From an uncultured Ruminococcus sp. (lineage in GTDB: Bacteria; Bacillota; Clostridia; Oscillospirales; Acutalibacteraceae): DNA of 32,611 nt. Numbering within the stretch: the first letter of the stretch is position 1; each line of letters begins with the position of its first letter. Below, piece by piece: positions 1 through 32,611 of the stretch. Both the position numbers and the translations under genes were made by a program. The notes beneath the pieces were generated by a model. That model did no database searches. It was not told the origin of the DNA and saw nothing but the letters and a program-made list of their open reading frames with translations. The stretch lies in assembly GCA_902761345.1 (NCBI GenBank), contig CACWKD010000034.1, forward strand, positions 1 to 32,611. Direction: 5' to 3'.

Positions 1-1
1 A

Positions 2-1606
2 GACAACGGCAAGGAATACGTTTTTAATCTCATTGACACTCCGGGTCATGTTGACTTTAACTATGAGGTTTCTCGCTCTCTTGCAGCCTGCGAGGGTGCG
101 GTTCTTGTAGTTGACGCTTCTCAGGGCATCGAAGCACAGACCCTTGCAAATACTTACCTTGCGGTTGACGGAGGACTGGAGATTGTTCCCGTAATAAACA
201 AAATCGATCTTCCGAGTGCAGACCCTCAGAAGGTTATTACAGAGATTGAGGACGTTATAGGTATTCCTGCCGAGGACGCACCGCAGATTTCCGCAAAGGT
301 AGGAATTAACATTCATGCCGTAATGGAGAAGATAGTGTCGGATATTCCCGCGCCCGAGGCGGACGAGAACAAACCGCTCAAAGCACTCATTTTCGACTCG
401 TACTACGACAGCTATAAGGGTGTTATAATATACATAAGACTTATGGACGGTCAAGTTCATGCAGGCGATGAAATAGAACTTATGGCAAGCGGTAAAAAAT
501 TCACCGTAGTAGAGTGCGGCTATCTTCGTGCAACCTCTCTTGACCCCGTAGGCTCTCTTTATGCAGGCGAGGTAGGATATATTGCAGCGTCTATAAAGCA
601 GGTTCGTGACGCACAGGTTGGCGACACAGTAACTTTGAGCAGTAATCGTGCAGACTCCCCTCTCCCCGGCTACCGTCCTGCACAGCCTATGGTTTTCTGC
701 GGAATTTACCCTGCGGACGGTGCAAGATACTCCGATCTGCGTGACGCCCTCGATAAACTGCAATTAAACGATGCGTCCCTATCATTCGAGCCTGAAACCT
801 CTGTTGCGTTAGGCTTTGGATTTAGATGCGGATTTTTGGGTCTGCTTCACATGGAGATAATTCAGGAAAGACTGGAACGTGAATATAATCTTGACCTTAT
901 TACAACCGCCCCCTCTGTTATTTACAGAATAACAAAGACAGACGGTACTGTGATGATGATAGACAACCCGACTAATTATCCCGATCCCTCGCTTATTATC
1001 AAGGCTGAAGAACCTGTTACAAACGCACATATCTACGCTCCGAGCGAATATGTCGGAAACATTATGGAACTCTGTCAGGACAGACGAGGTACTTTTAAGG
1101 ATATGACATATATTGACGCAGATCGTGTGGATATTCACTATGAGCTTCCCTTGGCAGAAATTATATACGATTTCTTCGATACGCTGAAATCAAAAACAAG
1201 AGGATATGCCTCCTTTGATTACGAGCTGAAAGGCTATGCGGAAAGCAAGCTTGTTAAGCTTGATATTATGCTCAACGGAGATGTCGTGGACGCACTGTCG
1301 TTTATTATCCACGCCGAAAAAGCGTACCCCCGTGCAAGGAAAATGGCTGAAAAGCTAAAAGAAAAGATCCCCCGTCAGCTTTTTGAAGTACCTATACAGG
1401 CTTGTATCGGCGGAAAAATAATTGCCCGTGAAACCGTAAAGGCTCTCAGAAAGGACGTACTTGCAAAGTGCTACGGCGGTGATATAACTCGTAAGAAAAA
1501 ACTCCTCGAAAAACAAAAAGAGGGTAAAAAGCGTATGCGTCAGTTAGGTACGGTAGAAGTACCGCAGGACGCATTTATGGCTGTACTCAAGCTTGACACA
1601 GACTAA
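2..1606 (+). CDS. lepA: Elongation factor 4 (LepA), 5'-truncated by window edge
   Basis: Translational GTPase that binds the ribosome and acts as back-translocase or biogenesis factor. The reading frame is open from base 2, so the gene begins before the window; roughly the first 70 residues, including the P-loop, are missing. Visible motifs are the G3 motif DTPGHVDF, the G4 motif NKID, the following SAK (G5), and a C-terminal tail ending [16 protein letters not shown], which is typical of LepA rather than EF-G. The internal ATG at base 323 is not the real start, because the G-domain motifs lie upstream of it. It is followed by about 165 AT-rich bases with no clear terminator before the next gene's promoter. 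Identification is secure from motifs and overall length. Confidence 0.96.
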
Positions 1607-1689
1607 AGAATAATGCCTATGTTATACACTTTAAACTTGTATATTTTAACAAAATTTGGGAATGTTTCGCTAAATTTTAATAATTGCTG

Positions 1690-1719
1690 TTGACAAACTT
1701 TGGGTAAATATTGTATTAT
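1690..1719 (+). promoter_or_regulatory. Sigma-A type promoter of the dockerin-CAP gene
   Basis: TTGACA at 1690-1695 and TATTAT at 1714-1719 are separated by 18 bases, about 50 bases before the ATG at 1772. The gene has a good Shine-Dalgarno (AAAGGAGAG) just upstream of its start. Confidence 0.6.
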
Positions 1720-1771
1720 AAATATAATAAGGAAAGTGTTTATAATATGATTTATAAAGGAGAGAGTTATT

Positions 1772-2467
1772 ATGAAAAGAGCATTAGGCTTGATCTTAGC
1801 AGCTGCAACAGTGTTATCATGTGTATCTTTTTCTTCTTTAAGTGCAGACGCATACGCTATTAAGGGCGATCTTAACGGTGATAATACGATTTCTTTGAGA
1901 GATGCCTCTATTGCGCAAAAAATAGATGTAGGACTTATCAGCCCCTCTAACGATCAGCTTAAAGGCGGAGATGTAAACGGTGACGGCGCTGTTTCCTCGC
2001 AGGATTCCCTGCTTATACAAAAATATGTGTGTTTGGATAAAGATACAGTGAATATGATTACTCCGAACTTGGAAGAAAGAAAAAGCTTTGTAGACACAAT
2101 AAATAGTGACAGAGAAAAACTTGGTTTAGCACCGTTTACCTGTACTGCTGCTCACTACGAGGCAGGTAATATAAGAGCACAGGAATATATTACAACTTTG
2201 AAAGACTCAAGACCGGACGGAAGTGAATTTTATTCTGTCATTAAAGAGTGTAATTTAAACTATAATCCGAGTGTTACTCCAAACCAGTTATTTATCGCAA
2301 CTCTTTACGATAGTAATTCTGCATATACTAAGCTTGTTAAAAGCTATACAGGAACCGACAAAATGTACACGTTGCTTATGTCTCCCGAGTACACAACCCT
2401 TTGCGTTGGAAGCGTAAAAATTCCCGGAAATACCGACAACTATCAGTGGGCTATTATCGTAAACTGA
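1772..2467 (+). CDS. Secreted dockerin type I - CAP/SCP domain protein
   Basis: A 231-residue exported protein. Residues 1-29 form a signal peptide (basic start, hydrophobic core, likely cleavage after AYA). Residues 32-87 are a type I dockerin made of two calcium-loop repeats, GDLNGDNTISLRDA and GDVNGDGAVSSQDS, each followed by a helix containing IQK/AQK. Residues ~103-231 resemble a CAP (SCP/PR-1) domain: an N-terminal helix with NSDREKLGL, a helix with NIRAQEY, the SRPDGS segment that matches the family's H-T-RPDG signature, and a final strand pattern VGSVK...YQWAII. The usual His before RPDG is absent, so metal-binding activity may be lost. A dockerin normally docks to a cohesin on a scaffoldin, implying attachment to an extracellular complex or the cell surface. 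The N-terminal dockerin is unusual. The gene is monocistronic, with its own promoter and terminator. Confidence 0.8.
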   Translation: MKRALGLILAAATVLSCVSFSSLSADAYAIKGDLNGDNTISLRDASIAQKIDVGLISPSNDQLKGGDVNGDGAVSSQDSLLIQKYVCLDKDTVNMITPNLEERKSFVDTINSDREKLGLAPFTCTAAHYEAGNIRAQEYITTLKDSRPDGSEFYSVIKECNLNYNPSVTPNQLFIATLYDSNSAYTKLVKSYTGTDKMYTLLMSPEYTTLCVGSVKIPGNTDNYQWAIIVN

Positions 2468-2486
2468 TTTCATAATATAAAACCAA

Positions 2487-2524
2487 ATGCCGTTCCTGTA
2501 ACTTTATACAGGGGCGGTATTTTT
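2487..2524 (+). terminator. Intrinsic terminator after the dockerin-CAP gene
   Basis: A 14-base-pair stem (2487-2500 with 2507-2520, three G-U pairs), a 6-base loop and a run of T. The remaining DNA up to 2663 is AT-rich and holds no recognisable feature. Confidence 0.8.
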
Positions 2525-2663
2525 CTGCATAACAATACTTATTTCATAGTAACTCTATTCAAAAAAATATAACAATTAAATAAAAACTATTAGTTATTTT
2601 GTACAAACAGTACGCCAAATTTTAGTGCAACAAGATAATTTTATAAAAAGAATTAAAAATACG

Positions 2664-2691
2664 TTGATTTTTTGTGCAAACGTGATATAAT
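2664..2691 (+). promoter_or_regulatory. Promoter of the EF-G-like gene
   Basis: TTGATT (2664-2669), 16-base spacer, TATAAT (2686-2691). It lies about 100 bases before the start codon and gives a leader of roughly 95 bases without an obvious regulatory fold. Confidence 0.55.
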
Positions 2692-2792
2692 TAATAATCA
2701 GTGGGGCATTTATATTAGATACTCATACTCATACTTTTGATTTTAAAATTCAGAAGTATAATAAATTTATATATTGAAGGGAGTTATTCCGA

Positions 2793-4865
2793 TTGAAACA
2801 GTACGAACCAAACAAGATTTTTAATATTGCTCTCGCAGGACACGGCTCTTGCGGTAAGACATCACTCGCTGAGGCTATGCTGTACCTCTCGGGTGCGTCA
2901 GACAGGCTTGGCAAGGTTGAGGACGGCAATACAGTGCTTGACTTTGACCCCGAGGAGATCAAGAGAAAGGTATCGGTAGTATCATCTATCGCTCCTATGG
3001 AATGGAAGGGCAACAAGATAAATATAATCGACACTCCCGGTCTGCTGGATTTCCAGGGTGGACTTTACGAGGGTATGCGTGCGGCAGATACTGCTGTTAT
3101 CGTAGTATCCGGCAAAAACGGAGTTAATATAGGTACCGAAAAAGCTGTAAAGCTTGCTGAGGCGCAGGGACTTACAAAGGTATTCTTTGTAAACGGTCTT
3201 TGCGATGAAAGCGCAAGATTTTACCGTGTATTTGAAACGCTTAAAACAAAGTTCGGTCCGAGTGTTTGCCCTGTTGTTGTTCCATATATTGAGAACGGTC
3301 AAGCCAACACTTATGTAAACCTCTTTGACTATAAAGCTTATAAGTACGAAAACGGCAAAGTAACACAGGTTCCGCTGCCTGATATGGGCGACAGACTTGA
3401 AGGTCTGAGAACCGCTATAAAGGAAGCTGTTGCCGAAACAAGCGAAGAGCTTCTTGATAAGTTCCTTATGGGCGAGGAATTTACACCTGAAGAAATTATA
3501 CTCGGTGTATCTCAGGGCGTTAAAGACGGCTCTATCTGCCCCGTATTCTGCGGCGACGCTCAGCTCACTTACGGTATTGATCAGTTCCTCAACAGCCTTG
3601 TATGGCTTGCTCCGAATGCTGCTTCAAAGGGCAGCGAGATAGGTTCAGACCCCAACGGCGATATTGTTGAGGTTTCTGTAAACAGTTCTGCGGCTGCGGC
3701 GGCTCTTGTATTTAAAACCGTATCCGATCCGTTTGTAGGCAAGCTTTCATTCTTTAAGGTTATTTCGGGTAAGGTATCATCAGATACTCCCCTTATAAAT
3801 ATGAGAACAGGCGAAAGCGAGAGAATTACTAAGGTAATGATCCCGAGAGGTAAAAAGCAGGAAGATGTATCCTACGTTGGTGCAGGCGATATAGGCTGTA
3901 TACCAAAACTCCTCTATACAAACACAGGCGATACTCTCTGCTCGCCTATCAGAAAAGTTACACTTGAAGGTATAAACTATCCTCGTGCGTCCTACTCTAT
4001 GGCTATCTCCCCGAAGAAAAAGGGTGATGAAGATAAGGTTGCACAAGGCTTGTTAAAGCTTTGCGAAGAGGATAAGACTCTTTCATTTGTAAATAACCAT
4101 GAAACACATCAGATGGTAGTATCGGGTCTTGGCGAACAGCACCTTGATGTAGTTGTTTCAAAGCTAAAGAATAAGTACGGCATTGATGTTGTTCTTGAAC
4201 AGCCGAAGGTAGCTTACAGAGAAACTATCCGCAAAAAGGTACAGGTTCAGGGCAGACACAAGAAGCAATCAGGCGGTCACGGTCAGTTTGGTGACGTTTG
4301 GATAGAGTTTGAGCCGTATGACGGAGAGGATCTGCTCTTTGACCAGAGAGTAGTTGGCGGATCAGTTCCAAAGGGATTCTTCCCCGCTGTTGAAAAGGGT
4401 CTGCGTGACAGTATTGCAAAAGGTCCGCTTGCAGGATACCCTGTTGTTGGATTAAAGGCTACACTGTACGATGGTTCTTATCATCCTGTTGACTCCTCTG
4501 AAATGGCATTTAAAACAGCCGCTTCTATCGCATACAAGAACGGTATGCCGCTTGCCAACCCAACCTTGTTAGAGCCGATAGGTTCACTTAAAGCTATTGT
4601 TCCCGACAGCAACATGGGTGACATAATGGGCGAAGTAACTAAACGCAGAGGAAGAGTTCTTGGTATGAATCCTGCTGAAAGCGGATACCAGGAGATAATC
4701 GCTGAAGTTCCTATGGCAGAAATGCACGACTTCTCGGTATTCCTTAGACAGGCAACTCAGGGCAGAGGTTCTTATGATTTTGATTTTGTACGCTATGAGG
4801 ACGCTCCTGCAAATGTTTCACAGAAAGTAATCGAGCAGAGAAAAGCTGAGTTGGCAGAAAACTAA
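2793..4865 (+). CDS. Elongation factor G-like translational GTPase (FusA2/EF-G2 type)
   Basis: A 690-residue EF-G paralogue starting at a TTG codon, chosen because GAAGGGAG lies about 10 bases upstream. Domain order follows EF-G: G domain (residues ~8-265), a beta-barrel domain II, then domains III-V, including the conserved QGRHKKQSGGHGQFGDVWIEF segment of domain IV. The P-loop AGHGSCGKT (15-23) is intact. The G3 motif reads DTPGLLDF, so the catalytic His of canonical EF-G is Leu. The G4 motif NKxD is degenerate (VNGLCDE, ~133-139). The EF-G2 subfamily is known to depart from canonical EF-G at the G3 His. Its cellular role is not established; the ribosome is the likely partner. It is not a TetM-type resistance protein by any motif seen here. 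It stands alone between a promoter and a bidirectional terminator. Confidence 0.88.
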   Translation: MKQYEPNKIFNIALAGHGSCGKTSLAEAMLYLSGASDRLGKVEDGNTVLDFDPEEIKRKVSVVSSIAPMEWKGNKINIIDTPGLLDFQGGLYEGMRAADTAVIVVSGKNGVNIGTEKAVKLAEAQGLTKVFFVNGLCDESARFYRVFETLKTKFGPSVCPVVVPYIENGQANTYVNLFDYKAYKYENGKVTQVPLPDMGDRLEGLRTAIKEAVAETSEELLDKFLMGEEFTPEEIILGVSQGVKDGSICPVFCGDAQLTYGIDQFLNSLVWLAPNAASKGSEIGSDPNGDIVEVSVNSSAAAAALVFKTVSDPFVGKLSFFKVISGKVSSDTPLINMRTGESERITKVMIPRGKKQEDVSYVGAGDIGCIPKLLYTNTGDTLCSPIRKVTLEGINYPRASYSMAISPKKKGDEDKVAQGLLKLCEEDKTLSFVNNHETHQMVVSGLGEQHLDVVVSKLKNKYGIDVVLEQPKVAYRETIRKKVQVQGRHKKQSGGHGQFGDVWIEFEPYDGEDLLFDQRVVGGSVPKGFFPAVEKGLRDSIAKGPLAGYPVVGLKATLYDGSYHPVDSSEMAFKTAASIAYKNGMPLANPTLLEPIGSLKAIVPDSNMGDIMGEVTKRRGRVLGMNPAESGYQEIIAEVPMAEMHDFSVFLRQATQGRGSYDFDFVRYEDAPANVSQKVIEQRKAELAEN

Positions 4866-4904
4866 AAAACTCCATACTTTTTCATATTTTTCTTTCCTTA
4901 AAAA

Positions 4905-4934
4905 GGGGAACGCCGATGTTATTCAGCGTTCCCC
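4905..4934. terminator. Bidirectional terminator between convergent genes
   Basis: A perfect 9-base-pair stem, GGGGAACGC with GCGTTCCCC, around a 12-base loop. A T-rich tract follows on the plus strand (AACCTTTTT) and on the minus strand (CCCCTTTTTA), serving the EF-G-like gene and the fumarase operon. Confidence 0.85.
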
Positions 4935-4941
4935 AACCTTT

Positions 4942-5466
4942 TTATCTGGCATAAACATTGTTTCCTTTTGTATCAATAGCTACTATCAGCGGAATATCTT
5001 TTACTTCATAGCGGTAAATAGCCTCTGTGCCAAGATCTTCATAGCAAACAAGCTCGGATTTTATAATACTCTTTGCAATGAGTGCGGCAGCACCGCCTAT
5101 TGCAGCAAGATATACTGCGCCGTTCTTTTTCATAGATTCGATTACAGCGTCGCTTCTCTTGCCCTTGCCTATCATAACCTTTAACCCCAAATCAAGCAGT
5201 GACGGAGTGTATTTATCCATTCTGTACGATGAAGTCGGGCCGCAGGGACCTACGGCATATCCGGGCTTTGCAGGCGCTGCTCCTACATAATATATAGTCT
5301 GTCCGCTTACATCAATAGGAAGCTGTTTTCCCTCGTTTAAAAGCTCGTACATACGCTTATGTGCAGCGTCCCTTGCAGTATAAAGGTAACCGCTTGCAAG
5401 CACCCTGTCGCCTGCCTGAAGGTCTTTTAACTGCTCCTCTGTTATCGGAAATGTTATCTTCTTCAT
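4942..5466 (-). CDS. fumB: Class I fumarate hydratase, beta subunit
   Basis: The C-terminal (beta) subunit of the iron-sulfur fumarase/L(+)-tartrate dehydratase family, which reversibly hydrates fumarate to malate in the cytoplasm. The 174-residue length fits stand-alone beta subunits. Conserved segments visible are the GPCGPTSSYRM motif, GKGKRSDAV and the GGAAALIA stretch before the C-terminal strand. It starts 15 bases after the alpha subunit stop, with an excellent Shine-Dalgarno (GGGGAGGGG), and ends at the bidirectional terminator, so alpha and beta form one transcript. In fermenting Clostridia this step usually sits in the reductive branch toward succinate. Tartrate dehydratase remains an alternative, because substrate cannot be told from sequence. 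Confidence 0.9.
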   Translation of the reverse strand: MKKITFPITEEQLKDLQAGDRVLASGYLYTARDAAHKRMYELLNEGKQLPIDVSGQTIYYVGAAPAKPGYAVGPCGPTSSYRMDKYTPSLLDLGLKVMIGKGKRSDAVIESMKKNGAVYLAAIGGAAALIAKSIIKSELVCYEDLGTEAIYRYEVKDIPLIVAIDTKGNNVYAR

Positions 5467-5481
5467 ACTATTCCCCTCCCC

Positions 5482-6333
5482 TTAAATCTCACATTCCTTA
5501 TGACGGCAAGCATGACAGCATATATTCACCGCAACAGGCAATCCTGCTATATGTGTAGGATATGTTTCTATATTCACACCAAGTGCAGATGTTTTACCGC
5601 CAAGTCCTGCAGGTCCTATGTTCATCTTGTTGATCTCATCAAGAAGTTCTCTTTCAAGAGAAGCGTATTTCTCATCACTGTTTGATACTTCTATTGAACG
5701 CAGTGTGGCTCTCTTTGCAAGCTGTGCGGCTTTCTCAAATGTTCCGCCTATACCTACGCCCACCACAATAGGCGGACACGGATTAGGCCCTGCGTACGCT
5801 ACCGTATCAAGTACAAACTGCTTTACACCCTCTACTCCTGCGGACGGTGTAAGCATTTTGATTGCAGACATATTTTCACTGCCAAACCCTTTGCCGCCTG
5901 CGGTTATCTTGATTTTATCGCCCGGTACAATTCTTGTATGAATTACGGCAGGGGTATTGTCTTTAGTGTTCTTTCTGTCAAAAACAGGATCGCTAACTAC
6001 CGACTTTCTTAAATAACCCTCTGTATATGCCTGCCTTACGCCCTCTTCTACTGCGTCCTCAAAACTGCCGTCACTTATTACAACCTTATCTCCATACTCT
6101 ACAAAAAGCACCGCCATACCTGTATCCTGACAAATAGGTATCTGCTCGTCTGCGGCTATCTTGTTGTTGTCAATAAGCTGTGTAAGCACGTCCTTTGCAA
6201 GGTCTGAAGTTTCCTGCTCCCTTGCTTTCAGAATTGCATTTGATATATCATCACCGATATAATAATTGCAGTCCATAAAAAGCTTTTTTACACAGGCTGT
6301 TACTGTTTCTGCTTTTATCTCTCTTATCGCCAT
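5482..6333 (-). CDS. fumA: Class I fumarate hydratase, alpha subunit
   Basis: The N-terminal (alpha) subunit of the oxygen-sensitive [4Fe-4S] fumarase family, 283 residues. Three conserved cysteine segments are present: CQDTG (Cys68), NPCPP (Cys186) and the C-terminal CCHACRH (probably Cys273), which together ligate the cluster. The glycine-rich GGKGFGSENMS stretch (~147-156) and GVGIGGTFEKA also match the family. The start has AGGAGTG upstream. It is the first gene of a two-gene operon with the beta subunit and is read from a strong promoter at 6365-6393, divergent from a two-component system. The gene product is expected to work only as a complex with the beta subunit. Tartrate specificity cannot be excluded. 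Confidence 0.92.
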   Translation of the reverse strand: MAIREIKAETVTACVKKLFMDCNYYIGDDISNAILKAREQETSDLAKDVLTQLIDNNKIAADEQIPICQDTGMAVLFVEYGDKVVISDGSFEDAVEEGVRQAYTEGYLRKSVVSDPVFDRKNTKDNTPAVIHTRIVPGDKIKITAGGKGFGSENMSAIKMLTPSAGVEGVKQFVLDTVAYAGPNPCPPIVVGVGIGGTFEKAAQLAKRATLRSIEVSNSDEKYASLERELLDEINKMNIGPAGLGGKTSALGVNIETYPTHIAGLPVAVNICCHACRHKECEI

Positions 6334-6364
6334 ATTATCACTCCTAAAAAAATTTCTTAATTTT

Positions 6365-6393
6365 ATTATAAAATATTCCTAAAGGTATTTCAA
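6365..6393 (-). promoter_or_regulatory. Promoter of the fumarase operon
   Basis: On the minus strand, TTGAAA (6393-6388), 17-base spacer, TATAAT (6370-6365), about 32 bases before the ATG. Confidence 0.7.
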
Positions 6394-6492
6394 TATTATT
6401 TTTTCTATGTTATAATAAAAATACAAATTCAATCGCAACGAATGGTTATTTTTATCTGCTTTAGTAAAAAAATTGCATTATTTCACACAGTT

Positions 6493-6521
6493 TTCACATT
6501 TGCCTGCGATTATATTATTAT
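6493..6521 (+). promoter_or_regulatory. Likely promoter of the response regulator-kinase operon
   Basis: TTCACA (6493-6498), 17-base spacer, TATTAT (6516-6521), about 55 bases upstream of the response regulator ATG. It shares a 240-base divergent intergenic region with the fumarase promoter. Confidence 0.45.
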
Positions 6522-6576
6522 CAGGCTTTTATCTAACATCTAACATCACAAATTACAAAAAGGAAAGGTAAGTAAC

Positions 6577-7248
6577 ATGAGCAAGATTTTAGTAGTTGAC
6601 GACGAATACAGAATTCGTGAGTTGATCAAAAAGTACGCAATGTTTGAGGGACACGAGGTAACAGAGGCAACCGACGGTCTTGAGGCGATTTCCATCTGCA
6701 CAAGAGTACAGTTTGACCTTATCATTATGGACGTTATGATGCCGGAACTGGACGGTTTTTCTGCTTGCAGAGAGATACGCAAGAGAAGCTCCACACCTAT
6801 CATTATGCTTTCTGCAAGAGGAGAGGAGTACGACAAGATACACGGCTTTGAGCTTGGCATTGACGACTATGTTGTTAAGCCGTTCTCACCAAAAGAACTT
6901 ATGATGAGAGTAAACGCTGTACTCAAACGCACTGCACTTGACGAGGGACAAAAGCGTGATGTATTTACATACGAGGGTATGGAAGTCGATTTCAGTGCAA
7001 GAATAGTTACCATAGACGGACAGCGTGTTGATATGACGCCAAAGGAATACGAGCTGTTCTTCTATATGGTAAAAAATAAGGGTATTGCCCTGTCAAGAGA
7101 AAAGCTTATCAACCATGTATGGGGATACGATTTCTTCGGAGATGACAGAACTCTTGATACCCATATCAAACTGCTGAGAAAAAGTCTTGGTCCTTACAGC
7201 AAATGTATAGTTACGCTCAGAGGCGTAGGTTACAGATTTGAGGCATAA
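6577..7248 (+). CDS. OmpR/PhoB-family response regulator
   Basis: A DNA-binding response regulator of 223 residues. The receiver domain (1-~118) has the acidic pocket Asp8/Asp9, phosphoacceptor Asp52 in the MDVMMPELDG segment, Ser79 in the usual Thr/Ser position and Lys101 in the KPF motif. Residues ~130-223 form a winged-helix Trans_reg_C domain with MTPKEYELFFYMV and the DDRTLDTHIKLLRKSLG recognition-helix region, ending RGVGYRFEA. The ATG follows AAAGGAAAGG. Its partner kinase begins 6 bases after its stop, so the two are co-transcribed. The signal and target genes are not evident from sequence; the fumarase operon is the adjacent divergent unit and a possible target. Confidence 0.92.
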   Translation: MSKILVVDDEYRIRELIKKYAMFEGHEVTEATDGLEAISICTRVQFDLIIMDVMMPELDGFSACREIRKRSSTPIIMLSARGEEYDKIHGFELGIDDYVVKPFSPKELMMRVNAVLKRTALDEGQKRDVFTYEGMEVDFSARIVTIDGQRVDMTPKEYELFFYMVKNKGIALSREKLINHVWGYDFFGDDRTLDTHIKLLRKSLGPYSKCIVTLRGVGYRFEA

Positions 7249-7254
7249 GCTGTA

Positions 7255-8790
7255 ATGAGAATTTTTGTTTTTTTTCATAAGATACTCCACACTAAAGACG
7301 GAAAATCACGCTGTTCTCTTATGATGCTTTTAAGTATGTGTTTCTTTGCGTTTTCCGTTATAATGCTTCTTATGCTGTGGATGTTTCAGGCGGTATTTTT
7401 GGGAAGCTTTTACAAGGCTATTAAAACTAAAAACATTACAAGCTGTGCCAACAGTATAGAAATAAACATCGATAATCCCGAAATTAACTCGCTTATAGAA
7501 TATACTGCCACAAAAAACGATATGTGCATTATTCTTTGCAAAAGCGACGGTACCGGTGGTTTTGTGAAAATGTACACAGCTAACTCAGGTTCTGCATATT
7601 CTGTAAAAAGCCTGAACGGTGTTGATCTTATTGATTTTTACATTAGGACAAAAGAGAACGAGGGGGCACTTATCGACATAGTAACTCACTCACAGCTTGT
7701 TGATAATAACATATCGGATCTGCCCGAATTTAAAGGAGTAAAAATAGACAACAAACCCGAAGACTCCGAAAGTATCGTTTATTCACGGCTGTTTACCAAC
7801 GAGGATCATACGGAATATATGCTGATCGTTGACGCTGCTATCACACCCTCTTCAAGTATCGAACAAACGCTGCGTTATCAGCTTCACATTGTAACACTTA
7901 TCTTTGTAATCGTTGCATTGGTGATGACATGGATATTTTCAAGAATAATTGCTCAGCCGCTTGAAAATATGAATAAAACAGCAAAAGAACTTGCCGAGGG
8001 AAATTACGATGTTGTATTCAACGGTACAGGTTATAAAGAGGTTGAACAGCTCAGCGACACGATGAACTATGCTACAAACGAGCTTTCTCAGGTTGATCAG
8101 ATGAGAAAAGACCTTATAGCAAATGTGTCGCATGATCTGAGAACTCCGCTCACTCTTATTACCGGGTATGGCGAGGTAATGCGTGATATTCCCGGAGAGA
8201 ATACCGCAGAGAATATACAGATAATCATTGATGAAGCAACACGTCTTTCAAGCCTTGTAAGCGATCTTATAGACATTTCTAAAATAGAAGCAGGTACAAT
8301 GAAACTCGAAGCCTCTACGTTCTGTATTACAAAAACTATTGAGGCTATGTTCGGAAGATACAACAAGCTCAAAGAACAGGACGGATATTCATTTACATTT
8401 GAACATGATCAGGACGTTTATGTATATGCAGACGAACTGAAAATTTCTCAGGTAATATATAATCTTGTAAATAATGCTGTAAATTACAGCGGTGACAGCA
8501 AGGCTATAAAAGTTCGTCAAATATGCGACGACAACAGGGTTAGAATTGAAGTAATTGACAGCGGTCCGGGTATTCCTCAGGATAAGCTTAAAAATATCTG
8601 GGACAGATACTACAAGGTTGATAAATCCCACAAAAGTGCGAAAATAGGCACAGGACTTGGATTATCTATTGTAAAAACTGTTCTCAAGCTTCACAAGGCA
8701 AACTACGGTGTTTTCAGTAAGCTTGGAAAAGGTACAACATTCTGGTTTGAGCTTATCAGAACAAATAAAGACGGCGAACCATGGAAATAA
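7255..8790 (+). CDS. Membrane sensor histidine kinase
   Basis: A 511-residue transmembrane kinase paired with the preceding response regulator. One membrane segment lies at ~22-45 and a second at ~211-232, bracketing an extracellular sensor domain of about 165 residues without a recognised fold. A HAMP linker follows (~232-283), then the dimerisation/phosphoacceptor helix with VSHDLRTPLT (His293). The ATPase domain carries an N box (YNLVNNAVNY), a G1 box (DSGPGIP) and a G2 box (GTGLGLSI). The ATG lacks a strong ribosome binding site and lies 6 bases after the upstream stop, which suggests translational coupling. The ligand is unknown. Confidence 0.92.
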   Translation: MRIFVFFHKILHTKDGKSRCSLMMLLSMCFFAFSVIMLLMLWMFQAVFLGSFYKAIKTKNITSCANSIEINIDNPEINSLIEYTATKNDMCIILCKSDGTGGFVKMYTANSGSAYSVKSLNGVDLIDFYIRTKENEGALIDIVTHSQLVDNNISDLPEFKGVKIDNKPEDSESIVYSRLFTNEDHTEYMLIVDAAITPSSSIEQTLRYQLHIVTLIFVIVALVMTWIFSRIIAQPLENMNKTAKELAEGNYDVVFNGTGYKEVEQLSDTMNYATNELSQVDQMRKDLIANVSHDLRTPLTLITGYGEVMRDIPGENTAENIQIIIDEATRLSSLVSDLIDISKIEAGTMKLEASTFCITKTIEAMFGRYNKLKEQDGYSFTFEHDQDVYVYADELKISQVIYNLVNNAVNYSGDSKAIKVRQICDDNRVRIEVIDSGPGIPQDKLKNIWDRYYKVDKSHKSAKIGTGLGLSIVKTVLKLHKANYGVFSKLGKGTTFWFELIRTNKDGEPWK

Positions 8791-8795
8791 AAAGC

Positions 8796-8824
8796 GGTAC
8801 GGATTTTTCCGTACCCTTTTTTCT
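8796..8824 (+). terminator. Intrinsic terminator after the histidine kinase gene
   Basis: A 7-base-pair stem, GGTACGG with CCGTACC, a 6-base loop, and then CTTTTTTCT. Confidence 0.85.
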
Positions 8825-8839
8825 GTTTATCTGTTATTT

Positions 8840-9040
8840 ATTAAACTTAACTTGTTGCGCTATTAAAATCAGTTTTTTAGTTGAGTATTACACATCTTTT
8901 TTTCGTTGCCAAATAAAGACAGGAAAGCTATATCATAGGTTACATTTAGGGGCATAGCCACGCAAAATGCCCCTCTTTCTCAAAAGGTTTGATCAAAAAC
9001 TTTATTAGGTGTTTTAATAGCACAACGAGTTACTTTAATT
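8840..9040. repeat. Gene-free element bounded by ~20-29-base inverted repeats
   Basis: The ends 8849-8868 and 9012-9031 are inverted copies matching at 18 of 20 positions. The match extends outward, with one indel, to 8840 and 9040. The element spans about 200 bases between two convergent genes; its right end overlaps the last few bases of the rsmI-like gene. Inside is a perfect 8-base-pair hairpin, AGGGGCAT (8948-8955) with ATGCCCCT (8967-8974). No reading frame of note is present. It resembles a small non-autonomous (MITE-like) element or an intergenic repeat family, but no target-site duplication is clear. The identity is inference. Confidence 0.5.
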
Positions 9041-9868
9041 ATTATTTATCAACAATCTGTATATTTCATTCTTCTTAAATCCTGTTATTCTCGCCGCCTG
9101 CTTTGCACTGTCTGATACGGAATTACCCTCGTCAATAAGCTTTTGAGCAAGCTCTTTTGCCTGTTCAAGCGTAAATTCCTGCTCAGGGGTATCTTCTGAC
9201 GCTCCCTCTATAACAAACACAAGTTCACCCCTCAGAGAACCGTCGGCGTATTTTTGCGACGCTTCTGCAAGAGTTGTTCTGATAACCTCCTCGTGTATCT
9301 TTGTTATTTCCCTGACTATGGAAATACGTCTGTCGCCAAAAGCTTTATACATATCGGCAAGAGTTGCCGCTGCTTTGTGAGGTGCTTCATAAAAAATCAT
9401 AGTACGCTTTTCGTTTTGCAGTTGTTCAAGATGTTCTGTACGGCTTTTTTTACTCGTGCTTAAAAATCCCTCAAATGTAAATCTGCCTGTTGCAAGACCC
9501 GACACTGCAAGCGCTGATATTACCGCACTCGGTCCCGGTACTACTATTGTCTGTATTCCTCTCTCCGCACACTGCTTTACAAGCTCTTCACCCGGATCGG
9601 AGATACACGGCATTCCTGCGTCTGTAACAATGGCGCAATTCTCGCCGCCCTCTATCCTGTCGCAGATAATATCTCCACGCTCTCGCTTATTATGCTCAAA
9701 ATAGCTTATCATGGGCTTTTTTATCTCAAAGTGGTTAAGCAGCTTTAGTGTTACTCTCGTATCCTCTGCCGCTATAAAATCAACACTGTCAAGCACTTCC
9801 AACGCTCTCGGTGAAATATCTCCGAGATTTCCTATTGGTGTTCCCACAACATAGAGAACTCCGCTCAT
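9035..9868 (-). CDS. rsmI: 16S rRNA (cytidine(1402)-2'-O)-methyltransferase
   Basis: A SAM-dependent tetrapyrrole-methylase-fold enzyme that 2'-O-methylates C1402 in the decoding centre of 16S rRNA. The 277 residues match the family length. Diagnostic segments are LYVVGTPIGNLGD at the N-terminus, AAEDTR (~34-39), ISYFEHN, AIVTDAGMPCISDPG (the SAM-binding loop), VVPGPSA and FYEAPH. The ATG overlaps the stop of the upstream methyltransferase gene by 4 bases (ATGA), indicating translational coupling within a yihY - trmN6-like - rsmI transcript. The stop lies at the edge of the inverted-repeat element. Identification is very secure. Confidence 0.95.
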   Translation of the reverse strand: MSGVLYVVGTPIGNLGDISPRALEVLDSVDFIAAEDTRVTLKLLNHFEIKKPMISYFEHNKRERGDIICDRIEGGENCAIVTDAGMPCISDPGEELVKQCAERGIQTIVVPGPSAVISALAVSGLATGRFTFEGFLSTSKKSRTEHLEQLQNEKRTMIFYEAPHKAAATLADMYKAFGDRRISIVREITKIHEEVIRTTLAEASQKYADGSLRGELVFVIEGASEDTPEQEFTLEQAKELAQKLIDEGNSVSDSAKQAARITGFKKNEIYRLLINNN

Positions 9869-10617
9869 AAATAACTCTCCTTATAATCTCCGTAAATATC
9901 TATCATTTCCTGCGACAATCCACTCTCCGTGTCGCCCTCTATAAACAGTGTAGGCATAACTATCAGTCCCCCGGGGTTACCGCCTCGCCTGCCCTCTGCC
10001 AAAAACAATTTAGGCGCTTTGCTGTGCCTTTGCTGTACCATTCTGAGTTTCTTTGGCTCTATACCTGCATTTCTCATAGACATAAACACATCGCACAGAC
10101 GTTCGGGTCTTTGACAGATACAAAATCTCCCCCCAAACCTTAAAAGCTTTGCCGCCGCAGATGTTATATCATCAAGCGTACATTCTGTTTCGTGCCTTGC
10201 TATCTGCTTACTTTTGTCGGGGTTTACGATTCCCCCTCCGCCTATTTTGTATGGGGGGTTCATAGCTGCCATATCATACGAGCCATACTCTGCAAGTCCG
10301 TCAAGATGTCTTAAATCAGCGTTCAGTACAGTTATTTTTTCGGACAGACCGTTTTCGTCCACACTTCTTTTCATCATTTCGGCAGCCGCCTGCTGTATTT
10401 CAACCGAAGTTATATGAAGCGGCGGGTCATTCCTGCACCATATAAGGGATATTGCGCCACACCCTGCACCAAGCTCTATAACATTCTCGTGTTTTTTGGG
10501 AAAGGCAAAATTTGCAAGCAATATAGTATCGGTAGAAAATCGGTTTTCTTTAGACACTATCACCTTTATACCGCCACCAAGCGGCTCGAAATGCTCACCG
10601 TCTTTCAGTGCAGACAT
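9865..10617 (-). CDS. TrmN6/YfiC-like tRNA (adenine-N6)-methyltransferase
   Basis: A class I SAM-dependent N6-adenine methyltransferase of 250 residues. Motif I is VIELGAGCGAISL (~46-58) and the catalytic NPPY motif is MNPPYKIGGGG. In E. coli the homologue methylates A37 of tRNA(Val). The N-terminal segment ending FSTDTILLANF is typical of this group. In Firmicutes the gene is commonly found directly before rsmI, as here, where the two overlap by 4 bases. Substrate (tRNA versus another RNA) is inferred from the family only. Confidence 0.88.
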   Translation of the reverse strand: MSALKDGEHFEPLGGGIKVIVSKENRFSTDTILLANFAFPKKHENVIELGAGCGAISLIWCRNDPPLHITSVEIQQAAAEMMKRSVDENGLSEKITVLNADLRHLDGLAEYGSYDMAAMNPPYKIGGGGIVNPDKSKQIARHETECTLDDITSAAAKLLRFGGRFCICQRPERLCDVFMSMRNAGIEPKKLRMVQQRHSKAPKLFLAEGRRGGNPGGLIVMPTLFIEGDTESGLSQEMIDIYGDYKESYL

Positions 10618-10637
10618 TTATACTCACCCTCACTTAC

Positions 10638-11546
10638 TTAGCTTTTTTCTCTTTTCTTCTGTTTTTTCAGACGTCTTTTTTCTTTCATCTTCTTATGTAA
10701 ATCCTCAAAACGTCCACGGAAATGTGTATTTATTACTGCTCCCATCAGAATAATATTAAAGCACGAATACAGCCAAATAAGAAATATCGCTATACTCGTA
10801 AGACTTCCATAGAATGATTTGTATATATTACTGCCGTCATTATAAATAGCAAATATCGCAGAAAATGCCGCGATCGCCGCACCTGAAAACATAGCTCCGG
10901 GTATCTGATACAGAAGTCTCCTCTTTCCCGCAGGTAGAAATTTATACATCACTACACACAAGACCATAACGGTTGCAATAACGTTAATGCTGTATATTTT
11001 CTCTGCAAGAGTTCTGAATATTGATTTTGTTGAAAAAGCCGCAAGCAGTATCTCGTCTGCCGATCTCTCCTTTGTATAGAGCAGCAGCAATAAGCCTGCC
11101 AAGCCTATCAGAAGTATAGTATATAACACAGAATATCCTACCATAGAAATATAGCTTCTGTTGTCGTCCTCGTCATATATAAAGTCAAGTGAACGCACCA
11201 AAGCAAGCATTCCTTTTGATGATGACCACAGCAAAAACACAACCGATATAGAAAATATACCCATTTTTGCCGAATATGCCTCAGAAATAAGCGATTCTAC
11301 TAGATCATTTATTGCTTTGGGAGTAATTTCTGTTATCGCCTGTGTAAGCTCCGCCTCGCTTATCCCCGTAAACGGGAGCATTGAACAAAGCAAAATAAAA
11401 ATAGGGATTACCGATATAAAGAAAAAGAATGTTATACTCGCTGCATTTGTAGATAGGTTCTTTTCACCCATTGCAGACGCAAAAGTTATACTTTCGGTTA
11501 CCACAATATTTTTCCTGATTTTTTCTAAAAGAGCCGTTTTTTTCAT
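10638..11546 (-). CDS. YihY/BrkB-family integral membrane protein
   Basis: A 302-residue polytopic membrane protein of the YihY/virulence factor BrkB family, formerly misnamed ribonuclease BN. About six hydrophobic segments are visible, for example at ~33-58 (ASITFFFFISVIPIFILL), ~95-107, ~130-160, ~190-206, ~218-238 and ~249-272. The N-terminal motif SAMGEKNLSTNAASITFFFF has the family's Ala/Ser-rich entry to the first membrane helix. The C-terminal 25 residues are strongly basic (KKMKEKRRLKKQKKREK), predicted cytoplasmic. Function in the family is unsettled; transport or envelope roles have been proposed. It is first in the operon with the TrmN6-like and RsmI genes, has an AGGAGA ribosome binding site, and has its own promoter. 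Confidence 0.88.
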   Translation of the reverse strand: MKKTALLEKIRKNIVVTESITFASAMGEKNLSTNAASITFFFFISVIPIFILLCSMLPFTGISEAELTQAITEITPKAINDLVESLISEAYSAKMGIFSISVVFLLWSSSKGMLALVRSLDFIYDEDDNRSYISMVGYSVLYTILLIGLAGLLLLLYTKERSADEILLAAFSTKSIFRTLAEKIYSINVIATVMVLCVVMYKFLPAGKRRLLYQIPGAMFSGAAIAAFSAIFAIYNDGSNIYKSFYGSLTSIAIFLIWLYSCFNIILMGAVINTHFRGRFEDLHKKMKEKRRLKKQKKREKS

Positions 11547-11598
11547 ATAGCAGTTCTCCTGTCGATAACCTCATATAATTTGAAAGTTCTGTTATTAT

Positions 11599-11627
11599 AT
11601 GATAACATATTTTGATTTTTACTGCAA
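11599..11627 (-). promoter_or_regulatory. Promoter of the yihY - rsmI operon
   Basis: On the minus strand, TTGCAG (11627-11622), 17-base spacer, TATCAT (11604-11599), about 53 bases before the ATG. Confidence 0.55.
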
Positions 11628-11641
11628 TATATATTTGCAAC

Positions 11642-11671
11642 AAAAAAATAAGACCCGCAAAAGCGAGCCTT
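11642..11671 (-). terminator. Intrinsic terminator after the ferredoxin gene
   Basis: On the minus strand a 9-base-pair stem, AAGGCTCGC with GCGGGTCTT (two G-U pairs), a TTTT loop, then a run of T. It lies 19 bases after the ferredoxin stop. Confidence 0.8.
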
Positions 11672-11689
11672 ATAATATTAGCAAGCTAA

Positions 11690-11860
11690 TTATTCCTCAG
11701 CAGGTGCGCCAACAGGACAGACATCTGCACAGCTGCCGCATGATACGCAAACGTCAGCATTGATCTCGTACTTGCTGTCGCCCTCAGCAATAGCCTCTAC
11801 GGGACATTCTGCTGCACAAGCACCGCAAGAAATACACTCATCACTAATCTTGTAAGCCAT
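11690..11860 (-). CDS. Small 2[4Fe-4S] ferredoxin
   Basis: A 56-residue clostridial-type ferredoxin, a soluble low-potential electron carrier. Two complete cluster motifs are visible: Cys9-x2-Cys12-x2-Cys15-x3-Cys19-Pro, and Cys38-x2-Cys41-x2-Cys44-x3-Cys48-Pro. The protein starts MAYKISDECISCGAC, exactly as in classical ferredoxins. AAAGGAGG lies 8 bases before the ATG. It is flanked by its own consensus promoter and terminator, so it is a strongly expressed single-gene unit. It probably exchanges electrons with pyruvate:ferredoxin oxidoreductase and hydrogenases encoded elsewhere, which is inference from the family. Confidence 0.95.
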   Translation of the reverse strand: MAYKISDECISCGACAAECPVEAIAEGDSKYEINADVCVSCGSCADVCPVGAPAEE

Positions 11861-11897
11861 AGTTCAAACCTCCTTTTCTTAAAATTTCGTTACACAT

Positions 11898-11926
11898 ATT
11901 GTATCACAAATTATCATAGATTTCAA
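11898..11926 (-). promoter_or_regulatory. Promoter of the ferredoxin gene
   Basis: On the minus strand, TTGAAA (11926-11921), 17-base spacer, TACAAT (11903-11898). It lies 38 bases before the ATG and is close to consensus, as expected for an abundant ferredoxin. Confidence 0.75.
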
Positions 11927-11928
11927 GA

Positions 11929-12028
11929 AAAAAGAGACTAACAGAGTGCCAATTAATAAATTGTTTACATTTAGTTAGTTGACACTTATTAGTTTTCGTG
12001 TTATTATATAATGTTTTGCAGTTAGTCT
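11929..12028 (-). terminator. Probable branched terminator of the nadA - ricT run
   Basis: Two perfect 8-base arms, AGACTAAC (minus 12028-12021) and GTTAGTCT (minus 11942-11935), enclose 78 bases and are followed on the minus strand by CTTTTTTC. An imperfect inner inverted repeat (around CTAATAAGTGTCAA and TTGGCACTCTG) could compete with the outer stem. The loop is large for a simple terminator, so confidence is limited. Confidence 0.35.
11979..12007 (+). promoter_or_regulatory. Consensus-like plus-strand promoter facing into ricT
   Basis: TTGACA (11979-11984), exactly 17 bases, TATTAT (12002-12007). It points against the minus-strand ricT gene. No plus-strand gene follows, so a transcript would be antisense to the ricT 3' end. 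It could equally be a chance match in AT-rich DNA. Confidence 0.3.
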
Positions 12029-12032
12029 TGTA

Positions 12033-12896
12033 TTACTCAAGCTTTTTCAAAGCTTCAAGTTCTTTCTTATCAACTTTTATCTGAGCGTCCTTAATAACTT
12101 TAACTTCGTTACTCTTAAAGGTTGACGGAGCTGCATCAGGTGCTTTTTTTAGTGTAACTTTCAAAACCTTACTAATAGGATTAGCTTCAACAACTTTTCC
12201 CTCTCCGTTTGGCGTACTAACGATCGCACCAACCTTAGGAATTGTTTTCAACAGGTCTGTGTATGCCTCCTGCTCGTACTTCAAACAGCACATAAGTCTG
12301 CCGCAGGTACCCGATATTTTTACAGGACTTAGCGACAGCCCTTGCTCCTTTGCCATTTTTATTGAAACAGGCTGAAATTCACCGAGATACGAATTACAGC
12401 AGAACGGACGTCCGCAAATTCCCAATCCGCCTAACAGCTTAGCTTCGTCACGAACACCTATCTGTCTTAACTCTATCCTCGTTTTAAACACAGACGCAAG
12501 CTCTTTTACTAATGCACGGAAATCAACTCTGCCGTCCGCTGTAAAGTAGAACAGTATCTTGCTGTTGTCAAACGTATATTCTACCTCAACCAGCTTCATA
12601 TCCAGATTATGTTCGGCAATTTTCTGAACACATATAGAAAACGCTTTTTTCTCTTTTATCTTATTTTCCTCAACCTTTGCAAGATCCTCATCACTTGCTT
12701 TTCTGAGTATCTTCTTTAAGGGGCGTACTATGTTTTCTTCGCTAACTTCCTTGTTTGCGATTGCAACCACTCCGCACTCGACACCCCTTGAAGTTTCCAC
12801 GATAACTCTGTCATTTATGTTTAATTTTAAATCAAGCGGATCAAAATAGTAAACCTTTCCGACTTCTTTAAATCTAACACCTATAATTTCTGCCAT
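12033..12896 (-). CDS. ricT: RicT (YaaT), PSP1-domain protein
   Basis: A 287-residue PSP1 C-terminal-domain protein. In Bacillus subtilis, RicT forms the RicA-RicF-RicT (Y) complex, which carries iron-sulfur clusters and directs RNase Y to mRNA maturation; it also affects sporulation and competence. The hallmark paired cysteine motifs are visible at mid-protein: GLGICGRPFCC and, about 35 residues later, GTCGRLMCCLKYE. The N-terminus MAEIIGVRFKEVGKVYYF is typical. The C-terminus has a Lys-rich tail. It lies 15 bases after holB, the order also common in Bacillus (holB-yaaT), so they share a transcript. Confidence 0.93.
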   Translation of the reverse strand: MAEIIGVRFKEVGKVYYFDPLDLKLNINDRVIVETSRGVECGVVAIANKEVSEENIVRPLKKILRKASDEDLAKVEENKIKEKKAFSICVQKIAEHNLDMKLVEVEYTFDNSKILFYFTADGRVDFRALVKELASVFKTRIELRQIGVRDEAKLLGGLGICGRPFCCNSYLGEFQPVSIKMAKEQGLSLSPVKISGTCGRLMCCLKYEQEAYTDLLKTIPKVGAIVSTPNGEGKVVEANPISKVLKVTLKKAPDAAPSTFKSNEVKVIKDAQIKVDKKELEALKKLE

Positions 12897-12911
12897 ATAG
12901 ACCTCCTGTAT

Positions 12912-13778
12912 TTAGTGACGGCTCTGCCTGATTTTTGCACAATACCAGGTTGCCAATAAATTCATATTACAATTCTGTGCAAGCATTTTCTGTGCCTGTG
13001 CGGTCACATCTAACAAGCTTACCAGAGATTTTTTTCTAAGTACACGAGCAAGCTCCCTTATATGCGGCGGCTGTTTACCGGTGGGAATAAACTTCTCCTC
13101 TAAGGCAATCGACACAAACAAACTGATCTTCTCAAACACTTTCTGTGCCAAAGCCTTATCCTTTCCAAGCTTACTCAATGATGAAAGCAAGGGCATTTCA
13201 GTATTCTGTGGGATCACATTCGCTATCTCCACCGCAAGCTCCTCAGCCTTTTTATCAAGCTCGTCTGCCGATTTTATTTGCTCTGCCGACAGTTTAAACA
13301 GCGTAGAACGTGACAATACGGTTTTCAAAACGGTGGTCGACGACTCGCACGTTATTATAAACCGTACATTTTGCGGCGGTTCTTCAAGTATCTTCAATAG
13401 TGCATTTTGTGCCTCGGCTGTCATTTTATCGGAAATTATATACACCTTAGACGCAGCCTCGTTTGGCTTAATATAGCAATCCGAAATAAGATTTCTTATC
13501 TCTCCAACACCGACAGCCTGTTTTTTATCTGTAATTTTCACCTTATAAATATCGGGGTGTATATCTTCCTCTGCTTTTACGCAGTTAAGACATTTTCCGC
13601 ATGGTCTTTTGCCGCTTGAACTGCAAACACTTATTTTTGCAAGTTCCTTCGCCGCTGCATTTGCCTGAGTGGTGTCACGGCTTTCCAGAATAACAGCATG
13701 AGGCAATCGTCTGTTATCCTTCAAGGCTTCTATTTGTCTGCAAACCTCACTGTCACCGATAATATCCTTCAAACTCAT
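12912..13778 (-). CDS. holB: DNA polymerase III subunit delta'
   Basis: The clamp-loader subunit delta' of the DNA polymerase III holoenzyme, 288 residues, somewhat short. The four-cysteine zinc module is present (C...CGKCLNC, residues ~52-66), followed by HPDIY, VGVGEIRNLI, the QNALLKILEEPP helix and the SRSTLFKL segment corresponding to the SRC motif region. The P-loop position reads ESRDTTQANA rather than GxxGxGKT, consistent with delta' subunits that do not bind ATP. The RBS is AAAGGAGG. It sits between the phosphoesterase gene and ricT. Confidence 0.93.
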   Translation of the reverse strand: MSLKDIIGDSEVCRQIEALKDNRRLPHAVILESRDTTQANAAAKELAKISVCSSSGKRPCGKCLNCVKAEEDIHPDIYKVKITDKKQAVGVGEIRNLISDCYIKPNEAASKVYIISDKMTAEAQNALLKILEEPPQNVRFIITCESSTTVLKTVLSRSTLFKLSAEQIKSADELDKKAEELAVEIANVIPQNTEMPLLSSLSKLGKDKALAQKVFEKISLFVSIALEEKFIPTGKQPPHIRELARVLRKKSLVSLLDVTAQAQKMLAQNCNMNLLATWYCAKIRQSRH

Positions 13779-13826
13779 GCTGTCACCTCCTTTTTTTTCA
13801 TAGCACTTTTTACTCTTTTTTGCAAA

Positions 13827-14312
13827 TCAGTTTTTTACCGTATTTAGAAGTATCTGCCCGTTTTGTATATCAATTACTCCATTTTGTATATCAATTACTC
13901 CATATTGCCCCGGCCAATTTGCAACCGCTCCCGGGTTCATAATATACATACCGTCCTCGTACTCTGTATGCTGTACATGCGTATGACCGAACAACACTAT
14001 ATCCGCTCCGGCACTTCTGCCCGAAGTTTTCAGCTCCTCCAAACCGTACTTTACATGGTAAGTATGTCCGTGCGTCATCAGAATTTTTATACCCTCTATC
14101 GTTATCAGCTCTGTGTTTTTTAATCCGCTGCACCAGTCGTTATTGCCCCTTACGCCTATAAACATCTTTTCGGGAAACTCCATTCTTACGCTGTTATAAT
14201 CCTCCTCGCCGTCGCCCAAAAAAAGTACCACTTCGGCTTTACTCTGTCTGCGAACTATGGAGCGAAGTGTGCTGTACGCTCCGTGAGAATCCGATACAAC
14301 AAGAATTTTCAC
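13827..14312 (-). CDS. YfcE/MJ0936-family metallophosphoesterase
   Basis: A 161-residue calcineurin-like phosphoesterase. Metal-ligand motifs in order are SDSHG (Asp8, His10), GDGEED (Asp34), GNND (Asn57/58), THGHTYHV and GHTHVQ. The family hydrolyses phosphodiesters in vitro with Mn; the physiological substrate is unknown. It overlaps mnmA by 4 bases, so it is translationally coupled. The C-terminus contains a 7-residue duplication, VIDIQNGVIDIQNG, encoded by a perfect 21-base tandem repeat and lying just after the last conserved strand; it probably only lengthens a surface element. Confidence 0.9.
   Translation of the reverse strand: MKILVVSDSHGAYSTLRSIVRRQSKAEVVLFLGDGEEDYNSVRMEFPEKMFIGVRGNNDWCSGLKNTELITIEGIKILMTHGHTYHVKYGLEELKTSGRSAGADIVLFGHTHVQHTEYEDGMYIMNPGAVANWPGQYGVIDIQNGVIDIQNGQILLNTVKN
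13861..13902. repeat. 21-base perfect tandem duplication inside the phosphoesterase gene
   Basis: Two identical adjacent 21-base units (13861-13881 and 13882-13902), in frame, encode VIDIQNG twice. The lack of divergence suggests a recent slippage event. Confidence 0.9.
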
Positions 14313-15382
14313 TTTCTTATCGTACCTCCTCCCACAACTGTATCACCGTCATACATTACAAGTGCCTGCCCCTGAGTTATTGCTCTCTGCGGCTCGTCAA
14401 ACACAAGCTTTATCGTATCTTCTCCGACTTGTACGGCTGTTGCCCACTGTTCAGGCTGTGAATATCTCACCTTTGCTTTAACACGCATAGGTTCGTATAT
14501 ATCTTCAACAGAAATAAGATTAATATTATCAGCCACAACTTCTCTTGAAAACAGATCCTCGTTTTCTCCAAGTACTACCGTATTGTTTTCCGTATCAACT
14601 CTGATAACATACATCGGGTGCGGCAGTGCAAGTCCAAGACCTTTTCTCTGTCCAACCGTATAGCAAATTATACCCTTATGCCTGCCAAGAACTTTACCAT
14701 TCTTATCGACAAAATTTCCCTCGGGGTATTCTCTGCCTGTATATCGTTCTATAAAATCGGAATATTTCTCATTTATAACAAAGCAAATATCCTGACTGTC
14801 GTGTTTTTTGGCATTAACAAAGCCGTTCTCTTCGGCAATTTTTCTGACCTCGGATTTTGTAAGCTCCCCTAAAGGAAACACTGTATGTGCAAGCTGCTCC
14901 TGTGTTAAAGAATACAGCACATAACTTTGATCTTTACTTATATCAACAGCCTTTTTAAGTATATATCTTCCCTTTTCATCGCTGTATTCTATCCTTGCAT
15001 AGTGACCCGTGGCAATATGATCGTACCCAAGCTCTCTTGCTCTTAAAAAAAGCTTATCAAATTTCAGATAACGGTTACAGTCGATACAAGGATTAGGCGT
15101 TCTTCCATTCTCGTATGCGTCAACAAACTTGTCTATTACACATTCTGAAAACTTATCCGAAAAATTAAAAACATTGTAAGGCATACCAAGGCTGTACGCA
15201 ACACTTCTTGCGTCCTCAACATCATCAAGCGAGCAGCAAGTCTTTTCTCCCGTTTTGTATTCATCGTTATCAAACAGCTTCATTGTAACTCCCATACAGT
15301 CATAGCCTTGATTTTTCATCAACAAAGCCGTAACGCTCGAATCCACTCCGCCGCTCATAGCAACTAAAGCTCTATTATTCAT
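14309..15382 (-). CDS. mnmA: tRNA-specific 2-thiouridylase MnmA
   Basis: An ATP-dependent thiouridylase that makes s2U at the wobble position of tRNAs for Lys, Glu and Gln, 357 residues. The PP-loop is AMSGGVDSSV (8-17). The catalytic cysteine pair is Cys99 (in NPCIDC) and Cys200 (in SQDICF). Other family segments are GHYAR and DQSYVLY. The gene follows nadA by 3 bases and overlaps the phosphoesterase gene by 4, placing it mid-operon. Sulfur would come from a cysteine desulfurase encoded elsewhere. Identification is secure. Confidence 0.96.
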   Translation of the reverse strand: MNNRALVAMSGGVDSSVTALLMKNQGYDCMGVTMKLFDNDEYKTGEKTCCSLDDVEDARSVAYSLGMPYNVFNFSDKFSECVIDKFVDAYENGRTPNPCIDCNRYLKFDKLFLRARELGYDHIATGHYARIEYSDEKGRYILKKAVDISKDQSYVLYSLTQEQLAHTVFPLGELTKSEVRKIAEENGFVNAKKHDSQDICFVINEKYSDFIERYTGREYPEGNFVDKNGKVLGRHKGIICYTVGQRKGLGLALPHPMYVIRVDTENNTVVLGENEDLFSREVVADNINLISVEDIYEPMRVKAKVRYSQPEQWATAVQVGEDTIKLVFDEPQRAITQGQALVMYDGDTVVGGGTIRK

Positions 15383-15385
15383 ACA

Positions 15386-16300
15386 TCAACCCAGCTCAAT
15401 CATTTTATCTATACATACTCTTGCTTTTGTCATTGTGTCATTGTCCAAAATGATCTCCTCTCCGCCGTTTCCTCTCATTGTGTTGTAAACGTCAACAAGA
15501 GTCGTAGCTTTCATATTAGGGCAGATAAGGTTCTTAGAAATAGTATAAAACTTCTTATCGGGACATTCATACGCAAGATGTGCTGCAATAGAAATCTCCG
15601 TACCTATAATAAACTCTTTCTTATCCGACTTTTTCGCATAGTCCATTATAGCCGAGGTTGATCCAACAAAATCAGCCTTTGCAGTTACGGCAGGAACACA
15701 CTCGGGGTGTACAAGAACCTCTGCGTTCGGGTGAAGTGCAATAGCCTCGTCTGCCTCTCTTGCAGTAACTCTTGCATGAATAGGACAGCCGCCCTGTAAA
15801 AGCATAATATTCTTTTCGGGAACTTGCTTTGCAACATAACTTCCAAGATTGCAGTCGGGTATAAACAAAATGTTTTTATTATCGATCTTCTTTACTATCT
15901 TAACGGCAGACGAAGATGTAACACAAACATCACATACTGTTTTAAGATCGGTTGTTGTGTTTATGTACGCTACCACCGTATAATCGGGATACTGCTCCTT
16001 TACAGCGGAGATCATTTCCTTATCCATTTGCTCAGCCATCGGACAGCCTGCGATCGGGTTGGCGAGGAAAACAGTTTTCTCAGGCGAGAGCAACTTTACT
16101 GTTTCAGCCATAAAGCGAACTCCGCACATAATAACAGTTTTGTTTTTTACCTCAGACGCCTTTACGCTAAGCTGGAACGAGTCGCCTGTAAAATCTGCAA
16201 TTTCTGTGATCTCCCTTGTCTGATAGCTGTGTGCAAGAATACAAATATCCTTTTCTTTTTTCAAATCTATAATAGCCTTCTGTAATTCGGTAATATTCAT
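15386..16300 (-). CDS. nadA: Quinolinate synthase NadA
   Basis: The [4Fe-4S] quinolinate synthase, which condenses iminoaspartate with dihydroxyacetone phosphate in de novo NAD synthesis, 304 residues. The start at 16300 is preferred because AAAGGGAG lies about 11 bases upstream; an upstream in-frame ATG at 16330 would add 10 non-conserved residues. Cluster cysteines are expected at Cys59 (MCGVRFMAET), Cys201 (HPECVP) and Cys260 (CPNMK). HSYQ near the N-terminus is a substrate-site segment. The partners NadB and NadC are not in this window. It opens the run nadA-mnmA-phosphoesterase-holB-ricT and has a good promoter. Confidence 0.95.
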   Translation of the reverse strand: MNITELQKAIIDLKKEKDICILAHSYQTREITEIADFTGDSFQLSVKASEVKNKTVIMCGVRFMAETVKLLSPEKTVFLANPIAGCPMAEQMDKEMISAVKEQYPDYTVVAYINTTTDLKTVCDVCVTSSSAVKIVKKIDNKNILFIPDCNLGSYVAKQVPEKNIMLLQGGCPIHARVTAREADEAIALHPNAEVLVHPECVPAVTAKADFVGSTSAIMDYAKKSDKKEFIIGTEISIAAHLAYECPDKKFYTISKNLICPNMKATTLVDVYNTMRGNGGEEIILDNDTMTKARVCIDKMIELG

Positions 16301-16336
16301 TTGACAAAACTCCCTTTCAAAATAGATCATACAATT

Positions 16337-16365
16337 ATTATATCATTTTTACTCAATTACTACAA
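16337..16365 (-). promoter_or_regulatory. Promoter of nadA and downstream genes
   Basis: On the minus strand, TTGTAG (16365-16360), 17-base spacer, TATAAT (16342-16337), 37 bases before the chosen start at 16300. This spacing also argues against the 16330 start, which would fall at the transcription start. Confidence 0.6.
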
Positions 16366-16388
16366 CAATTTTTTTACAATTCAAAGAT

Positions 16389-16421
16389 AAAAAAAGAACC
16401 GAACACCAAATTGATGTTCGG
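16389..16421 (-). terminator. Intrinsic terminator after the Lys/Ala-rich protein gene
   Basis: On the minus strand, CCGAACATCAA pairs with TTGGTGTTCGG and is followed by TTCTTTTTTT. Confidence 0.85.
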
Positions 16422-16451
16422 AACATTTTTATTATTTTTCCTTATTAGAAA

Positions 16452-16931
16452 TTAGCAGAAGAATACGTCCATTCTTCCCTCAATTTCATCATTAATAACA
16501 TAGTAAGCAGCCTGATCCTGTGGCTTGAGATAAACCTTTACAGACTTAACTGCCTCTGTGTTACCCTGAGCAGCGTATGTCTTCTTTACGTTCTCAACAA
16601 CCTCGTCAACAGATACCTGTACTCCTGCGAACTCTACTACTACCTCAGCCTTAACTTCAGCAGCCTTAGTTGTCTTTTTTGTTGTCTTAGCAGGAGCTTT
16701 CTTCTCTGCAGCAGCAACCGGCTCAGCCTTAACTTCTGTTTTAACCTCTGCCTTTACTTCCTCAGCCTTTGCAGCCTTAGTTGTCTTAGAAGCCTTTGCA
16801 GGAGCAGCTTTTTCCTCTGCAACAGCGGGAGCAGCAACCTTCTCTTCCTTTACAGCAGGAGCAGCCTCAGCCTTAACTGCAGTCTTCTTTTCAGCAGTGA
16901 CCTTTGTAGTTTTTGTCTTCTTTGTTGCCAT
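16452..16931 (-). CDS. Lys/Ala-rich tailed small protein (DUF6465-like)
   Basis: A 159-residue protein in two parts. Residues 1-~96 are low-complexity Lys/Ala/Val/Glu/Thr with repeats such as KTTK, KAAPA and EVKAEV, resembling bacterial histone-H1-like tails. Residues ~100-159 form a compact domain (VEFAGVQVSVDEVVENVKK, then SVKVYLKPQDQAAYYVIN) like the C-terminal domain I associate with DUF6465 proteins of Clostridia. No enzyme motif is visible. The gene has its own consensus promoter and terminator, suggesting abundant expression. Nucleic-acid binding by the basic tail is possible but unproven, and the tail is nearly balanced by Glu. The DUF name is from memory and needs a profile search. 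Confidence 0.75.
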   Translation of the reverse strand: MATKKTKTTKVTAEKKTAVKAEAAPAVKEEKVAAPAVAEEKAAPAKASKTTKAAKAEEVKAEVKTEVKAEPVAAAEKKAPAKTTKKTTKAAEVKAEVVVEFAGVQVSVDEVVENVKKTYAAQGNTEAVKSVKVYLKPQDQAAYYVINDEIEGRMDVFFC

Positions 16932-17009
16932 AATAAATTACCTTCTTTCAATAACTTTTCTCTAAAACACACACCAAAATATTTCAGTGTTTTCTTTTTG
17001 CCTACTGTA

Positions 17010-17038
17010 ATTATATACCTTTAATAAATAAAAGTCAA
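17010..17038 (-). promoter_or_regulatory. Promoter of the Lys/Ala-rich protein gene
   Basis: On the minus strand, TTGACT (17038-17033), 17-base spacer, TATAAT (17015-17010), about 78 bases before the ATG. Confidence 0.7.
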
Positions 17039-17159
17039 ATTTTTATGTAATAAATATAAAATTTCAGATAACGGCACTAATTTGTACAATTTCACCACTT
17101 GTATTTTAGTTAGTTTTAACAATTTAATGCGTGTAATTAATTATCGTTAGCGGTCTTAA

Positions 17160-17966
17160 TTAGATCCCTTTGGCAAATTCATACACTTTTTCAGACCATT
17201 TCCAAATGTCCCGGCAATCATTTGTGATATAATAAACTCTGCTTTTCAGTGTCTCGGGAATAATGCTCTTAAATGTCTCCTTATGATCTTCCGGAATGAC
17301 AATCGAATGTACCCAATCTGCCAATACAACTTCGTTACTAATTTTAAGCGGCAGTACACCGTCATATACGGCTTGTGGGTGTTTGATAAGATTGTCATAC
17401 TTGAAGAAAAACCTTACTCCGGGTGTAAAGCCCGAGCTGAGATCTTCATCGGTGGGAAATCGTCCCAGCTTTCTTTCCATTACAAGGCGATCCCCCGCCT
17501 GACAATTCCCCCACGCAAACATAATGTATTCAAAGTAATCCTCGGGATCGTTTGCCGCATTTGCTTTCTCGGCTTTCAGCTCCTTCGCAGGCATATTTCG
17601 AGCAATAATCGGAGAAAGCAGTTTTCCGCATTTTAGTATTTTCACGGCATTTTCTATCGGCGACGTATGGCATACAAAATCTGTCTTACAGCCTTTATAC
17701 ACCGGGCAAGCAGTACATTCCGTTATTAATACCGGAACAGCTACTCTTTTCCCGGTATTATATATTGTTTTGTATGCTTCTATAGCGTCTGCAACAGTTT
17801 TATCGGCTTCTATTCTGCATTCTCTGCCGTTGTCCTTTTCGTATCTTATGAAATCCAGTACCGATTGTATCTCCCAGTTTGTGATACGAGGATAATCAGA
17901 CAGACTTTTATAAAGCACTCCGTCCCAACATTCGGTACAGTCAAATTGTCCGATCTTAATAAGCAT
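17160..17966 (-). CDS. Unassigned cytosolic protein with Cys pairs, possible ADP-ribosyltransferase-like fold
   Basis: A 268-residue protein. The start at 17966 is chosen because GGGGAGGAAT lies just upstream; the open frame extends to 18107, but that part runs through an intercistronic hairpin and has no ribosome binding site. Residues 10-13 are CTEC, and 84-93 hold a CTAC...C cluster, suggesting a metal site. From residue ~97, the segments VCHTSPIENAVKILKCGKLLSP, FAWGNCQAGDRLVMERKLG and VRFFFKYDNLIKHPQAVYDG form a well-structured domain. The H-T-x(5-8)-I-x-x-G-x-L pattern resembles the start of DarT/ART-type ADP-ribosyltransferase folds, but no complete catalytic motif can be assigned. No membrane segment or signal peptide is seen. 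It lies downstream of the amylase gene; no functional link is evident. Confidence 0.6.
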   Translation of the reverse strand: MLIKIGQFDCTECWDGVLYKSLSDYPRITNWEIQSVLDFIRYEKDNGRECRIEADKTVADAIEAYKTIYNTGKRVAVPVLITECTACPVYKGCKTDFVCHTSPIENAVKILKCGKLLSPIIARNMPAKELKAEKANAANDPEDYFEYIMFAWGNCQAGDRLVMERKLGRFPTDEDLSSGFTPGVRFFFKYDNLIKHPQAVYDGVLPLKISNEVVLADWVHSIVIPEDHKETFKSIIPETLKSRVYYITNDCRDIWKWSEKVYEFAKGI

Positions 17967-18002
17967 AATACTATTCCTCCCCACTAACGCCATACATAAG
18001 GT

Positions 18003-18026
18003 ACAGACACCCTTTCGAGTGCCTGT
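18003..18026 (-). other. Intercistronic hairpin after the amylase gene
   Basis: ACAGGCACT pairs with GGTGTCTGT on the minus strand (9 pairs including two G-U, 6-base loop), 14 bases after the amylase stop. No T-run follows, so it is more likely an mRNA 3'-end stabiliser or weak terminator than a strong one. Confidence 0.5.
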
Positions 18027-18039
18027 ATAATAAGTTGCA

Positions 18040-18375
18040 TTATTTAAGGTATGTGCCTGTGGGGCCAATCTGACCCTTAACAGTATTGCTCGGAGTATCG
18101 AGAACATAAATTCTTGCGTTACCCTGACCGATAGTGTCGGTTGTAAGCGTGTTATTAGTTACTGTAACCTTCTCACCTGTTACTGCCTCATAATATGTAC
18201 CGTTGAGAACATCTTTAAATGTAGCGCCGCCTGATACTGTTACAAGTACATAGCTGTCAATGTCGCCCTCTGTGTAACGACGCTTATACGCAAACTTACC
18301 TGTACAGCCTGTTGTCGAATACTGACCCTTCTGTAAAGCAGGAACTTCGCGTCTGATCATATTAAGCTTCTGCAA
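18040..18375 (-). pseudogene. C-terminal part of the frameshifted GH13 amylase
   Basis: This 111-codon frame continues the amylase in the next reading frame. Its N-terminal residues KLNMIRREVPALQKG match the post-barrel part of GH13 enzymes (the KLxxIRREVPAL helix), and the rest is the C-terminal beta-sandwich (domain C). It has no ribosome binding site of its own. Restoring one T in the T-run at minus 18414-18412 would fuse it to the upstream frame, giving DFVADTLESPLAKHLQKL and a 770-residue protein. It is therefore part of the same gene, not an independent one. Confidence 0.85.
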
Positions 18376-20351
18376 ATGCTTTGCAAGAGGACTTTCAAGT
18401 GTATCTGCAACAAATCAGTAGCTGTAACATCACCCTCAACGTAGTCGCCAAAGTATGCGCGTCCTGTTTCCTCAAGAGGTAATTTACCTTCACCGCCGTC
18501 AATTACAACGCCCTTCTTAAACTCTACTTCGCTTCCGTAGTAGATACAAGGTATTCCTCTGAAAGTAAACATCAAGCTGAGGTTTTCTGCCCATTTTGCC
18601 GTACCGCCGCCAAAACGCAGCTTGTCATTAGGCTGAGGGCCATAGTCGTGTGAGTCAACATAAACTACATTCCATGTAGAGTCATTAAAGTATGGGTCTT
18701 CTTCCTTTGCAAGGTTAAATGCACTGCCTGCGTCACTGAAATTATAGTGAACAGTAAAGTCGATTGCACCCATTCCCGAGAACTGACTGTAATCAGGTGT
18801 ATGATACTCGTTGCCGCTGAGAAGTGCATTTGTAGATTTTGGCTGTGCGCTGAAATTCTTATCGTTATCTGCCCAATGCTGAAGAGTAAGATCCATATTA
18901 GAGTTAATACTATCTCTGTCTGTATCAAAGCTCCACTGGTCGAGCAGAGTATTATCCTGTTCTTTCCATGTATAGAACTGTACGGACTCGGACACATGCT
19001 CTCTGTACCAAATCTGTCCGTATCTTGTACAAACCTCTCCGAACATATAGAAGTTATCCGCTTTGCTTGTAAGCTGCGGCAGGAACATCGCATTGAGCGA
19101 AAGTCTTGAAATATGTCTTACTGTATCAACACGGAATGCGTCAACACCCATATTAATATAATTGCCGTAAATATCAACAAGCTTTTCTGCAACAGCAGGA
19201 TTTTCCGTATTAAGGTCAACGCAGTCACCTGCTATCTGACAGTACTTACAGGTCCAGTCGTCCCAGTTAAGACTTTGCCAGTGTCCGTTGTGATAATAGT
19301 TATTAACATTATATATTTCGCTTGTGGAAACCTTGCCTGTATCCCCCTTATCCTTGAGTGGGCTTTCTACTGCATTGTTAGTTTTTACTCCCGTATCCTT
19401 CATCAAATTCAGACGTTGGTCATACTGCTTCTGACCGGGCTGTGCCCAGTATTCCTCAGCAGATTTCAGTCCGTAAGTGTCCAACAGATAATCGGTAGGC
19501 ACCATACATTTTTCAATGTCGCCTAAGTCGGAAATATCATCATACTCTTTTGTAAAAATAGGACAGAATGTTGCTTCACCAAAGTTACCTGTGTGGTTCC
19601 ATACAACGTCCTGAATTATTTTCATATCTCTATCGTGGCAAGCGTCTATGAGATCCTGATATGTAGCGCCGTCACTCTCATATCTTGCGTCTACTTTTGA
19701 GAAGTCCATTGCGTGATAACCGTGATAATCGTAGCCGCTTCCGTTCTCTACAACAGGTGTTACCCAAACCGCACTAAATCCCAAAGCCTTAATGTAATCA
19801 AGCTTATCTATAAGACCTTTAAAGTCACCTCTCCAAGCAGGATCGGTATCGGGGTTATTATAGTTTGCGTCTTCCCAGCAGTGAACATTATTATCGGGAT
19901 CACCGTCATAAAATCTTGTTGTTACAACAAAATATATTGAATCCTCTCTGAGATCGCCTCTCTCGTAGGGATTAACATAAACGTGGATCGGGTCTTTATC
20001 AGTCCACTTGTTTTTATAATACCAGTATTCGCCTGATTTTGTTCTTGAAAGTTCAGGCGATCTGCTGTCCCCTGCAATAAACTGCATATTGACCTTGGTA
20101 AGATCATCAAAAGTATATTTATACCAGTTGCTGCCCATATCAGGATCCTTATCCATAGCAACACCGGGATACTCTGTTTCTATATTCTTTGGCAGACTGT
20201 TCCAGTAGTATATCGTAGGTGCTCCGTCCTCACAATAATAGTGAACAGTTATGCCTTTTGCCTTATCATCGGCTGCACTTGTAGTAACAACAGCAAGCGA
20301 AGCTATCATTATAAAGCTAAGTACCACAGCTATAATTCTCTTAAACGTCAT
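18357..20351 (-). CDS. Secreted GH13 alpha-amylase with N-terminal CBM26-like module (3'-frameshifted)
   Basis: An extracellular alpha-amylase cleaving alpha-1,4 bonds of starch. Residues 1-27 are a signal peptide. Residues ~33-128 resemble a CBM26 starch-binding module (IYYW, PGVAM, MGSNWYKYTF). The GH13 barrel runs from ~138, with region I DVVWNHTG (248-255), nucleophile Asp409 in FRVDTVRH, acid/base Glu439 in FGEV and the third acid Asp569 in DSHD. The reading frame breaks near residue 646: a missing T in a T-run (plus 18412-18414) diverts the last ~19 codons (ending CRSLI) away from domain C, which continues at 18040-18375. The barrel is complete but domain C is lost unless this is a sequencing error or is bypassed. 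No dockerin is seen, unlike its upstream neighbour, with which it shares the starch locus. Confidence 0.9.
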   Translation of the reverse strand: MTFKRIIAVVLSFIMIASLAVVTTSAADDKAKGITVHYYCEDGAPTIYYWNSLPKNIETEYPGVAMDKDPDMGSNWYKYTFDDLTKVNMQFIAGDSRSPELSRTKSGEYWYYKNKWTDKDPIHVYVNPYERGDLREDSIYFVVTTRFYDGDPDNNVHCWEDANYNNPDTDPAWRGDFKGLIDKLDYIKALGFSAVWVTPVVENGSGYDYHGYHAMDFSKVDARYESDGATYQDLIDACHDRDMKIIQDVVWNHTGNFGEATFCPIFTKEYDDISDLGDIEKCMVPTDYLLDTYGLKSAEEYWAQPGQKQYDQRLNLMKDTGVKTNNAVESPLKDKGDTGKVSTSEIYNVNNYYHNGHWQSLNWDDWTCKYCQIAGDCVDLNTENPAVAEKLVDIYGNYINMGVDAFRVDTVRHISRLSLNAMFLPQLTSKADNFYMFGEVCTRYGQIWYREHVSESVQFYTWKEQDNTLLDQWSFDTDRDSINSNMDLTLQHWADNDKNFSAQPKSTNALLSGNEYHTPDYSQFSGMGAIDFTVHYNFSDAGSAFNLAKEEDPYFNDSTWNVVYVDSHDYGPQPNDKLRFGGGTAKWAENLSLMFTFRGIPCIYYGSEVEFKKGVVIDGGEGKLPLEETGRAYFGDYVEGDVTATDLLQIHLKVLLQSICRSLI

Positions 20352-20382
20352 TTATGCTGTCACTCCTTTTTATTTTCCAAAA

Positions 20383-20431
20383 ACTGCATTTCGGCAGTAC
20401 AGACCGATTATGCGACCGTTCTATACTGCCG
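20383..20431 (-). promoter_or_regulatory. Two overlapping hairpins between the dockerin gene and the amylase gene
   Basis: A long stem pairs 20392-20406 with 20417-20431 (15 positions, one mismatch, one G-U). On the minus strand its 3' arm overlaps a short hairpin, ACTGC-CGAAAT-GCAGT (20398-20383), that is followed by a T-run. The two are mutually exclusive. On the plus strand the long hairpin is followed by seven T. It lies just 14 bases after the upstream stop and may set the ratio of the two products by termination or mRNA processing. Confidence 0.5.
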
Positions 20432-20444
20432 TTTTTTTATAATA

Positions 20445-22085
20445 TTATTTCAGTGTTTCAAGACCCAAAGAAGCTCTCTGAACCATAGAAGCATCTTTCA
20501 AGGAAATAACGCCGTCGTGGTTTACATCGCCTCTTGCAATCTGAGCGGTTGTAAGCATAATCTTTCCGATTGCCGCACTCTGAAGAATGTATGCGTCCTT
20601 CAACTCTACCTTACCTGTACGATCAACGTCACCAAGAATATCTGTATCTACCTCTGTCGTTGTATCTGTATCGGTTTGCGTATCAGTTGCTGTATCTGTC
20701 TGAGTATCGGTTGTTGTATCGGTTGTTGTATCAGTTTGCGTATCAGTCTGTGTATCGGTTGTTGTATCTGTCTGTGTGTCGGTCTGGGTATCTGTCTGAG
20801 TATCAGTCTGGGTATCGGTCGTGTTACCTTGCTCCTTAGTAACAACTACTGTGCACTCAGCCTTAAATCCACCGTCATTAGTTGTGGCAGTAATAACAGC
20901 AGTACCCTCTGCAACAGCCGTAACCTTACCGTTTGAAACAGTTGCAACCTTTTCATCACTTGATGTCCAAGTTACGCTCTTGTCATCTGCATTTGACGGA
21001 GTAACTGTTGCTGTAAGAGTTGTACTTTCGCCTGTCTTTAACTCTGCATTTGTCTTATCAAGTGCGATAGAAGCAACCTTTACAGGATTAACTGTTGTAT
21101 CCGTATCGCTTATCGGATTGCTTGTTGATTTAAATGTATATGTCACATCAACTGTCTTGTTGTTTACAGTATTGTTCTGAATATACATCTTAACTGTATA
21201 TTCACCCTCCTGATCAGGAGTAAATGTAACTCTGTTGCCTGTTGTATAGTAAGGTGTATTTACAGCGTTGCCGCTTGCGTCAAAAACCTCTGCCTTATAG
21301 AACAGAATATTGTTGTTTACCTTACCGCCCGCACCATTAATAGTTACAGTTGTCGAACCGCCCTTTTGGATTTCCGAACCGTTAGCAGGTGTTGCACTGA
21401 GGAATATCGGGTCTTCTGCATTTGCAGCGTCCTTGACTACATACTCAACAGTTCTGCTGTTAGTATCGCCCGATCCGTCTTTAACCTCAAAGAGAACCTT
21501 ATATGTTCCCTCTTTTGTCGGATTCCAAATTACAGACTTAGTGGATGAAAAATCCGACAACACTTCATTTGCATCTCCGCTTATAGAGATCTTATACTGG
21601 AGATCTCCGCTGCCGCCCTCTGCTTCCATAGCAAGCGTGATAGACGCACCTATATACTGCGGTGACTCGACATTGCCGCCAAAGGAAGTGATCTTAATGC
21701 CGCTTGTGTCATACATTGACCAAGTACCGCTGTCCACATCATATAAATTACCGGTAAAGGTCGTGACATTGTCTGTAAGCTTTTCTCCGCCACCGTCCTT
21801 GCAGACAATAATTCCGGTCAAATCACCTATATCATAAGGCAATTCAAACGAATAAACATTATCGCCCTCGGACGTCATAGCCTTTCCGGGCCAATCGGGC
21901 TTACCGCCATCGCCCCAGTAATACAAGTACGGCGTTGTTGTTTTTGTTGTTTTGACGTAAATTGTTGTACCAAGTGTGTCCGCTGAAGCACTTATAAAAA
22001 CACTTCCGCTGACCGCAAATAATAGTGCAAACACCAGCGCAACTGCCAGTGCCCTGCCTGCGGTCGATAGTCTTCTCTTAGCCAT
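20445..22085 (-). CDS. Non-catalytic starch-binding protein: CBM26-like, Ig-like, Big_2, Thr-Asp linker, dockerin
   Basis: A 546-residue secreted protein with no enzyme domain. The start at 22085 follows AAAGGAGG; the open frame upstream is not used. Residues 1-35 are a signal peptide. Residues ~40-127 form a CBM26-like module with YLYYWGDG and WPGKAM. Two Ig-like beta domains follow (~136-218 and ~225-318), then a Big_2 domain (~336-416, with SVTWTSSDEKVATVSNGKVTA). A Thr-Asp-Gln linker covers 421-480. A type I dockerin occupies ~484-546: the first loop is GDVDRTGKVELKD, in which one calcium-ligand Asp is Thr, and the second, GDVNHDGVISLKD, is canonical. This architecture resembles Ruminococcus bromii starch-adherence proteins of the amylosome. 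The likely role is anchoring starch to a cohesin-bearing complex. The amylase gene follows 93 bases downstream. Confidence 0.88.
   Translation of the reverse strand: MAKRRLSTAGRALAVALVFALLFAVSGSVFISASADTLGTTIYVKTTKTTTPYLYYWGDGGKPDWPGKAMTSEGDNVYSFELPYDIGDLTGIIVCKDGGGEKLTDNVTTFTGNLYDVDSGTWSMYDTSGIKITSFGGNVESPQYIGASITLAMEAEGGSGDLQYKISISGDANEVLSDFSSTKSVIWNPTKEGTYKVLFEVKDGSGDTNSRTVEYVVKDAANAEDPIFLSATPANGSEIQKGGSTTVTINGAGGKVNNNILFYKAEVFDASGNAVNTPYYTTGNRVTFTPDQEGEYTVKMYIQNNTVNNKTVDVTYTFKSTSNPISDTDTTVNPVKVASIALDKTNAELKTGESTTLTATVTPSNADDKSVTWTSSDEKVATVSNGKVTAVAEGTAVITATTNDGGFKAECTVVVTKEQGNTTDTQTDTQTDTQTDTQTDTTTDTQTDTQTDTTTDTTTDTQTDTATDTQTDTDTTTEVDTDILGDVDRTGKVELKDAYILQSAAIGKIMLTTAQIARGDVNHDGVISLKDASMVQRASLGLETLK
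20646..20825 (-). repeat. Low-complexity repeat encoding the Thr-Asp linker
   Basis: About 60 codons of near-repetitive ACN-GAY-ACN-CAG units encode TDTQ/TDTT repeats. The DNA repeat is imperfect (synonymous codons vary), so it is constrained at protein level but could change length by slippage. Confidence 0.85.
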
Positions 22086-22323
22086 TAAGCATTTCCTCCT
22101 TTTATGCATAAGTCGCATATTCTCTATTAAATTATAGTAAAATATAGAATTTAAATAATTCCCAAAAAGAATATAGCTCCAATTTCCCCTCCAAACTTTT
22201 TTTATTATCTTTGTGCATATTGACAAGCAATTTTATTATCACTTACTGCTGAAAATATACATTTAAATACTAATATATTTGTATGTGTTTTTTAAGTTCG
22301 TTTTATGATAACTATGTGATTTT

Positions 22324-22956
22324 TTATAATAAGATTTCCGCAAGACTTCTAAAAGTATTAGCTTTCACTTGTGCATTTTCCACCTCACCAAAACCGTACT
22401 CTGCGAAAATAAACGGAACTCCTGCCTGTGTTGCTGCCTGATAGTCGGAAATTGTATCTCCCACATATACAGGCGACTTTAGTCCCTCTCTCTGTGCAAC
22501 AAGTTTTATATTATCACCTTTTGACATACCTGTTCTTCCTGCGCATTCATAACCGTCGAAATACTTTTCAAGACCGTGAGCCTTAAAGAAAGCCTGTATA
22601 TACCCATCTTGACAGTTCGATACTACATACAGTCTATATTTTTCCTTTAGCTTTAAAAGAGTTTCCTCTACTCCCTCATACAAAATTCCTCCTACATCTG
22701 CAAGATATTCTTGCTCTGTGAGAATACATTTCTCCTTTATCTTCTTACGCTGCTCAGGTGTTGCAAAGGGAATTACTCTATCGAATATCTGTTCTATTCT
22801 AAGTCCCATACACTTGCTCAGCTCGTTATAATTCATCGTAGGCTCTATTCCGACAGATACGAGCGCTTTATTCCAAATTTCAACAACTGCGCCTACTGCG
22901 TCCCATAATGTTCCGTCCAAATCAAATAATACTGCGTCATACTGTTCCATTTTCAA
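22324..22956 (-). CDS. HAD-superfamily phosphatase
   Basis: A cytoplasmic HAD hydrolase of about 210 residues. Motif I is LFDLDGTLWD, motif II is VVSNCQDG, a Lys lies in MSKGDNI, and motif IV is VYVGDTISDYQAA. A helical cap of about 70 residues sits between motifs I and II, as in phosphoglycolate phosphatase-type (class I cap) enzymes. The substrate is unknown. The start is either TTG at 22956 or ATG at 22950, both behind AAGGAGAA. It overlaps the end of the upstream DUF188 gene by about 20 bases and probably shares its transcript. The 238 bases downstream (22086-22323) hold no gene; they carry the AT-rich leader of the starch-binding protein, where only a lone TATAAT near 22130 is promoter-like. 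Confidence 0.88.
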   Translation of the reverse strand: MKMEQYDAVLFDLDGTLWDAVGAVVEIWNKALVSVGIEPTMNYNELSKCMGLRIEQIFDRVIPFATPEQRKKIKEKCILTEQEYLADVGGILYEGVEETLLKLKEKYRLYVVSNCQDGYIQAFFKAHGLEKYFDGYECAGRTGMSKGDNIKLVAQREGLKSPVYVGDTISDYQAATQAGVPFIFAEYGFGEVENAQVKANTFRSLAEILL

Positions 22957-23395
22957 AAATTCTCCTTATAGTCTTTATAAATCTATCATTCTGTTCCTTG
23001 TTTCGTTTCGGAGGCCCTTTCAGTCTGCCTCCCGCACGCATAACTTTCTTGCCGACAGCACGGCTTTCAAGCAAACCGCTGATATTTTCGTCCGAATATA
23101 TTTTCCCGTCCTGATTTATTGCACACGCTTTCTTTGCAAGACACATCGCTGCAAGTCCATAATCCTGCGTTACGATAACATCACCCTCTCCGATATGATT
23201 TACAATATAGAAATCTGCGGCGTCCGCCCCCTGCGACACCACTATCGTTTCGGCAGTGCTTATATTGAAATAATGAGAACTGTCACACACTATCATACAC
23301 TGTACCGAATACTCGGCTGCAATTTTTGCTGCTTCCCTTACCACGGGACAGCCGTCTGCGTCTATTACAAGCTTGTTTAAACTCTTTGCAAACAT
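22937..23395 (-). CDS. YaiI/YqxD (DUF188) family protein
   Basis: A 152-residue protein of the DUF188 family. The hallmark N-terminal segment VIDADGCPV is present, with later conserved segments VVSQGADAADFYIVNHI, GDVIVTQDYGLAAMCL and a C-terminal Lys/Arg-rich tail with RAGGRLKGPP. The family is PIN-like in fold, with Asp residues suggesting a metal-dependent nuclease, but function is not established. The start at 23395 follows GAGGG; the open frame extends 22 codons further upstream without a ribosome binding site. It ends inside the start of the HAD gene. Confidence 0.88.
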   Translation of the reverse strand: MFAKSLNKLVIDADGCPVVREAAKIAAEYSVQCMIVCDSSHYFNISTAETIVVSQGADAADFYIVNHIGEGDVIVTQDYGLAAMCLAKKACAINQDGKIYSDENISGLLESRAVGKKVMRAGGRLKGPPKRNKEQNDRFIKTIRRIFENGTV

Positions 23396-23464
23396 TTTTC
23401 CCTCACTCAAAAAAATACAGGCAACACACATTTTTACTGCGGCTGCCTGCATAAAGATCATTAA

Positions 23465-23845
23465 TCAGTCTGTGGTTTTCTCGATAACCTCGTAAACACG
23501 GCCCTTCTGAGTAAGAACCTCATACTTCTCGTTGAATTCATCCATATCTGTACCCTCGGCAACAATAACCTTATACTTGTATGTACTCTCCTTAGTTACA
23601 GACGGTGCAAACCTTGTGAACAATAATGCACTTGTAAGGAAGAATGCTACTGCAAATACAAATGCGAACATTTCGATTTTTTCATCCGCAGGATCGGGAG
23701 AACCCGCTTTGATTATTCCCAGGATACTGACAGCAGTTGCTACTATCGTAAAGAAAGCGAAAAGAATAATCGGAATTGGTCTTGCCTCATCATCAACAAT
23801 GATCTTAGTAGTTTCTGTTCTACTTACAATTTTTACTCCACGCAT
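23465..23845 (-). CDS. Small two-helix membrane protein, unknown function
   Basis: A 126-residue protein with two membrane segments (~24-45 and ~58-77) and a soluble C-terminal part of ~45 residues (YKYKVIVAEGTDMDEFNEKYEV...). The start is ATG 23845, with a weak GGGTGGGA upstream; a GTG four codons earlier is the alternative. The C-terminal part has the look of a small alpha/beta domain ending KGRVYEVIEK. I do not recognise the family. It is first in a likely three-gene unit with DUF188 and HAD proteins (70-base gap). Confidence 0.65.
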   Translation of the reverse strand: MRGVKIVSRTETTKIIVDDEARPIPIILFAFFTIVATAVSILGIIKAGSPDPADEKIEMFAFVFAVAFFLTSALLFTRFAPSVTKESTYKYKVIVAEGTDMDEFNEKYEVLTQKGRVYEVIEKTTD

Positions 23846-23885
23846 AATTAATCCCACCCAAATTTTAAAATTTATCTTCTAAATA

Positions 23886-23914
23886 TATTCTACTATATTC
23901 TTTGTAAAATTCCA
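23886..23914 (-). promoter_or_regulatory. Promoter of the small membrane protein gene
   Basis: On the minus strand, TTGGAA (23914-23909), 17-base spacer, TAGAAT (23891-23886), 41 bases before the ATG at 23845. Confidence 0.45.
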
Positions 23915-23968
23915 ATAGTTTTTTAAAAAATTTTTTTAAAATTTTAATTTTTTATATAAATGCACAAC

Positions 23969-23995
23969 TTTTTATTTCATATTCCGAAATAAAAA
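23969..23995. terminator. AT-rich hairpin downstream of the protease gene
   Basis: TTTTTATTTC (23969-23978) pairs with GAAATAAAAA (23986-23995) around a 7-base loop. It is almost all A-T and lies 110 bases after the htrA-like stop, so terminator strength is doubtful. The rest of 23915-24104 is AT-rich with no gene. Confidence 0.35.
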
Positions 23996-24104
23996 ATCAT
24001 TTGTATTGGAAAACTTCACTTCAAAAATACCGTAAAATTATATTTATTAAACATTGTTATAAGCGCCCCTATACTTTGGAAAGCTTATCATCATTTACAA
24101 CATT

Positions 24105-25787
24105 TTATTTTTGAGTTTCCCCATTATCGGCAACAAGAATAATTGAAACCTCTATGTTTTCCGCCTTAGATGAATTTGTGGGTACTCTTACAGCAGAAAT
24201 AGTCACCTCATCGCCTGGCTGGTATTTACTCAGTTCCGAAAACAGAGCAGGCATACCGTCTATTTCCACACCGTTGATCGCTGTAATAATATCATTGATC
24301 TTTAAATCTGTATCATTCAAAGGGCTGTCGCCTGCAATATCAGTTACAAGCACACCCGGTGTTGCACCTGTCGTTATAGATACTCCCGTAATTCCTAACC
24401 TTACACGTCCCGAAACGTATCCCTGACTGATTATATCATTCACAATAGACACAACCGTATTTGACGGTATAGCAAAACCCATTCCCTCATAATCGCTGTT
24501 TGCGATCTTGATCGTGTTAATTCCCATTACCTGACCGGCACTGTTTAGCAAAGGCCCTCCCGAATTTCCGGGATTGATAGCTGCGTCCGTCTGAATATAC
24601 GGAATAAGGGCGTTTGATTTTACAGTTCTGTTAAGAGCCGATACACAGCCCCTTGTAAGTGAATTTGAATATTTAACTCCGCCAGGACTTCCTACTGCTA
24701 TTGCGTCCTGACCTACCTCTATCTGATCGGAATTTACAAAATCAACAGGCGTCAAATCCTGTGCGTCAATTTTTATTACCGCAAGGTCGGTTCGGACATC
24801 AACTCCGATTATCTTTGCTATATAACTATCTCCGTTATTAAGAATTACCTCAGTCGGCGTTTGCCTTGAGTCCTCTACAACGTGAGAATTTGTAGCTATA
24901 TATCCGTCCTCAGTAAGGATAATTCCCGAGCCTGTGCCCGTTTTATAACCCTCGTCGCCTATTGTATCCGCATACGTTACTATATTGACTACAGAATTCT
25001 CAACTTTTTTAAAGGCTGTTCTTGCGGAATAATTTGTCGAATCTATATCGGAGGGCTGATCCTGTACCGTTAAATTTGCCGCCTCACTGCTGTATAGAGC
25101 ATCGTCGCTTGGAGCAGTTTTCCTGATTTCCGCACCTGTATCTGTCGATATTTTAGTATCGTTGTCGCTGTCCTCGTCTGTTTCATCATCAAACGGAAAA
25201 TCAGAGTCAAACGGTTCGGAGAAATCAAAATCAAAACCGTAATCACTGTCTAAAAAACGATTTATATCTCCTCCGAATATACCATTTTCATTATAGGCAC
25301 GATAACACTCAAATACAAACATACCCAAAAAGATAACGCAAAGACCAATGATAACAGTAAGATACACTTTAAGTCCGCCGCTAAGCTTTTCCTTTGGTAC
25401 AGGCATTCCTCCTGTATAATCGGTCACACCGACAGGTGTACTGTATGGATTTGAAGCGCCTTTCTCTCCCGAAAAATCGTTTAACTGAGGAATTGCTCCG
25501 TAACCTGCCGTATTCTGAGGTGTATTCTTTTGCAGCTCTACTTTTTGAGCAACTCCCTGCTGTGTGCCATCAAGCGACATCGGCGGTACAGTCGTATTTT
25601 GCTCACTTGCATTATTACTCTCGATAGGAGCGTCCTGCGTCCTGTCATATGGTGACAAAGCCTCTGCCGCATTATAGATATCGCTTGACTGTTCAACTTT
25701 TTGAGTTAGCTGAGCTTTCCTGTTATCAAGTGAAACCGACTGCATATCACTGTCAATATCCATATTGTTATTATATTCCTCGTTCAT
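24105..25787 (-). CDS. HtrA/DegP-type membrane-anchored serine protease with PDZ domain
   Basis: A 560-residue envelope protease for misfolded proteins. Residues 1-~138 are a long cytoplasmic, Gln/Asn/Ser-rich disordered region. A single membrane helix lies at ~140-160, then an acidic linker at ~173-255 (runs of Asp, Phe and Ser). The trypsin-like domain spans ~258-455, with the triad His302 (TNSHVVED), Asp334 (RTDLAVI) and Ser409 (NPGNSGGP). One PDZ domain follows (~463-550), with GVLVTDIAGDSPL and a GxxEIDGMPAL segment. The ATG overlaps the histidine kinase gene by 4 bases, so it is the last gene of the RR-HK-protease operon. This mirrors CssRS/HtrA-type secretion-stress control in Bacillus; the regulatory link is inference. 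Confidence 0.93.
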   Translation of the reverse strand: MNEEYNNNMDIDSDMQSVSLDNRKAQLTQKVEQSSDIYNAAEALSPYDRTQDAPIESNNASEQNTTVPPMSLDGTQQGVAQKVELQKNTPQNTAGYGAIPQLNDFSGEKGASNPYSTPVGVTDYTGGMPVPKEKLSGGLKVYLTVIIGLCVIFLGMFVFECYRAYNENGIFGGDINRFLDSDYGFDFDFSEPFDSDFPFDDETDEDSDNDTKISTDTGAEIRKTAPSDDALYSSEAANLTVQDQPSDIDSTNYSARTAFKKVENSVVNIVTYADTIGDEGYKTGTGSGIILTEDGYIATNSHVVEDSRQTPTEVILNNGDSYIAKIIGVDVRTDLAVIKIDAQDLTPVDFVNSDQIEVGQDAIAVGSPGGVKYSNSLTRGCVSALNRTVKSNALIPYIQTDAAINPGNSGGPLLNSAGQVMGINTIKIANSDYEGMGFAIPSNTVVSIVNDIISQGYVSGRVRLGITGVSITTGATPGVLVTDIAGDSPLNDTDLKINDIITAINGVEIDGMPALFSELSKYQPGDEVTISAVRVPTNSSKAENIEVSIILVADNGETQK

Positions 25788-27304
25788 TCTTTTCCCTCCT
25801 GTCGTTCAACTGTTTTAGCGTCTTTTTCTCTCGCAGCACGTTTTCTCGTCTGTTCCTTTTTCTTTGGAAGTCGTATCGCAAAACTTGTATATTCGCCCTC
25901 AACGCTGTCGGCTTTTATTTCTCCGCCGTGGAGCTGAATAATCGTTTTTACGATATAAAGTCCAAGTCCCATTCCGTTTTTATCGTGACTTCTTGATTTA
26001 TCAGTCTTATAAAATCTATCGAAGATAAACTGTATCTGCTCCTTTGGAATCCCGGCGCCTGTGTTTTTTATTGTCACAAAAGCGTCGTTACCCTTTTCTT
26101 CAACATTCACCGTAATATCTCCGCCTACATTCGTAAACTTTGCCGCATTTTCCACAAGATTATATATGACCTGATGTATCATATCGGGATCGCCCTCTAT
26201 AAACACAGGCTTGTTATCTCCTAATCCTATAATATTTATCTTTCTTTCCTCGATTTTCTGCTCAAATGTCAAGAACGTATTCAGAACAGTATCGGATATA
26301 TCAAAGCTCTGAGTTACCATTTTAAGCTCTCCGCTGTCAATTCTCGACAAAGCAAGCATAGATGTAACAAGTCTTGACAAACGCTTTATCTCACCCGTAA
26401 CAATGTTAAGGTAATACTTCTCTCTCTCGGGCGGTATAGTACCATCAAGTATACCGTCAATAAATCCTGCGATCGTAGTCATAGGTGTTTTCAGCTCGTG
26501 GGAAACATTAGCAACAAAACTTCTTCTCATACCCTCCGAGGCGGCAAGAGAATCCGCCATACTGTTAAACGCCTGAGCAAGTTCGCCTATTTCATCGTTG
26601 CTCTTAACATTTACACGAATAGAGAAATCGCCGTTTCCGAATGCTTTAGCCGCCTTCGCCATTTGCTGTAAAGGTTTTGTAAGCTGATAGGAAAAAACAC
26701 CGACAAAACAGAACATAAGTGCAAATATTACAATACCCACCGAACAGAACAGCTTTACCAGCGTTACGACATATTCAGTATAATGCTGCGCAGAACTTGT
26801 CACAAAAACCGCGCCGACACTGTACAAGCCGTTTGCTCCGACTGTCTGGACAGGAACTCCCACAACATAATAGCGTGAATCGTAAACCCCTCCGAAATCG
26901 GATATTTCAAGCAGTTCCTGTTCAGCAGCCTTTTCTGTAAGGGAGCTGTCGATCACAGTATTTTCGTCTATCCCCGATTTATTATAGGAACAAAACAGTA
27001 TCCTGCCCTCAAGGTCTGTAACTATTATATTAGAATTAAGACTGTCGGACATCATATTCACAGTAGTTGTTATAGCTGTTTCATCGTCCTTTTCAAAAGA
27101 CATACTCTCGCCCGAAATTATCGAGTGTTCCGTAACCGACACCGAAATAGCAGTCGCACTTTTTTTCATATTATCCCAGCGATCGTTCTCCCAGTACTGA
27201 GTTACAAAAAACACTATCATTACTCCCAGTATCAGCAGTCCTGCAAAAAACACAAGCATACTGATATAAAGATATTTTTTAAAAATAGTCTGTCGTTTTT
27301 TCAT
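25784..27304 (-). CDS. Membrane sensor histidine kinase (operon with HtrA)
   Basis: A 506-residue kinase. Membrane helices at ~11-35 and ~181-203 enclose an extracellular domain of ~145 residues. HAMP follows at ~204-257, then the phosphoacceptor segment VSHELKTPMTT (His269), N box YNLVENAAKF, G1 box NTGAGIP and G2 box GMGLGLYI. The C-terminal ~30 residues are highly charged (KKKEQTRKRAAREKD). The gene lies 30 bases after the response regulator and is coupled by ATGA overlap to the htrA-like gene. The extracellular domain plausibly senses envelope or secretion stress given the downstream protease. Confidence 0.92.
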   Translation of the reverse strand: MKKRQTIFKKYLYISMLVFFAGLLILGVMIVFFVTQYWENDRWDNMKKSATAISVSVTEHSIISGESMSFEKDDETAITTTVNMMSDSLNSNIIVTDLEGRILFCSYNKSGIDENTVIDSSLTEKAAEQELLEISDFGGVYDSRYYVVGVPVQTVGANGLYSVGAVFVTSSAQHYTEYVVTLVKLFCSVGIVIFALMFCFVGVFSYQLTKPLQQMAKAAKAFGNGDFSIRVNVKSNDEIGELAQAFNSMADSLAASEGMRRSFVANVSHELKTPMTTIAGFIDGILDGTIPPEREKYYLNIVTGEIKRLSRLVTSMLALSRIDSGELKMVTQSFDISDTVLNTFLTFEQKIEERKINIIGLGDNKPVFIEGDPDMIHQVIYNLVENAAKFTNVGGDITVNVEEKGNDAFVTIKNTGAGIPKEQIQFIFDRFYKTDKSRSHDKNGMGLGLYIVKTIIQLHGGEIKADSVEGEYTSFAIRLPKKKEQTRKRAAREKDAKTVERQEGKE

Positions 27305-27334
27305 AACAATATATTCATCACCGTATGTATAATA

Positions 27335-28024
27335 TTATTCCTTGACCTCAAACTTATAGCCAACGCCCCATACGGTTTTCAAAACCCACTTATCCGATAC
27401 TCCCTCGAGCTTTTCTCTCAGTCTTTTTATATGAACATCAACCGTTCTCGAATCTCCGTAATAGTCAAAGCCCCACACCTCGTCAAGAAGCTGATCTCTT
27501 GTAAAAACTCTGTTCGGGTTGCTTGCAAGGTGATAGATAAGCTCCATTTCCTTAGGAGGTGTGTCTACCTGTACGCCGTTTACCTTTAATTCGTAATTTG
27601 TAAGGTTTATTGAAAGCTTATCCCACTTTACCTCTTTTACCTCAGAGTTTTCGGGCTGTCCTGTTCTTCTCATTACGGCACGTATTCTTGCAATTATCTC
27701 CTTTGCCTCAAACGGCTTTACAACATAGTCGTCTGCACCGAGTTCAAGTCCGAGAACCTTGTCAAAAACCTCGCCCTTTGCCGTAAGCATTATTATAGGA
27801 CATTTTGACTGGTTGCGTATCTCTCTGCATACCTGCCAGCCGTCAAGACCGGGCAGCATAATATCAAGCATAACGAAATCAGGCTTTTCCGACTCGAACA
27901 ATCTCAAAGCTTCGTTGCCGTCATTGGCTATAATTACCTGATAGCCCTCTTTTTCAATGTATAATCTTAACAACTCACAAATATTTATATCGTCGTCTAC
28001 TACAAGTATTTTTCCTGCACTCAT
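27335..28024 (-). CDS. OmpR/PhoB-family response regulator (operon with HtrA)
   Basis: A 229-residue response regulator. The receiver has acidic residues Asp10-12, phosphoacceptor Asp54 (MLDIMLPGLDG), Thr81 and Lys103 (KPF). The winged-helix DNA-binding domain (~132-229) carries DTPPKEMELIYHLA, the recognition-helix region DSRTVDVHIKRLREKL and the terminal WGVGYKFEV. AGGAGG precedes the ATG. It is first in the RR-HK-protease operon. Autoregulation would be typical of this group but no operator could be assigned. Confidence 0.93.
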   Translation of the reverse strand: MSAGKILVVDDDINICELLRLYIEKEGYQVIIANDGNEALRLFESEKPDFVMLDIMLPGLDGWQVCREIRNQSKCPIIMLTAKGEVFDKVLGLELGADDYVVKPFEAKEIIARIRAVMRRTGQPENSEVKEVKWDKLSINLTNYELKVNGVQVDTPPKEMELIYHLASNPNRVFTRDQLLDEVWGFDYYGDSRTVDVHIKRLREKLEGVSDKWVLKTVWGVGYKFEVKE

Positions 28025-28096
28025 ATCAATTACCTCCTGTTGTCGTAATTTCTTTCAAAAAGTGACAAATGCCATTATCTTAAATGATTTTTCACA

Positions 28097-28124
28097 AGTA
28101 TAATATACAAATTGTAACTTGTAA
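28097..28124 (-). promoter_or_regulatory. Candidate promoter of the RR-HK-protease operon
   Basis: On the minus strand, TTACAA (28124-28119), 16-base spacer, TATACT (28102-28097), about 73 bases before the ATG. Confidence 0.4.
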
Positions 28125-28144
28125 TGAACAAACTTGAAATAATT

Positions 28145-28660
28145 TTAATATTTACAAGCTAACGCATAATTATTGTAAGATTTATCCCCCGTTACCTCTT
28201 TTATTATCTCAATAAAGTCGGGAACATAAACTTGCTGATCCTCGCTTGTAAGTTCTATTTCCATAGATGCCTTATCGTCCCAAAATTCGTAAATATCTAT
28301 CTCAACAACAAAGCCGCAATAATTAAAGCTGTGACGTTTCTTTTTTATAGGCGAAGTACCGTGTCTTATTTTCTGTGAAAGAACTTCATATTCTTCCTTA
28401 GATATTTCCCACTCTTCTTCAAACCTTGATATTCCGTTAATATCTTCCTTATGCGTCTTATAATACTTTATATCCGCTCCGAAATCTCTTTTTCTTATTC
28501 TGCTGCCCCCTGCTGATCTATCATCTGAAATATATATCTGTTCTATTGAAGAAACATTGTACATATCCTGTTTTTCAAGAATTTTTATATCGGGTATTTT
28601 TATCAGCCATTTTCTTTCTATTTCAGCAGGTCGTCCGTTAATAAACACCTTTTCTTCCAT
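28145..28660 (-). CDS. CYTH-domain (triphosphate tunnel) protein
   Basis: A 171-residue protein of the CYTH/triphosphate tunnel metalloenzyme superfamily. The signature ExExK appears as EIERK (residues 13-17) followed by WLI. Alternating charged strands then follow, including RIRKRDFG, KYYKTHK, FEEEWEIS, KKKRHSF, VEIDIYEFWDD and MEIELTSE. These supply the basic and acidic residues lining the tunnel. Family members hydrolyse tripolyphosphate or thiamine triphosphate, or act as adenylate cyclases; the substrate here is unknown. The ATG lies 11 bases after the LexA-like gene, so the two are co-transcribed. Confidence 0.88.
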   Translation of the reverse strand: MEEKVFINGRPAEIERKWLIKIPDIKILEKQDMYNVSSIEQIYISDDRSAGGSRIRKRDFGADIKYYKTHKEDINGISRFEEEWEISKEEYEVLSQKIRHGTSPIKKKRHSFNYCGFVVEIDIYEFWDDKASMEIELTSEDQQVYVPDFIEIIKEVTGDKSYNNYALACKY

Positions 28661-28671
28661 ACAGCCTCCCC

Positions 28672-29262
28672 CTATTCGTAATTTCTTAAAAGAGTTATTA
28701 CCTTACCGAGCACTTTTACATATTCCGTAATTACAGTACCAAAATTTGGATTTTCAGGTTGAAGCCTGAAGTATCCGTCCTCTCGGTAAAACCTCCTTAC
28801 TACCGCTTCACCGTCAACGATCACCACCGCGATCTCACCGTTTTCCACAAAAGCCTGTTTTGCAAAAACTACTGTATCGCCGCTGAGAATACCTGCATTT
28901 ATCATACAGTCATCATCTACTCTGAGTGCGGAAAGCTCCCGTCCGTGTTTTATACTGCTGTCGACAACAACGGCTTTACTATCGAATTTTACAGTATCCG
29001 AGTTAATATCTTTAGAGATATAAGGAACAGCCATACCGCTTACCTTACTGTCATTCTCATTTATCACAATAACCCTTGCAGAGCCTGCATTTTTTGAGAT
29101 AAGACCGAGTTTTTCGAGAGTAGCAAGATGTGCGTGTATCGTTGACGTTGACTTAAACCCCGTAGCGTCACGAATTTCCCTGATCGTAGGCGAAAATCCT
29201 TCATCACGAACGGACAGAAGATAATCGTATATTTTCTGCTGACTCTTCGTTAATTTAGCCAT
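28672..29262 (-). CDS. lexA: LexA-family repressor with substituted self-cleavage residues
   Basis: A 196-residue LexA homologue. The start at 29262 is set by GGAGGGG just upstream. The N-terminal winged-helix domain (1-~66) is typical: SPTIREIRDATGFKSTSTIHAHLATLEKLGLI. The C-terminal S24-like domain (~78-196) aligns well (LRVDDDCMINAGILSGD, RLQPENPNF, VLGKVITLLR). However, the residue aligned to nucleophile Ser119 is Cys (Cys119), the general base Lys156 is Arg156, and the Ala-Gly cleavage site is replaced (VPYISKDINSD; Lys84-Asp85 by position). RecA-stimulated self-cleavage therefore seems unlikely by the normal mechanism. DNA binding and dimerisation should persist. It heads an operon with the CYTH gene. 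It might be a paralogue of the true LexA rather than the SOS repressor. Confidence 0.88.
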   Translation of the reverse strand: MAKLTKSQQKIYDYLLSVRDEGFSPTIREIRDATGFKSTSTIHAHLATLEKLGLISKNAGSARVIVINENDSKVSGMAVPYISKDINSDTVKFDSKAVVVDSSIKHGRELSALRVDDDCMINAGILSGDTVVFAKQAFVENGEIAVVIVDGEAVVRRFYREDGYFRLQPENPNFGTVITEYVKVLGKVITLLRNYE

Positions 29263-29290
29263 ATCGCCCCTCCTTGATACACATAGAATT

Positions 29291-29319
29291 ATTATACCAC
29301 AGCTTTCCGAAAAAATCAA
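29291..29319 (-). promoter_or_regulatory. Promoter of the LexA-like - CYTH operon
   Basis: On the minus strand, TTGATT (29319-29314), 17-base spacer, TATAAT (29296-29291), extended by TGTGG before the -10, 29 bases before the ATG. No GAACNNNNGTTC LexA box is seen. A 9-base inverted repeat (29319-29327 with 29345-29353) abuts the -35 and is a possible operator. Confidence 0.65.
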
Positions 29320-29386
29320 ATTTTTGTTTATATTTATTAGTTACACAAAAATTAATGAATAATACTACAACACAAAGAGCAGCCGC

Positions 29387-29414
29387 ACATACATAACCGT
29401 ACACCCGACTGCTC
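29387..29414 (-). terminator. Hairpin after the CpXC gene
   Basis: GAGCAGTCG pairs with CGGCTGCTC on the minus strand (9 pairs, one G-U), followed by a weak TTTGTG tract, 8 bases after the CpXC stop. Confidence 0.5.
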
Positions 29415-29421
29415 ATTATTA

Positions 29422-30087
29422 TCAGTTTTTCTTCTTATATCTGTATAAAGCGTTTCTCGCCCAGTTTCTGTCCACAAGCAAGAAGCTTCTATTCGTATCT
29501 TTGTCGTAATCGCCCGCTATCTCGATACTCTTGTTATATATCTCGAGTCTTGTTGTCTGTACAAGATGTTCATTATTCTCGCCTATAAAAAATGTAAAGC
29601 CGATACTTTTCTCATTCTCACTGTACTTTGAGAAGTAACCGCCACGAACATCTTCGCCTGTTCTCTTACACACTACATCATAAAGCGCAACCTTAGCGAT
29701 CTCCATAGCACGATCATCAAGACCCGACTCAAAAATATGTATCTTTTCTTTCAGCTCGTTAAACGTACCTACAAGACGGCGGGTAATTCCCTCAAGCTCG
29801 CCATACTTTGAGTATTCTGCTTCAAGCTTTTCGTCAATAACGCTTGCTCTGTCGATCTCGGGAATATAGTACACCATGAATTTGTGTTTCATATCATTGT
29901 ACAACACAGGGTATTTGAGTTCTGCCTCGTGGTTACAGTTCTGACATCTGAAACGGAACAACTCTCCGCTTATTACAAGGTCATGCAGTTCCGCATCGGT
30001 AGTTACATTAACTGTACGAAAAATTTTGACCTCATTTTCGTGACCGCACTCGGGGCAGGTAATAATTTTTGTTTCTGCACTGGACAT
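29422..30087 (-). CDS. CpXC-domain protein
   Basis: A 221-residue protein with an N-terminal CpXC zinc-ribbon-like domain: Cys pairs ITCPECGHENEVK (residues ~10-16) and FRCQNCNHEAEL (~48-51), then PVLYNDMKHKFMVYYIP. The C-terminal part is alpha/beta with a coiled segment (~95-125). The family is uncharacterised; four cysteines probably bind zinc. AGGAGTG precedes the ATG. It is transcribed alone from an extended -10 promoter, upstream of but separate from the LexA-like operon. Confidence 0.85.
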   Translation of the reverse strand: MSSAETKIITCPECGHENEVKIFRTVNVTTDAELHDLVISGELFRFRCQNCNHEAELKYPVLYNDMKHKFMVYYIPEIDRASVIDEKLEAEYSKYGELEGITRRLVGTFNELKEKIHIFESGLDDRAMEIAKVALYDVVCKRTGEDVRGGYFSKYSENEKSIGFTFFIGENNEHLVQTTRLEIYNKSIEIAGDYDKDTNRSFLLVDRNWARNALYRYKKKN

Positions 30088-30184
30088 AATTTGTCACTCC
30101 TAAATCAAATTTATTTTCATATAATATCAGTACGGCAGGCAAATTTCTCTATAAAAAACGACAATTCGCCTGTTATTAGCTTTT

Positions 30185-30190
30185 ATTATA
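30185..30190 (-). promoter_or_regulatory. Extended -10 element of the CpXC gene
   Basis: TATAAT on the minus strand preceded by TGG. No good -35 lies 17 bases upstream, consistent with an extended -10 promoter. The leader is about 90 bases. Confidence 0.4.
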
Positions 30191-30242
30191 CCACAAATCC
30201 ACCTAATTTGTATATAGTTATAAAAAATTAATTTTTTATGTA

Positions 30243-30271
30243 TTGACCTGAAGCCAATTTTTAGTTAATAT
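30243..30271 (+). promoter_or_regulatory. Promoter of the acidic protein - MIF operon
   Basis: TTGACC (30243-30248), 17-base spacer, TAATAT (30266-30271), with a leader of about 80 bases before the ATG at 30358. AAAGGAGAAG serves as ribosome binding site. Confidence 0.55.
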
Positions 30272-30357
30272 ATACACATAGGATATTTTAAGGGAAACAT
30301 ATAATGTTAATAATTCATTGTATTATATTACCCGAATAAAAAAGGAGAAGTATTTTT

Positions 30358-31335
30358 ATGAGTATTTACAAGGATATCAAACAAGCAGTAACCTCAACAG
30401 TCAACATGGTAGTTGACAAAACATCATCTCAGGCACAGAAAAGCAGACTTGTAACGGTTATGAGAACAGAGGAGAAAAAAGCCAATCAGCTTTACATTCA
30501 ACTTGGTCAGTATCTCTATGAGAACCTTCGTGACGTTATGCCCGAGGACATAGCACGTACCTGCGAGCTTATTGACGCTTCAAAAGAAAGAATGTCAAGA
30601 GCACAGACTAAATACCGTGAAGTCATTCAGCAGGAGCTTGTAAACCGTGAGATCAACAAAGCCGAGGCAAAAGAAAACTTTGTAAAGATAAAAGAACCTA
30701 TTGTTGCAAAAGCAAAGGGCACTGCCGTAAAGGTTAAAGATACCGCTATTGACACAGCAAGCAAGGTAAAGAGCGATACATCGACAAAGGTAGAGGAGTT
30801 AAAGCGTACAGTATCGGAAAAGGCAGCCGAGAGAAAGCAGAATAAAGAAAAGCCTGTTATTATCGAGAACACCGAACTTGAAGAGAACACACCTGTGGAA
30901 GAGATCAGCGACAGCATTATTGATGTAAAAGAAGAAGCAGACGTAAATGAAGCGATTACAGAAGCCGTTGACGTTAATGAAAATGCACCCGAGGAGATCT
31001 TTGACGGAGCAGACGATACTGCGCCAGCACCCATAGAGTACAACGGACCTGTCGCAGCAGAGGAAGAAACAAATGTTTTTGACGTACCGATGACAGCAGA
31101 AACACCGATAAGTACAGCTTCCGTTTCAGAGGTAGCAGAGGAAGATGAAGACCCCACACCTAAGGACAAACCACTTGATCAGGAGTTTCAGAGAAGCGTC
31201 CCGGTAGACATTATTTCCGAAACAGAGTTTGAAGAAAACGAGCCTGAAGTTAAACCTCTTGACAAATCAAACCCTATCGCAAAGGCTATGAAGCTGAGGA
31301 AGATAATCAGCAAGAAAAACGAAAGCGAAGAATAA
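30358..31335 (+). CDS. Helical, acidic-tailed protein of unknown function
   Basis: A 325-residue cytosolic protein without signal peptide or membrane segment. Residues 1-~105 are helical and likely coiled-coil (MRTEEKKANQLYIQLGQYLYEN...SRAQTKYREVIQQE). Residues ~107-160 hold LEA-like Lys/Ala/Thr/Val repeats (AKGTAVKVKDTAIDTASKVK). Residues ~165-300 are strongly acidic and probably disordered, rich in Glu/Asp/Ala/Thr. The end is basic again (AMKLRKIISKKN). I do not recognise the family, although the N-terminal part resembles small helical proteins seen in other Clostridia. It is the first gene of a two-gene operon with the MIF homologue, 15 bases apart, under its own promoter. Confidence 0.7.
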   Translation: MSIYKDIKQAVTSTVNMVVDKTSSQAQKSRLVTVMRTEEKKANQLYIQLGQYLYENLRDVMPEDIARTCELIDASKERMSRAQTKYREVIQQELVNREINKAEAKENFVKIKEPIVAKAKGTAVKVKDTAIDTASKVKSDTSTKVEELKRTVSEKAAERKQNKEKPVIIENTELEENTPVEEISDSIIDVKEEADVNEAITEAVDVNENAPEEIFDGADDTAPAPIEYNGPVAAEEETNVFDVPMTAETPISTASVSEVAEEDEDPTPKDKPLDQEFQRSVPVDIISETEFEENEPEVKPLDKSNPIAKAMKLRKIISKKNESEE

Positions 31336-31350
31336 TAAGGAGTAATTGAA

Positions 31351-31689
31351 ATGCCTTTTATAGATTGTAAGCTCAACATAGATATTACCAAGCAGCAGGA
31401 AATTCAGCTTAAAGACGAATTCGGCAAGGCAATATCTCTTATTCCGGGAAAAAGCGAGAACTGGCTTATGGTTAATATTCAGCCGAAATGTTCACTTTAC
31501 TTCCGTGGAAGCAACGAAAAGCCGACAGCAATGATTACAGTAATGGTTTACGGAAAACCTAACCCAAACGCATACGACGCACTTACAGCAAGGTTTAATA
31601 CAATACTGCAAAATGTAGTAAACATAGAAGAAATGTACGTCAGCTATTCGGAAACAAGCAACTTCGGATACAACGGAAGCAATTTTTAG
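31351..31689 (+). CDS. Macrophage migration inhibitory factor (MIF)-family protein
   Basis: A 112-residue protein of the tautomerase/MIF superfamily. It begins MPFIDCKLNI, so Pro2 becomes the catalytic N-terminal proline after Met removal. Lys34 in IPGKSENW corresponds to MIF Lys32. The C-terminal YVSYSETSNFGYNGSNF matches the MIF YINYYDMNAANVGWNNSTF segment closely in pattern. The human MIF CxxC motif is not conserved (TAMI at that place). There is no signal peptide. The length and full-length match favour MIF rather than the short 4-oxalocrotonate tautomerases. Likely a homotrimeric keto-enol tautomerase; the substrate is unknown. AAGGAG precedes the ATG, and a terminator closes the operon. 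Confidence 0.85.
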   Translation: MPFIDCKLNIDITKQQEIQLKDEFGKAISLIPGKSENWLMVNIQPKCSLYFRGSNEKPTAMITVMVYGKPNPNAYDALTARFNTILQNVVNIEEMYVSYSETSNFGYNGSNF

Positions 31690-31698
31690 AATAAAACA

Positions 31699-31730
31699 CC
31701 CCTACACTTGAGAGTTTAAAAGTGTAGGGG
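31699..31730 (+). terminator. Terminator of the acidic protein - MIF operon
   Basis: A perfect 11-base-pair stem, CCCCTACACTT with AAGTGTAGGGG, a 10-base loop, then GATTTATT. It lies 10 bases after the MIF stop. Confidence 0.75.
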
Positions 31731-31840
31731 GATTTATTATAAACAGTCCAAATAAAAAGGATAGATATAAAGATTTCATTCTATGATATGAAAGAGAATT
31801 ATAATACACATCAATAATTTATTTTATAAGGGTCAATTAG

Positions 31841-32230
31841 ATGAATGATGAATTAAAACTGAAATGTGAAAAACTTAAAGAAAGAAATAAAAAGTATATA
31901 CTAAAAATGCATTGGAATAGAAATGTTTTACTTCAAGAATGTTTACATGCATTGGGAAAAGATATATACATCTTATCTTCAGATAAAAATAAGGAATTGA
32001 TTAATAAACTAAATGTATTTATTTCTGTAAAAAATAACTCCTACAAAAAATCTATGAATAACATTAACGACTTATTAATTGATTATAAAAACGAAGTATT
32101 CTATATAATATGGGATGAAAAATCTTTACCAATAGTCAGAACCGATTTTTCAAACATTATTCAAGAGATAGAAAGTATTACTGCAGTGTCATTTGATACT
32201 TGGTTGATAAAAAATGACTTTAGTGTCTAA
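31841..32230 (+). CDS. AT-rich orphan gene, small Lys/Asn-rich protein
   Basis: A 129-residue soluble protein, rich in Lys, Asn and Ile, with no signal peptide or membrane segment. The N-terminal half is helical; the C-terminal half has the strand-helix pattern VFYIIWDEKSLPIVRTDF...SFDTWLI. I do not recognise it. The DNA is clearly more AT-rich than the neighbours and uses AAA, AAT, ATA and TTA heavily, which suggests horizontal acquisition. It has a weak AAGGG ribosome binding site and only a poor promoter (TATAAT near 31800). The small size and orphan AT-rich setting recall immunity-type genes, but no toxin gene is next to it. Confidence 0.55.
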   Translation: MNDELKLKCEKLKERNKKYILKMHWNRNVLLQECLHALGKDIYILSSDKNKELINKLNVFISVKNNSYKKSMNNINDLLIDYKNEVFYIIWDEKSLPIVRTDFSNIIQEIESITAVSFDTWLIKNDFSV

Positions 32231-32378
32231 TATCGAATTTAATCATAATGGGGAGATTAATATATACACTATGTAAGAAGGTGATATTTGCGTGCATTCA
32301 GACTGATCAAAAACATTATTACAATTCCAACAAAGAAGTAATATAAGTGTTTATAAACTTTCCGGTAGTTGAAATATT

Positions 32379-32424
32379 AATGAATAATACAGAAACGCCC
32401 AACAAGCATTTTTAATTATTCATT
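32379..32424. repeat. 10-base inverted repeat downstream of the orphan gene
   Basis: AATGAATAAT (32379-32388) pairs with ATTATTCATT (32415-32424) around 26 bases. The core TTAATGAATAA recurs at about 32588-32598 and, with longer flanks, at about 29350-29365. The rest of 32231-32435 carries no gene that I can support. Confidence 0.5.
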
Positions 32425-32435
32425 CTTCACTATAT

Positions 32436-32550
32436 AAAAAAAAACAACCCCTGCACATCTGCACAGGGGCGTTTCCGGCTCCCGAAACTTTGGCTCGAAT
32501 ACCTAAAGGTATTACTCCGGTCGCCGTGACATCAAGATTAACAGTCTGGG
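32436..32550 (-). ncRNA. Candidate structured small RNA with intrinsic terminator
   Basis: On the minus strand a compact fold is visible. GGCG (minus 32525-32522) pairs with CGCC (32471-32468), and CCGG (32520-32517) with CCGG (32478-32475), separated only by an A/AAA internal loop. Inside lies a perfect 6-base-pair hairpin, AATACC-TTTA-GGTATT (minus 32513-32498). This is followed directly by a terminator stem, CCCCTG with CAGGGG (minus 32469-32448), and nine T. The 5' limit is not determined; a TTGACT at minus 32580-32575 could be its -35 but the -10 is poor. No minus-strand gene follows, so it looks free-standing rather than a leader. I could not assign it to a known RNA family. Confidence 0.45.
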
Positions 32551-32611
32551 GGTAATTATTATTTTTCCGTTAAAAGTCAAATTTAAATTTTAATGAATAA
32601 CGAAAAATGAA

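What the first reader, a model, noticed from the sequence alone, without database searches (positions are those of the whole stretch)
28672..29262. LexA homologue with cleavage site, nucleophile and general base all replaced
Aligned by position with E. coli LexA (Ala84-Gly85, Ser119, Lys156), this protein has Lys84-Asp85, Cys119 and Arg156, while the DNA-binding helices and the rest of the S24-like fold are intact. A LexA-fold repressor that cannot self-cleave would not respond to RecA in the usual way and may sense another signal, or use Cys119 as a redox switch. No canonical GAACNNNNGTTC box was seen at its own promoter.
Basis: partly seen in the sequence, partly recalled or inferred. Interest (0 to 1): 0.7.

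Follow-up and report, generated by a model that had tools for sequence, protein, structure and literature searches.

The report
LexA repressor that lost its self-cleavage
A rumen-type Ruminococcus relative carries, as the only copy found, a LexA repressor whose self-cutting machinery is gone while its DNA-binding and core folds are kept; relatives seem to have done the same more than once, so a classic DNA-damage switch appears to have become a fixed repressor.

Summary
Real, and not a one-off. The 196-aa protein is a LexA orthologue (TIGR00498, 135.6 bits, cut-off 110.95) at a syntenic locus, the only LexA found in its 89%-complete genome. Cys119 and Arg156 are as stated; the cleavage pair is Asn87-Ser88 by alignment, not Lys84-Asp85. 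Three of 19 congeneric LexAs, and one in another genus, share Lys156->Arg, Gly117->Asp and loss of Thr154: the same 4 of 75 distinct sequences. Ser119->Cys is seen only here, so a redox-switch role is unlikely. Between this protein and its nearest relative the cleavage segment is 3/20 identical (18/20 in a canonical pair of matched divergence), while both domains stay conserved (dN/dS 0.15, 0.10). The LexA distance is 2.6-4.3 times that of the neighbouring kinase in affected pairs, 0.5-1.2 times in canonical pairs. Neighbour-gene trees favour at least two losses. Best reading: a non-inducible DNA-binding repressor of a very small regulon, with a predicted Asp117-Arg156 ion pair where the Ser-Lys dyad was. 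Non-cleavable LexA is known in Synechocystis; this is a new, recurrent variant in Bacillota. Operator binding and absence of cleavage are inferred, not tested.

The parts
28672..29262 (-). lexA orthologue without cleavage machinery, 196 aa, ATG start
   Evidence: TIGR00498 135.6 bits vs cut-off 110.95; LexA_DNA_bind and Peptidase_S24; only LexA found in the genome
29068..29262 (-). N-terminal winged-helix DNA-binding domain (residues 1-65), conserved
   Evidence: 85% identical to G015; dN/dS 0.15
28999..29004 (-). Asn87-Ser88, position of the Ala84-Gly85 cleavage bond
   Evidence: alignments
28912..28914 (-). Asp117 in place of the conserved Gly117
   Evidence: 4 of 75 distinct sequences have Asp, the same four that have Arg156
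28906..28908 (-). Cys119 (TGT) in place of nucleophile Ser119
   Evidence: 1 of 75
28795..28797 (-). Arg156 (AGG) in place of general base Lys156
   Evidence: 4 of 75
29316..29329 (-). box-like stretch AAACAAAAATTTGA overlapping the -35; G015 has AAACAAAAGTTTGA and canonical G018 CAAACAAATGTTTG in the same place
29291..29319 (-). sigma-A type promoter TTGATT - 17 bp - TATAAT, read by eye
   Evidence: sequence
28145..28660 (-). CYTH-domain gene directly downstream, conserved lexA neighbour
   Evidence: PF01928; synteny
29422..30087 (-). CpXC protein gene upstream; same neighbour in G015 and G010, not found beside lexA in the other stretches compared
   Evidence: PF14353

Best explanation
A vertically inherited, apparently sole-copy LexA that has become a pseudo-peptidase. 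It still folds and binds LexA-type operators, but can no longer cut itself when RecA is activated, so it works as a permanently uninducible (Ind-like) repressor of a very small set of genes. Shown here by sequence: orthology, loss of the cleavage segment and dyad, purifying selection on the rest, recurrence. Inferred: that cleavage is really absent, that it binds and represses, and that Asp117 and Arg156 form an ion pair that keeps the former active-site pocket folded. Any remaining control would be through its amount, ordinary proteolysis or modification.
For: Cleavage segment 3/20 identical between window and G015, against 18/20 in the canonical pair G010/G013 with nearly equal N- and C-domain identity (55/65 and 80/98 vs 56/65 and 83/98; Fisher p 3e-6); it is 12/20 or better in all 120 pairs of the 16 canonical rows. 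Both domains under purifying selection, no stops. G117D, K156R and loss of T154 coincide in exactly 4 of 75 distinct sequences; the fourth, G140, lies in another genus. LexA distance over kinase distance 2.59-4.32 in the 3 affected pairs, 0.48-1.19 in 21 canonical pairs; over the response regulator 6.9-69.5 vs 2.2-6.4. No second LexA found in the window genome or in near-complete G015 and G021. The relative G015 keeps strict boxes at its own promoter and at the conserved target operon. S24 fold: AlphaFold, and Foldseek hits to LexA 3k2z, 1jhh (S119A) and 1jhf (G85D). Papers: Ser119 and Lys156 are critical for autohydrolysis (PMC3091678, passages); K156A is non-cleavable (PMC3834820, passage).
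Against: The window genome is a draft, 89% complete, so a second lexA could be missing. G015 keeps an Ala-Gly dipeptide one residue off (A86-G87) and three of the four keep Ser119, so slow or high-pH cleavage by Ser-Arg is not excluded; no data on a K156R LexA were found. The own-promoter box is one core base off in the window and absent in G021, and G021 has no box at the target operon, so repression of the old targets may be fading. The box pattern is not enriched over its reversed control in the window genome (28 vs 28). No operator of this LexA was shown in its own genome.
Confidence: 0.68

Rival explanations
1. LexA is decaying: the SOS switch was lost, and the protein drifts on the way to loss, doing little.
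For: Fast rate in the affected clade; own box degraded in window, absent in G021; no match at E <= 1e-20 in 55 of 398 family genomes, many of them incomplete drafts; congener G020, 97% complete, has no LexA match, but it has no recA match either, so an assembly gap is possible.
Against: Open reading frame and low dN/dS in both domains in window vs G015 (0.15, 0.10); changes concentrated in the cleavage segment and pocket; the same three active-site replacements recur.
Confidence: 0.18
2. The repressor was re-wired to another signal (modification, ligand in the former substrate groove, or a dedicated protease), as proposed for Synechocystis LexA.
For: Precedent: Synechocystis LexA, without Ala-Gly and Ser, shows a possible salt-dependent change of phosphorylation at Ser173 (PMC7567884, passages). 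Purifying selection on the C-domain. An XRE plus ImmA/IrrE-type protease pair sits beside the LexA-box operon in several congeners, and the window genome has the protease.
Against: XRE-ImmA also accompanies canonical LexA (G018, G010, G016, G008) and the protease was not found in G021, so it does not track the loss of self-cleavage. No positive sign of a ligand or modification.
Confidence: 0.12
3. Cys119-based redox switch.
For: Cys at the nucleophile position.
Against: Only 1 of 75 sequences; relatives with the same loss keep Ser; single cysteine in the protein.
Confidence: 0.02

Closest known systems
Synechocystis sp. PCC 6803 LexA
   Same: LexA orthologue lacking the Ala-Gly site (Gly-Gly) and Ser119 (Asp); long branch; thought not to run SOS (PMC3091678, PMC7567884, passages)
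   Different: There the serine is lost (to Asp); here the lysine is replaced by Arg with Gly117->Asp, and Ser119 is kept in 3 of the 4 cases; Bacillota; recurrent. Its residues 117 and 156 were not looked up
E. coli non-cleavable LexA mutants: G85D (crystal 1jhf; allele name lexA3 recalled), K156A
   Same: Non-cleavable LexA that keeps its fold (1jhf listed; K156A non-cleavable, PMC3834820, passage)
   Different: Laboratory mutants; here several natural changes fixed in several lineages
Streptococcus pyogenes SipA
   Same: Peptidase-fold protein of the LexA/signal-peptidase superfamily that lost its Ser-Lys dyad; Lys83 is described as interacting with Asp48 at the nucleophile position (PMC12984324, passages)
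   Different: Signal-peptidase branch, pilus assembly, different positions; the structure paper calls Lys83 solvent-exposed and found that changing both residues did not affect function (PMC4049620, passages)
Streptococcus mutans IrvR
   Same: LexA-like repressor that left RecA control (PMC7101444, passages)
   Different: Keeps Ala-Gly, Ser and Lys and cleaves constitutively

Membership tests
LexA repressor (TIGR00498 equivalog) | Full-length model match over cut-off | tested here: met
   135.6 vs 110.95 bits, 1-195 of 196 aa
LexA repressor (TIGR00498 equivalog) | LexA winged-helix domain plus S24 domain | tested here: met
   PF01726 3.3e-15, PF00717 2.2e-21; model
LexA repressor (TIGR00498 equivalog) | Orthologous locus | tested here: met
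   lexA-CYTH-RR-HK together in G015, G021, G018, G010, G017, G008, G003, G002, G004
Self-cleaving LexA | Ala-Gly (or Cys-Gly) cleavage bond | tested here: not met
   Asn87-Ser88
Self-cleaving LexA | Ser119 nucleophile | tested here: not met
   Cys119
Self-cleaving LexA | Lys156 general base | tested here: not met
   Arg156
Self-cleaving LexA | RecA-stimulated cleavage | not testable with these tools
   biochemistry needed; recA is present
SOS regulator | Operators at lexA, recA, uvrB | tested here: not met
   In the window genome no strict box within 300 bp of lexA or recA or of uvrB (uvrB starts were picked automatically, several of them poorly). Only these genes were tested
SOS regulator | Operator at the genus-wide target operon | tested here: inconclusive
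   Box in 9 of 17 genomes tested, but in the window genome only 123 bp upstream of the operon are on its contig and the divergent XRE gene lies near the end of another contig
Synechocystis-type non-cleavable LexA | Sole LexA, no Ala-Gly, dyad broken | tested here: met
   draft genome, so 'sole' is conditional

The most novel reading that the evidence does not exclude
A repeatedly evolved class of LexA pseudo-peptidases, marked by the pair Asp117/Arg156 with Thr154 lost, in which selection, not drift, rebuilt the active site as a buried ion pair; the emptied groove may hold the linker shut or bind a small molecule or peptide, making LexA a fixed or differently tuned repressor in rumen Ruminococcus.
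Probability: 0.3. Interest if true: 0.7.

Novelty: new variant of a known kind. Interest (0 to 1): 0.52.

Why it matters
It suggests that the textbook switch of the bacterial DNA-damage response can be disconnected more than once while the repressor is kept, and offers a simple sequence mark (Asp117/Arg156) to look for other species annotated as having LexA that may have no inducible SOS response. The standard family model calls this protein an ordinary LexA.

Tried and rejected
Canonical second lexA: searched by protein and by family model in the window genome, none. recA as LexA target: strict matches in 3 of 20 genomes, not the window's; 8 of 1000 shuffles reach 3, so a weak signal remains (G019 at -100; G015 and G018 at -262 and -250, perhaps inside the upstream gene). 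uvrB: no box in 17 of 17 genes looked at (upstream start often badly placed). Box matches in the window genome: 28 found, 15 of them looked at. Perfect palindrome CGAACATATGTTCG in G000:C36: no convincing ORF beside it, between a sigma-factor gene and a HicB-like gene, not taken as a target. A match at C58 that recurs at G021:C30 before the same gene lies in conserved coding sequence in G021, rejected. Intergenic matches at C28, C3 and C13 were not followed. Genome-wide box pattern: no excess over its reversed control in the window genome. ImmA/IrrE protease as substitute for self-cleavage: rejected by distribution. Viral contigs for further Asp117/Arg156 cases: 9 loci, one near full length; residues not read. 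Papers: the listings of searches (12 of 43 listed) gave nothing usable on K156R, S119C, G117 or T154 LexA; passages of PMC6182141 were of no help; Lin and Little 1988 is not held. One search (LexA, Ruminococcus, SOS response), by its listing of 10, showed no paper on this.

Full report
1. What is there. The minus-strand ORF 28672-29262 encodes 196 aa. It passes the NCBIfam LexA equivalog model over its whole length and carries both LexA Pfam domains. All 17 solved-structure matches are LexAs. An AlphaFold model from 21 aligned sequences (window plus 20 of the 30 loci) has mean pLDDT 83.7, with 93-95 over residues 111-190 and 65-75 over 61-100. Foldseek ranks LexA structures first. Full-length rmsd is large (12-16 A), which I put down to domain orientation; the C-domain alone aligns at 1.5-4.1 A to several LexA C-domains.

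2. Correction of the register. Aligned on the conserved V/L-P motif, E. coli Ala84-Gly85 lie opposite window Asn87-Ser88. A deletion further on brings the numbers back in step, so Cys119 and Arg156 are right. The cleavage site is lost either way.

3. Only copy found. Protein and family-model searches of the window genome (2.09 Mb, 99 contigs, 89% complete) find one LexA; one other weak match has E 0.071. Of 22 genomes in the genus 19 have a match to the protein, one each; G001, G012 (77% and 68% complete) and G020 (97%) have none. The locus is syntenic: lexA, CYTH, response regulator and kinase are together in 9 of the 9 congeneric stretches long enough to show it (12 loci were given: G014's is too short for the kinase, and G023 and G140 of other genera matched only lexA).

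4. Relatives with the same loss. G015 and G021 also lack Lys156 (Arg) but keep Ser119; 16 of 19 congeneric rows are Ala-Gly, Ser, Lys. Named records of equal contig length: G015 = RUG122, G021 = RUG080, canonical sister G018 = RUG14234, titled uncultured Ruminococcus; that these are rumen genomes is recalled from the RUG prefix. Cleavage pair: window Asn-Ser; G021 Asn-Gly; G015 a gap there in MAFFT, but an Ala-Gly one residue off. In the family scan 343 of 398 genomes match at E <= 1e-20; its list of places was cut at about 196 bits, so I re-searched 22 genomes with low best E-values. That choice was by eye and not exhaustive: at least seven genomes with still lower scores and many with higher ones were not read. 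Of 30 matches returned I aligned 24. One, G140 of another genus (99% complete, one match), has the fourth altered LexA; its aligned pair is Pro-Asn.

5. The signature. Over 105 collected rows, 75 distinct (29 from the genus, family and order sets, 22 from the low-score set, 17, 6 further, and E. coli; composition; a mixture of LexA and LexA-like S24 C-domains, not a random sample), Gly117 is in 71 and Asp in 4; Lys156 in 71 and Arg in 4; Thr154 in 71. The exceptions are the same four proteins. Ser119 is in 74. In a LexA docking study Glu152, Thr154 and Lys156 are named as pocket residues (PMC10020695, passage). An Asp117-Arg156 ion pair is my inference from sequence. SipA, a dead signal peptidase, gives a loose precedent for a charged pair (PMC12984324), though its structure paper found the pair dispensable (PMC4049620; passages).

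6. Selection. Between window and G015 (Nei-Gojobori, synonymous sites partly saturated): N-domain dN/dS 0.15, C-domain 0.10, the stretch between them 0.34 (26 codons). The cleavage segment itself is 3/20 identical against 18/20 for G010/G013, whose domains are about as diverged; the lowest of 120 canonical pairs is 12/20. The LexA distance divided by the kinase distance is 0.48-1.19 in 21 canonical pairs, 1.38-2.91 in 21 mixed pairs, 2.59-4.32 in the 3 affected pairs; divided by the response-regulator distance 2.2-6.4 in canonical and 6.9-69.5 in affected pairs. Pairs are not independent. CYTH is also quicker relative to the kinase in this clade (2.8-3.7 in affected pairs, 1.4-2.5 in canonical ones), so part of the kinase-based effect may be a slow kinase.

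7. How many losses. The LexA tree alone groups the three congeners (97/93). Kinase + regulator + recA give ((window, G015),(G021, G018)) with 97-100% support and reject the other two groupings (AU p < 0.001), while LexA does not reject it (AU 0.28 protein, 0.42 DNA). recA DNA alone puts G018 with window + G015 at 84/73, and recA protein does not resolve the four. So two losses in this clade, or one with reversal in G018, plus G140, whose independence is inferred from its distant genus and not from a tree. The kinase is linked to lexA and dominates the concatenation.

8. What it may still control. In the genus a strict box RAACNNNNGTTY lies upstream of lexA in 9 of 18 genomes (shuffles: mean 0.48, none of 1000 reach 9) and upstream of a small operon (75-aa protein plus sigma-70 region-4-like protein) in 9 of 17 (shuffle mean 0.76, none of 1000 reach 9). 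Dropped before counting: G005 for lexA (53 bp upstream); for the operon G006 and G004 (start not placed by the script), the second G003 copy and a weak second G000 match. Three of the 17 operons and four of the 18 lexA genes had under 300 bp upstream. G015 keeps both boxes; G021 neither; the window has a degraded own box, and its operon box cannot be seen, since contigs C23 and C35 appear to end in that stretch. recA has a strict box in 3 of 20 genomes, not the window's (8 of 1000 shuffles reach 3), and uvrB in none of 17. No Y-family polymerase gene was found in the window genome; 13 of 22 genus genomes have one. Genome-wide the box pattern does not exceed its reversed control in any of the 8 genomes searched by more than one site (G018 25 vs 25). 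The SOS regulon was thus probably small before cleavage was lost, which may explain why losing it was tolerated.

9. Known or new. Synechocystis LexA is the closest known case. I found no paper on such a LexA in Ruminococcus or with this signature in searches of an open-licence library (listings only, two of them capped; subscription journals are mostly not held). Hence: new variant of a known kind.

Noticed in passing
L177:777-2494 (G015), also L170, L172, L183: Operon found in 19 of 22 genus genomes: a 75-aa protein with no Pfam or PHROG match and a sigma-70 region-4-like protein, behind a LexA box in 9 of 17; in five genomes divergent from an XRE regulator plus ImmA/IrrE-type metalloprotease. 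It recalls phage-type control modules (recalled, not tested).
   Followed up: partly
G021 (99% complete): No full-length uvrB found (best E 2.3e-16) although 18 of 22 genus genomes have one over the cut-off.
   Followed up: no
window 31841-32230 (+): Match to the CdiI_ImmP immunity protein family (5.6e-21) near the contig end; a toxin partner was not looked for.
   Followed up: no
window 18357-22226 (-) and 1772-2467 (+): Alpha-amylase with a starch-binding module, next to a Big_2/CBM26 protein with a type I dockerin; a second dockerin protein at 1772-2467: signs of a starch-directed cellulosome-like system.
   Followed up: partly
L262 and L278 (G189, genus g40): Two LexA-like proteins in one genome, both with Cys-Gly at the cleavage site; Cys at that position occurs in 17 of 75 rows.
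   Followed up: no
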